64,000 nucleotides of DNA from Paratrimastix pyriformis (taxonomy: Eukaryota; Preaxostyla; Paratrimastigidae): positions 622,501 through 686,500 of the forward strand of contig JAPMOS010000011.1 of NCBI GenBank assembly GCA_027972325.1, given 5' to 3'. Below are positions 1 to 64,000 of the stretch, piece after piece. The position numbers were made by a program, and so were the translations under genes. The stretch's first letter is position 1, and every line of letters begins with the position of its first letter. Under the pieces are notes generated by a model. It worked only from the letters and a program-made list of their open reading frames with translations. It was not told where the DNA came from and made no database searches.

Positions 1-157
1 CCACCCCGCCCCCGGCCCTCATGCCCTGACCGGGCCCCCTCATGCCCTGACCGGCGCGCCGCTCCCTCCCGAACCCATCCTCGTCGTTGCCGTTATCATC
101 CTCATCCTCCTCATCATCCTCATCCTCATCCTCGTCGTCCTCATCGTTTCGTCGCAT
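1..157 (-). CDS. Partial gene: acidic N-terminus of an unrecognised protein
   Basis: An ATG at 157 on the minus strand opens a frame that runs off the left edge of the window, giving about 52 residues. It begins MRRNDEDDEDEDEDD, so the N-terminus is a dense Asp/Glu run. A short basic stretch follows, with two copies of a GQGMR motif. It starts 55 bp beyond the stop of the NUDT5-like gene on the same strand, a spacing normal for this window. The frame could simply be a translated CTC/ATC microsatellite, because the acidic run rests on a TCATCC-type repeat. No family is recognisable from this fragment. Confidence 0.3.
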   Translation of the reverse strand, partial: MRRNDEDDEDEDEDDEEDEDDNGNDEDGFGRERRAGQGMRGPGQGMRAGGGV

Positions 158-211
158 GTTCGCCTCGCCAAGGACGATCCCCACCACCGATCCTCCTCCC
201 TCCGCTGGTGA

Positions 212-1063
212 TTAGAGGCTGTGCGGGGCCACAGGGGCGGCGATGCCCAGGGTGTGGGCCAGGGCGATCCCCTGGGCGAAGGCGTACAGACGGGCCTCGA
301 TCAGCAGCTCCCCGCTGGCACCCATCTCTGCCGACCCCACCCCAGCGGCCCCGCCCCGTGAGATCGGTGTGGGGGGGAGGGGAAAAGGTGGCGTGGCGTG
401 GCGGGGGGGAGGGGAGGAAAAGAGGCACGGCCGCAGCCCGGCGGACCCTGGAGGCGCTGGGGGAGGTGCTGGTCGAGCGGGAGCAGATGCACGGTGGTGC
501 GCTCCCCCTCGGCGACGGCGTTGTGGGGATGGGGGTCCTCGTTGTCGGGATGGTCCCCGTCAATCTCCACGGTCACCATTTTGCTACAGAGGTTCGGTGC
601 AGTCAGAGAGGGAGGAGCGAGCGAGGAACCTGGTGGTTTCGGCGATGGCCGGATTGAGGGTCAGCATGGGCGACAGGGTCATGGCGCCGCAGGTATATCC
701 TGTTTCTTCCCAAAGTTCGCGGCGTGCTGTCTGTTCTGCGGTCTGTTCGCCGTCCACAAGTCCGGCGGGAAGTTCCAGGGTCTCGTGGTCAACAGGGACG
801 CGATACTGAGAAACAAGCACAATTTGGGGGGGTTGCCCGCGGAGCCGGAGAATAGGGACCACCTCCACAACATTCAAGCCGCCCCGCGGCATTTTACGTT
901 GAATCATCTTTGGAGAAGAGGAAAGCGATGTCATTATTAATGGGATTGTACAAAACGAGACCTCCCATTCTCGAGTTTCACCCAAAGCATTGACCCATTT
1001 TGCTTTGGCAAAGTTCAACCACCGGCCCTCAGCGACAATCTCGACACCAATCTGTTTCGGCAT
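212..1063 (-). CDS. NUDT5: Nudix hydrolase, ADP-ribose pyrophosphatase (NUDT5-like)
   Basis: Predicted to cleave ADP-ribose or related nucleoside diphosphate sugars in the cytosol or nucleus. Four exons read through. The first begins MPKQIGVEIVAEGRWLN at 1063. The second carries the Nudix box core, LPAGLVDGEQ followed by RRELWEETGY. The third begins KMVTVEIDGDHPDN, and the last contains LIEARLYAFAQGIALAH before the TAA at 212. Order, length (about 200 aa) and the C-terminal helix match human NUDT5. Donors are GTCTCGTTT, GTTCCTCGC and GTCCGCCGG. One oddity: the Glu expected five residues after the Nudix-box Gly is Gln here, with a Glu one position earlier. The start was set at the ATG; no in-frame ATG lies upstream. 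Its 5' end faces POLD3 across 94 bp. Confidence 0.78.
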
Positions 1064-1157
1064 TTTTGAATTCAAAAGAGCGGCTTTGTTTCGAGAGCCG
1101 CGCGGCAGTTTTTACCCGGATCGTTTTCGAGTTTTTTTCGTTGTCAAGCAACCCCAA
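1064..1157. promoter_or_regulatory. Shared head-to-head spacer, NUDT5/POLD3
   Basis: These 94 bp separate two divergent start codons and must hold both promoters and 5' leaders. The spacer is locally AT-richer than the genes, with short T runs. I see no TATA box or recognised motif. Confidence 0.5.
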
Positions 1158-3618
1158 ATGGAGAGTTTGAAGCGAATGGTGTTCGATGAAGTGAAACCGG
1201 TGACATCGCGGTCGTTGAGCTTCGAAACCAGAATTCCGATTCAACAATCGAAAAAGTTTGCGTGCTGTAAGTCCGAATTGTGTCTACAAATTGTCCTTTG
1301 TTAGGATGATTGAAGAATTAGCACAAGCATTTCGCGACCAACTTCACATTGTTTATTGCGCTTCCGTCAAGACCGAGACCGGGATCCGGTTCGAGCTGGT
1401 TCCACAAGGTTTGCCCGTCGCCGCTGCACGATGACCCCGGCTCACCTGTTCTGGACAGGAGATCCACCCTGTCCCAATGCGCAGATCTACAGTATTCAAT
1501 TTCGCGGTGATACCAAGCCCACCCCGGCAGCCCTTGCCGAGGCCAATCGGGAGGCGGCCAAACGGCTCTTCGACCAGGGCGAACTCGACGTGAACGCGTC
1601 CGTCCTCTCGCATCTGCCTTTCCGTGAACCTGCATCGGGATCGTTCATAGGACGAGCGCCGTCCGGTGCCCCTTCGCGGCCCCCGTCCGCCAGGCGATGA
1701 CACTCGTCGCCGATGGCCACGATGCCGCGGCCGCGCCCCAGGTGCTGCTGCCCGTCAAGCACCACGGGCCCAAGTCGCCCGGCCCGTCGTCGAGCTCCCA
1801 GCTCCCGACGCCGGCATCACCCCTGCCCGCCGTGCCCGGCTCCCCGCAGCGCGCCGCCGCCCCGACGCCCCTCCGGCCCACGGGGCCCCGCCAGCACCTC
1901 CCAGCCCGGGCGGGGGCCGACGGCGGGGCCCCGAGCAGCGCGGCTGCCCTGCCCGCCAAGCGGCCCCACCAGCATCAGCCCGCACGCCCCTCGGGCCTCG
2001 CCTCGGGGGCGCCGCCCCCCGCCAAGGCCGCCAAGCCGGCCCAGAAGAAGAAGGCCGCCGGCTCGGCCAAGCAGGCCGGCCTGAAGCAGTTCCTCAGCAG
2101 CGGGGCCAAGAAGAAGGCCCCCGTCATGGACGATGACGACGGCGCCCCCATCGAGGTCCGCCCGCCCTCTCCTTGTGCCCCGCCCCCGCCCCGCCCGCCC
2201 TCACCCCCACCCTGTCGTCTGACCTGCCCCTTTCCCCAACCGGCGGGTGACCGACCACCGCGGGGGTGGCGGGGCAGCCGGAGGAGGATGAGGAGGACTA
2301 CAACCCCGAGGAGGACTTCGAGGGGGCCGGGCGCCTCTCGGACGTCGAGGAGGAGGGCGACATCAGCGAGGCCCTCGCCCCCTCCGCCCGCCGGCCCCCT
2401 GCGCCCCCTGTGCCGACCCCCCGCCCCGCCGCCGCGCCGCCTGTCTCTCGGCCAGCCGGCCTGGCCGTGGCGAGCGGGCCCAGCCTCACGTCGCCCCGGC
2501 GGACCATCGTCGACGATGACGACGACGACGACCAGCCGCCCCATCGGACGCCCGCCCCCCAGGCTCCAGCCGCCCCCCAGGCCCCAGCCGCCCCCCAGGG
2601 CCCAGCGACGGCGGTGCGTACCGGGCGCCCATCGGGCCGCATGATCGCAGACGACGACGACGACGAGCCCCCGCCCCCCGCCCCAGTAGCCTCCGCCCCG
2701 GCAGCCCCGGCCCCGGCAGCCCCCGCCCCTCCCGCCCCCGCCGGTTTGCCCACTGAGGCGTCTGTGGTGACGGAGGTGCCCCAGTCGCCCCCGGCCCCCG
2801 AGGATGAGGCCCCCGCCGATCATCTGGCCAAGCGGCCCCGACCCGACCCCGAGCCCGCACCCGAGCCCGAGCCCGCACCCGCATCCGCGGTGCCCGCACC
2901 CGCACCAGCGGCCGCCCCTTTGCCCGCCCCCAAACCTGCCGCCCCGACCCGCCACGCGCCTGCTGTCCCTGCCCATGCCCCGGCCGCCCCCGCTCAGGGG
3001 TCCTCGGAGGGGACCGGCGGGGACGAGGGCGGCTCCGAGCTGGCGGCTCTGCTGGCCCGGCGCCGGATGAGGCGCGAGGCCGAGGCCCGGGGCGCCGCCC
3101 AGGGCGGCCCCATCGACCTGGTGGTCACCTCGGCCTCCGCCGCCACCCCGGCAGGTCCGCCCCCTGCCCCCCGCTGCTGCCTGACACCACAGCCCCCTGG
3201 GACGCTCCCCTGCCCTCCCTCACTCCCTCCCCCTCCCCGGACCTCCCGTTCATTCCCATCTGGGGCTGTTGGGGGGAGTCCAGTCCCGGAGCACGTCAAT
3301 GCGGTGCCGATCGCCTCGCTGCTGCACGCGGCGCCCCCCGAGGAGGCCCCCAAGAAGCGGCGGGCGGCCAAGGACGGGGTCGACGTGCTGGTGGACAGCG
3401 ACGAGGACAGCGACGAGGACGGGGCCAAGAAGCGTAAGAAGGCTCGCAAGCCCAAGACGACCCCAGCCGGGGCGGCCGAGGGGGCGGCCGAGCCCAAGAA
3501 GCCCAGGGGGGGCGCCAAGAAGGAGCCCAAGAAGGAGGCCGCCCCCAAGAAGAAGAAGGACGACGGCATGCGGCAGTCCTCCCTGGCCAACTTCTTCTCG
3601 ATCGCTCCAAAGAAGTAA
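1158..3618 (+). CDS. POLD3: DNA polymerase delta subunit 3 (POLD3/Cdc27-like)
   Basis: Non-catalytic subunit that ties DNA polymerase delta to the PCNA clamp. The start MESLKRMVFDEVKPVTSRSL matches the family's winged-helix opening. After splicing, QLHIVYCASV and NAQIYSIQF align with the POLD3 segments reading QLHVTYLVSG and ASIHVYSIQ. A long Lys/Glu/Pro/Ala-rich disordered middle follows. The C-terminus ends in a textbook PCNA-interacting box, QSSLANFF, then SIAPKK and the stop at 3618. Introns fixed by frame are 1271-1304 (donor GTCCGAATT), 1409-1458 (GTTTGCCCG), 2156-2277 (GTCCGCCCG) and 3155-3283 (GTCCGCCCC). One more intron lies between about 1590 and 1740, with uncertain ends. A possible poly(A) signal AATAAA lies near 3687. 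It is tail-to-tail with the LACTB2-like gene. Confidence 0.75.
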
Positions 3619-3698
3619 CAGAGCCAGGGGCGCGCCCCCCTAACCCCAAGATCTCGTTGCCCTTCTTGTCCGAGCCGAGAGGACCGAATAAATCAATC

Positions 3699-3727
<29 letters not shown>
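3699..3727. repeat. Poly-G run (29 nt)
   Basis: An uninterrupted G tract lies just past the POLD3 poly(A)-like signal, in the tail-to-tail spacer before the LACTB2-like gene. It could form a G-quadruplex. Its exact length is unreliable in most sequencing chemistries. Confidence 0.9.
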
Positions 3728-3729
<2 letters not shown>

Positions 3730-3809
3730 GAGGGAGGGAGGAGATTCATCGAAGAGGAGTAGGGTGAATGAGCGGATGCGGGCGCGGATGGGTGGGTGGG
3801 AGAGACGCA

Positions 3810-5102
3810 TCACCGGACGAGCCGGTACCGGAAGTGGCTTCGGAGGACCGCACGGAGGGGCTCCAACTCGGTCAGAGAGACCAGGTCGGCCTCGCTGGCC
3901 GTTGGGAAGTACATCCTGCGCCGGGAGCGGGATGAGAAAGGCCCCCTGTGGGAGAATCAGGGCCGACAGACCGGGAGGTGTTGGCCAGCTCATCGGCGGA
4001 GAATTGGGGAACATTGTCGCACCTCGTTTCGACCACCCTCCCCTCGGCCACGAGCTTCTCCAGGTGGGCGTGGGCATTCAGGAGGGCGCCAGTGGCCAAA
4101 AAGGGGTTCTTGCGAACCTGGGGTGGATACGAGCCCAGGAAATCTCGTAACGTGCACCCCCCGACGGCCGACGGGTCCTTCTCGAGCTGCTCGAGCTGCT
4201 CGAGAAGGCGCCTCTCGCGGTCCACCCGAGCCGCCCGGACGCGGTCGATGTCACTCAACGGGTTCCGCAGGGGCTCTCCGTGGGAGGGGATGAGAACAGT
4301 CACCGGCTGAGCGGGACTGGCAGTGCTTGGGCGGGCTGCATCGGGGCCCAGACACAGCTGCTTCAATCGTTCGATGCTGACATAATAGCTGGCGAGGTGG
4401 ATGACAATGGACGAGGTGCCACCGCCAACGAAGAGATCGCCGCAGATGATGAAAGGTGGGAATGGGCACGCCGCCCCGGGGGCAGGGGCCTGCTCGCGTG
4501 ATGGCACTGTTTCCACGAGCAACGCGGCGTGGTCGGGAGAGTGTCCGGGGGTGTGCAGCACACGAGCACGGTACTCCCAGGAAGGCCCGCAGGGTCCAAG
4601 GGGAAATAGTTGCTCATCGGCCAAAGGCAAAAACGTCGCCACGTCTATTCCCCAAACCCATGGTGTCAACCAAAATGATCCTCAAGGCAAACCTGGGAGG
4701 CCACACTTGGGTGGGTAAGGGAAGGGAAATTTGTACGAGGGAGGAATGGTCCCGAAACGCTGCCGGTGCCAATCCCGGACAATGTCAAGCGCTAGAATGT
4801 GATCGCAATGCCTAACCGGAAGAGATTCAGGACCGGAAGAGTCGCTTCTACCAAACCGACCAGTGGGTGATTATGATGGCAGAGAGTGACTGGGCACCAC
4901 TGTTTTCCATAGCCTGTTGGAGGTCATCGAGAAGTGTCACTGCGCCTGTGTGCCACCCAACATCGACAAGGATTCGGGTTGGCCCCATGCCAAGTAAAAA
5001 AACGGAAACGTCGGGAACGCCCCTGGAGGTCAGGATGATCACACCCGGCTGGAACACAGAATAACGCGGTTTCGACAGTGACTGGGCGACCCACTTGAAC
5101 AT
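3810..5102 (-). CDS. LACTB2: Metallo-beta-lactamase fold hydrolase (LACTB2-like)
   Basis: In animals LACTB2 is a mitochondrial endoribonuclease of the metallo-beta-lactamase family. The chosen start is MFKWVAQSLSKPRYSVFQPG at 5102. The metal motif THWHCDH is split by an intron: exon 1 ends ITHW at donor GTCGGTTTG, and exon 2 resumes with HCDH. Next come TPGHSPDH (metal His), CGDLFVGGGTSS (metal Asp) and VLIPSHGEP (final His). A helical C-terminal tail of the LACTB2 type follows, containing YPPQVRKNPFLATGALLNAH. The last exon begins MYFPTASEADLV and ends RYRLVR at 3810. A small middle intron (donor GTGGCCTCC, about 51 nt) joins PPK to YVATFLPL. All five metal-binding positions are present, so it is probably active. 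Confidence 0.82.
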
Positions 5103-5180
5103 GAGAGGGGCGATGAGTGGGTTCAAACTCCGCCGGCTCGTCAAATTTGGGGAATCAGACTATTTTTAGGGTTTGACGAG

Positions 5181-7611
5181 TTGACCGACTTTGCCCCCCC
5201 TTTCGGTGGTCCCTCCGGCGCCGATGAAGGACTCACCAGGGACTTGTCCAACCCTCTTTACACAGTTCCGATCTGCTGCGTCATTCGACAGATCAATGCA
5301 GCGGTTGATGCCGCACATTTTGCTGCCAGTTTTACCAGTTGGATGCCCATAGAATTGCCATTCGGTCAAGGCCACATTGTGACCCGTTTCGAAGTTGTTG
5401 CTACCATTGTCTCTATTGAAAAACGCATCGAAAAGATGTTTTACCATCGTCTGCTGCTGTCTTCACTTGGGGGGCGCATTCTATCTCACGGGTTTCTGGA
5501 AGTGGACGATGGCACCGGCACCATCAAAGCGATTCTTAATGTGCTCGAGTTCGACCCGTACTCGTTGGTGGCCTTGCAGCCCCCGGGGCCCGCGGCGAGC
5601 GACCCGACCGGCTTCTTCCAGTTTGCCCTGGGGACCCTCGTCCGGGCGCACTGCCGGCTCCGGATGTACCAGGGCTGCCCCGAGATGCTCGTCCAGACGA
5701 TTGGTCTGTGGACCCGCCCCCGAGGAGGTGCCCGATGGCATGGCGATGACGGGCTTCCCCCACAGCCCCCCTCGAGGAGCCCAACGCCCTGCCCGCCCAC
5801 TGGCTGCGGGCCTTGCGGCTCTTCCGGACGGTGTACTCGCGGCCCGCCCCGCCGGTCGCTGCCCTGGAGGCGGAGCCCCTGCCCACCCATCGGTCCCCTG
5901 CTCGGCGCCGCTACGCGCGGCTTCTCTTCAAGGCCCTCTCGGCGCGGCTGCCTCCCCCCGCCGCATCGGGCCAGGGGGCGCTGGAGGAGCTGCTCGCGGC
6001 CACCCGGGCGGCGGCACCGAGGGCCGAGCAGCCCTCAGGGCGGCGACACGAGCTCCAACTCAGCAGTCCAGCCCGGGATCGCCCTGACCCCTCGGGGACC
6101 TCACTGCCGTCCCAAGGGGCGCCCCCGCTCGTGCTCGCGACGGGCCAAGGTGCTGCGGCTGGGGCCCGCTCGGTCCCGCCCCGGTTTCGCCGCTTGGCCG
6201 GGCAGCCCCCACCCTCTGGCGGTCCCCCCGGTGGGTCCCAGCCGGCTGGCGAGAGGCACGCCGCCACCGCCATCCTCCCGGCCTCGGCGGCACCCAGGCC
6301 TCCGCCGGCCCCTCAGCGGCCCCCGGGGATGGCGGCCTCGCTCCTGCTGCGGGCCCTCCATACGCGCCAGCTCCAGGGCCGCAGCAAATCTCCGGGCCGA
6401 GCGGAACCGCAGCAGGCCCCCGCACGCCCCGATGGCCCGGCCTTGGGGCGCCAGGCTGGGGTGCCCTCCGTTCCCCAGCCGCCCCCCGGGCCGCTGCTTT
6501 CCCCTCGGCCCGAGCCCTTGCCGCTCCCCCCCGTGAGTGGCGGCGGCGGGGAGGAACCCCCGCCCCCGGCACACCCGCCCGAGAGCCGCCACCCCTACGC
6601 GGTCACCTTCGGGGAGCTGTGCGCCGACCGGGCCCTGGGCCGGGCCGCCATCGAGGCCCTGCGGGCGGACTCGCCCCAGGAGGCGCCGGTCCCTGCTGCT
6701 GCTGCTGCCGCCGCCGCCGATGCCGATGCCCCCCTCGAGGCCGCCGCCCAGGCGCGGGTGACCCTCATGCTGCAGCAGTCCCTGCAAGCCCTCCTCGCCC
6801 AGGGGTCCGCAGCTTGCCCCGGGACCGTCGACTCGCCTGGGGTGGTGTTGGCTCTCCTTCACCGCCGGCCGCTCCATCGCACGGGGGGGGGGGGGGGCAG
6901 GTTGGCTGCGAGGGACCTGCTCTGCGACGGGTACATCCCGCTCGACCCGACCCGCCTGCTGGCGCCCATCGTGCTGGCCCTCTTCCGGCGGGCACCGCCC
7001 CCCCTGCAGGCCGACGAGGCTGACGAGGCCGACCAGGAGCTGGGGCTGCTTGCGCGCCTCTACCCGCCCCCGTGCCGCCAGGCCCTGATGCGGGCCGGCC
7101 GGGGCGGCTCGGCCCGGGCCGCATCCCCGCCGCACCTGCCACCCCCCGGCGGGCCGGGCCGCAAGAGGGCCCGCCAGCTGAGCCCCGGCCGGGCGGCCGC
7201 TCACCCGCTGGTCGAAGAAGCCACCGACCATCAGCACGTCCTTGGTGCGCCGCTCCTTGCTGGCGATGGGGCGGCCGGCCCCGAGGCGGTCGCGGGGGCC
7301 GGGGAAGACCCCGAAGCCCCGACCGAGGGCGGCCTCAGCCCTTGGGATGCCGTCCGGGCCCTCAGGAGGCAGCCGCTGCTCGAGTCCGTCAACGAGCTCT
7401 GGGTCCGCGTCCCCTCCCACGGCCCCCTCGGGCTCGCACCATCGGGCCGCACAATCCTGGGGCAGAGGATGGCGCGAGCAGTTCGGCAGGGGCGAGGGCG
7501 TCCTCCTCCACTCCCCCTCCTAACCCTCCTTCTCAGGTGCGGCGGGCGCTCGATCTGCTGGTGCACCAGAGCCTGCTCTACAAGTGCGGCCCCCGCTACC
7601 GGCTCGTGTAA
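5181..7611 (+). CDS. STN1: STN1-like subunit of the telomere CST complex
   Basis: STN1 binds telomeric single-stranded DNA and helps polymerase alpha fill in the C-strand. The N-terminal part reads as an OB fold: VTRFEVVATIVSIEKR, then HGFLEVDDGTGTIKAI, then GTLVRAHCRLRMYQG. This is the strand pattern and VDDGTG turn of STN1. A small intron (donor GTCTGTGGA near 5704, acceptor CCCACAG) leads into EEPNALPAHWLRALRLF and RTVYSRP, which match the end of the STN1 OB domain. A very long Pro/Ala/Arg-rich linker follows. The C-terminal exon, VRRALDLLVHQSLLYKCG, looks like the winged-helix end of STN1. The start codon is not fixed: no in-frame ATG precedes the OB fold before about 5343, so a short first exon or intron near 5220-5340 is likely. 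Exon limits in the linker are also uncertain. Confidence 0.5.
6883..6897. repeat. Poly-G run (15 nt) within the STN1-like gene
   Basis: A homopolymer inside the presumed linker-coding region. If exonic, its length decides the reading frame, so the linker translation around it should be treated with caution. Confidence 0.85.
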
Positions 7612-7779
7612 CCCCACCCCGGGAACCCCAGCCCTGCCGTGCGGATGGGATCGTCGGTTCGGTTTGTTGAAAAACAAACGCCTCTCCCACCTCGCTGCTC
7701 ACACAGTTACTCATCAGGCGGCACATTAACATATACGGGGCGGAGACCTGGCCTCGCCCAGCGCAACGGGCGTGGCCGG

Positions 7780-10672
7780 TCAGGCGGACGAGAGGGTCAC
7801 GTAGCGCTCGCCAAGGTACTTGCGGTTGAGGTCGCGCATGGCCCGTGAGGCGTCGTTCTCCGAGAGGAAGGAGATGAAGGCCTCACCGGAGGGGCGCCCG
7901 TCGGGACCCTGCGGTTGAGATCGCCCACCCCCACAGAGACCGAGCGGTGAACGAACGAAGGAACAAACAACAACGCTCATCCGGTGGTCTGGGAGTGTGC
8001 ATGACTGTCAGAAGTGAGAAGACGATGTTTTTGTGCATCAGGGCAGGTCAGGGGCGGTTGGGGACCGAAGTCCCCACGGAGGCTGTCGGAGGGGGCCAGG
8101 GAACGAAGGGCGCGAGACGGAGGATCGTGGTTGCCCACGCCGATGGAAGCACCGCCCGCGATCCCTCCACGCCCGGGCACCACGACGTCTCTCCCCACTC
8201 AAGACCCGTGCAGGCCATCTCAGCATTAGCATGGCCATCGGTTTTCATCAGCCAGGTGTGCGCAGCATCCCCAGTGGATGACGCCGGTGCGAAGAAAGAG
8301 GTCGCAGCAGAAGCAGACCATCACAAGGCTGATCGACTCGGGGACCGGGTTGTAGCCCCGGAAGAACTCCAACAGATCCTCGCGGGAGCACCGGTAGGGC
8401 AGCCCCCGGGCCCGGATGGTCAGGCCGCCCGGCATCGAGGAGGAGCTCCCCCCGTAGCCAGCAGAGGCGGCGCCCGCTCCCCCGTAGCCGCCCTGGGGAT
8501 AGCCGCCAGCCCCCCCGTAGCTACTGCCGCCGTATGCGCCACCGGCGGAGGCGCCATAACCGGGGGCGCCGTAGCCGGATGGGTACCCGGGAGCGGAGGA
8601 TGGGTATCCGCCCCCGTAGGGGGACGAGCTTGGGTAGCCACCCCCGTAGGGAGCACCACCGTACGCGCCGCCACCCCCGTAGCCGCTGGGACCACCGTAA
8701 CCGGAGCTGCCCCCGAAGCCGCCACCTCCGTATCCACTCGGGCCGCCGTAGCCGGACGCACCAGGGTTGACGGCCTGGTAGGCCTCCATCTGGGTGGAGC
8801 GGAAAAGCTCCACGTAGCGGCTGCCCATACGCTCCCGGTCACGGCGCATGGCCTGTTCCACGTCGGCGGGTGACTGGAAAACGGCGTACGCATCGCCAGA
8901 GGGCCGGTTGGTCCTGTCGTAGAGGAAGTGGACCCGGAGAGGCATCACACCGGACGGCTGGAAGAAGGAGAAAACATCGTGCTCGGTGGCCGACCAGGGC
9001 ATGCCCCGCAGGCGGATGGTGTCCATGCCCGTGGCCCCCATGGGGGGAGGAGGCATGTAGCTGGGCGCTGGAGTGACGGGAGAACGAACGTGAGAGGTGC
9101 ACCCAGAAAGGGGAAAAGAGCAGAAAACGAGGGGGACGTGGTGGATGCAGACCGCGGGGGGTCAGAGCCGAATTCATTTCGGAATGGGAGCTCTTGAAGG
9201 TCTCGACGTACCGGATGCCCATCTTCTCGCCGTGCTTTTTGATGATGATGTCCTGCGCATCCGCCGTGGGAACCTCAACGAAGGCATCTCCGCTGGGGCG
9301 CCCCTCGCGGTTGCGGGCAATGTGCACACCGACAGCCTGGGCGGGCAGCAGGAAGTTGCGGATGTCGTCCTCGGTGGCCGAGTAGGGCAATCCGCGAAGC
9401 CGAACCACAAAGGCATCTAGATCCCCGTACGGAAATCCATTTCGGACTCCCGAAAACATTTCAGGGCGACAGACCTTCGTGGCCCGACACAGGAGCAACC
9501 GGCTGGGGGCGCGAGGCCGCAGAGGCGGAATTCATATCGGCGAATGTGGCCGAGAAGACCTCGATGTAGCGGCGGCCCATGGAACGCCGATCGTATTCCA
9601 AAGCCTGGGTAACCATGTTGAGTGCACCACGAAACCCGAATGCAGACCTTCTTGGCATCCTCCTCGGTGGCGAACTGGACATAGGCGTCCCCGCTGGGGC
9701 GGCCTTCCCGGTTCAGGGCAATTTGGACGCCGTTCTGGGCGACTTGGAGATCGTGGAAGAATTCCCGGATATCTTGTTCAGATGCCTGGAAGGGAAGACC
9801 ACGAAGCCGCACCACCCCGCCCGTCTCGCTGCGTGGCTGGTCGGCAGAGGCGCCGGTCGTGGCGGTTGGTTCGCTGCCAGAGGTGATGGAGCTCGCTGGG
9901 ATGACAACCTTCTCCACACCAGAGAAGGTGTGGTTGTGCTGCCAGAGCCATTCCACAATTGAGGTAAGCACACGGCACTTCTCGGTGCCGGGCTCGGCGG
10001 GGTTGGTGATTCCCAGAACTGGGGAGACAATTCGCAAATGATGGGCGGGGGAAACGGACAGACAATCCAAAATCTTTTGGAGGCCAGTCCCCTGCTTAAA
10101 CTCGGGATGGGTTTGCTGGAACTGGGCGCAGATGTCCATATACTGATCGAAGTAGGGTTTCAGTTCGATCTTCTTTCGGGCAGCCTCCACTTTCAAGGCC
10201 TGAAGAGCCTCTGCTCCATCGGTGAGGAAAATAAAAGACCCCGCAGGATATTTCGATGTGAGGTACTCATCGAACTAAAGGCGATCAGAGTCATGGCTCA
10301 AAGGAGGCGAAAAAGCAAACCTGCTGAAGAGCGGGATGGAGCATTGGAGCTGTCCGAAGGATGTCCTCGGTGAGTCCGCAGCTCTCAGTCATCCACGGCT
10401 GCACGCTGAAGCTCCATTGGGGGCACACATGGAGAGACTTCGCATCCAGGACCTGACGGGACTTGGTTTCGATAACCACCCAAGAGAAGCTAATGAGCTC
10501 GTCGCTGGCCGCTCCCCAGTTTGCCGGGTTTTTCCCCCCAGTCCTGACAAAATCCACAATAATGAGGTACCCAAATTGGTGTGGATTTGAGGAATCACCA
10601 CCCGCCGAAGCCAAGGGTGTGGGGGGAATCTGTGCCGGCTCACCTATCCAGGCAATGAGTGGTCAACACCAT
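7780..10672 (-). CDS. ESRP-like RNA-binding protein: exonuclease-like domain plus four RRMs
   Basis: Likely nuclear splicing regulator of the ESRP/hnRNP H-F group. The first readable exon (10662 down) contains FGYLIIVDFVRTGG and SDELISFSWVVIE. These align without gaps to the DnaQ-like N-terminal domain of animal ESRP1/2. Then follow RRM1 (VVRLRGLPFQASEQDIREFF, later MGRRYIEVFSA), RRM2 (VVRLRGLPYSATEDDIRNFL, later GIRYVETFKSS) and RRM3 (TIRLRGMPWSATEHDVFSFF, later GSRYVELFRST). A Gly-Tyr-rich segment about 85 residues long comes next, then RRM4 (IRARGLPYRCSREDLLEFF, ending GERYVTLSSA at 7780). The RGLP and GRPSGDAY signatures mark quasi-RRMs that bind G-tracts. The first exon and ATG are not certain; an ATG at 10672 is a candidate. 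Confidence 0.72.
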
Positions 10673-10877
10673 GATCAGTTCAACCCGAGATCACCCAAGC
10701 CCAAACCCCGCCCAAACCTTGCCCGCCCACCGGCGCCCCACCATCAGTCGCAGGTGGCACTTGCTGTTCGGGCAGCGGCTGCTGTGGCTGCGGCTGCTGT
10801 TCCATCTTATATGACCCGGTAATATCCGCTCTTTCGGACTTGGACGCCCGGCACCGGCTCTCTCGGCCTTCTGCAAA
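10673..10877. promoter_or_regulatory. Head-to-head spacer, ESRP-like/SENP8-like
   Basis: About 200 bp between divergent genes. It holds a Gln/Ala-like GCTGCTG/GCGGCTG stretch and a TTATATGA element near 10808 that could act as an initiator or TATA-like site for the protease gene. No further motif is recognised. Confidence 0.4.
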
Positions 10878-11655
10878 ATGAGTTGCTTATTTTCGTTGGG
10901 TGACGCAGACATTTTTTTGGAGGATGTGGTTTCAGTACGTCCCGGCAAGTGGCTCACCGATTCTGTCATCACATTCTGGTTTGAGTGGCTGAAGGCCAAC
11001 GGGAATGCCGGCAAACCACTCCCGCCAAGGGTTTCACTTGTTTCACCGGCCACCCTTTTTTTTGTTTTGCACTTTGAGGGTCGGTGTCTTGCCCATCCAT
11101 TGTTCGATGTTCTTTGTGACCCCGCCAGATCAAACTGAAATTGCCGCATCGTTGGCTCCACTTCACCTGACCACCAGCAGTTTGATTATGCTCCCTGTCA
11201 ACAACAGCACCTCGCTTATGACGCCAGGAGCAGGCTCGCATTGGTCGCTCCTGTTTTTCGAGCGCGAGGGGTCGGCCGGGTCGTTCTGGCATCTGGATTC
11301 GTCCGGCCAGGCGAACGTCGATGTGGCCCAGAGACTCGCCGCGAAAATCGCCCCCTTTCTGGGCCTGTCCGCCTGCCCGGCCGTCCACCCGATGGCCTGC
11401 GCCCAGCAGCGGAACGGGTTCGACTGCGGGGTCTTCGTCTGCGCCTGGGCCGAGTGGCTCGCGGCGCGCTATGGACAGGCACTTGCACTTGTAGCCGCAG
11501 GGCAGGAAGAGGCGCGGGCCTGGCTGCCGGAGAGAGCTCTGCTGGAGGTCACCCAGGCCGATGTGGCGCACCTCCGAATCCGGATGGGGCAGGTCATCGC
11601 CGCCCTCGGGGCCGCCCGACAGCAAAGGGCACCCCGAACACCGACGAGTGGATGA
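10878..11655 (+). CDS. SENP8: NEDD8-specific cysteine protease (SENP8/DEN1-like, ULP1 family)
   Basis: Predicted to process or remove NEDD8. It starts MSCLFSLGDADIFLEDV at 10878; KWLTDSVITFWFEWL and RVSLVSPATLFFVLHFE match SENP8 in order. One intron, 11080-11128 (49 nt, donor GTCGGTGTC), joins HFE to DQTEIAASLAPLHL. The catalytic triad is visible: SHWSLLFFERE (His), FWHLDSSGQA (Asp) and GFDCGVFVCAW (Cys), with the oxyanion Gln in ACAQQRNGFDCG. Length is about 240 residues, near the family norm of 212. The C-terminal tail after VIAALGAAR is short and basic. It is tail-to-tail with the deubiquitinase gene, 91 bp apart. Confidence 0.85.
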
Positions 11656-11746
11656 GCAACGCGTCTTCCGAGTCCGCTTGAGAGGAGAAGGGGCGGACAA
11701 AAACAAGACCGACACGGCCGGCATCCATATTCTGCCCAGATGGAGA

Positions 11747-14700
11747 TTACTGTTGCTGGTCGGGGAGGAGCTCGTAGAAGAGCAGGTACGCCTCGGCCTG
11801 GAGGACCTCCTCCAGGGTGGCCCGGTGGTAGCAGCTGTCGCTGTAGAAATACCACTCGTCCTGCCCCACCATCAGCCGAACCGAAGGAGAATCATCAGCA
11901 AACAAATGCAACTCATATACACAGGCCGAGCGCGGAGTGTGGGGTGAACGGACCTCAGCGCCGCCCCGTCGGTGTGTGAAAGCGGTGTAGTGGCCTCCCG
12001 ACAGAGAGCCCCCATGCATGACGACTCCATTGAGCCGGTAGAGGGTGCTGCGGGGGTGGCTGGGTGCCCCGCATGGACACTCGGCCCCAGCCGCGGCCCC
12101 CTCGACGACGGCCCCGCCGGGGGCGCGGGCCGAGGGGTGCGGCACCCAGGAGACGAAGGGCGCCACATCGAGCAGCAGAGGGAAGGCCACGTGGGAGCTG
12201 ATCTTGCGAAGGGCCCCACCGCCGCCGCTCCCACCGTAACCGCCGCTGCGGTACTTGGCGCCGGCCGGGTAGAAGGGGTCCGACATGTTCATGTTGCTGT
12301 ACTGGCGCCCCTTCCCGCGGTGGCTCTGGGCCCGGCGGCCCGTTCGGCCTGGAGAGCGCCAGAGGGGGCGCGGGATGAGGGGGATGGACGGATGATGGCG
12401 GCCACAGACCGCCGCCGGGGAGGCCCCCGCAGAAACGCTTCAGGTGGATGACCATGATCGGGGGCAGCTTGTGCAGCAGGAACTGTTTGGTGGCCGGCCG
12501 GCGGAGGGCCCGCGAGTTGGCAAAGAACCGCTTACCGGGCGGGGGCGCAGGCAACGGGGGCAGGAGGCTGAGCAGCTTGGGCACCGTCACGGCCAGCCCA
12601 GAGGGGGACCCAGAAGCGGTGATCACACCCTCACGCAGGCCGATCGGCCCGTAGCCAACGAAGAGGACCTGGGCGGGTGGCAACGAACCGGGGGCAGGGG
12701 CAGCGACAGCAACCACTGCCTCCCCCTCGGGCGGGGCCTTGGGGTCCTCTTGGGGGGACTGAGGCAGAGGCGCTGTGGGGGCGGGGGCCGTCGCGGTTGC
12801 CTCTGCGCTGCCATCCGTGTGGCCGCTCGGGCCGACCGGGGGCACCTCGGCGGCGAGCTTGTCCTCGGGCGGCGAGGTCCCAACATGTTCTGCGGCTGGG
12901 AGCTTCTCCACCGCTGCGCTCGGGGTCGGGGCAGGCGAGGGCGTGATCGCCGGGCCCGCTGAGGGGGCGCCCTCGGGGTCGGACTTGGCGTCCTCGTCGT
13001 CGTCCGACGGGGCGCCGTCCTGGTCCTCGTCAGACTCGCTGCTGCTCTCGCTGTCGCCGCCCTCGCCCTCGCCCTCGCCCTTGCGCTCGTGGTGCCGACC
13101 CGCGTGGGGAACGGGGGTCGCCAGGAAGCGCGGATCGGCAGCCACGAGGGCCTCGCGCTGGGTGGCGACGTTGCTCATGTGTTGGTAGATGGCCGGCAGC
13201 TGGGCCGGCTCGTAGGTGCCCTGCCAGACCCGAAAAAGGGATCCGTGATATGCGATGGAAGAGGCGTTGTGGAACCGATAGAAAAAGGATCTGGGGGGGG
13301 GGGGGGGGGGGGGGGCTGACCGTCTGGAGGATGTTGTAGAGGTAGTACAGGGCATTCTCGAGAACTTCAATCTGTGCGCGTCACCCCCCAGACAGCCGGA
13401 CGGTGATGACCAGAGGGGCTGGAGGTGGCGGGTGGCGGGAGGGGGCGGGTGGGGCGGGTGGCGGGTGGGGCTGGAGGGGCTGGAGGGCGGGACGGAGGAG
13501 GAACCTTGCGACGGCGGGTGCATTCCTCGCACCCGTAGGCCTCGGTGCCTTGGAGGGTCTCAGGCCAGGTGAACCAGTTCAGACAGCCTTCCAGGGTCAG
13601 CGGGGCTAGTGGGAGATCGATCAGGCCTGAGGCGGCCGTGATGGTGAGCGGACAGACCATCTTTGGGGGCTGGGGGGACGCGAGGCGGAGGCAGAGGGAC
13701 ATCGCGCTGGGGCGGGATGGCCGTGGTGGGGAGGGGCGGGGGCCAGAGCGCCTTGGGCGGAGCGGGGACAACCTCGGGTAGCGAGCCCGCGGCGGGAGCG
13801 GTGGAGGTCGGCAGGGACGACTGCTCGGCCGCCGGGGAAGACTGCGCGGCTTGGGGCCTGGCGGCCTCGCGAACCTGGGGCGTCGCCGGAGCGGACGGGC
13901 TCGGGGCCGTCCCTGACGGGGGCAGGGCGGGTGCACTCGACGGGGCTTCCTTGGGACCTGATGCGGCGGTGCTGCCCTGGGCTGAGACGGTGCCCGCCAA
14001 GTCGGAGCTCGCTCCAGCCCGGACGCCCTCTTCGGGGCTCTTTTCGGATGGGGGGAGAGGTCCGGCTGGAGTTGGGGAAGAGTCTGCACATGGGGGGGCT
14101 GCTGTACCTGGGGTTGCTGCCCCTGGGGCGGCTGTACCTGGGGCTGCTGCAGCGGCAGAGTCGGGATCGCCGGTTGCGGCCGCCGTATCGCTGGCTGCCG
14201 GCGCAGTGCCCTCGGTGGTGGCCGTGTCAGCGCCCGGCGCGGGTTTCTTGGCACCCTTTCCGCGCCGAGCGCGCTTGTTCTGCGGCCAGCAAGACGAAGA
14301 CAAAAGGGAGATGGGTCGGTCGTTGAGGGACCCCGGACGGACCTTCTGGGCGAGCTTGGCCTGCTTCTTGCGCTGCTTGGTGCTGACGAACACCGTCCGG
14401 ACGGCGCTCTCGTCCACGGGCTCGTCGGGGACGGCCGGGGCGTCGTCGCCGTCGGGGACGTAGTCCTCGTAGTCCTCGGGCCCGATGACCCCCCGCGGCT
14501 TCGCCCCCTCGTCCTCGCTGCTCACGGCGCCGATGTCCTCGTCCTCCTCGACCACCTCGGTCGCGCCGGCAGCGGCGCTCTCCTCGGGCGCCGCCGCCAC
14601 CGCTGCCGGGGTGTCCTTGCTTGGGGCAGCAGGGGCTGGGTCGGCAGCTGCCGCACCGGCAGATGGAACCACAGGCGCGGTGGCGGTCGTGGCCGGGGGA

Positions 14701-16652
14701 ACAGCAGCAGGGGCGACAGCAGGACAGGGAGAGGTCGCCTGAGTGGCGGGGGTGTCAGTGGCGGGAGTGGAAGCCGAAGCCGCGCCAGTTGGAGCTGGAG
14801 AGGCATCCGTCGCGGTTGCTGGGGTGGCCGTGGTGGGTGTGGTCGTGGCCGTGGTGGTTGTGGGTGCGGATGTGGCCGCCGCAGCCTTTTCCTTTGCGTC
14901 CTTGGCGGTGGACACCGTCACGGTGGCGGGGGTCGGTGCCGTGGGCCGCACCAGGGGCAGCGAGAGGTCCATGAAGGGCTCGAAGATCGACGAGCGCTGC
15001 AGCGGCCACGGGAACACCGACAAGCCGAGAAGAGGCCCCACATGGGATGGTGCGGCAGAGGGCAGGGGGGACCCCCGTCAGGGCGGCACAAACAGCGGTG
15101 GCGAGCAGACCGTCCCGCAGTAGTGGCAGGTGACCGTGGAGAGCATCTCGCCTTCGAAGGTTTCGCTGACGTACGAGCGGATCCGGGGCCGAGGGACAGG
15201 GGGTGCCCCAGGGACCGCGGGCGGGGCCTTGGCCTCGTGGAGAGCCCGTTGTCTCCGGGCGTCCTCACTGTCGGCAATGTCCAACAGGGCCCGAAGGAGT
15301 TCCTGAAGGAAGGATGCGGGTGAGGTCCTGTGCCACCAGAGGGGCCGGGGGGCCGACCTGGGCATCTTGCTGCTGTCCTCCCTTGAAGCGGGGTGCCTTA
15401 GCTGCAAGGGAATTGAGCACCGCCTTGGGGACCAGCACGGGCCCGCCGCCCTCCCCGCCCCACACGTCCCGCGCAATGGCGCGCAGAGCGGCCGAGAGAG
15501 GACCCTCGGCCGTTGGGGGTGCCGCGGGAGCTTGTGGCTGGGGAGCAGGGCCTCGCTTGTTGCGCTTGCCGGACTTTCCGCTGGCTGTCGCAGCAGCAGC
15601 CGCAGCAGCCGCGGCCGTGGCGGGACCAACCGGGGCGGGGGGCTCGGCAGGAGGGGCAATGGGCAGGGGAACGGGGGCAGGGTCCAGGAAGTAGCGAACC
15701 AATGGGTTCAATTGAAAGAGGTTCTGACGGGGGGTCAAGAGAGAGATGAGCGGGCAAGAAGGAAGGCGGTCGACCCAACCACAAGAGCGGCAACAAACGA
15801 ACAACGAACCTGCATCACCGAATTGAAGAAGCAGGTGTTCCCCAAATTGCTCAGGCCAACCACGCCCACGGGGACTCGAGCAGCCGTGGGGCCGCCCTAC
15901 AGAGCGTCAGTCTCCGTTGGGCCGGCAGCGGGTCCAGAGACCTTTTTGGGGATCGCCACGATGGGGGCAGGGGCAGGAACCGGAACGGCCGCCGTCTCGC
16001 CCTCGGGGAAACTCTCGAACTCATCATCGTCATCAGCGCGATCGGCGCCCCGCGACAGGGCCTTGACCGCCACCATACAGGTCTCAACGAAGCGCCTCAG
16101 GGGTTTGGGGCACTTCTCCACCAGGGGGGGGATTTCAGTGGCTTTTGTGTGACAGGCCAGGCATCGCCAGGTTCTGGGAATCAGAGCGATTAAAGATGGG
16201 CGATGCAATCCACTGATGACTGACCGTGTCGTTTGGTGCAGGACCAGCCCGTGCGTCGTGCCGGGATGGGACAAGGCATGCCGGATGGCATGACCACCGC
16301 AGCTCGTATGACCACAACAAAGACAGGTAAAAAGACCATCAAACCCTTGGAGCGACTTCAGTTTGTCGGGGTCGCAAGTTTCAACCTACAGAGGGCGAAC
16401 GATAGTTTTGGTCGTCGAAGACGCCAGAAGTTTACAGACTTTTTCGGTACATTCCTGGACGAATGCCCGGGTGGAAGAATGAGTTTAATGCCCTTGGTAC
16501 TGGTCGCAGACCGTGCAAACAGTGAGATCGTTCGTTTTGATGTCTTGCCGCAAGGACTGGGGATTGAGGTCCTTGCAATGGGGGCACGCACGAACGTCGC
16601 CTTCATCCTCAGCGTGCCCTTTATCACCTCTGTGGGCTTTCCCCTTTCCCAT
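11747..16652 (-). CDS. Ubiquitin-specific protease with N-terminal UBP zinc finger (USP16/45-like)
   Basis: Deubiquitinase; USP16 acts on histone H2A. The start MGKGKAHRGDKGHAEDEGDV at 16652 leads into a UBP zinc finger: ACPHCKDLNPQSL, CTVCDQYQ, then FTCLCCGHTSCGGHAIRHAL. The finger ends at RTWRCLACH. The catalytic Cys box is VGLSNLGNTCFFNSVMQ at about 15810-15870. FKGGQQQDAQ and ELLRALLDIADSEDARR follow, then ETFEGEMLSTVTCHYCGTV. The His box is GGSLSGGHYTAF and the last box is WYFYSDSCYHRAT; the stop is at 11747. Between Cys and His boxes lies a very long Ala/Thr/Pro-rich and acidic insertion (about 12700-14950), as in USP16/45 but larger. All triad residues are present. Exon limits in the insertion are not certain. 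Confidence 0.8.
13293..13315. repeat. Poly-G run (23 nt) in a USP intron
   Basis: G on the plus strand, so a C run in the sense of the minus-strand gene. It sits inside the intron just before the exon coding for a Tyr/His-rich segment, close to a splice junction. Confidence 0.85.
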
Positions 16653-16860
16653 AAGGCCTTGACAGGAGTGGTCAGGCGAACCCGGCTGAGTGTCGGGTAC
16701 CGCGGCGAACCAGACACATTGGCCGGCAGCCTGCCAACGCGAATGCGGTTGGCCTGGCGACACGTCAAGAAGGGGATGAGTATGGTTAATTGTGTTTCGG
16801 CAAACATACAGTTACAGAGGGAGATGGAAAGGGGCCGGAGTTGTTCCAGGAGGAAACAGC

Positions 16861-18825
16861 TTAATAGAGAAGGTAGGGTTCGCGGCGCTTCTCGAACTGT
16901 TTGGCCTGGGGCGTGTACCACGCGACGATATCCTCGACTTTGCCGCCCGCCAGGAGCTGCTGCCGGACGTAGGGCGTGCCCATGAGGAGATCGGCGTACG
17001 AGGTGACGGTCGCCTTGTCGGGGTAGAGGTCGAGGTACGAGCGGACTGTCGGAGAGGTGATCATCACAGGACAGAGGAAGGCGGGGGCAGGGACCGACCG
17101 AGGTAGAGGGCCACCGGGACGGGCTGGAACTTGGTGCGGTCCTCGATGATCAGCCGAACACCGAAGCAGGACTGCAGAGCGCAGTGGCAGAGGCCCGAGT
17201 CAGTGGTGAGTGGGCCGAGAAGAGGGCGCCGCGGACCTGGCCCTGGAACTTGCTCGCCTGAGGGCAGAACGAGGTCGGAGCGAACGAGACGCCCGCCATC
17301 AGCTCGGCGCCCCTGCAAAGGATGGGCGGGGGTGAAGGTCGTGCCCCGAGGGGGCGGCTGCAGGCAGCCAGACTTTGCGCTGGCCGCGCGGAAGGCCTCC
17401 AGGTGGTCCACCATGGCCGACCCGTTGACCCAGGGCGCCCCGCTGATCAGGAAGGGGGTCGTTGTGCCCCGGCCCTCGGAGAGGTTGGTGCCTTCGAAAA
17501 TGCAGGTGCCTACCAGGCCGGGGGGCAGAGGAGTGAAGCCAATGCGGAAAAGCAGAGGGTCTGCCACGAACCAGCATAGGCGAGCGCCCCGGCGATGGTG
17601 GGCAGGTTGGGCGAGGTGGGCACCCAGGGGGTGGTCTCGGCCAGGATCGACTTGCGCTGCCAGCCCTGAACGGGGACCACCCGCACATCGGCCCCCAGGC
17701 CTGCCACGAGCCCCACCACCCGATCCGCCCAGAGGGTCAGCCGCCCATGCGGGAAGGGGGGGAGGGGGGGAGGGGGAGTGGAGGGGAGTGGAGGGGGAGG
17801 GGAGGCGGACCCATCTCGGCGTTGAAGAGCCGGGCCAGCTCGCCCAGGGTGAGGCCGTAGCGGAGGGTGATGTTCCAGATGCCCACGAAGGATGTATTCG
17901 CCATGTCCAGCACCGGGCCCTCCACCACATCCCCCAGCGGGTTGGGCCTGCCCGGTCCGACCGGGGAGGGGCGAGGCGCCGTGGGTGAATAATGTGTGGC
18001 ACCAGGACGCATGGCGATCGACCCCGCAGCAGAGTGGCGTGGAGGGCGGGCAGACCGGTCGAGGACCACGAAGGGGATGCCCTTCCGGGCGGCGGCCTCC
18101 ATGACGTACTTCATGGTGGAGATGTACGTGTAGAAGCTGCCCGGCACCAGCCCGACACCCCCCGACCAGCACGACCCCCGATCCACGGGAAACAGCCAGT
18201 CATCACTCGGACAGTCGCACCCAGCCGCGGGCGGACCGGAGGCCGACGTCCTGGATGTCGACCGCGAGGGCGGTGATGTTCTGCAGCATCCAGTCCTCGG
18301 GGGCGAACCGGCCCGCCGGGGTGTACAGGGAATAGACAGGGAGGCCCGTTCGGGTGTCGAAGTAGTCCTCGTACCGCCGCCCGTCGGGGAAGTCGCCCCG
18401 CACGCCATGCTCAGGGCCGAACAGCGCAGTCAACTGCATGTCAGGGTCTGTGGAGGTGCGGGAAAGTGAGGGTCGCGAGGATTCAAATTTCAAGGCCACA
18501 GACCTGAATGAAGAACATCAACCGTCGAAAGCCGCTTCTTGTTGATGGCAGTTGGGTTGCAGAGGAGGCCAATCTTGTGGCCTTTCAAGACCGAACGGTA
18601 GTCTCCATCAATGCCAGGAACGTAAGCGCCCGAAGCCCAAGGCCGCGCAAGGCCGGTGATCCAAAGGAATACAAACACACCCAGAGCAAGGAAGGTGATG
18701 GCCCAAAGGATTGACATAAAACAACAACACTTTTTCATCGGGGATTTTTTCGCTCCAGTTCCAAGGAGCTCATTGACTTCGGCGTTCACGACAGGTTCTT
18801 GTGACGCGAGGGGAGAACGATCCAT
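16861..18825 (-). CDS. Membrane-anchored NamZ/DUF1343 family glycosidase
   Basis: NamZ is a bacterial exo-beta-N-acetylmuramidase that trims peptidoglycan fragments. The start is MDRSPLASQEPVVNAEV at 18825. A Cys-rich patch and one membrane segment (SILWAITFLALGVFVFLWIT, residues about 38-57) predict a type II membrane protein with a lumenal or extracellular catalytic domain. Family motifs follow in order: GHKIGLLCNPTAI, LTALFGPEHGVRGDF, LPVYSLYTPAG, ALAVDIQDVGLR, YTYISTMKYVMEAAARK, TCIFEGTNLSEGRGTT and LIIEDRTKFQPVPVALYL. The last exon ends KQFEKRREPYLLY at 16861. At least eight exons, with donors such as GTCCGAGTG-type and GTCCGCCGC-type, interrupt it, so it is a resident nuclear gene. A bacterial origin is likely from known family distribution (inference). 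Confidence 0.8.
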
Positions 18826-18926
18826 GATATAAAATAGGCTATATCACCCTTCGGGTCGGAGGAACTATCATCACTGCGCAGGGCTTCCGATTGGCGTTCA
18901 TATAGGCTCAAGAACATTGTGATTCA
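18826..18926. promoter_or_regulatory. Head-to-head spacer, NamZ-like/MYND
   Basis: A 101 bp AT-richer spacer between divergent ATGs. The palindromic-looking stretch ATATAAAATAGGCTATAT near 18825-18843 is the only conspicuous element and could serve as a TATA-like site in either direction. Confidence 0.45.
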
Positions 18927-21900
18927 ATGCAAATTGATCCACAAAGGTTAGTCCGAGATTTTTTCTTGTTTTTTCTCGAGCTTTGTGATTCCAGAGTCTA
19001 CCTGGGCATCCGACAACAACTCGATCGGTTTAAGCCGGGTCTCATCCCCGACGACGAGCTCGCGTCGGCGTTTACCAAATTGGGGAATATTTTAATTGCC
19101 ACGCGGGAGGCCCAAGACTCGAACGTCAAGGAGCTTTTCATCCCGCACCCGGATTTTGTGCCCAGCCTCCTGTACGCGCTCCGCGTGTCCCCCGGCGACT
19201 ACCGACCGAACCTCTTCCTGCAAGTGTGCTATCTGATCGAGGGCCTCGTCCTGGGCGAGGATGCCACGGCCGAGGCCGCCATCACGATGCACCTCCACAA
19301 GGCGGGCGTCACCCGGGCCCTGGGCTTGGCCCACCAGATCTTCGCCACCCCGGAGAAGTTCGCGCCGCACCCAAAGCCGCCCAGCGTGATGCTCCTGTTG
19401 CTGGTCAAGCTGTTGGCCCACTTCGCCCAGATCCCGGGGGCCGCATGTCCGTCCGCCCCCGCCGACTCCCTCATCCTTCCCCCCTCCCGCCCCGTAGTGG
19501 ACCTCTGCAAGAGCGGAGCGCTGGGCTGGCTGATCCGGTCGCGGCTCGCGATCCCCCGGTCTGCGGTCGATGCGGCTCTGAAGGGGGCCGCTCAGGGCGA
19601 TTGGCTCCAGGTCCGCCCCTGCTGATGCCCATCGCCACTCACCCCCTCCCTCCCTCCTCCTCCTCCCGGGTCCCTGCCTCGTCCTGCCCTCCTCGCCATG
19701 ATGGCGGCCGCCCTCCCATCTGGCCAGCTGGAGACGGAGTGCCTGCGGCTGGTGGCCAACACGCTGTCCCACTGGGACGGGCGCCCAATCGAGGGGCCGC
19801 CACGGGGCAAGCGGGCCGCCGAGGGGGCCGGGGCGCGCGACTGCAACGATGTGGCCCGGCTGGTGCTGCTCGAGTGGGGCCTCGTGGTCCGCCCCGTGGG
19901 CCCCTCGGCCCCCTCGGCCCTCCCCCGCTCTGGATGGCCATGTCGCCGACCGCCCCTTTCGCTCTCTCGGCCGGGGGTGTGGGCGCCCCCAGGAGCGGCT
20001 GCCGGGGCTGATGCACGTCAAGTCGGCCTCCCTCCAGTTCCAGCTGTGCCGCCTCCTGACGGCCGTCCTGCTGCCCGTCCAGCCGCTGCCCCCAGGTCGG
20101 CCTGCCTGCCGCCAGCCTCCTCCTCTCCCAGCGCCAACCCCTCCCCTCATCCTCCTCATCCACTCCCCCATCCACTCCCGCCCCGCCCCGCCCCGCCCCG
20201 TCCCGTCACCGATTGGGTGGCCCCTGCTGATTTGATTGGTGTCTCGCCGCCGCAGGGCCGCTGGAGGAGCAGCTGAAGGGGCCCCTGTCGGCGGGCTACC
20301 TGGCCTACCGGCGGACGCTGTGCCCCCCCGAGGGCCCCGGGGCCGACTACCCCACCTGGGCCGAGTGGCTCCTGCGCAACGGCGACAGGCTCGCCGCACG
20401 CGAGGCGGCCCCCGCCAAGGCCGCTCCCACCAAAGGGGCCCCCGCCAAGGGGCAGGACCCGGGCGGCGCGGACGAAGAGGGCTTCCTGACAGCCCCGACG
20501 GCCCCCATGATCCGCCGGATCCTCTTGCAGGTCCCCTGCCCGCCCCTGCCCCCGCTCGGAAGATGCGCCCTCGGGACCCGGTGGCGCGTGACGGTCTTTC
20601 GCTCCGGGGTTGGGCGGGCCGTGGGGTGGCGGGCTGTGGGGAGTGTGGCGCAGTTCCTGGCGCTGCTGGCGCGGCACGACCCCGATCGGGCCCGCGAGCT
20701 CGTCCAGGGCCCCAACAAGGCCCCCGCCTCCCCGGGGGCGCTGCTCCCCGCCCCGGCCGCGGCCCTCGCGTCGATGGGCGCCCCCCCGGCCACCCGGGGC
20801 GCCCTCATGACCTCCGAGGCCCTGCGCTGCTTCGCCGAGGGCTCCCCCGAGGGCCTGGCACTGCCCATCGAGGTCCGCGCCCCGCCCCCGCTGCCGCCCC
20901 CATCCGGGCGGTGGTCAGGAGGGGCCGAGGGGGCGGGGGAGCAGGAGTGGGGGACGGGACCTCGGTGCCACGGAGCGCGCTGACTGGGAGGGGGGCGGGC
21001 GGTGGGCCGCGCAGCTGATGGCGGCCGGGCTGCTGCCCCCTGGGGACGTCCTGGCGGCGGGGGCCGGCCGGACCCTGTACGGGCTCCTCTGGCAGGCGGT
21101 CTTCCCCACCGAGGGCCCCCCGGCCGAGGAGGCGCCCCTCTGCGGGGGCTCGGTCATGGCCATGGCGCCCCTGGGGCTCATGCACCGCCTGCGGGCCGCC
21201 TTCGGGGTGCGCCGGCTGGCGGGCTGCCTCGGCTGGGCCGTCATCGCCAACCAGGACCGCCTCGCCCGCGCCGCCGAGGTCCGCCCGTCGCCACCCAGCT
21301 GCCCCTCCTCCTCCGTCCCCCCAGCCACCGGCCTACCCTGGCCCACAGCCACCGGCCCACCCTGGCCCACCCTGGCATCTGCTCGCGGGTTGGGGCTCGG
21401 TGGTTGGGGCTCGGTGGTTGGGGCTCGGTGGTTGGGGCTCGGTGTTGGGGCTTGGGGCGCAGATGTTGGTGGGGCGGGTGGTGCAGTGGTGCGACCGGGC
21501 GGGCCCCCAGCCCCTCGGGGCCCGGCCCGCCGAGTCCACAGCCGACCGACCCGTCCCGCCCCGGGAGGCCCTCATGGGGTTGCTGAAGGCCTTCTTCGCG
21601 GCCGGCACCGACCAGGCCTACGCCCTCTACCTCAGGGTCCGCACCGGGTGACACTGCTGTGCTGGTGGTGGTGGTGGTGGTGGTGGTGGTGGTGGGCCCG
21701 GCCGGCTTGGGCTCATGGGGGTGGGGTGTCCATGTTTGTGCCAGGCGGGCGTCGCGGGTGCCCTGGGGCGGCTCATCCGGGGGGCGCTGCTGGCTGAGCT
21801 TCGGCCCTGCCCCGCCCGCCCCGAGGAGCCACCCGCCCCGGCCCAGCCGCAGAAGACGCCCTTCAAGGAGGAGCCCGTCGGGCCCACAGACGGCCACACC

Positions 21901-23399
21901 GACCTGGCCCAGGCCCTCCTCCTGTCCGCCCGCCACGTTGGAGAGGAGGGTATGAAAGCGGGGGGGGGGGGGGGGGGGGGGGGGGAGCAGGTGACCCGCA
22001 GCCGCTGGACGTGTGTTGGTTGCTCCTGTGGGGGGTGCGGGGGGGGGGGGGGGGGCTGCAGGCTTGGTGGGCTGCAGGTCTACTGCGTCTTCCGGGGGCG
22101 GCTGGAGGAGCTGCTGGGCGAGGCTGGCCTGGCGGCGGCCCTGGTGGAGACCATCCTGCGCCCCAACACCGACTTCAACCGGTCCGCACGCGCACACGCC
22201 TGCATTCGGCCGCCCTCCCCTTGAGGCTGTGGACCCGCCTCAACACCCGGACCTTTCCCCGCGGCACGGGGGCAGGCTGACCTTCACCCAGCGGATGGCC
22301 AGCTGGCTGCTGGTGCAGAGCTTCCTGCTGCCCCGGGGCTTCGACCCCCAGGGGACCGCCCTCAGGCTGGCCGAGGGCACCCCGCCCGACCGTTTCTGGG
22401 CGGCCCTCGAGCCCAACGGGGGTCCGCCACCCCCGACCCCCCACGCCCCCCCACCATGCCCCCCACCATGCCTCCCATGCCCCGCCCCGGGCACATGGGC
22501 GACGACCCGACGGGGGAGCCGGCCTCACTGCTGCCCCGTCTGCCTGTGCGCATGGGGGTCGGGGATTGGGCTGCAGGGGGGAAGCCGACCTTGGCCCTGG
22601 GGCTGCCGGGCCGGGTGGCGGGCCCTCTGGGGGCGGGCTTCCTGGCCCACCTCCGCCGGATGCCGGCCGCCCTGCAGGAGGAGTCCTGCGCCCAGATGCT
22701 GGAGCTGTGGGCCCAGACCCGGATGGCCCAGCCGCCCGCCGACCGGGGCCGGGCCTACATGGAGACCCTCCGCCGCAAGCTCGCCGCCCCCGGGGCGCCC
22801 TCCGCGGCCCATCGAACAGCGGACCCTGCCCCACCCCCGGCCGCCCCCGCGGCAGCCGCGACGGTCGCAGCTGCCCTCCTCTCCCCCGGCCGGGAAGCCC
22901 CACCCCACACAGCCGCGCCACCGGCCGCGCCTGCAAGCGCCCCCGGGCCTGTGGGCCCTGGGGACAGGGTTCTCGCATCAGGGAATGCCCCAGTGCCGAC
23001 CCCGGAGAACGCCTCAGCGCTGAGCGGCCCTGCCCCGGGGGCCGATGGTGGCGGGACCCGACCACCCATGACCATCGCCCGGCCCACCCCCTGTCGGCCG
23101 GCCCCCACGGGCCCCTACCACAAGGAGCGCCCCCAGCCCATGGCCACCTTCGCCCCGGCCCCGCCGGCCCCGAGGAGCTCGGGCGGTCCGGCCCAGGCGG
23201 CGGCACCCCCGCGAGGCCTCGACCCCGCTCCCGATGCCGATGCTGCGGCCCCTGTTCCTTCCGTCCCTGCTGCCTCCCCCGCCCGGACACACCCTCCGAC
23301 CGCGGTGGCTCCTGCTCCTGCCCCTGCCCCTGCTCCTGCAGCCCCCGCGGCCCCGACCCCTGCAGCCGCGCCGACCCCGATCGTCCCCGGTCCCACTCC

Positions 23400-23477
<78 letters not shown>

Positions 23478-23811
23478 TCCTGCACCAGGACCTGCCCCGG
23501 CACCCGCTCCGGCACCCGCGCCCCCGTCTCCTGCCCCGACAGCACCCGCACCCGCACCCGCACCCGCACCCGCACCCGCACCCGCACCCGCACCCGCGCC
23601 GGTTGGCGTCCCTGAGGGGGCGGCCGCTGGGGAGCGCCGGTGCCTGGTGTGCGGGCGGGCGGAGGGGGCCGGGCCGCTACACCGGTGCAGCATCTGCAAG
23701 CGGGACGCCTACTGCTCGGTCACCTGCCAGCGGGCCGACTGGGCCCGCCACAAGACCGCCTGGCACACCCAGGGCCAGGGCCCCGCGCCCCCGCCCCCAG
23801 CCGCCCGGTGA
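18927..23811 (+). CDS. Large MYND-type zinc-finger protein
   Basis: Not recognised beyond its finger. It starts MQIDPQRLVRDFFLFFLELC at 18927. About twelve exons encode helix-rich segments, for example VCYLIEGLVLGEDATAEAA, YLAYRRTLCPPEG, LGWAVIANQDRLARAAE and VYCVFRGRLEELLGEAGL, which look like a helical-repeat scaffold. Most of its introns start GTCCGC, for example after WLQ near 19613 and after ARAAE near 21278. Near the C-terminus an Ala-Pro repeat of about 65 residues precedes the finger. The finger runs CLVCGR, HRCSICKRDAYCSVTC, RHKTAWH. The expected last Cys of the MYND pattern (four residues after the first His) is Trp, with a His right after, so zinc binding at that site is uncertain. 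The stop is at 23811. Confidence 0.6.
21664..21694. repeat. (TGG)n tract in a MYND-gene intron
   Basis: About ten copies of TGG lie inside an intron that begins at the GTCCGCACC donor near 21637. Confidence 0.8.
21960..22055. repeat. Two poly-G runs in adjacent intron sequence
   Basis: G26 at 21960-21985 and G17 at 22039-22055 occur in one intron of the MYND gene, between the exons ending RHVGEE and beginning VYCVFRGR. Two long G runs on the sense strand within 100 nt could fold as a G-quadruplex in the pre-mRNA. Confidence 0.85.
23398..23601 (+). repeat. Coding GCGCCC/GCACCC array (Ala-Pro repeat)
   Basis: Two blocks of a 6-bp repeat, GCGCCC then GCACCC, encode an Ala-Pro chain in the MYND protein. 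The chain joins the helical scaffold to the zinc finger. The open frame is preserved throughout, which supports translation. Confidence 0.75.
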
Positions 23812-24324
23812 CCGGTGATGGGCGTTTGGCCCCGACCTGCGGGGGCCGCGTCTCGATGGGACCCGATGGACCTTCCCCACCCCGGCCCACCTCGGCCCCA
23901 AGAGAGCTGCATGGTGGGGATGCCAATGCACAGGGAACAGGGATGTCGATGCCGATGTGGACGCCGATGCGCAGGCGAAGAAATCGAGGAGTCGACGACC
24001 AATGGAGGGGAAGGGGAAGGGGAGGAGGAGGAGGAGGAGGGGGGAGGGAGGGGAGGAGGAGGAGGAGGAGGAGGAGGAGGAGGAGGAGGAGGAGGAGGAG
24101 GAGGAGGAGGAGGAGGAGGAGGAGGAGGAGGGGAGGAGGAGGAGGAGGAGGAGGAGGGAGGAGGAGGAGGAGGAGGAGGAGGAGGAGGAGGAGGAGGAGG
24201 GAGGAGGAGGAGGAGGAGGAGGAGGAGGAGGAGGAGGGATTGGGAATGGAGGGGGGGGGGGGGGCGGAGGGCGGCCAACAGCTCCCCGCGTTTGGCCTGC
24301 CGGGGGCCGGGGGCCCGGCCCGCT
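23812..24324. repeat. Tail-to-tail spacer filled by a (GGA)n microsatellite
   Basis: No gene is seen here. From about 24010 to 24240 the plus strand is almost pure GGA/GAG purine repeat, with a G14 run at 24251-24264. The first 180 bp are unique sequence and should hold the MYND 3' UTR. Frames crossing the repeat give poly-Glu, poly-Gly, poly-Arg and antisense poly-Pro/Ser artefacts, which are not genes. Confidence 0.85.
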
Positions 24325-27300
24325 CTAGGGGGTGGGGTAGAAGTTCCACACGCGGATGGCCCCGTCGTCGCCCACCGAGAGCAGCTGCTTCTCGTCGGGC
24401 GCCCAGGCCACCTGGCGGCAGGGGGCGCTGTGGCCGCACCCGGCGCTGGTGGCCAGGGGCTCGGGCGGGGCCCGCCGGGCGGCGGCGGCGGGGCTGGGGG
24501 CGGGCTGGTAGTCGATCCGGGCCAGGTCGTAGAGGACCAGGTCGCCGCCCTCGGTGGCCACGGCCAGGAAGCGCCCCGACGGGGAGGCAGCCACCGAGGT
24601 CACCGGGCCGCCCCGCTCCTGCCAGCTCACCACAGGGTCGCGATAGTCCCGGTCCCAGACCTGCCCCCACCAACCCACCCCCACCCCCGCGAGGAGGCCC
24701 GCCAGGCGGACGGTCAGTGGGGATGGGGCGGATGGAAGGGCGTGGCGGGGGCGTGGCGTGGCGGATGGAAGGGCGTGGCGGGGCGTGGCGGGGGGCTGCG
24801 GACCGAGATGCGGCCCGAGGCGGAGCCCGTGATGAGCTCCTGCTCGCCGGTGGCCTTCTGGGTCAGGCTCGTGAACGCCTCGTCCTGCGCCCCACCGGAC
24901 ATCACGGCCAGCAGGGGAGCGCCGGGGGAGGCAGGGGAGGGCAGGGGAGGGCAGGGGAGGAGTGGGCGATGAGGGAGGGAGGCCGGCTGGCGGGGGCGGC
25001 GGACCCTTGCGAAGTGGGGCGTGCCCAGGGTGCGCTCGGTCTTCAGGTCGTACGACGTCACGTAGTGGTCCGGCCCGCAGCTGTGGGCCACCTGCTCGGC
25101 GGTCAGGTCGAATTGCAGCCCTGCAGGCACGCAAAGGCGCACCCCCCCAGTTTGTTGGTGGGTGGGTGCCGAAGGTCGGGCGGGTGCAGGCGGTCAGGGC
25201 AGGGCAGGGCAGGGCAAGGCAGGGGGCAGGACGGGGGCGGGGCGGACCGGTGATGGGGCGGGTGTGGTCGCCGAACTGGGCGATGAGCTCGTGGGTGCGG
25301 CGGCTCCAGCAGCGGACGGTGCCCTCCTCGCCCCCGCTCAGGATCAGCGCCTCGGTCGCCGCCAGGGCCGTCACGGCCCCACGGTGGGCAGCCACTGCGC
25401 CACCCCAGGCATAACATATAGCCGCCGACCATGAGTGGGGAGGCGTGGGGAGCGTGGGGGGGGGGGGGGGGGGGCGGACCTTCCAGAGGGCTCCCCGGTG
25501 GCGCGGTTGGTGGCGCGGATGCAGCCGTCCGCGTGGCCGGTCAGGACGGCGTCCCCTGCGCCGCCCGGTGTGGAACCCCGCCCACGTGACGGCATGAACC
25601 GGGAGCCTCGTCAGCGATCAGGCAGGGGCCGTGCCATTGCGGAGCGGAGGGAGGGAGGCGGGAGGCGGGAGGCGGGAGGAGCGATGGCGGCGGCGGCGGC
25701 GGGGCGACCGACCGGAGAGCTCGTGGGCGGGACGACATGGGCGTCCGGGCAAGCACCCGGTACTCGGAGAGATCCCTGCGGCCAGTCGCCGCCAGCAGTC
25801 AGATGGAGCGGGGGTGATGTGAGCGGCGAGGGGTGATGTGAGCGGCGAGGGGTGATGTGAGCGGCGAGGGGGTGATGTGAGCGGCGAGGGGGTGATGTGA
25901 GCGGCGAGGGGTGATGAGCGGCGAGGGGTGATGAGCGGCGAGGGGTGATGTGAGCGGCGAGGGGTGATGAGCGGCAAGGGGTGATGTGAGGGCAAGGGGC
26001 GAGGGGGGGCCGAGGGGCGAGGGGCGAGGGGCGAGGGCGAGGGAGCGAGGGAGCGAGGGAGCGAGGGGGCGAGGGGCGAGGGGGGCGAGGGGCGAGGGGC
26101 GAGGGGGCGAGGGGCGAGGGGCGAGGGGGCGAGGGGCGAGGGGCGAGGGGGCGAGGGGGCGAGGGGCGAGGGCGAGGGGGCGAGGGGGCGGGGCGAGGGG
26201 GCGGGGCGGACCAGAATGAGAGCAGGTTGCGCCGCTGCCACGAGCCGCCGGCAACACCACAGCCCAGGAGACCCGACCGTGAGAGCATTGCGGGGGGCAG
26301 GGCAAAGAAGGCGAAGAAGGCGGGGTGGATGGGGAACTGGGTGGGGGAACTGGGTCGGGGAATTGGGTGGGGGAATTGGGTCGGTCGGGGAACTGGGTGG
26401 GTGGGGGCGGACACGAAGGATTCGCTGGAGGCCTGCGAAGGCGACCGCCTGGGTGGGGCTGGTGGGGTTCTCCATGACCAGCTGGGGCGCCATGTCCCCG
26501 GGGCCAGCCTGCCATGCCGATGGTGGGTGATGGTGATGATGCTGCCGCGGACAAGATGATGACAGGGAGGAGGGAGGGAGGGAGGGGAGGGAGGGGAGGA
26601 GGGAGGGAGGGAGGGAGGGAGGGAGGGAGGGGGGGGGGGCTGTGCGGGCAAGGCCGGGCTTGGCGGGCGGGCCTGAAGACGGTGCCGCGGTTTGTGAGGC
26701 GATGGCCCGGCAGGGGTCTGCACGGCGGCACCCGAACCGGACCGGCGCGCCCCGCAGAGGACAGAGAAAGAGGACGAGCGGGTTTTGGTGAGGAGGGACA
26801 TGCCAAGCCAATCGGAGGAAGGAGGGGCGGGCGGGCGGGCGGGCGGGCGGGCGGGGCGGACCGAGGATGCGCCAGTCGAGGTCCCTGCCGATGGCCTTGA
26901 CGACGGCCCCGTGGCCGCCCCCCAGGTAGACCACCTGCCCGGGCCGCCCCGTGGCCGGGTCCTCGGCCTCCTCCCCCACACACAGCGAGGTGACCCCGCC
27001 CGTGCACATCTGCGGCGCGGGCACAGAGAGGGTGGCGAAAAGGGTTGAGTTCCTGTGGGATTGGGGATGGGCGAGCGGCCATCGGGACGGGGGCGGGGCA
27101 AGAGGGGCAGGAGGGGCAGGAGGGGCAGGAGGGGCAGGAGGGGCAGGAGGGGCAGGGGGCGCCCTCGGGATCATCGGGACCGCCTGACGGCGGGCAGACC
27201 GGGAAGTGGCGCCTGTAGATGCGGTTGGCGAAGCTGAAGACGCACAGCTCGCCCGAGTCGGTGCCCGTGAGGATGTCGGGCAGGCACACCTGGCCGGCCG

Positions 27301-28323
27301 GGTAGGTCCGCAGGAAACCTGCACGTGCACGCGGCGGTTGGGCGATGGAGGGCAAGGTCGCATCCGGGAAGGGGGGCCGGGCGGACCGGAGTGGGGCAGC
27401 CCGCAGGGGGCCGGCCGGGCCATGTTGTACGACTGGGTGGCCTGGCTGAAGGCAACCTCCGTCGTGCGGAGCTGGTTGCCGACGGCCATCACCAGCAGGT
27501 AGGCCGGGTTCTGGGGGGCGGCCCGGCGGCCCGGGGCGGCTGGGGCCACCTGGGGCGGAGCCCACGCGACTGGTCCGTGAGGAGAGCACGGACAAAGTCG
27601 CAACCAGTGAGATCGTGCCGAAGCAAGCGGAGAGGATGCCGGGGGGGGGGGGGGGGGGAGGGAGGGAGGGAGGGGAGGGAGGGAGGGAGGGAGGGAGGGA
27701 GGGAGGGAGGGAGGGAGGGAGGAGGGGACCACAGGAGGTCGCAGGAGGCACGGACTGAACGAGGGCACCTGCTCGGCCTTGGCGGAACCTGTGAGGGCCC
27801 CGGTGCGGAGGTCCCACACCGAGACCAGAGTGTCCTCTCCGGTCACCGCGAGGAAGCGCTCGTCGGCCGTGATGGCCAGCTGCATGATGCCCAGCGTGTG
27901 CCGGTCCAGCTGGAAGCGGCGCTCACGGCGGGCATAGTCCCAGACGATCACAGGGGCCAACCGATCGCGAGTCCGGGTGGGACCCAATTGGCCCGAGACA
28001 ATGTAGTGCTCAGAAACCGCAAGTGCAGTGACCGTATCCGTGTGGCCCCGCAGGAAGGCCTGCTGATGTCTGGTTGGGAAAAAGAGGTGGTCACCACGAG
28101 GGGAAGAAGACACAGACGGATCCGTCAAATCAGAGATGCAAACGAGTCCGCCAACAGCAGAGATCACAATATTTTTGTCAAGAGGATAGGCATGGAAGCA
28201 TCCTGAGCGAGAATGCTGCCCGCCAATGACGTGTTCAATCTCAAGCACTACAAAATGTGATTTCAATTATAATAGAATTATTGCCTCGCCTTGCGACGGA
28301 CTGCTTGCAGTTGGGGCGGACAT
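24325..28323 (-). CDS. CFAP52: WD-repeat ciliary protein CFAP52 (WDR16)
   Basis: A microtubule inner protein of motile cilia in animals and algae. Exon 1 is tiny (MSAPTAS at 28323). Intron 28248-28301 (54 nt, donor GTCCGTCGC) joins it to MLEIEHVIGGQHSRSG. WD repeats follow the CFAP52 order: AFLRGHTDTVTALAVSEHYI, IVWDYARRERRFQLDRH, LVSVWDLRTGALTGSA, LTGTDSGELCVFSFANRIYR, VVYLGGGHGAVVKAIG, VMENPTSPTQAVAFAG, VLTGHADGCIRATNRATGE, VTALAATEALILSGGEEGTV and VASPSGRFLAVATEGG-like blades. The last blade is QLLSVGDDGAIRVWNFYPTP, ending at 24325. Several introns are expanded by G-rich repeats. It shares a 75 bp spacer with IFT56. Confidence 0.88.
25456..25474. repeat. Poly-G run (19 nt) in a CFAP52 intron
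   Basis: Sense-strand C run, directly next to a splice donor (GGTCCGCC on the minus strand). Confidence 0.85.
25806..26210. repeat. Minisatellite in a CFAP52 intron
   Basis: From about 25806 to 25985 an 18-20 bp unit, GTGATGTGAGCGGCGAGGG with variants, repeats about nine times. From about 25986 to 26210 it degrades into a shorter GCGAGGG/GCGAGGGG array. The array ends next to a GGCGGACC donor on the minus strand, so it is intronic. Both parts share the GCGAGGGG core, which suggests the short array is a collapsed form of the long one. Confidence 0.85.
26565..26639. repeat. (GGGA)n tract with terminal G run, CFAP52 intron
   Basis: A purine-only tract on the plus strand within the intron between the exon coding VMENPTSPTQAVAFAG and the exon coding VVYLGGGHGAV. 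Confidence 0.8.
27095..27153. repeat. (GAGGGGCAG)n short tandem array, CFAP52 intron
   Basis: About six copies of a 9-bp unit, in frame by chance on both strands. It lies between the exon coding TGTDSGELCVF and the exon coding VTSLCVGEE, so I read it as intronic. Confidence 0.7.
27641..27725. repeat. G18 run followed by (GGGA)n, CFAP52 intron
   Basis: A poly-G run and a GGGA repeat occupy the intron between the exon ending LTGSAKAEQ and the exon carrying NPAYLLVMAVGNQLRTTEVA. Confidence 0.85.
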
Positions 28324-28398
28324 GCGGGCTTGAATAAATTTCAAACCAAGAAAGATTGTCAGAAAGGACAGGGATTTACGGGCTCTTCCTCGCTTGAA
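28324..28398. promoter_or_regulatory. 75-bp bidirectional promoter of two ciliary genes
   Basis: The ATG codons of CFAP52 (28323, minus) and IFT56 (28399, plus) face each other across 75 bp of AT-richer sequence. All core promoter and leader sequence for both must lie here or inside the genes. I looked for an RFX X-box (GTTRCC and GGYAAC half-sites) and did not see one. Confidence 0.6.
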
Positions 28399-31300
28399 AT
28401 GAATCTCTCTCGTTTGAAGCCCGTGTTGATGGCTGCGAGCTCTTTTACGCAGACATCCAAACAAGTCTCCGAAAAGAGGCCCGCGTTGGACGATTTTATT
28501 TCGTCGCGCAACTTCGTGGGGGCCATCACATTGCTCGAATTCATGCGCAGCACACGTATCAAGCAATACGAAGACGTTCCTATTCAACCATGGCTCGGAT
28601 ATTGCAACTTTCATTTGGGCGAGTACCAGAAGGCTATGGATATTTACAAGGAGATTCTCAGGGACCCTGCCGCCTCCCCGGAGTTCCACCTCTATCTTGC
28701 CTGCTGCCTTCTCTACATGGGACTCTATCGAGAGGCCCAACAAGAAGCGATGCTTGGTCCGCTTTTCCGATGCCGCTCACCAATTATTCCTCTCATTCCC
28801 ATGCACGCTGCACTTCCCCCCTCCAGGCCCTGTGTGCCCATTGCAATATCGGATTCTCTTCAACATCGCGCATAAATTCAACGACGACGCGCAGCTGATC
28901 AAGTGTCACAAGGAGCTGGACATTGACAACCCGAAGTGCCCCATCGAGAACCAGGTCCCCGGGGTGGTGCCGACCGGCCCGATGGTGAGGGGATCCCTCC
29001 CCTCGGCCCGACCCGTTCCTCATTCTGGGAATTTGGGGGGATTCGTGTGTTCGTGGGTGGATGTCACCCGGGTCTGGGCAGCTGTGCTTTGCAGCCGTCT
29101 ACTTCCTGCGGAACCACTTCGAGGAGGCCTCCGACACGTACAAGCGGCTCGTCCTCGAGCACCCGTCCGCCCGCATGCCCTCGCCCGCCATCGCCCGCAT
29201 TTGCCACCTCGCCAGCCCTCGCCAGCCCTCGCCAGCCCTCGGCGCCACCCTCGCCCGAAGGCGGCCCGCCCGGCTGCCCTTCGTGCCCTTCGTGCCCTTC
29301 ATGCCCTTGGGCTGGGGCTGGGGCTGGGGCTGGGGCTGGGGCTGGGGCTGGGGCTGGGGCTGGGGTGATGGCGCAGGGAGATGCTGGCGCTGAACGTGTA
29401 CATGGCCTTCTGCTACTTCAAGCTGGACTACTACGACCTCTCCATGGAGATGCTCAACAAGTCCGCCCCTGCACCCTGCACCCGGCCCCTGCACCCGGCC
29501 CCTGCACCCGTCCCCTGCACCCGTCCCCCGCACCCGTCCCCCGCACCCGTCCCCCGCACCCGTCCCCCGCACCCGTCCCCGCACCCGTCCCCGCACCCGT
29601 CCCCGCACCCGTCCCCCGCACCCGTCCCCGCACCCGTCCCCGCACCCGTCCCCCGCACCCGTCCCCGCACCCGTCCCCGCACCCGTCCCCGCACCCGTCC
29701 CCGCACCCGTCCCCGCACCCGTCCCCCGCACGTCCCCCGCACCCGTCCCCCGCCCCGCGGGGCCTACCCCCAACCTCGACCCCGTCCTTTGCTCCCCTTC
29801 ACTGATCGCCCGTTGCCGGGGCCTGGGGGGGGCAGCTACCTGCAAGTGCATCCCCGCTCGGCCGTGGCCGTCAACCTGAAGGCCTGCAACCAGTACAAGC
29901 TCTTCACGTCCGCCCCGCCCCACCACGGTGCCCTCCTCCCCGTCCGGCGGTGGGTCTGACCGACCTCGGTGCCTCTCTGTCGGTCGGTGTGCCTGTGTCT
30001 GTCTGGGCCTCTGTCGGTCGGTGTGCCTGTGTCTGTCTGGGGCGGTCGTGTGCCTGTGTCTGTCTGGGCCCAGGAACGGCAAGACGGCCGAGCAGGAGTA
30101 CCGGGCGCTGAGCGACTCGGACGGGATCACCGAGGCTGAGCGGGCCCTCATCGAGCACAACAAGGTCGCACCTACCTACCCACACCCTGCCCACCTACAC
30201 CCCGGCTCACCCTCCGCCCCCTCCCAGGTCGTCTTCCGGAGCGGCGAAGGGGCGCTGCAGGTGCTGCCGCCCCTTGTGGACGTGATCCCCGAGGCCCGGC
30301 TGAACCTGGTCATCTACCACCTGCGCAACGAGGACATCCAGGACGCCTACGCCCTCATCAAGGACTTCCCCCCGTCCACCCCGCAGGAGTTCATCCTCAA
30401 GGTCACACACGCCGCCCCCGCGCCCCCGCACCCCACCCACCCTCTCCGCACCCCCTCGCGTCCCGTCGGCTCACGTGGGGGGGGTGGCTCACCACTTGGG
30501 GTGTGTGGCCGTGTGGCGACCGCAGGCCGTGGTGAACACCTTTGTGGGGCAGGTCTCGGTCAGCGAGGAGCACCTCAAGCAGGCCCAGCACTACTTCAAC
30601 CTGGTCGGGTCCAGCACCACAGAGTGCGACACCATCCCCGGCCGGTCCGCCCATCCCGCCCCGCCCATCCCGCCCCGCCCATCCCGTCCCGCCCGTCCCG
30701 CCCCGCCCATCCCGCCCCGCCCACGCCGCGCCCATCCCTCTCCACTGAGCTGGGTCTGATTTATTCGCATGACGGTCTGCTGACGGGGGCGGTGGTGGGC
30801 TGTGGTGGGCTGTGGTGGGCCGGTGGGCCGGTGGGCCGGGGCCGGACAGGCAAGCGATGGCCAGCTGCCTCTTCCTGCTGAAGCACTTCGACGAGGTGCT
30901 GATCTACCTGCGCTCCATCAAGGCCTTCTACTTCGCCGACGACACCTTCAACTACAACTACGGCCTGGCCCTGGCGGCCACCAGCCAGTACAAGGAGGCC
31001 GAGGAGACACTGCTGCTGGTGCAGAACGAGCGCATCCTGAAGGACATCTGCTACCTCAGCTGGCTGGCCCGGTGCTTCGTCATGAACCACCGGCCCCAGG
31101 CCGCCTGGGAGAAGTACCTGGCCATGGACCCGCAGTCCCCCGAGAACTTCGGCTTCCTGCAGCTCATCGCAAACGACTGCTACACCGTCCGCGCCCTGCC
31201 CCCGCCCCCGCCCCCGCCCCCCCCCCCCCTTCACCCCTCCACAGCCCCCAGCCCCCCAGCCCCCCACGCCCCGCTCCCATGGTGGGCTGCGGCACGCCTC

Positions 31301-31760
31301 CCGCCCCTCCCGATGGGCACCTCCTCAACCCGGCCTGGGTTGCCTGCTGTGTGGTGGTGGCGGCGGCGGGCGGCGGTGTCGGTGTCGGGGCGTGCAGACG
31401 AACCAGTACTACTACGCGGCCAAGGCCTTCGACGTGCTCGAGCGGATCGACCCGCACCCCGACTACCTCGACGGCAAGCGGGGCGCATGCGTGGTCCGTG
31501 CCCCCGCGCCCCCCGGCCCCCGGCGCCGCTCACCGCACATCCCCACCACCGAGCAGGGCGTCTTCCAGCAGTACATCACGGGCCGCATGGGCGCCCTGGA
31601 CAAGTCCATCCAGCAGCAGCAGGTCGCTGAGGCGGCCCAGATGCTCCGCACCAGCCAGCACCCCACGTGCGAGAAGGCCATGATGACCATCCGCAAGTGG
31701 ATCCTCGAGAACCAAGGCTGGGACGTCCTCACCGCTCGCACCGACCAGACAGTTGCGTAA
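28399..31760 (+). CDS. IFT56: Intraflagellar transport protein 56 (TTC26/DYF-13)
   Basis: TPR protein of the IFT-B complex that carries motility proteins into cilia. It starts [16 protein letters not shown] at 28399. The following segments match IFT56 along its whole length: [146 protein letters not shown] and [20 protein letters not shown]. The end is [16 protein letters not shown] at 31760. An intron with donor GTCCGCTTT joins EAML to GPVCPLQYR. Introns near 29180-29370, 29460-29830 and 30630-30850 contain tandem repeats. It is the best-conserved gene in the window. Confidence 0.93.
29306..29364. repeat. (GGGGCT)n array in an IFT56 intron
   Basis: About nine copies of GGGGCT on the sense strand. 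It lies between the exon ending RLVLEHPSA and the exon beginning [11 protein letters not shown]. Confidence 0.85.
29500..29755. repeat. (CCGCACCCGTCC)n array in an IFT56 intron
   Basis: More than 15 copies of an 11-12 bp unit alternating CGCACCCGTCCC and CGCACCCGTCCCC. The intron starts at GTCCGCCCC just after the codons for MEMLNK. The repeat unit itself contains GTCC, so the array holds many decoy donor-like sites (GTCCCCGC) on the sense strand. Confidence 0.85.
29972..30070. repeat. Tandem CTGTGTCTGTCTGGG-type repeat, IFT56 intron
   Basis: About three imperfect copies of a 30-33 bp unit (TCGGTCGGTGTGCCTGTG with TCTGTCTGGG) lie between the exon ending [10 protein letters not shown] and the exon beginning [13 protein letters not shown]-like sequence at about 30072. 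Confidence 0.65.
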
Positions 31761-32037
31761 AGATCGGCAGTGCCAACAATTTCTCCTCGGATGTGTACAG
31801 GCCTTTGGAGTGCTTCTCTGTGAAAAGAAATCGAACAACACAAATAATCGGAGAAACCGGAAATTACCCGATTTCTGGCGCCGGCGCAGGAACTTTGCTG
31901 TATTCAAAGCCAACAGAAACAGAGAAAAAGAAAGAAAGCACGGAAAAATCTTTGGGTATGAGTGGAAACTGCCTCCGGAAATTAAAGCTATGTTTTTATT
32001 AGTGACCGCGCCCGCTTGGCCTATTTTGCTTGTGTAA
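31761..32037. other. Spacer between IFT56 and the carboxypeptidase gene
   Basis: A tandem spacer of 277 bp, clearly AT-richer than the genes. It should contain the IFT56 3' UTR and the promoter of the next gene. AATAATCGG near 31845 and a T-rich stretch near 31990-32010 are visible, but no recognised motif. Confidence 0.5.
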
Positions 32038-35000
32038 ATGTTTCCAGAAAATTCGCTTTCCTTCTCTTTCTTCGCCAAGCAAGAGCCTACCAACAGTTTC
32101 CCTGTCTCTCGTCCGACATCTCTATCTGCGGGTTCCGCAGTACAAGAGACTCTTGTTTTCTCTGCTGCTCCGTTGCCCGATGATCACGAGGAACAGTCAG
32201 ATTCAGAGGGGAAGAGCCGACCATCTTCAAGGTTTGCCTCCGGGTCGATCACCCTCAAGTTCTCTTTTTTTTTTGTCCCCCAGACGTCCAGGCCCTGTGC
32301 CTCCATCGGCATCTGGGCGCCGATCCCGGATTCCCCGGACTCCCAATCGGTCCTCGGAACCTGCCCTTCCCCGGGTCCGGAGCCACTCCACCTCGGCCCG
32401 CCGGAGCGCCCCTCCTGGATCCCCGGCGGGGGGCGGCGGCGGCTGGGACGGGCTGTGCTTCCACAACGACTTCGAGAGCGCCAACCTGCTGGCGGCCTCG
32501 CGGATCGTCAACCTCTCGGCCTCCTCCGTCGGCGGGGCCCGGCGGCCACCCACGCCCCCGGGGGGCCCCCCGCCCGAGTATGCCCTGTACCTGGTGCCCG
32601 ACGACGGGGCCGACCTGAAGGCCCAGTGGTTCTTCTTCGGCCTCACGGGCTGGGCCCCCGCCCCGGCCGCGTACACCTTCCACGTGACGACCCTCTTCAA
32701 GCGGGACTGCGTCTTTCGGGGCCAGGGCGCCCTGCCCGTGGCCTGCGTGGTGCCCGTCACCCACCCGCCCGGCCGCGAGGCCCTCGACCGGGCCATCGCA
32801 CAGGCCGTCCAGGTCGGCCCGAGCCCCCCCCCCCCCCCCTGCCATCGGAGCCTCTCCCCACCTCGCCCGCCCGCTTGGCGGCCATTCCGCTTGATCGGTT
32901 CCCCTCGCTGCTCGCCCACACCGCCTTCGCCGCTTGTCGCCCCTTATCATGGGCGCTTGTCCCTTATCATGGGCGCTTGTTGTCGCCTTTTTTTCTTGGG
33001 CGCGGGCAGGACGGGCGCCTACAGCGGGCCGCCTGGCGGCACGCCGGGTGGAACGTCTCGTACCAGCCCACCAGCCACCCGCTGGTGCTCGCACGCATCA
33101 ACGAGCTCTACGCCCCCTACCGGCAGGCCCGCCTGCGGGCCTCGACCCGGCCGCCCCGCAGCCCCCGATGCGCCCCGCCGGGCCTCTTCCCCCCAACCGG
33201 CTGCCATGGTGGCCAACCGGGAGACCCTCGTGCTGGGCGAGGGGCCTCTGGTCTGCTCAGCCCCCCCCCCCCCCCCCCCCCCGCCCTGCCCCGCCCTGCC
33301 CCGCCTGCACCCTCGATGCCCGCCATCCTCGAGGCTGACCCTGGCCCCCCCCCTCGGGGGGATGGGTGTTCGGTGGCGGCGCCTCCCAGGACGCTCTCCT
33401 TCACGTTGCACTTCGCCGAGCCGCCCGGGGGGGCCGGGGACGCGGCCCCGGCACCCGTCTGCCTGGGGCGGGCCGACCCGCCTCGGCTGAGCACCGCCCT
33501 GCCGCCCCTGGGGGCCCGGCCCCGGCCCCTGGCCGCCCCCGAGCCCCACGGGCCACCCCACCCGTCCGCGGGGCGGCCCCCCCGACCCCCCGAGGGCCAC
33601 CCGCCTGCCCCGCTGCGCCCCTGGGGGGCCCATATGACGGCGGCCTCGCCCCGGCCCCAGGGGGGCTCGCCTTCCCCTGCCCCCAGCCCCGCCTCGGCCG
33701 CCCCCAGTCGGCCGGCCTCGTCGGTTGTGGTTGTGGGTCGGCCGGCCTCGTCTGCTGTGTGTCGGCCGGCCGGTCGGGGCTCTCCCTCCGAGGGCGGGTC
33801 GGGGCCGGGGCCCGGCCAGCCGCCCCCCTGCTGGGCGGCCCCAGGGGAGGCCGGGGGAGGCCTGGTGCGGACCATGGTGGCCTTCGTGGCCTACTGCTAC
33901 CCCTACACGGTCTCCGACGCCCTCCGCGACGTCCACCAGGCCTGCGCAGCCGCCCGCGAGGGGCCCGAGCCATTCTTCGTCGAGCGGCACGGGTCCGGAC
34001 GCCAAGCGCCACGCTCACCCCCCCCCCCCCCCTCCTCCTCATCCTCCTCCTCCTCCTCCTCTCCTCCTCCTCCCTCCTCATCCTCCTCCTCCTCCTCCTC
34101 ATCCTCCTCCTCCTCCTCCTCCTCCTCCTCCTCCTCCTCCTCCTCCTCCTCTCTCCTCCCATCTCGCCCTTCCATCCATCCATCATCGCCTTGCCGGCCC
34201 CTCCCTGCCCTCCACCGGGGCACCCCCCGCCACCCGCCTCCACCACCCCCACCACCACCCCCACCCCCACCCCCACCCCCCCCACTCCCAAGCCCCTCCC
34301 GTCCTCGGGCTCCTCGAGAGGCAGCGTCCTCACGGCCGCAGGCCCCTCATCCGGTGTCCCGACGCCCCCGCCGCCGCTCCGGCCAGCCCGTGCCCCGAGG
34401 GAAGTCCGGCCGGCCCCAGCCCCGCCCCGGTCGCGGCCTCGGCCCCGCCCGCCCTCGGCCGCCCCGGCCCGACGCCCCGCCCAGCGCCGCCGCCCCGGCC
34501 CCCGATCGCGACCCCGATCCCCGTGGCCATCCCGATGGGCCGGCAGCCGAGCGCCCATGCCCATCCCAGCCCGCTCTGCCCGCCCCGGCCAGCCCGCCCA
34601 CCCCGATGGCGCCGCCCTCGCCGCCCCGGCCGCTCCCTCATCAGGGCAGCCCGGAACCCGGCCCAGGCGCCGCCGACCCCACACCGCCACCGCCACCGCC
34701 ACCGCCACCGCCACCGCCGCCTGCCCCAGCGCCGCCAGGGCCCCCTTGCGGGCCGCTGCTGCCGGGCGGTGACTTTGCCGCGCCCCCCAACCCCCCAACC
34801 CCCCGTCCGCCGTTAGCCGCCAGCCCAGCCGAGGGTGCAGGCCCGGCATCGCCTCGGCACCACCGCCACCCGCAGACCGCGCCCCGCTCGCCCCACAGCC
34901 TTCAGCAGCCCTCCCCGGCCGGCCCGGCCGGCCCGGCTGCTCCCCTTGTGGGCGAGGGCGAGGGCGAGGGCGAGGGCGAGGGCGAGGCCCCCGCTGCAGC

Positions 35001-37071
35001 GGCCGCCAGGAGCCCGTCACCTCAGCCCCGGGTGGGCCTGGCCGCCCCCGGCCCCGCCACGCCGCCCCCCTCGTGTAGCCCTGCCCAACCACCCGCCCCC
35101 CCGCGCAGCACGTCGCCGCCCCGGGCCCCGCCACCCGCCGGCCGCCCCGAGGAGGAGACCGACGCCCTGCCGCCGAGGGGGCTGCCCCCCGCCCCGGCCC
35201 TGACGCCCCTCTCGCCGCCCATCCCGCCCCGGCCCGGCAGCCGACAGCAGCAGCAGCAGCAGCAGCAGCAGGGAGGCCCCCCCGAACCCGAGGAGGGGGC
35301 CGCCCTGACGGCCGACGAGCTGCACGCCCTGACCAGGGAGCTCTCCTGCCGCGCCAAGAAGGGTCTGCCCCCGCCCCTGTCCTTGCCCCTGCCCCTGCCC
35401 CTGCCCCTGCCCCTTGTTGGCCCGGCCCGCGAATGGGCCGCATGATCTCTTTGAATGGGCCGCATGATCTCTTTGAATGGGCCGCATGATCTCTGGCTCC
35501 TCACCGACCGGACGGGCCGGTGGGGGGCGGGGGGCGGGGGCGGGGGCGGGTGTCTGCAGGGATCGTCTTCACGGCTCGGGCGCACCCTTCCGAGAGCGGC
35601 GGCAGCTTCGTCATGCGGGGCCTCATGCGGGCCCTGACCCACCCCACACACCCGCTCTCCCGCTGGGCCCGGGAGCACTTCGTCTTCCTTCTGGTGCCCT
35701 GCCTCAACCCCGACGGGGTCGCCCGGTCTGTCCACCCCCCATGCCCGGCCATGCCCGGCCATGCCCGCATGCTCCCCATACCCGGCCCCACCCGGCCCCC
35801 ACCCGGCCCCAACTCGGCCCCCACCCGGCCCCCACCCGGCCCCCACCCGGCCCCAACCCGGCCCCAACCCGGCCCCAACCCGGCCCCAACCCGGCCCCCA
35901 CCCGGCCCCTATGCCCCTCTGCCGCACCCCCGCCCGAACTGCCTGCGTGTGCTCCTTGCTGCCCCGCGTTCGACACCGCTTGACGATGGTGGTGGTGCCT
36001 GTTTGCGTGCCCGTGGCGGTGGCCGTGGGGCAGGGGCAACTACCGGACGGGGCCCACCCGGAACCCGCTGCCGCCCCCCCGGGGCCCCCGCTCCTGCCCG
36101 GCCAGCCCCACCCGATCCGGTCCGGCCCCGGGCCCGGCCGGCGGGTCGCCCCCCGTGGCGGCGGCGCTGTGGGATTGCCGCTGGCGGGGCAGCCCCTACG
36201 GGTGCGACTACAACCGCTCCTGGCACCGGGCCACCCAGGCCGCCCAGGCCACCCTGCCCACCCTCTGGGCCGCCAAGCGGCTCATCAGGGGCCTCCAGCT
36301 CAGGGTCCGCAGCCACCGCCCCGTCCCGACCCAGCCCGCCCCGCCCTCTGACCCGCCCTGCCCTGCCCCCTGCCCTGCCCTGCCCTGCCCTGCCCTGCCC
36401 TGCCCTGCCCTGCCCTGCCCTGCCCTGCCCTGCCCTGCCCTCGTGCCCGCATCATCTTGGGGTGACGCCCCCCATCCCATCGCTGGGGCCCGTTCAGCTG
36501 GCCGCCGCCAACGGGCTGGCTGCCCCCGCCAAGGCCAAGGCAGCCGCCGGGCCCCCAGCGACCGGCCGGGGGGCGCCGCCCGGCGAGACGACGACCGGCC
36601 GGGGCGGTGGCGGTGGGGCCGCGGGCGCCGAGGAGCCCGCCGAGGGGCGGGTGGGCCGGGTGATGCTGTACGGGGACCTCCACGGGGCCGACCAGAGCCC
36701 GGGGGCCTTCTGCTACGGCTTCAACGAGGACGCCCAGGGCCAGACGGGCCTCAACTCGCGCAACGTCCACCTGGCCCAGCTGGTGCACGCCCTGGTGGCG
36801 GCCCGGCCCCGGGGGTCCATGGTCTTCCAGCCGGCCCGCTGCGGGTGGTACCAGTGCTCCCCACACGCGGCCCCGGCCGCCCACGCCCCGCCCGCACCGG
36901 GCCAGCCTCCGCCCGGCACCAGCGGGCTGCCCCCTGGGGCTGCGACAAGCGGTGGGGCCCAGCCGCAGCAGTCGCAGCAGTCGCGACGGCCCCGGTCGCC
37001 CTCGGCCGCATCCTCGTCATCCTCCGATGAGGCCGACCAGCACGGGCGGCGCCCCCGCCCCAGGCCCTCCC

Positions 37072-37109
<38 letters not shown>

Positions 37110-38249
37110 GGCGCCCTTCGCTGGCCGGGCTGTCGGCGGGTGCGGCCCCCTGGGTCGGAGGCCCCCCGGCCGGACCCTCGCCCCGGCGCCCCCACACGCT
37201 CGGCTCGCCGCCCCGTGGGTTGGTGGCCGTGGCCCCCTTGGCCCTGCCGCTGGGCCGCATCGACCCCCCCGGGCCGGCCGGCAGGGGCCTGAGCATCACC
37301 GGGGGGCTGGCGGGCCTGGGTCTGGGCCCGGCCACGGGGCGCGCCCCCATGATGATGAGCGGCCGGGCGGCCCCCCCGTCGGGTGGCGAGGAGGCCCCGC
37401 CGTCCCCGCCGCCCCCGCCGCCCCCGCCGCACCGGCTCGACGCGCTCCTCTACAAGGAGGGGTCTGGCCTGCCTGGCCCCCACCCCGCCATGCCGCCCGG
37501 CCCGGCCCCTCCTCGGTCCCTTGGGAGGGGATCGGCGACAGCAGCAGCTCATGGGGGGCGGGGGGCTCGTCTGTGGGGGCGGTGGGCTGGCGTGCTGGGC
37601 GCCGCAGGTACGTGGCCCTGGCCCCGCACACACTGCGCTTCTACCGGCGCTTCGGGGGGCTGCTGGCCCCCTGCGAGGCGGCCGTGCCCCGGCTGGCGGC
37701 CATGTGCGCACCGGGGGGGCCCCTCGGCCCGGCCGCCCCCTACCTGACCCTGTCCGGTCCCTCGGCCCCACCCACCCCATCATCCCTCGGCCCGGCCCCT
37801 CCCCGCGCCCCGCCACCAGGCGACGTTCCTCACCTCCGCACACCGTCCCGGTGCGGTTCCTTTGCCCCCCCGGGTGCCCTTGGGTGCTGCGGTGTGCATG
37901 CAGGTGGGAGGGCCGGGAGCGGGAGGCCCTTTGGCACCGGCCGCGGGACGTGCGCCAGGGCGGCATCGGGCCCATCTGCCTCAGCGCCGAGCTGGGCCTC
38001 CCGTACGCTTTCACCTTCGAGTTCTCCACCGCCGGGCCGGGCGGGGGACCCGGCGGGGGACCCGGCGGGGGGCCGGGCGGGCTGCACTTCACCCGAGAGG
38101 ACCTCGAGGGCCTGGGCTGGGTGCTCCTCGAGGCCTGCTGCCGCTACTTCGGCCCCGCCCCGCCCCCGCCCGCCCCCGCCTCATCAACCCCACCCCGCCC
38201 CCGCCCCACGTACCCCATGGCTAGGCCAGCCCCCCCCCCCCCCCCATGA
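32038..38249 (+). CDS. Cytosolic carboxypeptidase, M14 family (AGBL/CCP), probable tubulin deglutamylase
   Basis: CCP enzymes remove C-terminal glutamates from tubulin, fitting the ciliary genes next door. It starts MFPENSLSFSFFAKQEPTN at 32038. An intron with donor GTTTGCCTC leads to the CCP N-domain: LCFHNDFESANLLAASRIV, KAQWFFFGLTG and FHVTTLFKRDCVF. Then comes MVAFVAYCYPYTVSDALRDV. The catalytic core shows ARAHPSESGGSFVMRGL (metal HPxE) and VPCLNPDGVAR. It continues NYRTGP, CDYNRSWHRATQAAQ (DLNR equivalent) and YGDLHGADQSPGAFCYGF (metal His). The general-base Glu lies in YAFTFEFSTAGPGG. Long Pro/Ala-rich inserts and repeat-filled introns separate these blocks. A poly-C run just before the TGA at 38249 makes the exact C-terminus uncertain. 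Confidence 0.75.
33261..33282. repeat. Poly-C run (22 nt) in the carboxypeptidase gene
   Basis: A homopolymer downstream of the VLGEGPLVCS-type codons, likely intronic. Shorter C runs also occur at 32824-32839 and 38230-38245 in the same gene. Confidence 0.85.
34018..34156. repeat. Poly-C plus (TCC)n pyrimidine tract, carboxypeptidase intron
   Basis: The intron opens at donor GTCCGGACG (33993) right after FVERHG. The tract is pure pyrimidine on the sense strand. It mirrors the purine GGA array at 24010-24240, but on the opposite strand. Confidence 0.85.
35431..35494 (+). repeat. Three tandem copies of a 22-bp unit, carboxypeptidase intron
   Basis: GAATGGGCCGCATGATCTCT plus TT repeats exactly at 35431, 35453 and 35475; the third copy diverges at its end. 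It sits in the intron that opens at GTCTGCCCC (about 35363), after TRELSCRAKK, and closes before the exon carrying GIVFTARAHPSE. Unlike most repeats here it is not simple sequence. Confidence 0.9.
35775..35912 (+). repeat. (CCCGGCCCCAA)n array, carboxypeptidase intron
   Basis: About eleven imperfect copies of an 11-12 bp C-rich unit follow two CATGCCCGGC copies. The array lies between the exon ending CLNPDGVAR and the exon carrying NYRTGP. Confidence 0.8.
36356..36441 (+). repeat. (CTGCC)n pentanucleotide array, carboxypeptidase intron
   Basis: About sixteen copies of CTGCC, read as CCCTG or CCTGC in other phases. The intron begins at GTCCGCAGC after LIRGLQLR. Confidence 0.85.
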
Positions 38250-38617
38250 CGAGGAAGAGGAAGAGGAAGAACCGCTGCACTCCGCGTTTCTTGGGAGGCT
38301 CCGATCGGCGACTCGGCCGGGGATGCGATGGGGCCCGTTCCCACACCACACCACACGCGGAGAGCAGAAGGGCAAGGACTGGAAGAAGCAGAACAAGAGG
38401 AAGAGGAGGCGGAACAAGAGGAAGAGGAGGCGGAAGAAGGAAGAACAAGACCAAGAGGAAGGAGTGGATACTGTCTGCATATGGGCGCGCCGGACCTGCA
38501 TAATGGGCGCGTCCTCGGGGGAAGAAGAGCCAGCCACACCGCTTCGCTGGGACATAACCGAAAACACAAAAGCCGTCCACATACAAGAAGAAACCTGCAC
38601 CCAACGCGGCCACCCAG

Positions 38618-38653
<36 letters not shown>

Positions 38654-39107
38654 GGACACCAACGGGGGAAAGGGCGAGTGGGAGCGAGGCAACAGGGATA
38701 GGCCCCACCCACCTTCCGGCCGCCGCCCCGCACGCATCCGGAGGACACCGAGAACGGACAGAACAGAACGGAACGGACAGAACAGAACGGAACAGACAGA
38801 ACAGCCCATCAGGGCATGGCACGGCACAGAAACAGCACATTCCTGCGGAGAGGGGCAAACAAGCAGCAGCAGAGTAGCAGCTGGCGGGCAGGCGGCGACC
38901 AAACAAGCGAAAAGCGAAACGGAAAACGCGAAACGGGGAAAACCGAACAGCGAGAAGATCGATCAAGATAAAAAAGCCGGGCAACCAGAACGAGAGAACG
39001 AGAGGCAGGCCCCCATCGGCCAGCCAACCAGCGGATCAACCCCTCCAACTTACTCATCTCATACTCCTCCCCTCCCCCTCCTTAAGCAATGCTCCGCCCA
39101 CCACACC
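38250..39107. other. Tail-to-tail spacer without a recognisable gene
   Basis: These 858 bp hold AG-rich plus-strand sequence with GAGGAA/GAGGCGGAA repeats (38250-38460) and a G32 run (38619-38650), the longest homopolymer here. A GAACGGACAGAACA-type repeat (38750-38805) follows, then an A-rich stretch to about 39000. Antisense frames across it are long only because the repeats lack stops. Two 3' UTRs must lie here. I see no conserved protein or RNA motif. Confidence 0.6.
38619..38650. repeat. Poly-G run (32 nt)
   Basis: The longest homopolymer in the window, in the spacer between the carboxypeptidase and histidine kinase genes. Confidence 0.9.
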
Positions 39108-42100
39108 TCAAGACTGACACCCGTTGGGGCCGTTGGTCTCCACAGGGGCGGCCGGGCCATCGGCGGGGCCATCCAAGGGCAGGGGCGTCAAGGAGTCGCC
39201 GGGGCCCCGGCGGAGGAGGTCGGCGAGGGTCTCCTCGAGGACGGCCATCGGGTAGGGCTTCTGCAGGAAGCGGGCCCCGGCCCGGGTGAGCTCCTCCACG
39301 TCGGCCCCGCCCGGGAAGCCCGACACGATCAGCACGGGCACCCGGGGGTCGGCCTGCCGCATGGCCAGGTAGGCGTCGCGGCCGCCCATCCGGGGCATGA
39401 CCATGTCCAGCATGACCGCCCCCAGGGCCCCCCGGTGGGCCCGGAACTGCTCCAGCCCCTCGACCCCGTCGCAGGCCTGCAGGACCCCGTAGCCCAGGTG
39501 GCGCAGCATCCGCTCGGCAACCTTCCGCACCACCGGGTCGTCGTCTGACCCGTGAGGCCCGGGGCGGCGGGAGGGGGGATGAGGGAGCCAATGGTGAGGC
39601 AAGGGTGAGGCAAGGGTGAGGCAAGGGTGAGGCAAGGGTGAGCCAATGGTGAGCCATGGGTGGTTGGGTGGGTGTGGGTGGGTTTGGGTGTGTGAGCAGC
39701 GAGCGGCCAAAGAGGGACGGGGCCGGGGCGCGCGGACCCACAAGGAGGACGAGGGGGCCCTCGGGGGAGGTCGGGCGGGGCCGTTGGCGGTGGCGGTGGT
39801 GGCGCCCGTGGTGCGAGCGCGGCGCATGGGGCATCGGGGCGACGGTGGGTGGGCTCTCGCCGCCCTGGGGAGGCGACCCGGCCGGAACAGGCAGGGACGA
39901 CGCGACTGACGCGGCGACGGCCCAGGAGGGCTGGCCTGCGTCGAGTGGCTCCAGGAATGGCCGCATCGGGCTGGGGATCGCCGGGGGGGTCATGACAGCC
40001 TGGCCGGGCTGTCCATCGTCGCCGCCAGGGGCGCTCGAGCCGTTCGGGAGTTTGGCCAGGGGCGGTGGGGGTGGGGGCGGGAGGGGCCCCGCGTTCAGGG
40101 GCTTTAGGGCCTCAGGCGGCAACGAGGGGTCCCCCGGGGCCAGCCGCTCGCTGGCGCTGGACGAGGCCGGGGTGGGCGGCATCGAGATCTCCGAGGCCGA
40201 GACCGAGGCCGAGGTCGAGGCCATGACGAGGGCCAGCAGGGGCACGGGCGGTGGCTGGGGCAGGGGCGCGCCGTCGGGAGGATCGTCGAGGCGCCGCATG
40301 CGAACGAGGGAGAGCCGGTCGATGGCCAGCGGGAGCCTGGGGGGCGCAGAGGGCACCGAGCCGGCCGGCGAGGCGTCGCCCAGCGGCATCCAGAGGGCGA
40401 AGGAGGAGCCCCAGGGCCCGGTGGCCACGTCGATCCAGCCGCCCAGGTCCTGCATCATCCCGAAGACGGCCGCCAGCCCCAGGCCGGCCGCCCCGGGCTT
40501 GGTGGTGAAGGGCTCGAAGAGGTGCGCCAGGGCCGGGGCCGCGATGCCCGCCCCCGTGTCGCCCACCGACACCACCAGGTACCGGCCCGGCTGGGCGGCC
40601 GCCGGCAGGGGCGCGCTCGCCCAGGCGGCGTCCCCGCCGACGGGAGCATCCTCGGGCAGGGTCGCGTTGCGGGTGGCCAGCAGCAGGGCGCCCCCGCTGG
40701 GCATGGCGTCCCGCGCGTTGACGGCCAGGTTGAGCAGCGCCGACCGGACCAGCGTCTCGTCGTACTGCACCGGCGCCCCCGCCCACAATCACGCAACGAC
40801 AACACCAACAACCAACAACCAACACCACAGAGGAGATGAGCGCGGGCAGAACCGCCACCCCGCATCATCGCCACCAATTGTGCGCTGTCGCGGTGGGGCG
40901 ATGGGGCTGTGGGCTGTGGGCTGTGGGGCTGTGGGCGGGGCGGGATGGGAGCCGGACCTCGATGTCGTGGGCGGGGGCCCGCAGGGCGCACCGGAGGGCG
41001 ATGCGGGGGTCGAGCGAGTCCCGCAGCAGGCCGGCGATGGTGTCGAGGCACCGGTGCAGGTCCGCGTGGGAGGAGCCGTGGGGCGCCCGCCGGGAGAACA
41101 TGAGCAGCTTGCCCACGATCTCCGAGGCCCGGCCCGCCATGGCCAGCACCTCGCGGAGGGGCTCGTCCGAGGCCACGAAGGGCCCCGCCCGCTCCCGGAG
41201 CAGCTCCACGTTGAGGGTGATCCCCGTCAGGGCGTTGTTGATCTCGTGGGCCACGGCCCCCGCGAAGCGGCCCGTCGACTCGGCCTGGGTCAGGTCGTGC
41301 AGCTGCTTGGTGAAGGCGGCGCACGAGAGCCGGTCGGCCACCAGCGGGGTGATGTCCTCCAGGATGAGGAGCCCCAGGTCGCCCTCCACCGCCACCAGGT
41401 GCACCACCACATGCCGAGTCGCCCCGGCGGCCGTCTGGGCCACAAACTGTCGCCGCGGGGGCGCCGGCCCGGAGGCGGCAGAGCGGCCCGAAGAGGGCAG
41501 GGCCTGCGGGTCGGGCAGCAGGAGGGCCGCCAGCGGGGGCACAGTGGTCAAGTCGTAGCCGAAGTCGGCCCGGCAGCGGGCATTGAGGGCCTCGACCGTC
41601 AGGCCCCGCAGGTACCCCGCCGGGTCGGCCTCGAAGGCCGCCTCGGAAAGGGCCGCGGCCCCTTTGATGACGGCCGTGCCGAAGGGGACCCCTGCGTGCC
41701 CAACGAGGGTCAGAAGATGGCAGGCGGCGAGGGTCAGAACGGGCCGGTCCCGGGTCCAGCACCACCGGAGAAGGGCAGGCGGCGAGTGCCGGCGTCATGG
41801 GGAGTGGCGGCGAGGCGGCGGACCTTCGACCAGGGCGCGGAGGATGGGCAGCTCGGTCCGGAGGGTGGCCACGACCTCCATGATGTGGGTGATCTCCGGG
41901 AACCAGTGCGAGGCCAGCGGGCCGCCGACGGCCGAGCCGGCCTTCTCGGCGGATCGCCCCCACAGGGGCCGCCTGAGCTGGGCGAACTGGGCGTCGAGGA
42001 GGGCCCCCACCTGGGCCGGGATCCGGCTGAAGGGCCGCATGACCACCGTGTCCAGCAGCCAGGCCACCAGCAGCCCGGCGACGATGACGATGACCGCGAT

Positions 42101-42492
42101 CAGGTCGGACATGTAGAGCGACCCCACCAGGGCGCCCTCGTAGATGGGCTCCGTCGGGACGGCGCAGACCAGCAGGTACTGGCGGCCCCCGAAGAAGATC
42201 CCCGTCGCCGTGGCCGAGTGGGACAGGGACCGGGGCGCCAGCAGAGCCGTCCCGTTGCGCACAGCGCCCAGCATGGGGCCGAACAAGGACGCCGCCCAGG
42301 TCACCACGGAGGGGTCCGGGGAAGAGCCGCAGTCGACCGGCACCAGGGTCCCCCCCGGCAGCCACTCGAACAGGACGTTGTGGACCCGCTGGGCCGTGGT
42401 TAAGGACTGGTTGGTCCGCAGAACCCTGGGCAAGGGGAAACCAGTCAAGTGAGCGTGCACTCCCATGGCTCGGCGTGCGCGTGTGTGTCTGT

Positions 42493-42531
<39 letters not shown>

Positions 42532-43869
42532 GTAAAGAAGGAAAGGAGTAACGGCGTGTGTGTGTGTGAGTGTGTGTGCGTGTGTGTGTGTGGGGGGGTG
42601 CATGCGGGACAGACTGGGTCATGTTGAGAGCGTTCCGGGTGAGGATGGCCGCCTTGGGGCTGCTCCCCTCGGGGCCCAGGGGCGAGACCGGGGTCACGCA
42701 GCGCATCTGGCGCGAGGGGCACTCCACCTCGCGGCCCGTGCAGGGCAGGGCAGCCGAGAGGACGCACGAGGCGGTGCCCTCCATGGCGGCGGTCTGCATG
42801 AGAGCGACGTCCTCGGGGCCCAAGAAGGCCGCCGCCTCACTGGAGGACAGCGGACTCGGGCCGCCCAGCACCCAGGGGGCCCACAGGGGCCGCCCTTCGC
42901 ACTGCCCCACGGCCGCGGGGGCACCCAGAAGGCAGCTCTCGACTCGGCCGCCATCGGTGGCCCGAGCCGCGCTGAGGGGCGCCCCGGTGGCCGGGTCGAA
43001 GAGGCCCAGGGCGAAGGTGCCCGGCAGGGCCAGCAAGGGCCCCGCCACGGCAGGCCCCAGAAGGGACAGTGCCCCGTCGGGCCCCAGGGCCCCACTTGCC
43101 CCGGGCAGGCCCGAGGCCGACAGCTGGGCGGCGGCCGAGGCGGCGGCCGTGAGGGGCAGCTGCAGGTTGGTGAGCAGGCCCGTGCTGACGGTGCTGAGAG
43201 CCGATTGGCGCGTGCGCTCCGAGAGGTAGTTGACGATGACCGGCACGGTGGTGTTCAGGAAGACCTGCGCGCCCCACCCACCCCACCCCCACCCACCCAC
43301 ACGTGCAGCGCGAGAATCGTGGAGCGGTGCCAAACGGAGCCCAAAAGGGAGTTGGTGAGCGGCGATGGTGCGCGAGGGGCGATGGGGCGGCATGGAGCGA
43401 GACAGAGGGACATGGGAAGGGGTATGGACAGGTGGCTCTGGGGAGGGTTGAGCGTCCGGACCATCCCCGGGAGGATCGCGGCCAGGGCGCAGGCCAGGCT
43501 GATGAGCAGCAGCACAACTCGCAGCGAGCAGACGCATTGGCGCCGGATGGTCGCCCGACGGGTCTTGGCTGCCGAGGGGCTCTTTGGGCCGGGCCCCCGG
43601 GCGGGCGCCTCAGGGCCAGGGGCCGACCGCGGGTGGGGGTGCTGGGCAGGCCGCGGGGACTCGCCCACCAGGGAGACGGCCCCAGCGGCTGAGCCCGAGG
43701 ACGGGGGCTCCGAGGCGGACGATGGGGGAGCGGTCGCGTCCAGGCAGAGGGCCACCGGGGGCGAGGGCGAGGAGGAGCGCCCGGGCAGGGGGCCCGCAGA
43801 CGAGGTCGGGGGTGGCAGGGCGGAGCAGGCAGTCAGGGGCGAGCAAAGTCGGGCCGCAATGGCCTCCAT
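39108..43869 (-). other. Kinase module B (complete phosphorelay)
   Basis: Membrane helix VVLLLISLACALAAILPG, a Cys-containing sensor region (43264-42630, then from about 42425) and a second helix AVIVIVAGLLVAWLLD. The H box is GAVAHEINNALTGI, with His at 41247-41249. The N box is NLAVNARDAMPSGG, G1 is GDTGAGI, and F/G2 is LFEPFTTKPGAAGLGLAA. The receiver has DDDP, phospho-Asp in AVMLDMVMPRMGG (39405-39407), Ser in IVSGF and Lys in FLQKPYP. All residues for His-Asp transfer are present. A Ser/Ala/Pro-rich linker separates the ATP domain from the receiver. Confidence 0.78.
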
Positions 43870-46800
43870 CCTGCGCGGGAGAGGGATGGGAATGGGCGAG
43901 TTTGGGCCGGGCGCACGAAGAGCGACAGCAGATCCGGGTGGGGGGTGGGGACGGGGTGCACGTGGGTACAATCGCGGAGGAAGGGGCGGACCGGTAGGGT
44001 TTGGTGAAGGTCTGGGCCCCGCAGCGCTGCAGGGTCTTCATGTCGGCCGCGAGGGGCCCCGGGCCTGCCTGGGGCAGCACCAGAATGAGCGAGGCGGCCG
44101 GGGCGGCCAGCCGGAGGCGGTCGAAGAGGTCTCGCAGGGTGCCCCCGGGGTAGGGCGCCGCCACGGCCAGCAGGACCAGCTTCAGGGGCCGCCCTCGGGC
44201 CAGTTGGATGGCCACGTCCCCGTCGGGGGCGGCCAGGACCCGGTAGCCGAGCATCTGCAGGAGCCCCTCGGCCGCGGCCTGGTCGCTTGGGTCCGGTTCC
44301 ACAAGCAGCACCTCCTGCCCGGCGTCCAGCAAGCCCCACAGCCACAGCAGCCGTCAGCAAGGGGAATGGCAGCCAACGGAGAATGCAGGCGGAGAGAAAG
44401 AGACAGCCAGACCTCTGGTGGGGACAGGGCCAGCGGACGGGCGGGCAGGGCCTGGCCGGGGGGCTCCGCAGGCGGGGGTGAGGGGGGTTGGGGGGGCGGA
44501 GCCGTGTCACCCTGATGAGCCTGGTCAGGGCCGGCGGGACCCTCGCCACTTCCATTCCCCACCGTCTCAGCGCCCTGGATCTCCGAGCAGGCGCCACGGG
44601 GGGTCTCGGGCGCGTTGCCTGCCCTCTTCGGGGAGTACCGCCTGGACGGCGCCCCGCCGACGGAGGCCCGCCGGCCCGCGGGCGGCAGTTGGCAGTCGGC
44701 GAACTGGAGGGGCTTGGCCGATGAGGGGGAGTCCGGGGGGGCCGCGGCCTCGAAGAAGGGCGGCCGCTCGGGGAAGAAGTGGGTCCGCAGGGGCGCCTCG
44801 GCCGACTCGCGCCCCTCGAAGGGCACCGCCATCTCCACCCTGCCCCCATCCATCCCCATCCCATCCACCCATCCACCCACCCAGCCACACAACCAGCACG
44901 CCCCCATCCCCAAGCAGCGCAAATCATCGTAACGGCGGCGACAGGCAGCTTCAGGGCCAGGGGGCGAGGGCTGACCGGGTGCCCCAGGGGCCGCTCCAAA
45001 AATCTACGGTACCGCCCAGGTCGCAGGCCATCCCGTAGATCACCGGGATGCCCAGCCCGGTGCCGCGGGGGCCCTTGGTGGTGAAGAAGGGCTCCGCCAT
45101 GCGGCCGAGGGTGGCCTCGTCCATCCCCGAGCCATTGTCGGTGCAGGTGATCCACTGCACGAGGCAAGGGCACGCGGGCCAAAACGAGAGTCCAATGAAA
45201 AACGAGAAAGGGCCCACCAGGCGGATGGGATGGGGCCGGGGATGGGGGTGGGTTGGGCTTTGGCCGAGCGATGGTGCGCCTTGTGGAGTGGCCGAACGGA
45301 CCAGGTAGGTAGACGTGGACCGGGTGGCGACGGTCAGCCGACCCTGGGGGCCGCGCCCCTCGAGGGCGTCGAAGGCGTTCAGGGCGAGGTGGGTCAGCCC
45401 CGTCACAAGGGAATCCCGGGAGTACTGTCCGACCCAGTGCCAAACCGATGCCAAAGCTCAGAGAAGGAGCGGTGCGGGAGGCGGTGCGGGAGGCGGTGCG
45501 GGAGGCGGTGCGGTGCGGAGGCGGTGCGGTGCGGGAGGGGGCGGAGGCGGGGCCGGGCGGAGGCGGGGCCGGGCGGACCAAGAGGTCGGCGCGGGAGGCC
45601 TGGAGCTCGGTCGTCACCTGCGCCAAAGAAGAAGCCCTCAGCTGGCGGGCAGCCTTCAGCGCCTCCTCGATTCCCTGGGTGTTGGTGCGAAAGTCAGCGA
45701 GCGGAAGCGTGTTCACGTACTGGTTGCGTGTGGTGCGCACGAGAGTGGGCGGTGATGGTGGTGGGCGGTGTGGTGGGGGCGGGGGAGGTGCGTTGGGGGC
45801 GGGGTGGTAGTGGCGGGTGCGGCGGGGTGGCGGGTGTGTGGGCGGGTGTGGGGCGGATGGTAGAGGTGGTGGGGCGGCGGTGCGGACCGTGTGCACATCG
45901 GTGCGGGCGGAGGCGCGGGCGCCCGAGGAAGAGAGCCGGCCGATGGTGTCCGTGACCCGAGCCGCCATGGCCAGCACCTCATCCAGGGTGGCCAGCACCT
46001 CGGCCCGCTCGCCGGACAACCCCGGGCCCCCAGCCGGCCCGTCCGTCGGACTGGGGCTCACGAGTTGGCAGCGGAGCAACTCGAGGGTGCTCACCATGCC
46101 GCACATGCAGTTGTTCAGGCCCACAGCAAAGCCTAGGATGATGCGCCATGATCAATGGGTGCCGCCCGTGGCCGTGACCACCAAGAGCAGGAGGAGAGAG
46201 ATAGGAGGAGAGAGACAGGGGGAGAGAGACAGGAGGAGAGAGACAGGAGGAGAGAGACAGGAGGAGAGAGACAGGAGGAGAGAGACAGGAGGAGAGAGAC
46301 AGGAGGAGAGAGACAGGAGGAGAGAGACAGGAGGAGAGAGACAGGAGGAGAGAGACAGGAGGGGAGGGGAGACAGGAGGAGCAGGAGGAGCAGGAGCAGA
46401 AGGGAGGTGGGTGGGTGGGTGGGCGAAGCTGAAGGAGAGCGGGCGCGGGGCGGACCCCTCGCAAGCCTGCCGAGACAGCGGAGGCGCTGGGCGTCGAGGA
46501 AGTCCCGCTCCAGGGCGATGAGGGCCTGCGCCTCGGTCATCAGGGGAGTCAGGTCCTCAAACACCAGCAGCCCCATCGCCGGACTGCCCCGACCCACGGG
46601 GGTGGGGGTGGGCGAATGAGCGAGAGTGAAAAAGGGCCCTTATTCGGAAGAGCCGGAGAATGGAGCCTCGCTTCCAGGAGAGGAAGATGAGGGGCCGAGG
46701 AAGAGGGGCTGCCTTTGTCACGATCGTCAGCCAAGGCGGAGTCGCACGCGGCGGCGGCGGCGAGGGGTGCGCAACAAACCGAGGGACGAGCACAGGGAAG

Positions 46801-49198
46801 GCGGCGGGGAGGTGACAGGCGGAGGGGACAGGCCGACCTGATGGAGAACGGGTACGCAACGACATGCGCAGAGTGGCCGTCCTGGCAGCGAAGCGACATC
46901 CGAGCTCCCGGATGGAGCGGCGCCCTGCCGATGAGGATGGAGAGGAGCCGAGCCAGATGAGGAACCGCATGCATGAGGACATTCGGCTCTCAGCTCCCTC
47001 CCTCGGCTCTCGGGTGGGTGAGTGGGGGGCAGACCCTCGGAGGACGAGCAGGTCGGCCAGGTGGGGCGGCTGGGCACCATACCCGAAGTGGGCCACGAAG
47101 GCCGCGTTGGCATGGAAGGCCTCCCAGTGGGTCCAATCCAGAGCCGCGTTCGCCCGGCGCGCCGCGTCCTGGTCGGAGGGAACCTCGGCGCCCGTGAGGC
47201 TTCGCGCCCTGCTGGCCCTGGCGGGTGGGTCTGGAGGATTCTCCGGCCGCCGCGCGGGGCTGGCTGGGGGCGTCAGCCCCTCCTGGTCCAGGGGCAGCCC
47301 GATCATCCCTGTGTCCACCACGCCAGCGTCGGCGTCCATGACCGGGGGCGGGGGCGACGGGCGTGGGCCACCACCGGGCATGGACACCGTGGCGGGGGTG
47401 ACACCCTTGCGACCAGCGCCAACCAGCGGGGCCGAGGGACTTGAGGGCGCCTGGCGGATGTACAGTAATGGGAAGGGCAGCCGATCCAGAAGCGCCCTGC
47501 CCCCGCCGAGACCCAAAGCCAAAGAGAAGAGATGGAGATGGAGGTGGATCCCGGCTCCATCTCCATCCCCATCTCCATCCCGGCTCCATCCCCATCTCCA
47601 TCCCGGCTCCATCTCCATCTCCATCTCCATCTCCATCTCCATCTCATTTATGGAGCCGGGACGGAGCACAGGGGGCGAGGTTTCAGGCAGCGCAAGGGGG
47701 GGTGGGGGCACGGACGCGATCAGGCGCTTGCGGGTTGTGACCCGCTGGAGCAGCTCGACCGTCTCGCGGAACTCTCGCACCACCAGGCGGCCCCGGCCCA
47801 GCGGGTCGGCGCTGGAGGCCTCGAGGATTCCCCCGAAGCCCACCACCGGACCGGCCGCAGCCTGACGAATCTGGTGGACGAATGTTGCGAAGAAGGGACG
47901 CCGCACGCTCAAGGCGCCCCAGATGACAAGGGCCGTGCTGGCGAAGATGCTGAGGGCAATGGTTAGCCCCAGGCCCACAAACAGGGGCCGAAAGAGGGAA
48001 GAGAAGGTCGCCGACGGGAAGGAGACCGCCCCATAGAGGACGGCCGCCTCCTCGTCGCCCCCCGGAGGGGACGAGAGGTGCAATGGGAGTCTGGACACGG
48101 CCCAGACGCGGCCCTGGACGGAGAGCTGCACGGGATAGCTGGGCAGAGGCATGCGCTCTCTGATGGCCGCCACCAGGGTCGTCCTGGCGGTCGGGTCGGT
48201 GGTCGGGTCGGTCGCACCCCACGCAGTCTCCAGAGACCCGTCGAAGAGCCTACCGGTCAAGGTGAGGTCACGATGTCGAGCGGCGGGCCGACAGACAGAA
48301 ATTGCGGCTGGGAGCCGTCGGGCTTGTTCGGGAGGCGTGACGGAAAGATGGTGCTGTGGGTGAGACGGAGAACGGGAAGATAGGTGAGCTCTGCAGGATA
48401 TGGGCGAACGGGTGGGGACCTCGCGTTGGTGAAGACGCGGCCGGTCATCAGGGCGCCCAACAGCTGGGGCCCGGTGGGGGTCCATGAGGAGATGGGGGAC
48501 CACACGCCGACTGCATGCAGCCCCAGAGCGGGGTCGCTCTCCACAACCAGCATGGTCCGGTTCGTTTGGACCACAGCCGCCACCCGCTCGTCCAGCCGGG
48601 CCAAGCCCGGGATCGTCGCATTCCATGAGGCGCCCACCGCCAGGCTGCCGGGCGGGAGCAGAGGCGGAGAGGGGTTGGAGGAAGCTCCGTCGAATGCGCC
48701 GAGATCGTTGGACGCCGAGTGGCCCAGGTGCCAAGGGGGGCCACACACCCGAAGGCTGGTCCATTGCCGGGTATCGTTGGACCGTTGGGCAAACTGGTCC
48801 GCGGTGACCAGGTAGGCCGACCCGTCCCGGAGGCCGGCAAGCTGAAACCCAGTCTGCTGCTCTTGAATACTGCCCTCGGATGTGCTCAAGAAAGCCACAA
48901 ATTGGAACGGGTCTTTGAAAAGACTCCGAGAGTCAGTGACATTCAACAACGTCCGCGAAGAAAGGAGTTCGATAGAGTCCACAACGCGGGCGGAGGTGGA
49001 ATCCAGGGTTTGGGGATACTTCAAAACAAGAACTTTGCTTGTTTCATCTAGCAAACAATCAGTCAAAGGGTCGCAAAGAAAAAAGATATATATCAGACCA
49101 GTATTGTTATGGATCGTAATGAAAGCTGTCGCCAAAACAATGTTTACCAGAATGGAAAGAACAACAGATGAGAGGATCAAAAAAACGAAGAGGCGCAT
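39108..49198 (-). CDS. Tandem double hybrid histidine kinase (two sensor-kinase-receiver modules)
   Basis: One apparent gene encodes two membrane sensor kinases in series. It starts MRLFVFLILSSVVLSILV at 49198 and ends at 39108. Each module has a membrane helix, an outside sensor region, a second membrane helix, a PAS-like segment, a histidine-kinase dimerisation helix, an ATP-binding domain and a receiver domain. The join is explicit. The first receiver runs QTFTKPYR, then intron 43871-43990 (donor GTCCGCCCC, acceptor CGCGCAG), then MEAIAARLCSPLTAC. This completes the receiver's last helix and runs on through a Pro/Ser linker into VVLLLISLACALAAILPGM. Intron 43265-43461 (donor GTCCGGACG) then leads to VFLNTTVPVIVNYLSERT. 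I found no stop between the modules. Two overlapping genes remain possible if transcription also begins before MEAIAARL. Confidence 0.65.
42492..42593. repeat. (TG)n microsatellite in a kinase intron
   Basis: Two TG/TGTG blocks separated by about 25 bp. The intron runs from donor GTCTGTCCC after ALNMTQ to the acceptor before VLRTNQSL. Confidence 0.85.
46195..46376. repeat. (GGAGAGAGACA)n-type minisatellite in a kinase intron
   Basis: About eleven copies of a 15-bp purine-rich unit, GAGAGAGACAGGAGG. It lies between the exon ending RLRCLGRLA and the exon carrying the module A dimerisation helix. The repeat has no stops in several frames, which makes long artefactual ORFs on both strands. Confidence 0.85.
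47550..47648. repeat. (CATCTC)n/(CCATCC)n hexanucleotide array in the kinase gene
   Basis: CATCTC and GGCTCCATC units alternate. On the minus (sense) strand this reads as Glu-Met repeats directly after GSINEME. It could be a short coding repeat, but an intron is just as likely because the PAS-like exon resumes only near 47480. Confidence 0.7.
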
Positions 49199-49313
49199 GC
49201 CTCCAGCAATCCGGCGCGGACGCGCCCGGAAGGGATTGGATGAAGTACACTTTGCGGTCTATCTACTATTTCCTGCTTCGACGGCCTTCAAAGGTGAGGA
49301 GCACCGTGTGCCA
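49199..49313. promoter_or_regulatory. Head-to-head spacer, kinase/POP7
   Basis: About 115 bp of AT-richer sequence between the kinase ATG (49198) and the proposed POP7 ATG (49314). No motif is recognised. Confidence 0.4.
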
Positions 49314-49809
49314 AATGGAGATTGAACAAGAAAGAGAAAAGAACGAAAGCCCACCAGAAACTCGTCTGTTTGTGCCCGACCAAAAGTTCGCGCATGAAAA
49401 ATAGATTTATTTGTCAAGCGCGCACCACTTCGCCCGGACGCCCAGAAAAATGATATCTGGATTTCGAGGGGACACTCGCTTGCGCCTCTTCTCCCGCGTT
49501 TTCGACGACTTCTTTTTCAGGATAAGTACTCAGAGATCCGAATTCATGCAATGGGAGCTGCCATCTTTGCTGCGGTCAAAATCTCACTCCAGCTCCAGCG
49601 AACGTACCCCAACGCCCTCCAGTTACGCACCGAGACGTCCACAGTGCAACTCTTTGATGACTATGTTCCCCTGACCGAGGTCCGTCCAGCTCTGCGCTGC
49701 TCCGTCAGTTGGCCTCCTCGCCTCCCAGGATGCTGAGATGGAGACGGGCACACGGTACAACTCAGCCATCCACATCACGGTATCTCGAGTGGATCAGACG
49801 AGCAGGTGA
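49314..49809 (+). CDS. POP7: RNase P/MRP protein subunit POP7 (Rpp20), Alba fold
   Basis: Small Alba-family subunit that binds the RNA of RNase P and RNase MRP in the nucleus. The conserved core reads NDIWISRGHSLAPLLPRF, then YSEIRIHAMGAAIFAAVK, then TSTVQLFDDYVPL, and ends NSAIHITVSRV. These match human POP7 (NDIYV, EIYIHGLGLAINRAI, NTSTVELVDELEP, NNSAIHIRVFRV). Intron 49680-49728 (49 nt, donor GTCCGTCCA) joins PLTE to DAEMETGTRY. The N-terminus is inferred: MEIEQEREKNESPPETRLF followed by a 68-nt intron (donor GTGCCCGAC, 49378-49445) keeps the frame. The stop TGA is at 49807-49809. The length, about 110 residues, is slightly short for the family. Confidence 0.75.
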
Positions 49810-50005
49810 GCCGTGGAGTGGGGTGGGTCTTTCTCTCCACCGCTGCGCTGCTGTGTGTGCCGCGCCCGGGGCTCCACCCACCAACCAAGGGCGGGCCGGG
49901 CCGCCCGGCAGCCGCAAAGAGGGCGAGGCGAGAGTGTATGCGATCGTTCGATTCGGGTCGGTTGGTGAGAATCTGCATAAAACACGAAAGCCGACCGGGG
50001 CAATG

Positions 50006-53000
50006 TTACGTCGCCCTGTCCTTGCTCCTGCACCCGTCGTCTCGGGGTGCCGGCCGGACGGGGGGCTCGCCGCCGGGCGCCTCTTGGAGGAGCAGGTCGC
50101 CCAGGGGGTACCCACCCGAGGGCGGGGCCAGGGGGAAGAGGCTGCCCCCCAGGTCGCCCAGGCCCTGCATGCCCATGCCCATGCCCGCCATGGCCGCGGC
50201 CCGGTGGTTGCGGGCGGCCAGGGAGGGCGGCATCCGGGCCAGGAAGGCCTGCGGGTTGCGGACGGCGGGCGGGGAGGGGTTTCGCAGGGAGCGCGGGGGG
50301 CGGGCCGCCAGGCGGGGGTCGGTCCCGCCAAAGAAAAGTCCGGGACCGGCGCGGCCCTCGCCGCCGGGCGAGTCCTCGTCGTCCTCGTCGACCGAACGGA
50401 GGGGCCGATCGCGGCGTGGCTGCCAGGAGCGGGGCTCCGGACGCCCTTCCTGCCTCTCTCCCTCGAGGAGATCCGCCCGGTCGCCCTGGAGCTGCTGCTG
50501 ATCCTCCGGGGCCTCGTCGGCATCGTCGGCATCGTCGGCCTCGACGAGGGGCGGCAAGTCGTCGGGCCGCTCGAGGTCGGCCTCGTGGATGGCCCGCTGC
50601 TCCTCGTCCTCGGTCAGCTCGGCCAGGGCCTCCATGCCCTGCCCGGCGGCCTGCTGGAGGTCGTGCTGGGTCCACGGGAGCCCGTACTCGGCCAGCAGCA
50701 TGCCCAGCCCGCCCGCCTGCCAGAGGCCCCGCGACCGGGCCATCCGCTCCATCAGCCGCCGATAGGGCGCGCCCCCCGCGCCCCCCAGCCCTTCGATCCG
50801 CTCCACGGGCAGTGGCCGAGCCGAGGGGGTCCTCCAGGCCGCCAGGCGGCCCTCGGGGGACAACGAGCCGTCAGCGGGGGAGGCCCGCTGGAGGGGCTGC
50901 GCAGAGGGAGGGGTCGCCGGGACCAGGGGCAGCCCCAGGCCCCGGCAGAGGGTCCTGGCCAGGGCCTGGGCGGTGGGGCCATCGGCGCTGGGCAAGGCTC
51001 GCTCGAGAAGGTCCAGGGCCCGGTCGGGGATGGGCGGGAGGGGGGTTGCGAGGAGGAGCGAGGCGGCACCACCGGTGGGCAGGGCGCGCTCGCTGGTGCT
51101 GGGGCAGCCCAGGAGGAGGGCCAGGGCCCGGACCACCCAGGCGGCCGCGTTGCCATCGGAGGCGATGGCCCCGAACTGGGTCTGCCCCTGGGGCGAGGCC
51201 AGGGCCACCACAAAGAGCGACACGACCTCGGCCGGCAGGGCCAAGCCCTCGGCCGCCCCACCATGCTCGGTGGGCTCGGCCACGCGTCCGCCGGCCAGGG
51301 CGGTGGCCCACGCGCGGCCCTGGGGTCCTGCCAGGTGGCACAACAGCCGGCCGGCCATGATGCGCACCAGCCCGTGCCGGCTGGGGGCCAGCAGCCCCGC
51401 GCACTGGGCGTGCAGGGCCTGGGGCGAGGGCGCCAGCAGCCCCAGCACATCCAGCGCCGCCGAGGCCAGCAGGGGCTCGTCCTGGTGCCCGCCCGATTCC
51501 CCAGGGCACCCCCGAGGCAGACAGCCAGACGGAAGGGGAAGGTATGGAGAGGGAGAGGGAGGGGTCCGGTCAAGAAAGGGCGACCAGCGCCACCCCGCGA
51601 ACGCCCCCAAGGCTGGGAGCAGGCGAAGGCCCCGCAGCCAGCCCCGCGGCGGACCTGGTCGTCGTCGACGCTGCACAGGAGCCGCGCCTGCAGCATGGCC
51701 CGGATCTCCTCGGGCCCTTGGGGCACCGAGGTGCCGGCCGACTCCAGGGGCGGGGGTGGGGGCGGCATGCCGGCCTCGCAGAGGAGGGCCGCCAGCCCCG
51801 AGGGAGCTGCCGGTGCCTGGGCCCCATCCCCCACGGCGGCGCAGAGGGGGCATGCGGTCCCCTCCGAGGCTGGAGCCAGCAAGAGGGAGCCGAGGAAGAG
51901 GATGAGGATGAGGATGAAGAAGGCCCCGTGCCGCGTGTGGGACGATGGAACCATACCGGAGGGGAGAGGGAGGGAGCTCGGGGCGTCGTGCGGCGCGGAC
52001 CCGTGCGGGCGGGGTGCCTGTATGCGAGGGCGGCCACCTTGAGGAGCTGCAGCGCCTCGAAGGCCACCATCCGCTGGGTGGCCGGCCCCGGGTCGGCGGG
52101 CCCCCCGGCGCTCTGCATGAGGCCCACCAGCAGCTCGACCGTCTCGGGCCGGCTCACCGTCTGCTCCCGGGGCCCGCCCAAGAGGGCCGCGCAGAGGAAT
52201 CGCAGGACGGGTGAGCCCTCCCTCGGCCGCCGCCTCCGGCATGGGGCGTGGGAAGAATGGGATGTGCCACGGGCTACAGGAGCCCGAGGGGCCGACCTGG
52301 AAGAGGAGGTGCTGCAGGAGCCAGTCCAGGTCGGGGCAGGGGTCCGTCTCCCAGGGCAACCGGTACGGGGCCGGGCAGGCCCGCAGGTGCTGGGCACTCA
52401 GCTCGCTGGAGACCACACCACGCCCACCCAGCCAACACACCCGCACGAGGCGGCCGGCGCGGCGGCCCGCGGTAAGCGTCACGAGGCAGCCCCCGAGGGC
52501 AGCCGGAGCGGGCCGGAGCGGACCCGAGCTGGGCGAGCAACTTGAGGACGTCCACCCGGACGGCGGGTGCGAGGAGGCCCCTGGCTAGCATCCAGAGCAG
52601 CACTTGGGCCACGAAGGCCGTCGCCGGGTAGAGGCGCCCCTGGTGGGACAGGCTCGTGCTCAGCCGGTGCATCCCTAGCTGCGGCCCACCCCACCCCCAC
52701 CCCACCCCCATCCCCCGCCGTGAGGTGTTGGTGTGGGTGGCAGGGGTGGGACTCGGAGGAGGCTCCGGAGGGCAGGCAGAGGGCCCCGACCTCGACGTCG
52801 TCGGGGCAGGGCGAGAGCAGGAAGGACAGGTCCTGGGGGGTGTGCCGGCTGCTGGCGAAGGCGTGGGCGAGCTCCGCCCAGGGGGCGGTCTGCTTGAGGA
52901 CCCCGACAAACTCGGCTGGCGCTGGTGCGCGCGCGTTCCGCTGGGGCTCGTCGAAGAGGAGCGTCTGCTCGAGGGGCGGCTGGGCCCGGCAGGCGCCCAC

Positions 53001-53362
53001 CCGGGCCATGTGGGCCCGGGCCAGGCTGGCCTGGATGTTGACCGGGGTCCCCAGCAGGCACACCGAGCCGCCCAGGGGCTTCGAGAGGGATCGTTCCGAA
53101 AGCCGAACTCAAAGGGGACAAAACAGACGCGAATGTCCTGCAGGGCGAGCGAACCCCGCAAATGGGCGAGCGGCACCTCAACGAGGCAGAGCGGCGGGTA
53201 CTTCGAAAAGTCAGGAGAGATGTGCGGATGCGTAAATACAGTCATAACAATGTAATTCTGAGAATCGGAGAGCACCGCGCGGATGTGAGCCCCATCGGCC
53301 CAAACAAATTCGATCATCTGTAAAACGACCGTGCGATCATCGCCCCGCAGAGAAGAACTCAT
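50006..53362 (-). CDS. Unrecognised protein with OB-like N-terminus and helical body
   Basis: It starts MSSSLRGDDRTVVLQMIEF at 53362. The first 95 residues look like an OB fold of the RPA70N or TPP1 kind: VLQMIEF, HIRAVLSDSQNYIVMTVF, PLCLVEVPLAHLRG and LALQDIRVCFVPF. This is a pattern resemblance only. Later exons encode Leu/Ala-rich helices such as AFVAQVLLWMLARGLLAPAV, VDVLKLLAQLGSA and EVVSLFVVALASPQG. An acidic patch (ADDADDADEAPEDQQQ) and a Met/Gly-rich tail ending GCRSKDRAT follow, with stop at 50006. A C-terminal membrane-like stretch is absent. Exon joins in the middle (about 51500-52500) are approximate. I cannot assign a function; a single-stranded DNA-binding or telomere role would be a guess. 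Confidence 0.5.
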
Positions 53363-53495
53363 TACATCGTGGATGCACCCCGCTGAAACCAGCGAATGGC
53401 TGGCCTGCGGAGGCGGGTCGTCCTTTTCCAGTTTCTTTGGCGGGAGGAAGAAATAGTTACGAGAACCAGTTGGGGGAGACTGACTCGGTCTTTTG

Positions 53496-54777
53496 ATGTT
53501 CAGGTTCCGTTGCCCGACTGCGCTTCAGATTCTGGTTTATGTTTTTCTCATATCGAACTACCTCACGGTAACACTGTGTGGTCCTTCGTTGACCTGGTCC
53601 TTTTGGAGCGTGTGCCACTTTATTTGCTTCCATCTTCTGATGCTCATGATCCTGGTGACCTACACGCAATCATGTTTTATTGCACCTGGATCACCTCCGC
53701 CACATTGGCAACCCCCGCCAGAGCTGCTTCCTGAGCACACAGTCCCACGATATTGCAACAAATGTCAGAGCTTCAAGCCCCCTCGGGCACACCACTGCTC
53801 CCAATGCGGACGGTCCGTTGTCACTTCCTTGGGGGGAGTTTGCTTCATTTTTTTCCCGGTGCTCCTTGGTCTTCATGCCATACCCCCCTTCCCCTCTCTG
53901 CTGGGGTGGCCCTCCCGCTCTCGTCCCGCAGCTGCGTCCTGCGGATGGACCATCACTGCCCCTGGGTGGGCACCTGCGTGGGGGCGGGCAACCACAAGAG
54001 CTTCTTGCTCTTCCTGTTCTACACACTGGTGGGCTCGGTGTACAGCTTCATCTTCAACCTGGTGTGGGGCATCCTGTGCCTCTACCGCACCTCGCTCCTG
54101 GCCCAGGCCGTGCCGCCGGGCGCCAGCCGGGCGGCGGTGACGCTGCCCTTCGAGCACCCCACCGTCCTGGGCGGGATCGCCATCGGGCTGGGCTGCGCGT
54201 ACACGTTCATCTTCGCCATGGCCACGGGGAGCCTGCTGGTGTGGCAGCTCGAGGTGGCCGCCACCAACGTGACCACCATCGAGTCGTACATGCAGGACCG
54301 CTACCTGGACCCCGACCAGAAGCGCCAGGGCCGCTGGAAGCACGTCTACGACCTGGGCCGGATGGCCAACCTGCGCAGCTTCCTGGGGCCCCGGGTGGCC
54401 CAGTGGCTGCTGCCCGTCAACCACCCCGTCGACGGGCTGACCGGCTGGCGGTACGCGCCCCTCCTCGACGCGGCCGCCGAGGTGACCGACGACGAGTACG
54501 AGGAGCTCGAGGAGGCGCCCCCAGACCCCGAGCCGCTGCCGGGCGAGGGGCACGGCGGCGGCGGCGGCGAGCGGGCGGCCCCCCGCGCCCACCACGGCCC
54601 GCGGGCTCCCGTGGCCCCCCGGCCCCCGTCGGACTACTACCCCGACCCCGACCGACCCCTGCCCGCCCAGGACGTGCTGCCCCTGATCGCGCCCCCCCCC
54701 AGCTGCCACGGCCCGCGCCACCCTCGCCTCCCCCTTCCCCCCCCCCCCCAGCTCCCCCCCCCCCCGTCTGGTTTTAA
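53496..54777 (+). CDS. DHHC palmitoyltransferase (zDHHC family)
   Basis: Transfers palmitate to protein cysteines at membranes. It starts [19 protein letters not shown] at 53496. Two membrane helices precede the Cys-rich domain: [19 protein letters not shown], then after intron 53813-53931 (donor GTCCGTTGT) [20 protein letters not shown]. The active Cys is in DHHC. Two more helices follow ([20 protein letters not shown] and [20 protein letters not shown]), then the family TTxE-like VTTIESY. A disordered acidic and Pro-rich tail follows. Its end passes two poly-C runs (54739-54764). In the frame as written the tail stays open to 55237, across the convergent gene. One base less or more in a C run would end it at the TAA at 54775-54777, which I prefer. 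An upstream ATG at 53396 does not splice in frame. Confidence 0.85.
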
Positions 54778-54907
54778 GGACGACCTCGCCTTCCTTTTGT
54801 GGTTTGCTGGGGGCTCCTCGGCCCCCCAGAAGATCCCAGCAAAAGCCCATTCCGGTTCCAGGGACATGGGGATGGGGGGGAGGAGGAGGAGGAGGAGGGG
54901 CATGCTG

Positions 54908-57900
54908 CTACCTGGGCGGGCGGGTAGTTGCAGGGGCCGCCAGCATGGCCAACATCCGCGCCACACGGGCCTTCAACTCGGCCGGGGGCGCCACAGGCCC
55001 GGAGGAGGGGGAGGTGGAGGTGGGGGAGGAGGAGCGGTGACTCTGGGGCTGGGCGGGTTGTCCCTGGACGGCGGCCGGGGGGGCCTGCGGCTGGGGCCTG
55101 GGGGGCCGCTGGCGGCTCAGCTGGTCGTCGCGCTCCCGCTGCAGCCTGGTCAGCATGGCCGCCGCCCAGCTGGGGCCGCCCTCGGGCCCCCCGGGGCCGG
55201 GGCCGGGGCCGCCAGCAGCTGCCTGGGTGGAGGATGACGCCTGGGCCCCTTCGCCTTCGGGTGGGCGGTCCGCGTCGGCGAGGCGGAAGGCGGGCGGCAC
55301 GGGCGGCAGGGCGGGGGGCCGCTTCCAGTCGGGGAGCAGCGAGTCCACGGACCCCGGCAGCACCAGGCCCGGCGCCTCGGCCTCCTCGTCCTCCGCGCCC
55401 TTGTCGGCGCCCTCGGCGGCGCCCCCTTCCGGGCCTCGGCGGGGCCGGGCCGGAGCTGCGGCCGAGGGGGAGGAGGGCCGGGGGCGACGCTGGGGCAGCG
55501 AGGGGCGCGGGCCCTCCGATGGCCGGTCCGGTGGAGGCGATGGCTGGGCGTGGCGGTGGCGAGGGGGGGAGCCCCCGCCCGGGCAGGATGGCGGAGCCGA
55601 GAGCGGGGGGGAGGAGGCCCGGGGCGGCGTGGGGGGCTGCTGGGGCTCCTGTCCGGCAGCGATGGGGGAGACCGGGCCGCGCCCCTCGAGCAGCAGCCGT
55701 GCCCGGCGGCGTCGTTCGGCCTGCTTCTGGTGGCGCTGCTGGGCGGCCTCGGGCTCCTGCTCCGGGGGCGCGGCAGCCGACGGGGCAGGTGCGGGTGCGG
55801 GTGCGGGTGCGGGTGCGAGGGAGGGAGATGACGGCGCGGTGGCGCCCGGGGTGGGGTGGCGCGGGGCCTGCTGGTGGTGGTCAACCGGGTCCACGGCCAC
55901 CACCAGGGCAGCCGGCGGGGGGCGCGGGCCGGGAGGCGGGGGCATGGCAAAAGAGACCGCCCCCACGGGGGCCACGGGTCCCGCTGCCAGGGGGCGGGTG
56001 GGGGCCGGGGGGGAGGGCGGCCTGGCCGGGCTGGCGGCACTGGGGGCGGGGAGGTCTTCGCGACGGGCAGGCGGACTTGGGGGGCGGGTCGCGGCCTCGG
56101 CAGCCTGGCCCTGACCGGGGCAGGCCGGAGCCGCGGGGAGGCTGGGGGCAGACGGCCCGCCGGAGGGCGGGGGTGAGGGCGAGGGGCCGGGCGAGGGCGG
56201 TCCAGCCGAGGGCAGGGCCGCGGATGCTGGTGGCTGAGGCGCAGCAGCGGCGGGGGTGGCATTGACGGTGGGGGTGGCTGGGGCTGCGGCTGCCCTGAGG
56301 GCCGCGAGGCGGGCCTGGTAGTAGGGGTGGAGCCCGTTCCAGGGCAGCAGGAAGGCGAAGTGCGGGTTGGCCCGCTCCCGCTGGGCGACGAGCCGCTCGA
56401 AGCGGGGCCCCAGCTGCACCACCCGCTGGGCCAGCTTCTCCACGATCAGCCGCATCTCTGCCCGGCACCCGGCGGGACGGCCCCCAGGCCGCGCCCAGGA
56501 GCGGGTGAGCAGGGCACGGGCAAGATGGGCGCCGCCTTGCGGAGCGGCCCCCCAACACCATGGCCCACCGGCCGCGGGATGGGACGATGGGGATGACGGG
56601 GCGGGGCGGACCTTGCGTCAGCTCGGGAGGCTCTGCCGCCCCCGAGGGCGGGGCCGCGCCTGCGGCAACGGGGGGCCCGGGGACCTCAGCAGTGGGTTGC
56701 TCACCGTGCTGCTGCTGCTGAGGGGCCGTGGATGCGGGGCCGGCGCACGGAGGAGGGCTGCCCGAGGCCGGGGCTTCGGCTGAGGCGGATAGGGGGGGGG
56801 GTGCGGCGGGAGCGGGCGAGGGGGCGCGGTCCGTGTGGGCCTCGGCCTCGTCGGCCGAGCCATCGAGGTACTCGCCGAAGAGCTCCCCCCCAGGGCCGCC
56901 GCTTGTGAAAGCCGCAGTGGACGGAGTGCCGCCGGGTGGGGGCTGGGGGGGGGGCAGGCCCGGGGGCCGGGGAGACCGGGCGAGGTGCCTCGGCAGGGGG
57001 CAGCGAGCTCCCGGCCCGAACGCGTTCCACCAACGATCTGCCCACCAGGGGGGGGGGGGGGGGGGGGGGCAGGGAAGGGGTGGAGGGGTGAGGGGAGGGA
57101 GGCGGGTGCCTTCAGGTGGGGCCCCCACTCGACCGTGCCCTGACGAGCTCCATCCCCCGCCGCCCCGGCATTTGGCCTCCCGCAGCCGGCAAGCGGGGCC
57201 TGGCGGGCGAATGGGCGTGGGGCCGGACCGGAAGAATGGGTGCCCGGGGTGGCCGGGCTCGAGGAAGCCGAAGGCCGGGTTGGCGGCCTGCTGGAGGCGC
57301 AGCTTGAGTTCCTGCTGGGCGGCCCCCGCCCCCCGGGGCACCCGCCCCAGGAAGGCCGCCGTCCGGGCCATGATCGCGTACACGCGCGGGTTGGGCGGCT
57401 GCGCCACGGATGCGCCACGGGTGGTGAGCTCGGAGAAGGCAGGGGCGGATGCGGGCGGGCGGGCGGGCAGGGGATGGGGCGGCAGGCAGGGAGGCAGGGA
57501 GGAGATGATGGGAGGAGGAGGAGGGAGGGAGGAGGCCGGCCGACCAGGGGCACCCCGTCCGGGGCCCCGAGGGGGCACACCCACTGGGGGTCGTAGGCCT
57601 CGGGGTCCGGAGCCGCCGGGGCCTCCGGGGCAACTGGAGCAGCCGAGGCACCGGGCGGCGGCGGGACGGCGTGGAAGGAGGTCGCCGACTCCCCCTGGGC
57701 GGCCTGGGGCGGGCCCTCGGCGGTGGCTGCACGGAGGTGGGAGGGCGGAGGGAAGAGGTGGAGCGGCAACTGAGGAACGGCCGCCGCGAGCAGAAAGGGC
57801 TGGGCGGGGCGGATGGCTGAGTCGGGAGGAGGAGGATGAAGCGCCCCGCCCCCCCGGCGGCCGGAGGATGGCCGGGGAGCCGAGAGGTCGCCAGCTCCAC

Positions 57901-58814
57901 CCCAAGCTGGCGCGCACGCACGCACACAGATGCACACACGAACAAGGCCTGCCCGCCGGGGACCTGGCCCGAGAGAGTGGCCTCCTCGGGCGGCACACGT
58001 GGGCTGAGGGCCCCCTCCTGCCCTGAGGGGCGCCCGTCCGCCGGTCGGGGGCGTCCTCGCCGGGCCCGGGATGCTCACCGAGGTGCCCCCGTGCCATGGG
58101 GTCGCCTTCCCCGGGGTGGGGCTGGCGCTGGGTCGGGTGGGTCGTGAGGGCGGCGCAAGACAGCAGGGGTGGAGGGGAGAGAGGCAATCGGGGAGGAGGG
58201 GGTGGGGCAACCGGGGAGGGGGGTGGGCAATCGGGGAGGGGGGGTGGAGGCAATCGGGGGGGAGGGGGAGGGGAGGGGATGGGGGGCATATGAAATCGGT
58301 CCCCAACTCACACATTTGCAGACCGGCATATGCAAGACTCGTGTCAGCCGCGGGTGAGAGGGGCGCTGCGTGAGGGGGTAGGAGGCGGGTTGAGGGAGGG
58401 CTGGTGGGGGCGGAGGAGCAACCTTCGTTATCCCCTTCGGACTCGTCGGGGTGGTAGAGATCGTGGTACCGCTCTTCGTCGAACTCACTTTCATTTAAGA
58501 GCAAATTGACCCCGCGTGTGCCGATGGCGAGCTCCGAGAGATCTGTCAGCAATGCACGACAATCATAACGATCAATCAGGACATTGCTGTCCAAAACCCA
58601 GGGGAAAAAATAAGGTTGTTCGCTTCCCTCGATCGCTGCAATCAAAGCCTCAGTGGCACGAACCAAGCGGCAAGATTCACCAATAAGTTCAAACGGCTAG
58701 AAGAGACAAAGGGGGTGAACATTTTCAAAGTGTAGTACCGACATCGGTCTTCTTTTTATGTGTGTCGAGTCGTGCGTAGGGGTCTTCCTCCTTTGGTTTT
58801 TCCCTTTTCCTCAT
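54908..58814 (-). CDS. SFSWAP: SFSWAP-like splicing regulator (DRY_EERY domain and two SURP modules)
   Basis: A nuclear pre-mRNA splicing regulator. The chosen start is [17 protein letters not shown] at 58814; intron 58697-58742 (46 nt, donor GTCGGTACT) joins KKKTD to [19 protein letters not shown]. The DRY_EERY signature is clear: [20 protein letters not shown], later [19 protein letters not shown]1 reads [14 protein letters not shown] with [22 protein letters not shown]2 reads [20 protein letters not shown] with [19 protein letters not shown] family-typical [12 protein letters not shown] helix lies near the C-terminus, which ends [19 protein letters not shown] at 54908. Pro/Ala-rich linkers separate the domains, and no RS domain is evident. 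An ATG at 58907 is open in frame but would overlap the divergent DUF4139 start. Confidence 0.78.
57048..57069. repeat. Poly-G run (22 nt) in an SFSWAP intron
   Basis: Sense-strand C run in the intron between the SURP1 exon and the exon coding for a Pro-rich linker. Confidence 0.85.
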
Positions 58815-58888
58815 CAAAGTGTGAGCCAGCTCAACCGACTGGGGCGGCCACCTTGTCAAACGTAGCCAGCTTTTTTTTGCTGCTCGTA
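58815..58888. promoter_or_regulatory. Head-to-head spacer, SFSWAP/DUF4139
   Basis: With the preferred starts, 74 bp separate the divergent ATGs. This is nearly the same spacing as CFAP52/IFT56 (75 bp). A T8 run lies near 58871. Confidence 0.45.
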
Positions 58889-61729
58889 TGGCACCAAGAC
58901 GGAGCATTGGGGCGCTCCTAGTTGTTCTCGCTTTCTTGACGTGGGCGAGGGCAGCCCTCCCAAAAGAACCGGCGCGGGCCCAATCGTACTCGTTGGAAAT
59001 CTACAAAACGGTCCGAATTGATCAACAGTCTCTTCGAATCATCTCTTTTTGACGACCAGGGAGCTATTGTCACCACCCACTTTACCGGAATCACGCCGGA
59101 TGAAAACAACACTGCTTTTGTTTTCCTGCCCTTCATGCCAACTGATGTCGGCTCGGTCGTCTTTTTCCCGCCTCCTCTCGAGGATGGCGAGACGACACAG
59201 ACCGAGGAATGCACTGTCAGCGGGCTCAATTACGCCACGCAAGAATTTACGACCATGCGTGATCTTTTTGAAAATTTGGTGGGTCGCAATGTGAGCGCCA
59301 CCGTCAGTTCGGGCCTGTCGACTGATGTCTTGGTGGGTGAGTACCGGCAATGTATGGGGAGCCGTCAGTGCATCAAAACTTCCGAGCGGCTGACCATCCT
59401 CCTCGAGGAGCCGAAGCGGATCGCGGTGCAGTCGTCCGAGGGCGACGAGCCGCTCCTGCTGCCCGTCCCTGCGGCCCCCTACCCGTCCACCTTCACCCCC
59501 GTCCAGGTGCGCTTCCTCTCCGAGATGGCCCGCCAGAAGAGCAAGCAGGCCGCCAAGCAGCCCAAGCAGCCCGAACAGCCAGAGCGGCCCGACCAGCCTC
59601 AGCAGCCTCAGCAGCCCCAGCAGCCCCAGCAGCCCCGTGAAGTGGACATGGCCCTGGAGGAGCAGCCCTTCGAGAAACTCCGCCGTCACGCCATGGGCGA
59701 GCCCGACGGGGCCGAGGAGGATGACCGCCAGGTGCAGGCCCCCACGGGACGGCGGACCCCCGGGGCCGAGCACGAGGAGGCCAAGGGCGAGGACGACACC
59801 GAGGGCGATGAGCGACCGTCGTGTGACCTGACCGTCCTGGTCTGGCAGCGTGCCCGTCCCCTTCATCGGAGCGGTTCCCCCCGTTGTTTTAGTTCCCCAT
59901 CCGCGGGGTCTCCTGGCGCGCCGTTCACGTGCTGCGCCTGTCGCGGGATGCCAGCCGGGCCAGCATCACCAGCCAGGCCATCGCCAACCTGCAGTTCCAG
60001 GATGGGCCCCTGCCACCCGCCCCCAAGCCTCCCCAGCTGCCCCAGAACCTCGAGGCGGGCGCTTCGCAGGGCGGCACCGACAAGTACGGCCGGGTCATCC
60101 CGCCCCCGCCCCCGCCCCCCAAGCCCACCCCGCAGCCCCAGCTGGCGGCCATCACCGAGGGCCGCCGGGTCTTCCCCGAGGAGCTGGCCTTCGTGACGGG
60201 CGACATCGCGGTCCCCTCGGGCGGCTCCGCCGAGTCCTACCAGATGCCCCGCTACAAGATGGCCAGTCGCTCCGGCTTCGGGGGCGGCCAGGTCGGCACA
60301 GCGGAGCCCTCGGCTGCCCCTGATCATCACGAACGCCCCCTCCCCCTCCCCCCCCGCCCTCATGTAGGCCAACATGGACAACGTCGCCCCGGCCGCCCCG
60401 GCCGAGTTCAGCCAGGTCCATCTGCCGCCCCCCCTCGGCGTGCCCGCGCTGACCAGCCTCCCCCTCTCTTCCCTTTTTTTGCCGCTGTTAGATGGAGGAC
60501 GTGGGCGAGCACCAGGTGTACCGCCCGTTGGAGGGTCTGCTGGGGGTTCGGCGTGGATCTCTCCTCACCCGCCCCGGCCTCTCTGCGTCTCTCCTCACCC
60601 GCCCCGGCCTCTCTGCGCCACCCCGCCGCCCCCGCAGACATCTTCTCGCTGCCCGTACAGGGGACCAGCACCTTCACCCTCTCCCAGTTCGGCCTGACGG
60701 GTGAGGCCCCCCGGGTCAGCCGGCGGCTTCGCTTCGATGCGGAGCGCTTCCACAGCGGCTACTCCACCGGTCCGGCCGCACGCCCCCACGCCCCCACGCC
60801 CCACGCCCCCACGCCCCCACGCCCCCACGCCCCCACGCCCCAGCCCCGCTCCTCCCCGGCCTGATCCCCACACACCCCTCTGGTTGCGCCCCCCAGAGGA
60901 CCGGGTCCCTGCCCGGCCCAACCTGGTGCTGCTGGTCAACAACACGGCCAGCAACCACCTGGGCACGGCCCCCTTCCCGGCCGGCTCGGTCCTCGTCTAC
61001 CGCGACGCCGCCAACGGGGTCCGCCCCTCCTCTTTGCCCCTTTGGTGGGCCCCTCACATGGCCGCACGGGGTTCCTCTCTGGGGGCAGCGGGCGCCGCAC
61101 TACATGGGGATGTCCTCCATCCTGGACGTGCCCCCGGGGGCCAAGCTCGAGATCCAGCTGTCCCCCGTGACCAACGTCGAGTGCACCTACAACCACAAGC
61201 AGACCCAACAGGGCAGTCCGTACCCCCGGCCGACAGACCTCCCCTACCCCGCCCTTCCCGAGGTGGTGCACTCACGCCCTCCTCCTACCCCCTCTCGCGT
61301 CGGTGGCAGTGGACCGGACCTGGGCGGGGACGGTGGCCATCCGGTGCACGCAGATGGCCAGCCCGGGGCTGCTGGGCCGGATCCGGGCCCGGGAAGAGGC
61401 CCCCCTGGTGGGCCGGCTGGAGGTGGTCGACCGGGTGCCCGGCCCGGGCCAGGTGGTGGACTTCCAGGCGACCCCCGGGTACAGCTCGGTCACCAACGAG
61501 AACCAGTACCGCTGGCAGGTGGCCTTCGCCGAGCGGGACCTGGTCGAGCGGGGCAAGTCCGTCGTCGAGGTCTGTTCCGCCCCCGCCCCCGCCACCACCC
61601 CTGCCCCTGCCCCTGCCCCTGCCGCCCGTCGCCCGCTCATCCTGGCCGCGCGATTTCGGTTGGGGTGGGGGGGTTGGTGGGCGCCACGGGCAGATCACGT
61701 ACACCTACAAGACCCGGGTGGCCTATTGA
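58889..61729 (+). CDS. Secreted DUF4139-family protein
   Basis: Function unknown. It starts MAPRRSIGALLVVLAFLTWA at 58889, with a clear signal peptide cut near ARA. Intron 59011-59059 (49 nt, donor GTCCGAATT) joins YSLEIYKT to GAIVTTHFTGITP. The order of motifs fits DUF4139: TAFVFLPFMPTDVGSVVFF, FENLVGRNVSATVSSGLSTD, RGVSWRAVHVLRLS, ELAFVTGDIAVPSGG, RPLEGLL-like, FSLPVQGTSTFTLSQFGL, PNLVLLVNNTASNHLG, FPAGSVLVYRDAANG, MGMSSILDVPPGAKLEIQL and VAVDRTWAGTV. The end is ITYTYKTRVAY at 61729. A QQPQQPQQP repeat and a charged segment (59550-59810) sit between the N- and C-terminal parts, in place of the usual coiled coil. About eight introns, many starting GTCCG. Confidence 0.68.
60559..60620 (+). 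repeat. Two copies of a 29-bp unit, DUF4139 intron
   Basis: TCTCTCCTCACCCGCCCCGG plus CCTCTCTGCG repeats twice in direct orientation just upstream of the exon beginning DIFSLPVQGTS. The second copy supplies the sequence before the acceptor. Confidence 0.8.
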
Positions 61730-62404
61730 GGCGCCCACGGACTCCCGGGGCCGATGGGGGGAGGTTGGACTTTTGGACTTTGGACTTTTACATTTTGCGG
61801 TTGTTGTTTTGGGCACGGACAGGGCAGCAATGACAGCGCCGTGCGCAAGAGAGACCCCAAAAGAAATGAAGAGCCCGAGAGGAGCCCGAGAGGAGCCCGA
61901 GAGCAGAGCAGAGCAGAGCAGAGCAGAGCAGAGCAGAGCAGAGCAGAGCAGAGCAGAGCAGAGCAGAGCAGAGCAGAGCAGAAGAGCAGAGCAGAGCAGA
62001 GCAGAGCAGAGCAGAGCAGAGCAGAGCAGAGCAGAGCAGAGCAGAAGAGCAGAGCAGAGCAGAGCAGAGCAGAGCAGAGCAGAGCAGAGCAGAGCAGAGC
62101 AGAGAAGAAACGAAACCCCAAACGGGAAGCCCAATCGAGAGTGGGAGGGGAGGGATGAGGAGAAGGGATGAGGGAGGAGGAGGGAGAGCAGCCTGCAAGA
62201 TGGGAGCGAGCGAAATAAGGCAGGGGCCGCCGCCTCCTCGGACCAGGCGCAGGCGCAGGCACGGCACGCCCCACAAAAGAAGACCCGCGCCAAAGGAGAA
62301 GTAGAGAGAGGGGGGGAAGACCACAAGCGGAGGGAAGGAGGAGGAGGAGGAGGAGGGGAGGCACAAACGGGGCCCCGGAAAGTCCGCGGGGGCGGGGCGG
62401 GGCG
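61730..62404. repeat. Tail-to-tail spacer with a long (GAGCA)n pentanucleotide array
   Basis: No gene is seen. The array GAGCA (AGAGC) runs from about 61895 to 62104 and is broken twice by an extra AGAA step near 61979 and 62042. The three blocks between the breaks are of similar length (about 60-70 bp), as if a larger unit had duplicated. A pentamer has no fixed frame, so all six frames stay open and give Glu-Gln-Ser-Arg-Ala or Leu-Cys-Ser-Ala artefacts. Flanks are A/G-rich and hold both 3' UTRs. Confidence 0.88.
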
Positions 62405-64000
62405 CTATTGGACGGTGCAGCGGCACTGGCCGGCCTCTCTCTGGCGGGCCATCTCCGAGACGGTCGTCCACGACTCGGGGTCCAGACCCTGCCCAGCAGC
62501 CCGATGGCGGGCGGGCGGCCCAACGAGAGAGGCTGGGTCAGGCCCAGCGGCGGGAGGGGCGGGAGGGCGCGGGAGGGCGGGTGGGGCGGGGCAGGTGGGG
62601 GTGGGGCGAGGCGGGGCGGACCTGGCCGGGGTTAGGCAGGCTGCGGGCCAACCGCTCGGCCGTGGCGCGGGGCTCCTTGCTGATGTACAGGAAGAGCCGC
62701 GGGATGGGCGACCGCGGGGTGGGCCCGGGGGCGGCCGGGGGCGGGGGGCCGCACCGGGCGGCCTCGTCGCGGGCCTGGCCGATGAGCCGGTCGAGTTGGT
62801 GCTGGTGGCGGAGCGGCTCGAAGGCGCCCCCGCTGGTCAGCAGGCGCACCAACAGCGGAAACCCGTACTGGGCGTGCAGGTAGACGTACAGCGCGTAGAG
62901 CGAGTACCCGTACTGGTTGAAGGGCGGCGGGTCGGCCGGGCTCGGGAAGACCTGCATCGGCATGGGCGGGCGGGCGGGTGGGCGGGTGGGAGGTGGTCGG
63001 CACCCAGCTCGTGGGGCCGGGGCCGGGCTGGGCTGGGCTGGGCTGGGCTGGGCTGGGGCTGGGCTGGGCTGGGCTGGGCTGGGCTGGGCGGACCTCGATG
63101 TAGTAGTCGCGCAGCTGGCGGCTCATGCGGCAGCGCAGCTGGATGAGGAGGCCCGTCCCGGGGACCCGTGCCGGCCCGCCGGCCCCGGTGATGGGCGGCT
63201 GCAGCTCGGTCAGGTCGCCCTCGGCCTCGGGGGCCCCGGGCGGGGCGCCCAGCCCAAGCCCCGTGGGCGGCGGGGCGGGCAGGTCGTGGGCGTAGTCGAA
63301 GAGGCGCTTCTGCAGTTCCATCCGCTGGCGCCGCTCGGCGTCGGCGTCGGCGCGCAGCTTCTCGAAGCGCCGCTGCAGCTCGTCCATGCCCTCTGCTCAC
63401 ATCCACACACGCCCACACACGCCCACACGCCCACGCCCACACACGCCCACATACGCCCACACACGCCCACACGTCCACACGCCCACACGCCCACACGCCC
63501 ACACGCCCACACGCCCACACGCACCACGGGCCGCCCATGCCACGAGGGTGAGGCGTGCCAGGGGGCAACGGGGCAGAGGGGCAACGGGGCACAAGGAGCC
63601 AAGGGGGGGATCAGATGAGGGGAGCATGCGGGGGTGGGTGGGTGCGGCCAGACGCTGGAGGGCCTCCCGGGCCAGGGCGGCGGCGGCCAGGTCGGCGCTT
63701 GCCTGCTCGCGGGCCAGCCGGGTGGCCGTCAGCTGCTGCTGGGCCTCGCCGAGGGCCGCCTGGGCCTCGACCATGCCCGCCTGGGCCTCGGCCATCCCCT
63801 GGCGGGCCGCCTCGAGGTCGCGCAGGGCCTGGGCCTGCTGGGCCCGGGCCGCGTGCAGGTCGCGGTCGCTCTGGGCCTGCTGGGCGCGCCCCTCACGCAG
63901 GGCCGCCTCCAGGTGGGCGCACTCGGCCTCCAGGGCCCCCTGCCGCTGCTGCTCCTGTGTGCGTGCGTGTGTGCGTATGTGTGGCGGGAGCCCGGGGCCA
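62405..64000 (-). CDS. Partial coiled-coil protein of unknown family
   Basis: The 3' part of a minus-strand gene; its 5' part lies beyond the window. The first visible exon (64000 to about 63650) is a heptad-rich coiled coil with Ala/Gln/Glu repeats such as [18 protein letters not shown]. The next exon begins [19 protein letters not shown] and continues coiled. A globular part follows: [39 protein letters not shown] and [20 protein letters not shown]. The last exon reads [17 protein letters not shown] and ends CRCTVQ at 62405. Introns begin GTCCGCC (for example after DYYIE near 63093 and after NPGQ near 62622). Coiled coil plus compact C-terminal domain suggests an adaptor or trafficking protein, but no family is recognised. 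Confidence 0.55.
63019..63088. repeat. (GGGCT)n pentanucleotide array in an intron
   Basis: About thirteen copies of GGGCT with one extra G, placed immediately beside the GTCCGCC donor of the intron after DYYIE. Confidence 0.85.
63399..63525. repeat. (CACACGCC)n array in an intron
   Basis: An 8-10 bp unit, CCCACACG with ACACGCCC variants, repeats about a dozen times between the long coiled-coil exon and the exon beginning MDELQRRF. Confidence 0.85.

Follow-up and report, generated by a model that had tools for sequence, protein, structure and literature searches.

A predicted tandem hybrid histidine kinase of Paratrimastix pyriformis in which one module lacks the phospho-acceptor histidine

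The window, which is the whole stretch of 64,000 nucleotides that was analysed and belongs to contig C13 of Paratrimastix pyriformis, carries on its minus strand, from position 49198 to 39108, a spliced gene model which was confirmed at the sequence level as one gene with two tandem kinase modules. Each module of the predicted protein consists of a membrane sensor, a PAS-like region, HisKA and HATPase domains and a receiver. We propose, with a probability of roughly 0.5, that the first module (A) acts as a built-in pseudo-histidine-kinase beside the second (B) and would govern, in response to the signal that A itself receives, how the histidine of B is phosphorylated, where the preferred catalytic route would run from the ATP domain of A to the histidine of B. 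The features of the gene are as follows, all on the minus strand.

39108..49198, minus strand: whole gene, 17 exons, 2413 aa, ATG at 49198 and stop at 39108 (spliced model)
49103..49198, minus strand: membrane helix 1, start of module A, aa 1-32 (hydropathy scan)
47901..47999, minus strand: membrane helix 2, aa 344-376 (hydropathy scan)
45888..46583, minus strand: HisKA-like helices of module A, exons 5-6, LARGFAVGLNNC (model and paralog alignment)
46124-46122, minus strand: Val667 in place of the phospho-histidine of module A, inside an exon (residue checked)
44815..45412, minus strand: HATPase of module A, exons 8-10, with N-box LALNAFDAL, DNGSGM, EPFFTTK and GTGLG; HATPase_c at aa 782-886
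43833..44314, end approximate, minus strand: pseudo-receiver of module A, exon 11 plus the opening residues of exon 12, acid pair E-P, lysine kept
44167-44165, minus strand: Ala1070 in place of the receiver aspartate of module A, inside an exon (residue checked)
43871..43991, minus strand: intron joining modules A and B, 121 bases, donor GTCCGC, acceptor GCAG
43462..43542, minus strand: membrane helix 3, aa 1238-1278, continuing into exon 13 (hydropathy scan)
42026..42136, minus strand: membrane helix 4, aa 1578-1614 (hydropathy scan)
40958..41691, minus strand: PAS-like end and HisKA of module B, exon 15, AGAVAHEINN; Pfam HisKA at aa 1822-1883
41248-41246, minus strand: His1830, phospho-acceptor of module B (residue checked)
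40381..40761, minus strand: HATPase of module B, with N-box, DTGAGI and the altered lid FEP-FTTK, AAGLGLA
39225..39545, minus strand: receiver of module B, beginning in exon 16 (Response_reg)
39407-39405, minus strand: Asp2315 of the module B receiver (residue checked)

The frame obtained by joining GTC donors to AG acceptors runs through all 2413 residues with no internal stop, and both ends of the gene span given in the preliminary description proved exact. All 16 donors start with GTC and ten of them with GTCCG, a sequence that is rare overall (it accounts for 20 of 417 GT over 10.3 kb), while the acceptor is GCAG in 10 of the 16 introns. The preference for GTC donors, mostly GTCCG, across all 16 introns should help in predicting other genes of this genome. 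A Pfam search of the joined protein, in which only the best stretch per family was located, matched two HATPase_c, two Response_reg and one HisKA stretch. The best HATPase_c stretch, that of module A, spans profile positions 5-110 of 111 despite the two introns that cut the domain; in unspliced DNA, a single exon of it matched positions 39-97. The near-complete match of the spliced domain therefore provides an independent check on the splices. Modules A and B also have a common phase 0 intron position just before the N-box. By eye, units of about 14 bases were seen to be repeated in tandem in intron 5 (window positions around 46185-46365). An Rpp20/Alba-like open frame at 49398-49736 on the plus strand lies divergently about 200 bases from the ATG of the kinase gene, and a more weakly matching M14 carboxypeptidase-like frame at 35490-37292 bounds the gene on its other side.

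At the module border, the joining intron (CG/GTCCGC...GCAG/GATGGAG, where slashes mark the splice sites) is in frame, has the donor type that this gene prefers, splits the stretch FTKPYR/MEAIAARL and cuts into receiver A right in front of the final helix of that domain. The same stretch was observed to lie in one exon in the paralogs C13:476k (KPYRLEALTAARL) and C13:517-522k (KPYRMEALAATL), so that MEAIAARL closes receiver A and does not begin a new protein. A separate start before MEAIAARL, and hence two genes, was rejected on these grounds, and the stop-free 17-exon model together with the two exonic borders bears out the earlier claim of one gene spanning both modules. Without splicing, the frame of A continues for about 126 residues past the border to a stop. 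None of the four AATAAA-like signals searched was found within the border interval or in the 200 bases on either side. Among the deposited models of paralogs, P0001 (C190, 2758 aa) and P0027 (C46, 2075 aa) cover both modules, and P0002 (C13:476k, 1671 aa) begins inside the ATP domain of A and continues through B. Both P0001 and P0027 carry unrelated tails at their ends (HMG-box and Snapin-like), so models of this kind may extend too far and their junctions are taken as supporting evidence only. The gene prediction of this genome, as outlined in part of the genome paper, used RNA-seq intron hints (PMC10703272).

Module A of the window gene has valine (Val667) for the phospho-histidine and alanine (Ala1070) for the receiver aspartate, as the preliminary description had read them, and the ATP-binding motifs it was said to retain (N, G1, F and G2 boxes) are all canonical. 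The HisKA profile matches module B only while the HATPase_c profile matches A. By these residues, A is classed as a putative pseudo-histidine-kinase, with a histidine kinase fold that lacks its phospho-acceptor, and its receiver, with the acid pair E-P and alanine for aspartate, as a putative pseudo-receiver. Two other explanations of the missing histidine were rejected. A splice artefact is ruled out because C13:517-522k has QLARGFTVALNNC in one exon, and the sole histidine that is invariant in the seven A cores aligned and could act as a substitute, His744 (D-x-H after the second helix), also occurs in B and in a single-module kinase.

Module B combines HisKA, HATPase_c and Response_reg (Pfam) with His1830 and Asp2315 in one chain, which is the domain set of a hybrid histidine kinase. 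It had been described as keeping all of its motifs; this stands for His1830, Asp2315 and the N and G1 boxes, but the F-box is one residue short and G2 reads AAGLG. Only B has both the histidine and the receiver aspartate, in line with the earlier claim that the two joined modules have a single acceptor set between them. CckA is one of the top-scoring relatives of the B kinase core, with a VirA-like kinase ahead of it. Two CckA models gave 118 and 114 bits against the B core alone, below a curated cut-off of 1000 which is set for the whole protein, and B is therefore described here as a relative of CckA-type kinases.

Four membrane helices, two per module, were located by Kyte-Doolittle hydropathy with a window of 19, which places both kinase parts on the same side of the membrane. 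Roughly 310 aa between helices 1 and 2, and roughly 300 aa between helices 3 and 4, are presumably extracellular; no Pfam family was matched in either region of the joined protein. The two regions are unlike each other, with a best mutual match of E 4.8 as compared with 1.7e-24 between the two kinase cores. This agrees with the two different sensor regions noted previously, and they may sense different things.

Paralogous loci were found by searches with the B core and with Pfam profiles, and eleven were modelled besides the window gene using a protein-to-genome spliced aligner written for this analysis; the family survey excludes loci L001-L008, L017 and L018, covers L034-L036 in brief and takes in the database protein P0041 for its lid alone. 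Nine double genes were obtained: the window gene, C13:476k, C13:517-522k, C190:76k, C190:95k, C245, C456, C14 and C79. The phospho-histidine position of A is occupied by valine in seven and leucine in two of these genes, whereas B has histidine in all nine, and a readable frame runs through the A kinase core in every one. In a tree of 31 rows, the ten A rows fall into a single clade (100/99), and a second clade (100/99) holds the eleven B rows that come from double genes. One further row carries the label B, that of the single-module kinase C452:76k; it groups with P0014 near eight bacterial rows, and this kinase is normal (AHDFNN, FF and GTGLG). Both modules of C46:455k, the A module of C46:498k and C468:157k were dropped before the tree and motif table were made, and parts of the B rows of C190, C245 and C456 are affected by out-of-frame spliced alignment. 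Since A and B form separate clades and the histidine is missing in A of all nine genes, the duplication and the loss of histidine predate the family radiation, and the loss is ancestral and maintained. A protein search with the A profile followed by a simple motif count gave no further acceptor-less relatives, as 101 of the 120 matches listed (998 over the threshold) have the histidine and 19 gave no readable motif.

Other members of the family depart from this pattern. Three genes of contig C46 (C46:282k, C46:498k and C46:455k, or L016, L031 and L029) have arginine for the phospho-histidine in B. In C46:282k and C46:498k, A is also without histidine and these two are predicted to be pseudo-histidine-kinases throughout the whole protein; the A module of C46:455k was not recovered. 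We noticed that the three C13 genes have B cores which are 98.8-99.2% identical at the protein level (window 40381-41434) but A cores which are just 40-47% identical. This can be read as a recent exchange or gene conversion of module B between C13 genes with different sensors. C13:517-522k (L015/L021) has an in-frame stop in its B receiver and a degenerate A ATP domain, and is possibly a pseudogene or a sequence error. Furthermore, C190:75-84k and C190:87-97k (L009 and L010) are double genes with cores about 90% identical, in opposite orientation and some kilobases apart, and appear to be an inverted duplication; compared with C245, both seem to change frame within the helix region of B.

In the receivers of A, the catalytic residue was observed to be alanine in the window gene and C456, glutamate in C13:476k and C13:517-522k, serine in C245 and aspartate in both C190 genes and C79, while the A receiver of C14 was not found. 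Three of the eight A receivers thus retain aspartate, and none of the eight has the second acid of the pair. The preliminary description had asked if both substitutions are conserved: among the paralogs, the loss of histidine is (9/9, Val or Leu) and that of the receiver aspartate is not. The last receiver of B keeps its aspartate in all nine genes, followed in C13:517-522k by the in-frame stop, and an extra receiver lies between the B ATP domain and the last receiver in seven of the nine, being absent from the window gene and C13:517-522k. No Hpt domain was found in the P. pyriformis genome by a six-frame profile search which ignored introns and would miss a split domain. Receiver domains without a listed HATPase on their own contig do occur (C1).

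The ATP lids of the two modules differ. The A lid is canonical (FF and GxGLG) in six of the nine double genes; C13:476k has FF but AAGVG, C79 has one F with its G2 not recovered, and C13:517-522k has neither. In contrast, all nine B lids read FEP-F/S-TTK, with one residue deleted, and AAGLGLA, with alanine for the first glycine of G2, while the B N-box and DTGxGI are still present and GLG is retained. As a yardstick we used 140 relatives from the first two protein searches, which were chosen by similarity and are not a random sample: 129 have a readable motif, and these have two aromatic F-box residues in 129/129 (119 FF, 9 FY and 1 YF) and glycine first in G2 in 127/129. The lesions of A and B are partly complementary, with A lacking the histidine and B having an altered lid. 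The altered lid of B gives more weight to the idea that A supplies ATP while B carries the phosphoryl group than the preliminary description had. An essentially B-type lid (FEPYTTKPGAAGLGLP) was also observed in P0041, a predicted protein of 876 residues encoded on a 4737-base metagenome contig. P0041 is 60% identical to part of B and perhaps a relative of the double-kinase family outside P. pyriformis.

Histidine kinases of this class are dimers formed via a four-helix bundle. In our proposal, the product of one gene is a tandem hybrid histidine kinase which spans the membrane four times and has two regions outside the cell. By its sequence, A keeps the fold and usually the ATP site after losing the acceptor histidine and the integrity of its receiver, and B holds the sole acceptor histidine and the sole intact receiver. 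A would adjoin B as the other half of the bundle, either in the same chain or with a partner chain, and its own signal would gate the phosphorylation of B's histidine, preferably by the ATP domain of A. The receiver of B would then accept the phosphoryl group and two signals would feed one output. The degenerate A ATP domain of C13:517-522k, the altered A G2 of C13:476k and the unrecovered G2 of C79 mean that a canonical A ATP site is not kept in every member. These three genes argue against a strictly catalytic role for A; in C13:517-522k, B keeps the histidine even so. We suggest only tentatively an intramolecular split histidine kinase, where A would provide a working lid without histidine and B a histidine with a weakened lid. 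Only the A/B pair would then phosphorylate, each module needing its own signal, and the protein would be a covalent coincidence detector in a metamonad.

It is possible, although we hold it to be doubtful, that A is purely allosteric and non-catalytic, while autophosphorylation of B relies on B's own ATP domain and takes place across two chains, from one B module to the other. With its N-box, G1 and GLG still in place, B may suffice by itself, and the combination of a retained B histidine with a lost A ATP domain in C13:517-522k points the same way. A would then stand to B as DivL does to CckA, or as the JH2 pseudokinase, which regulates JH1, does in JAK. In addition, CckA is among the best-scoring relatives of the B core after the VirA-like kinase, and DivL, with tyrosine for histidine, is described in the relevant part of one paper as having no kinase activity, binding ATP weakly and sensing a phosphorylated regulator (PMC4211667). 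The distribution of the lids, canonical in six of nine A modules and altered in nine of nine B modules, speaks against this explanation.

An unlikely alternative is that A serves as a phosphatase arm which, with the glutamate and asparagine of E-x-x-N but no histidine, dephosphorylates the B receiver or a downstream regulator. Five of the nine A modules read VELNN, which is H-D/E-x-N-N with just the histidine changed, and EnvZ H243V reportedly retains phosphatase activity. The histidine is stated to be dispensable for the phosphatase activity of HisKA domains in a section of PMC12632262. However, the window gene reads VGLNN in module A with no acidic residue, and three other A modules of the nine have G, A and G at this position.

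That A is functionless sequence decaying after a tandem duplication is very improbable, even though A diverges more than B, its ATP domain is degenerate in C13:517-522k and the three C46 genes have also lost the B histidine. We aligned seven A cores, which are those of the nine double genes other than C13:517-522k and C190:95k. Of the 39 invariant columns, 19 fall within the first 40 positions out of 245, around the site of the lost histidine (hypergeometric 1.3e-7), and the helix that lost the histidine is thus the most conserved part of A. The motif there is G-R-L-A-R-G-F-x-V/L-x-L-N-N-C, with the first R replaced by Q in C13:517-522k. Five pairs from the C190/C245/C456/C14 group give NG86 dN/dS values for A of 0.51, 0.53, 0.53, 0.32 and 0.31, which argues against decay as does the readable frame through all nine A cores, but four more divergent pairs with C13 genes, which are 40-47% identical and less surely aligned, give 0.76, 0.70, 1.08 and 0.62. 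The dN/dS of B is unreliable where the alignment left the frame (1.43 and 1.37 for C190 vs C245 and perhaps 0.54 for C456 vs C14). Two separate genes or an assembly error would be equally improbable: the deposited protein of the window gene is absent among the matches listed in length-limited protein searches, but the canonical intron within the receiver end with its exonic counterparts, the three deposited paralog models that cross the border and the two-module loci on six other contigs (C190, C245, C456, C14, C79 and C46) all argue against it.

No title on the P. pyriformis double-kinase family was found among the matches listed in the open literature. The Preaxostyla genome paper (PMC10703272) does not use the word "histidine" in its main text, and a review covering the histidine kinases of archaea and eukaryotes (PMC6944256) has none of "metamonad", "excavate", "dual" and "tandem" in its main text. 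All matches listed with an organism name in three protein searches are from P. pyriformis or bacteria, many others being unnamed. The heterolobosean excavate Acrasis kona is described in part of one paper as rich in hybrid histidine kinases (PMC11589745), and two-component receptors as such are therefore not new in that part of the tree.

Identical halves normally make it hard to test in histidine kinase dimers if one half is a pure regulator or a pure catalyst. A natural fusion of unequal halves, multiplied in one genome, fixes the stoichiometry and makes this question directly testable. The family also shows that the two-component repertoire of a metamonad with a free-living way of life is of considerable size, P. 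pyriformis being a free-living anaerobic flagellate.

Several known systems resemble this arrangement in part. Like JAK, the predicted protein combines a pseudokinase and a kinase in one chain, but JAK has an unrelated fold and chemistry and no transmembrane sensor in itself, whereas the P. pyriformis modules carry membrane helices. Fungal dual hybrid histidine kinases (group XII, such as Tco2 and Tco4 of Cryptococcus) also have two kinase-receiver sets per polypeptide; the passages describing them give two complete sets and report no missing histidine (PMC6423903; PMC8510515), whereas A of P. pyriformis never has the histidine. By this description, the P. pyriformis kinase is also set apart by a membrane helix pair of its own in each module. 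CheA3 and CheA4 of Rhodobacter sphaeroides, of which one is without the phosphorylatable domain and the other without the catalytic one, function only together according to part of PMC3591291. These are separate proteins of the CheA class, and B of P. pyriformis still has most of its ATP domain. DivL of Caulobacter is, in the portion of PMC4211667 concerned, a pseudo-histidine-kinase with tyrosine for histidine and the partner of a CckA-type kinase, and the pairing with a CckA-related kinase is likewise predicted here. However, DivL and CckA are separate proteins and DivL binds ATP weakly, whereas the P. pyriformis pair is fused and six of its nine A lids are canonical.
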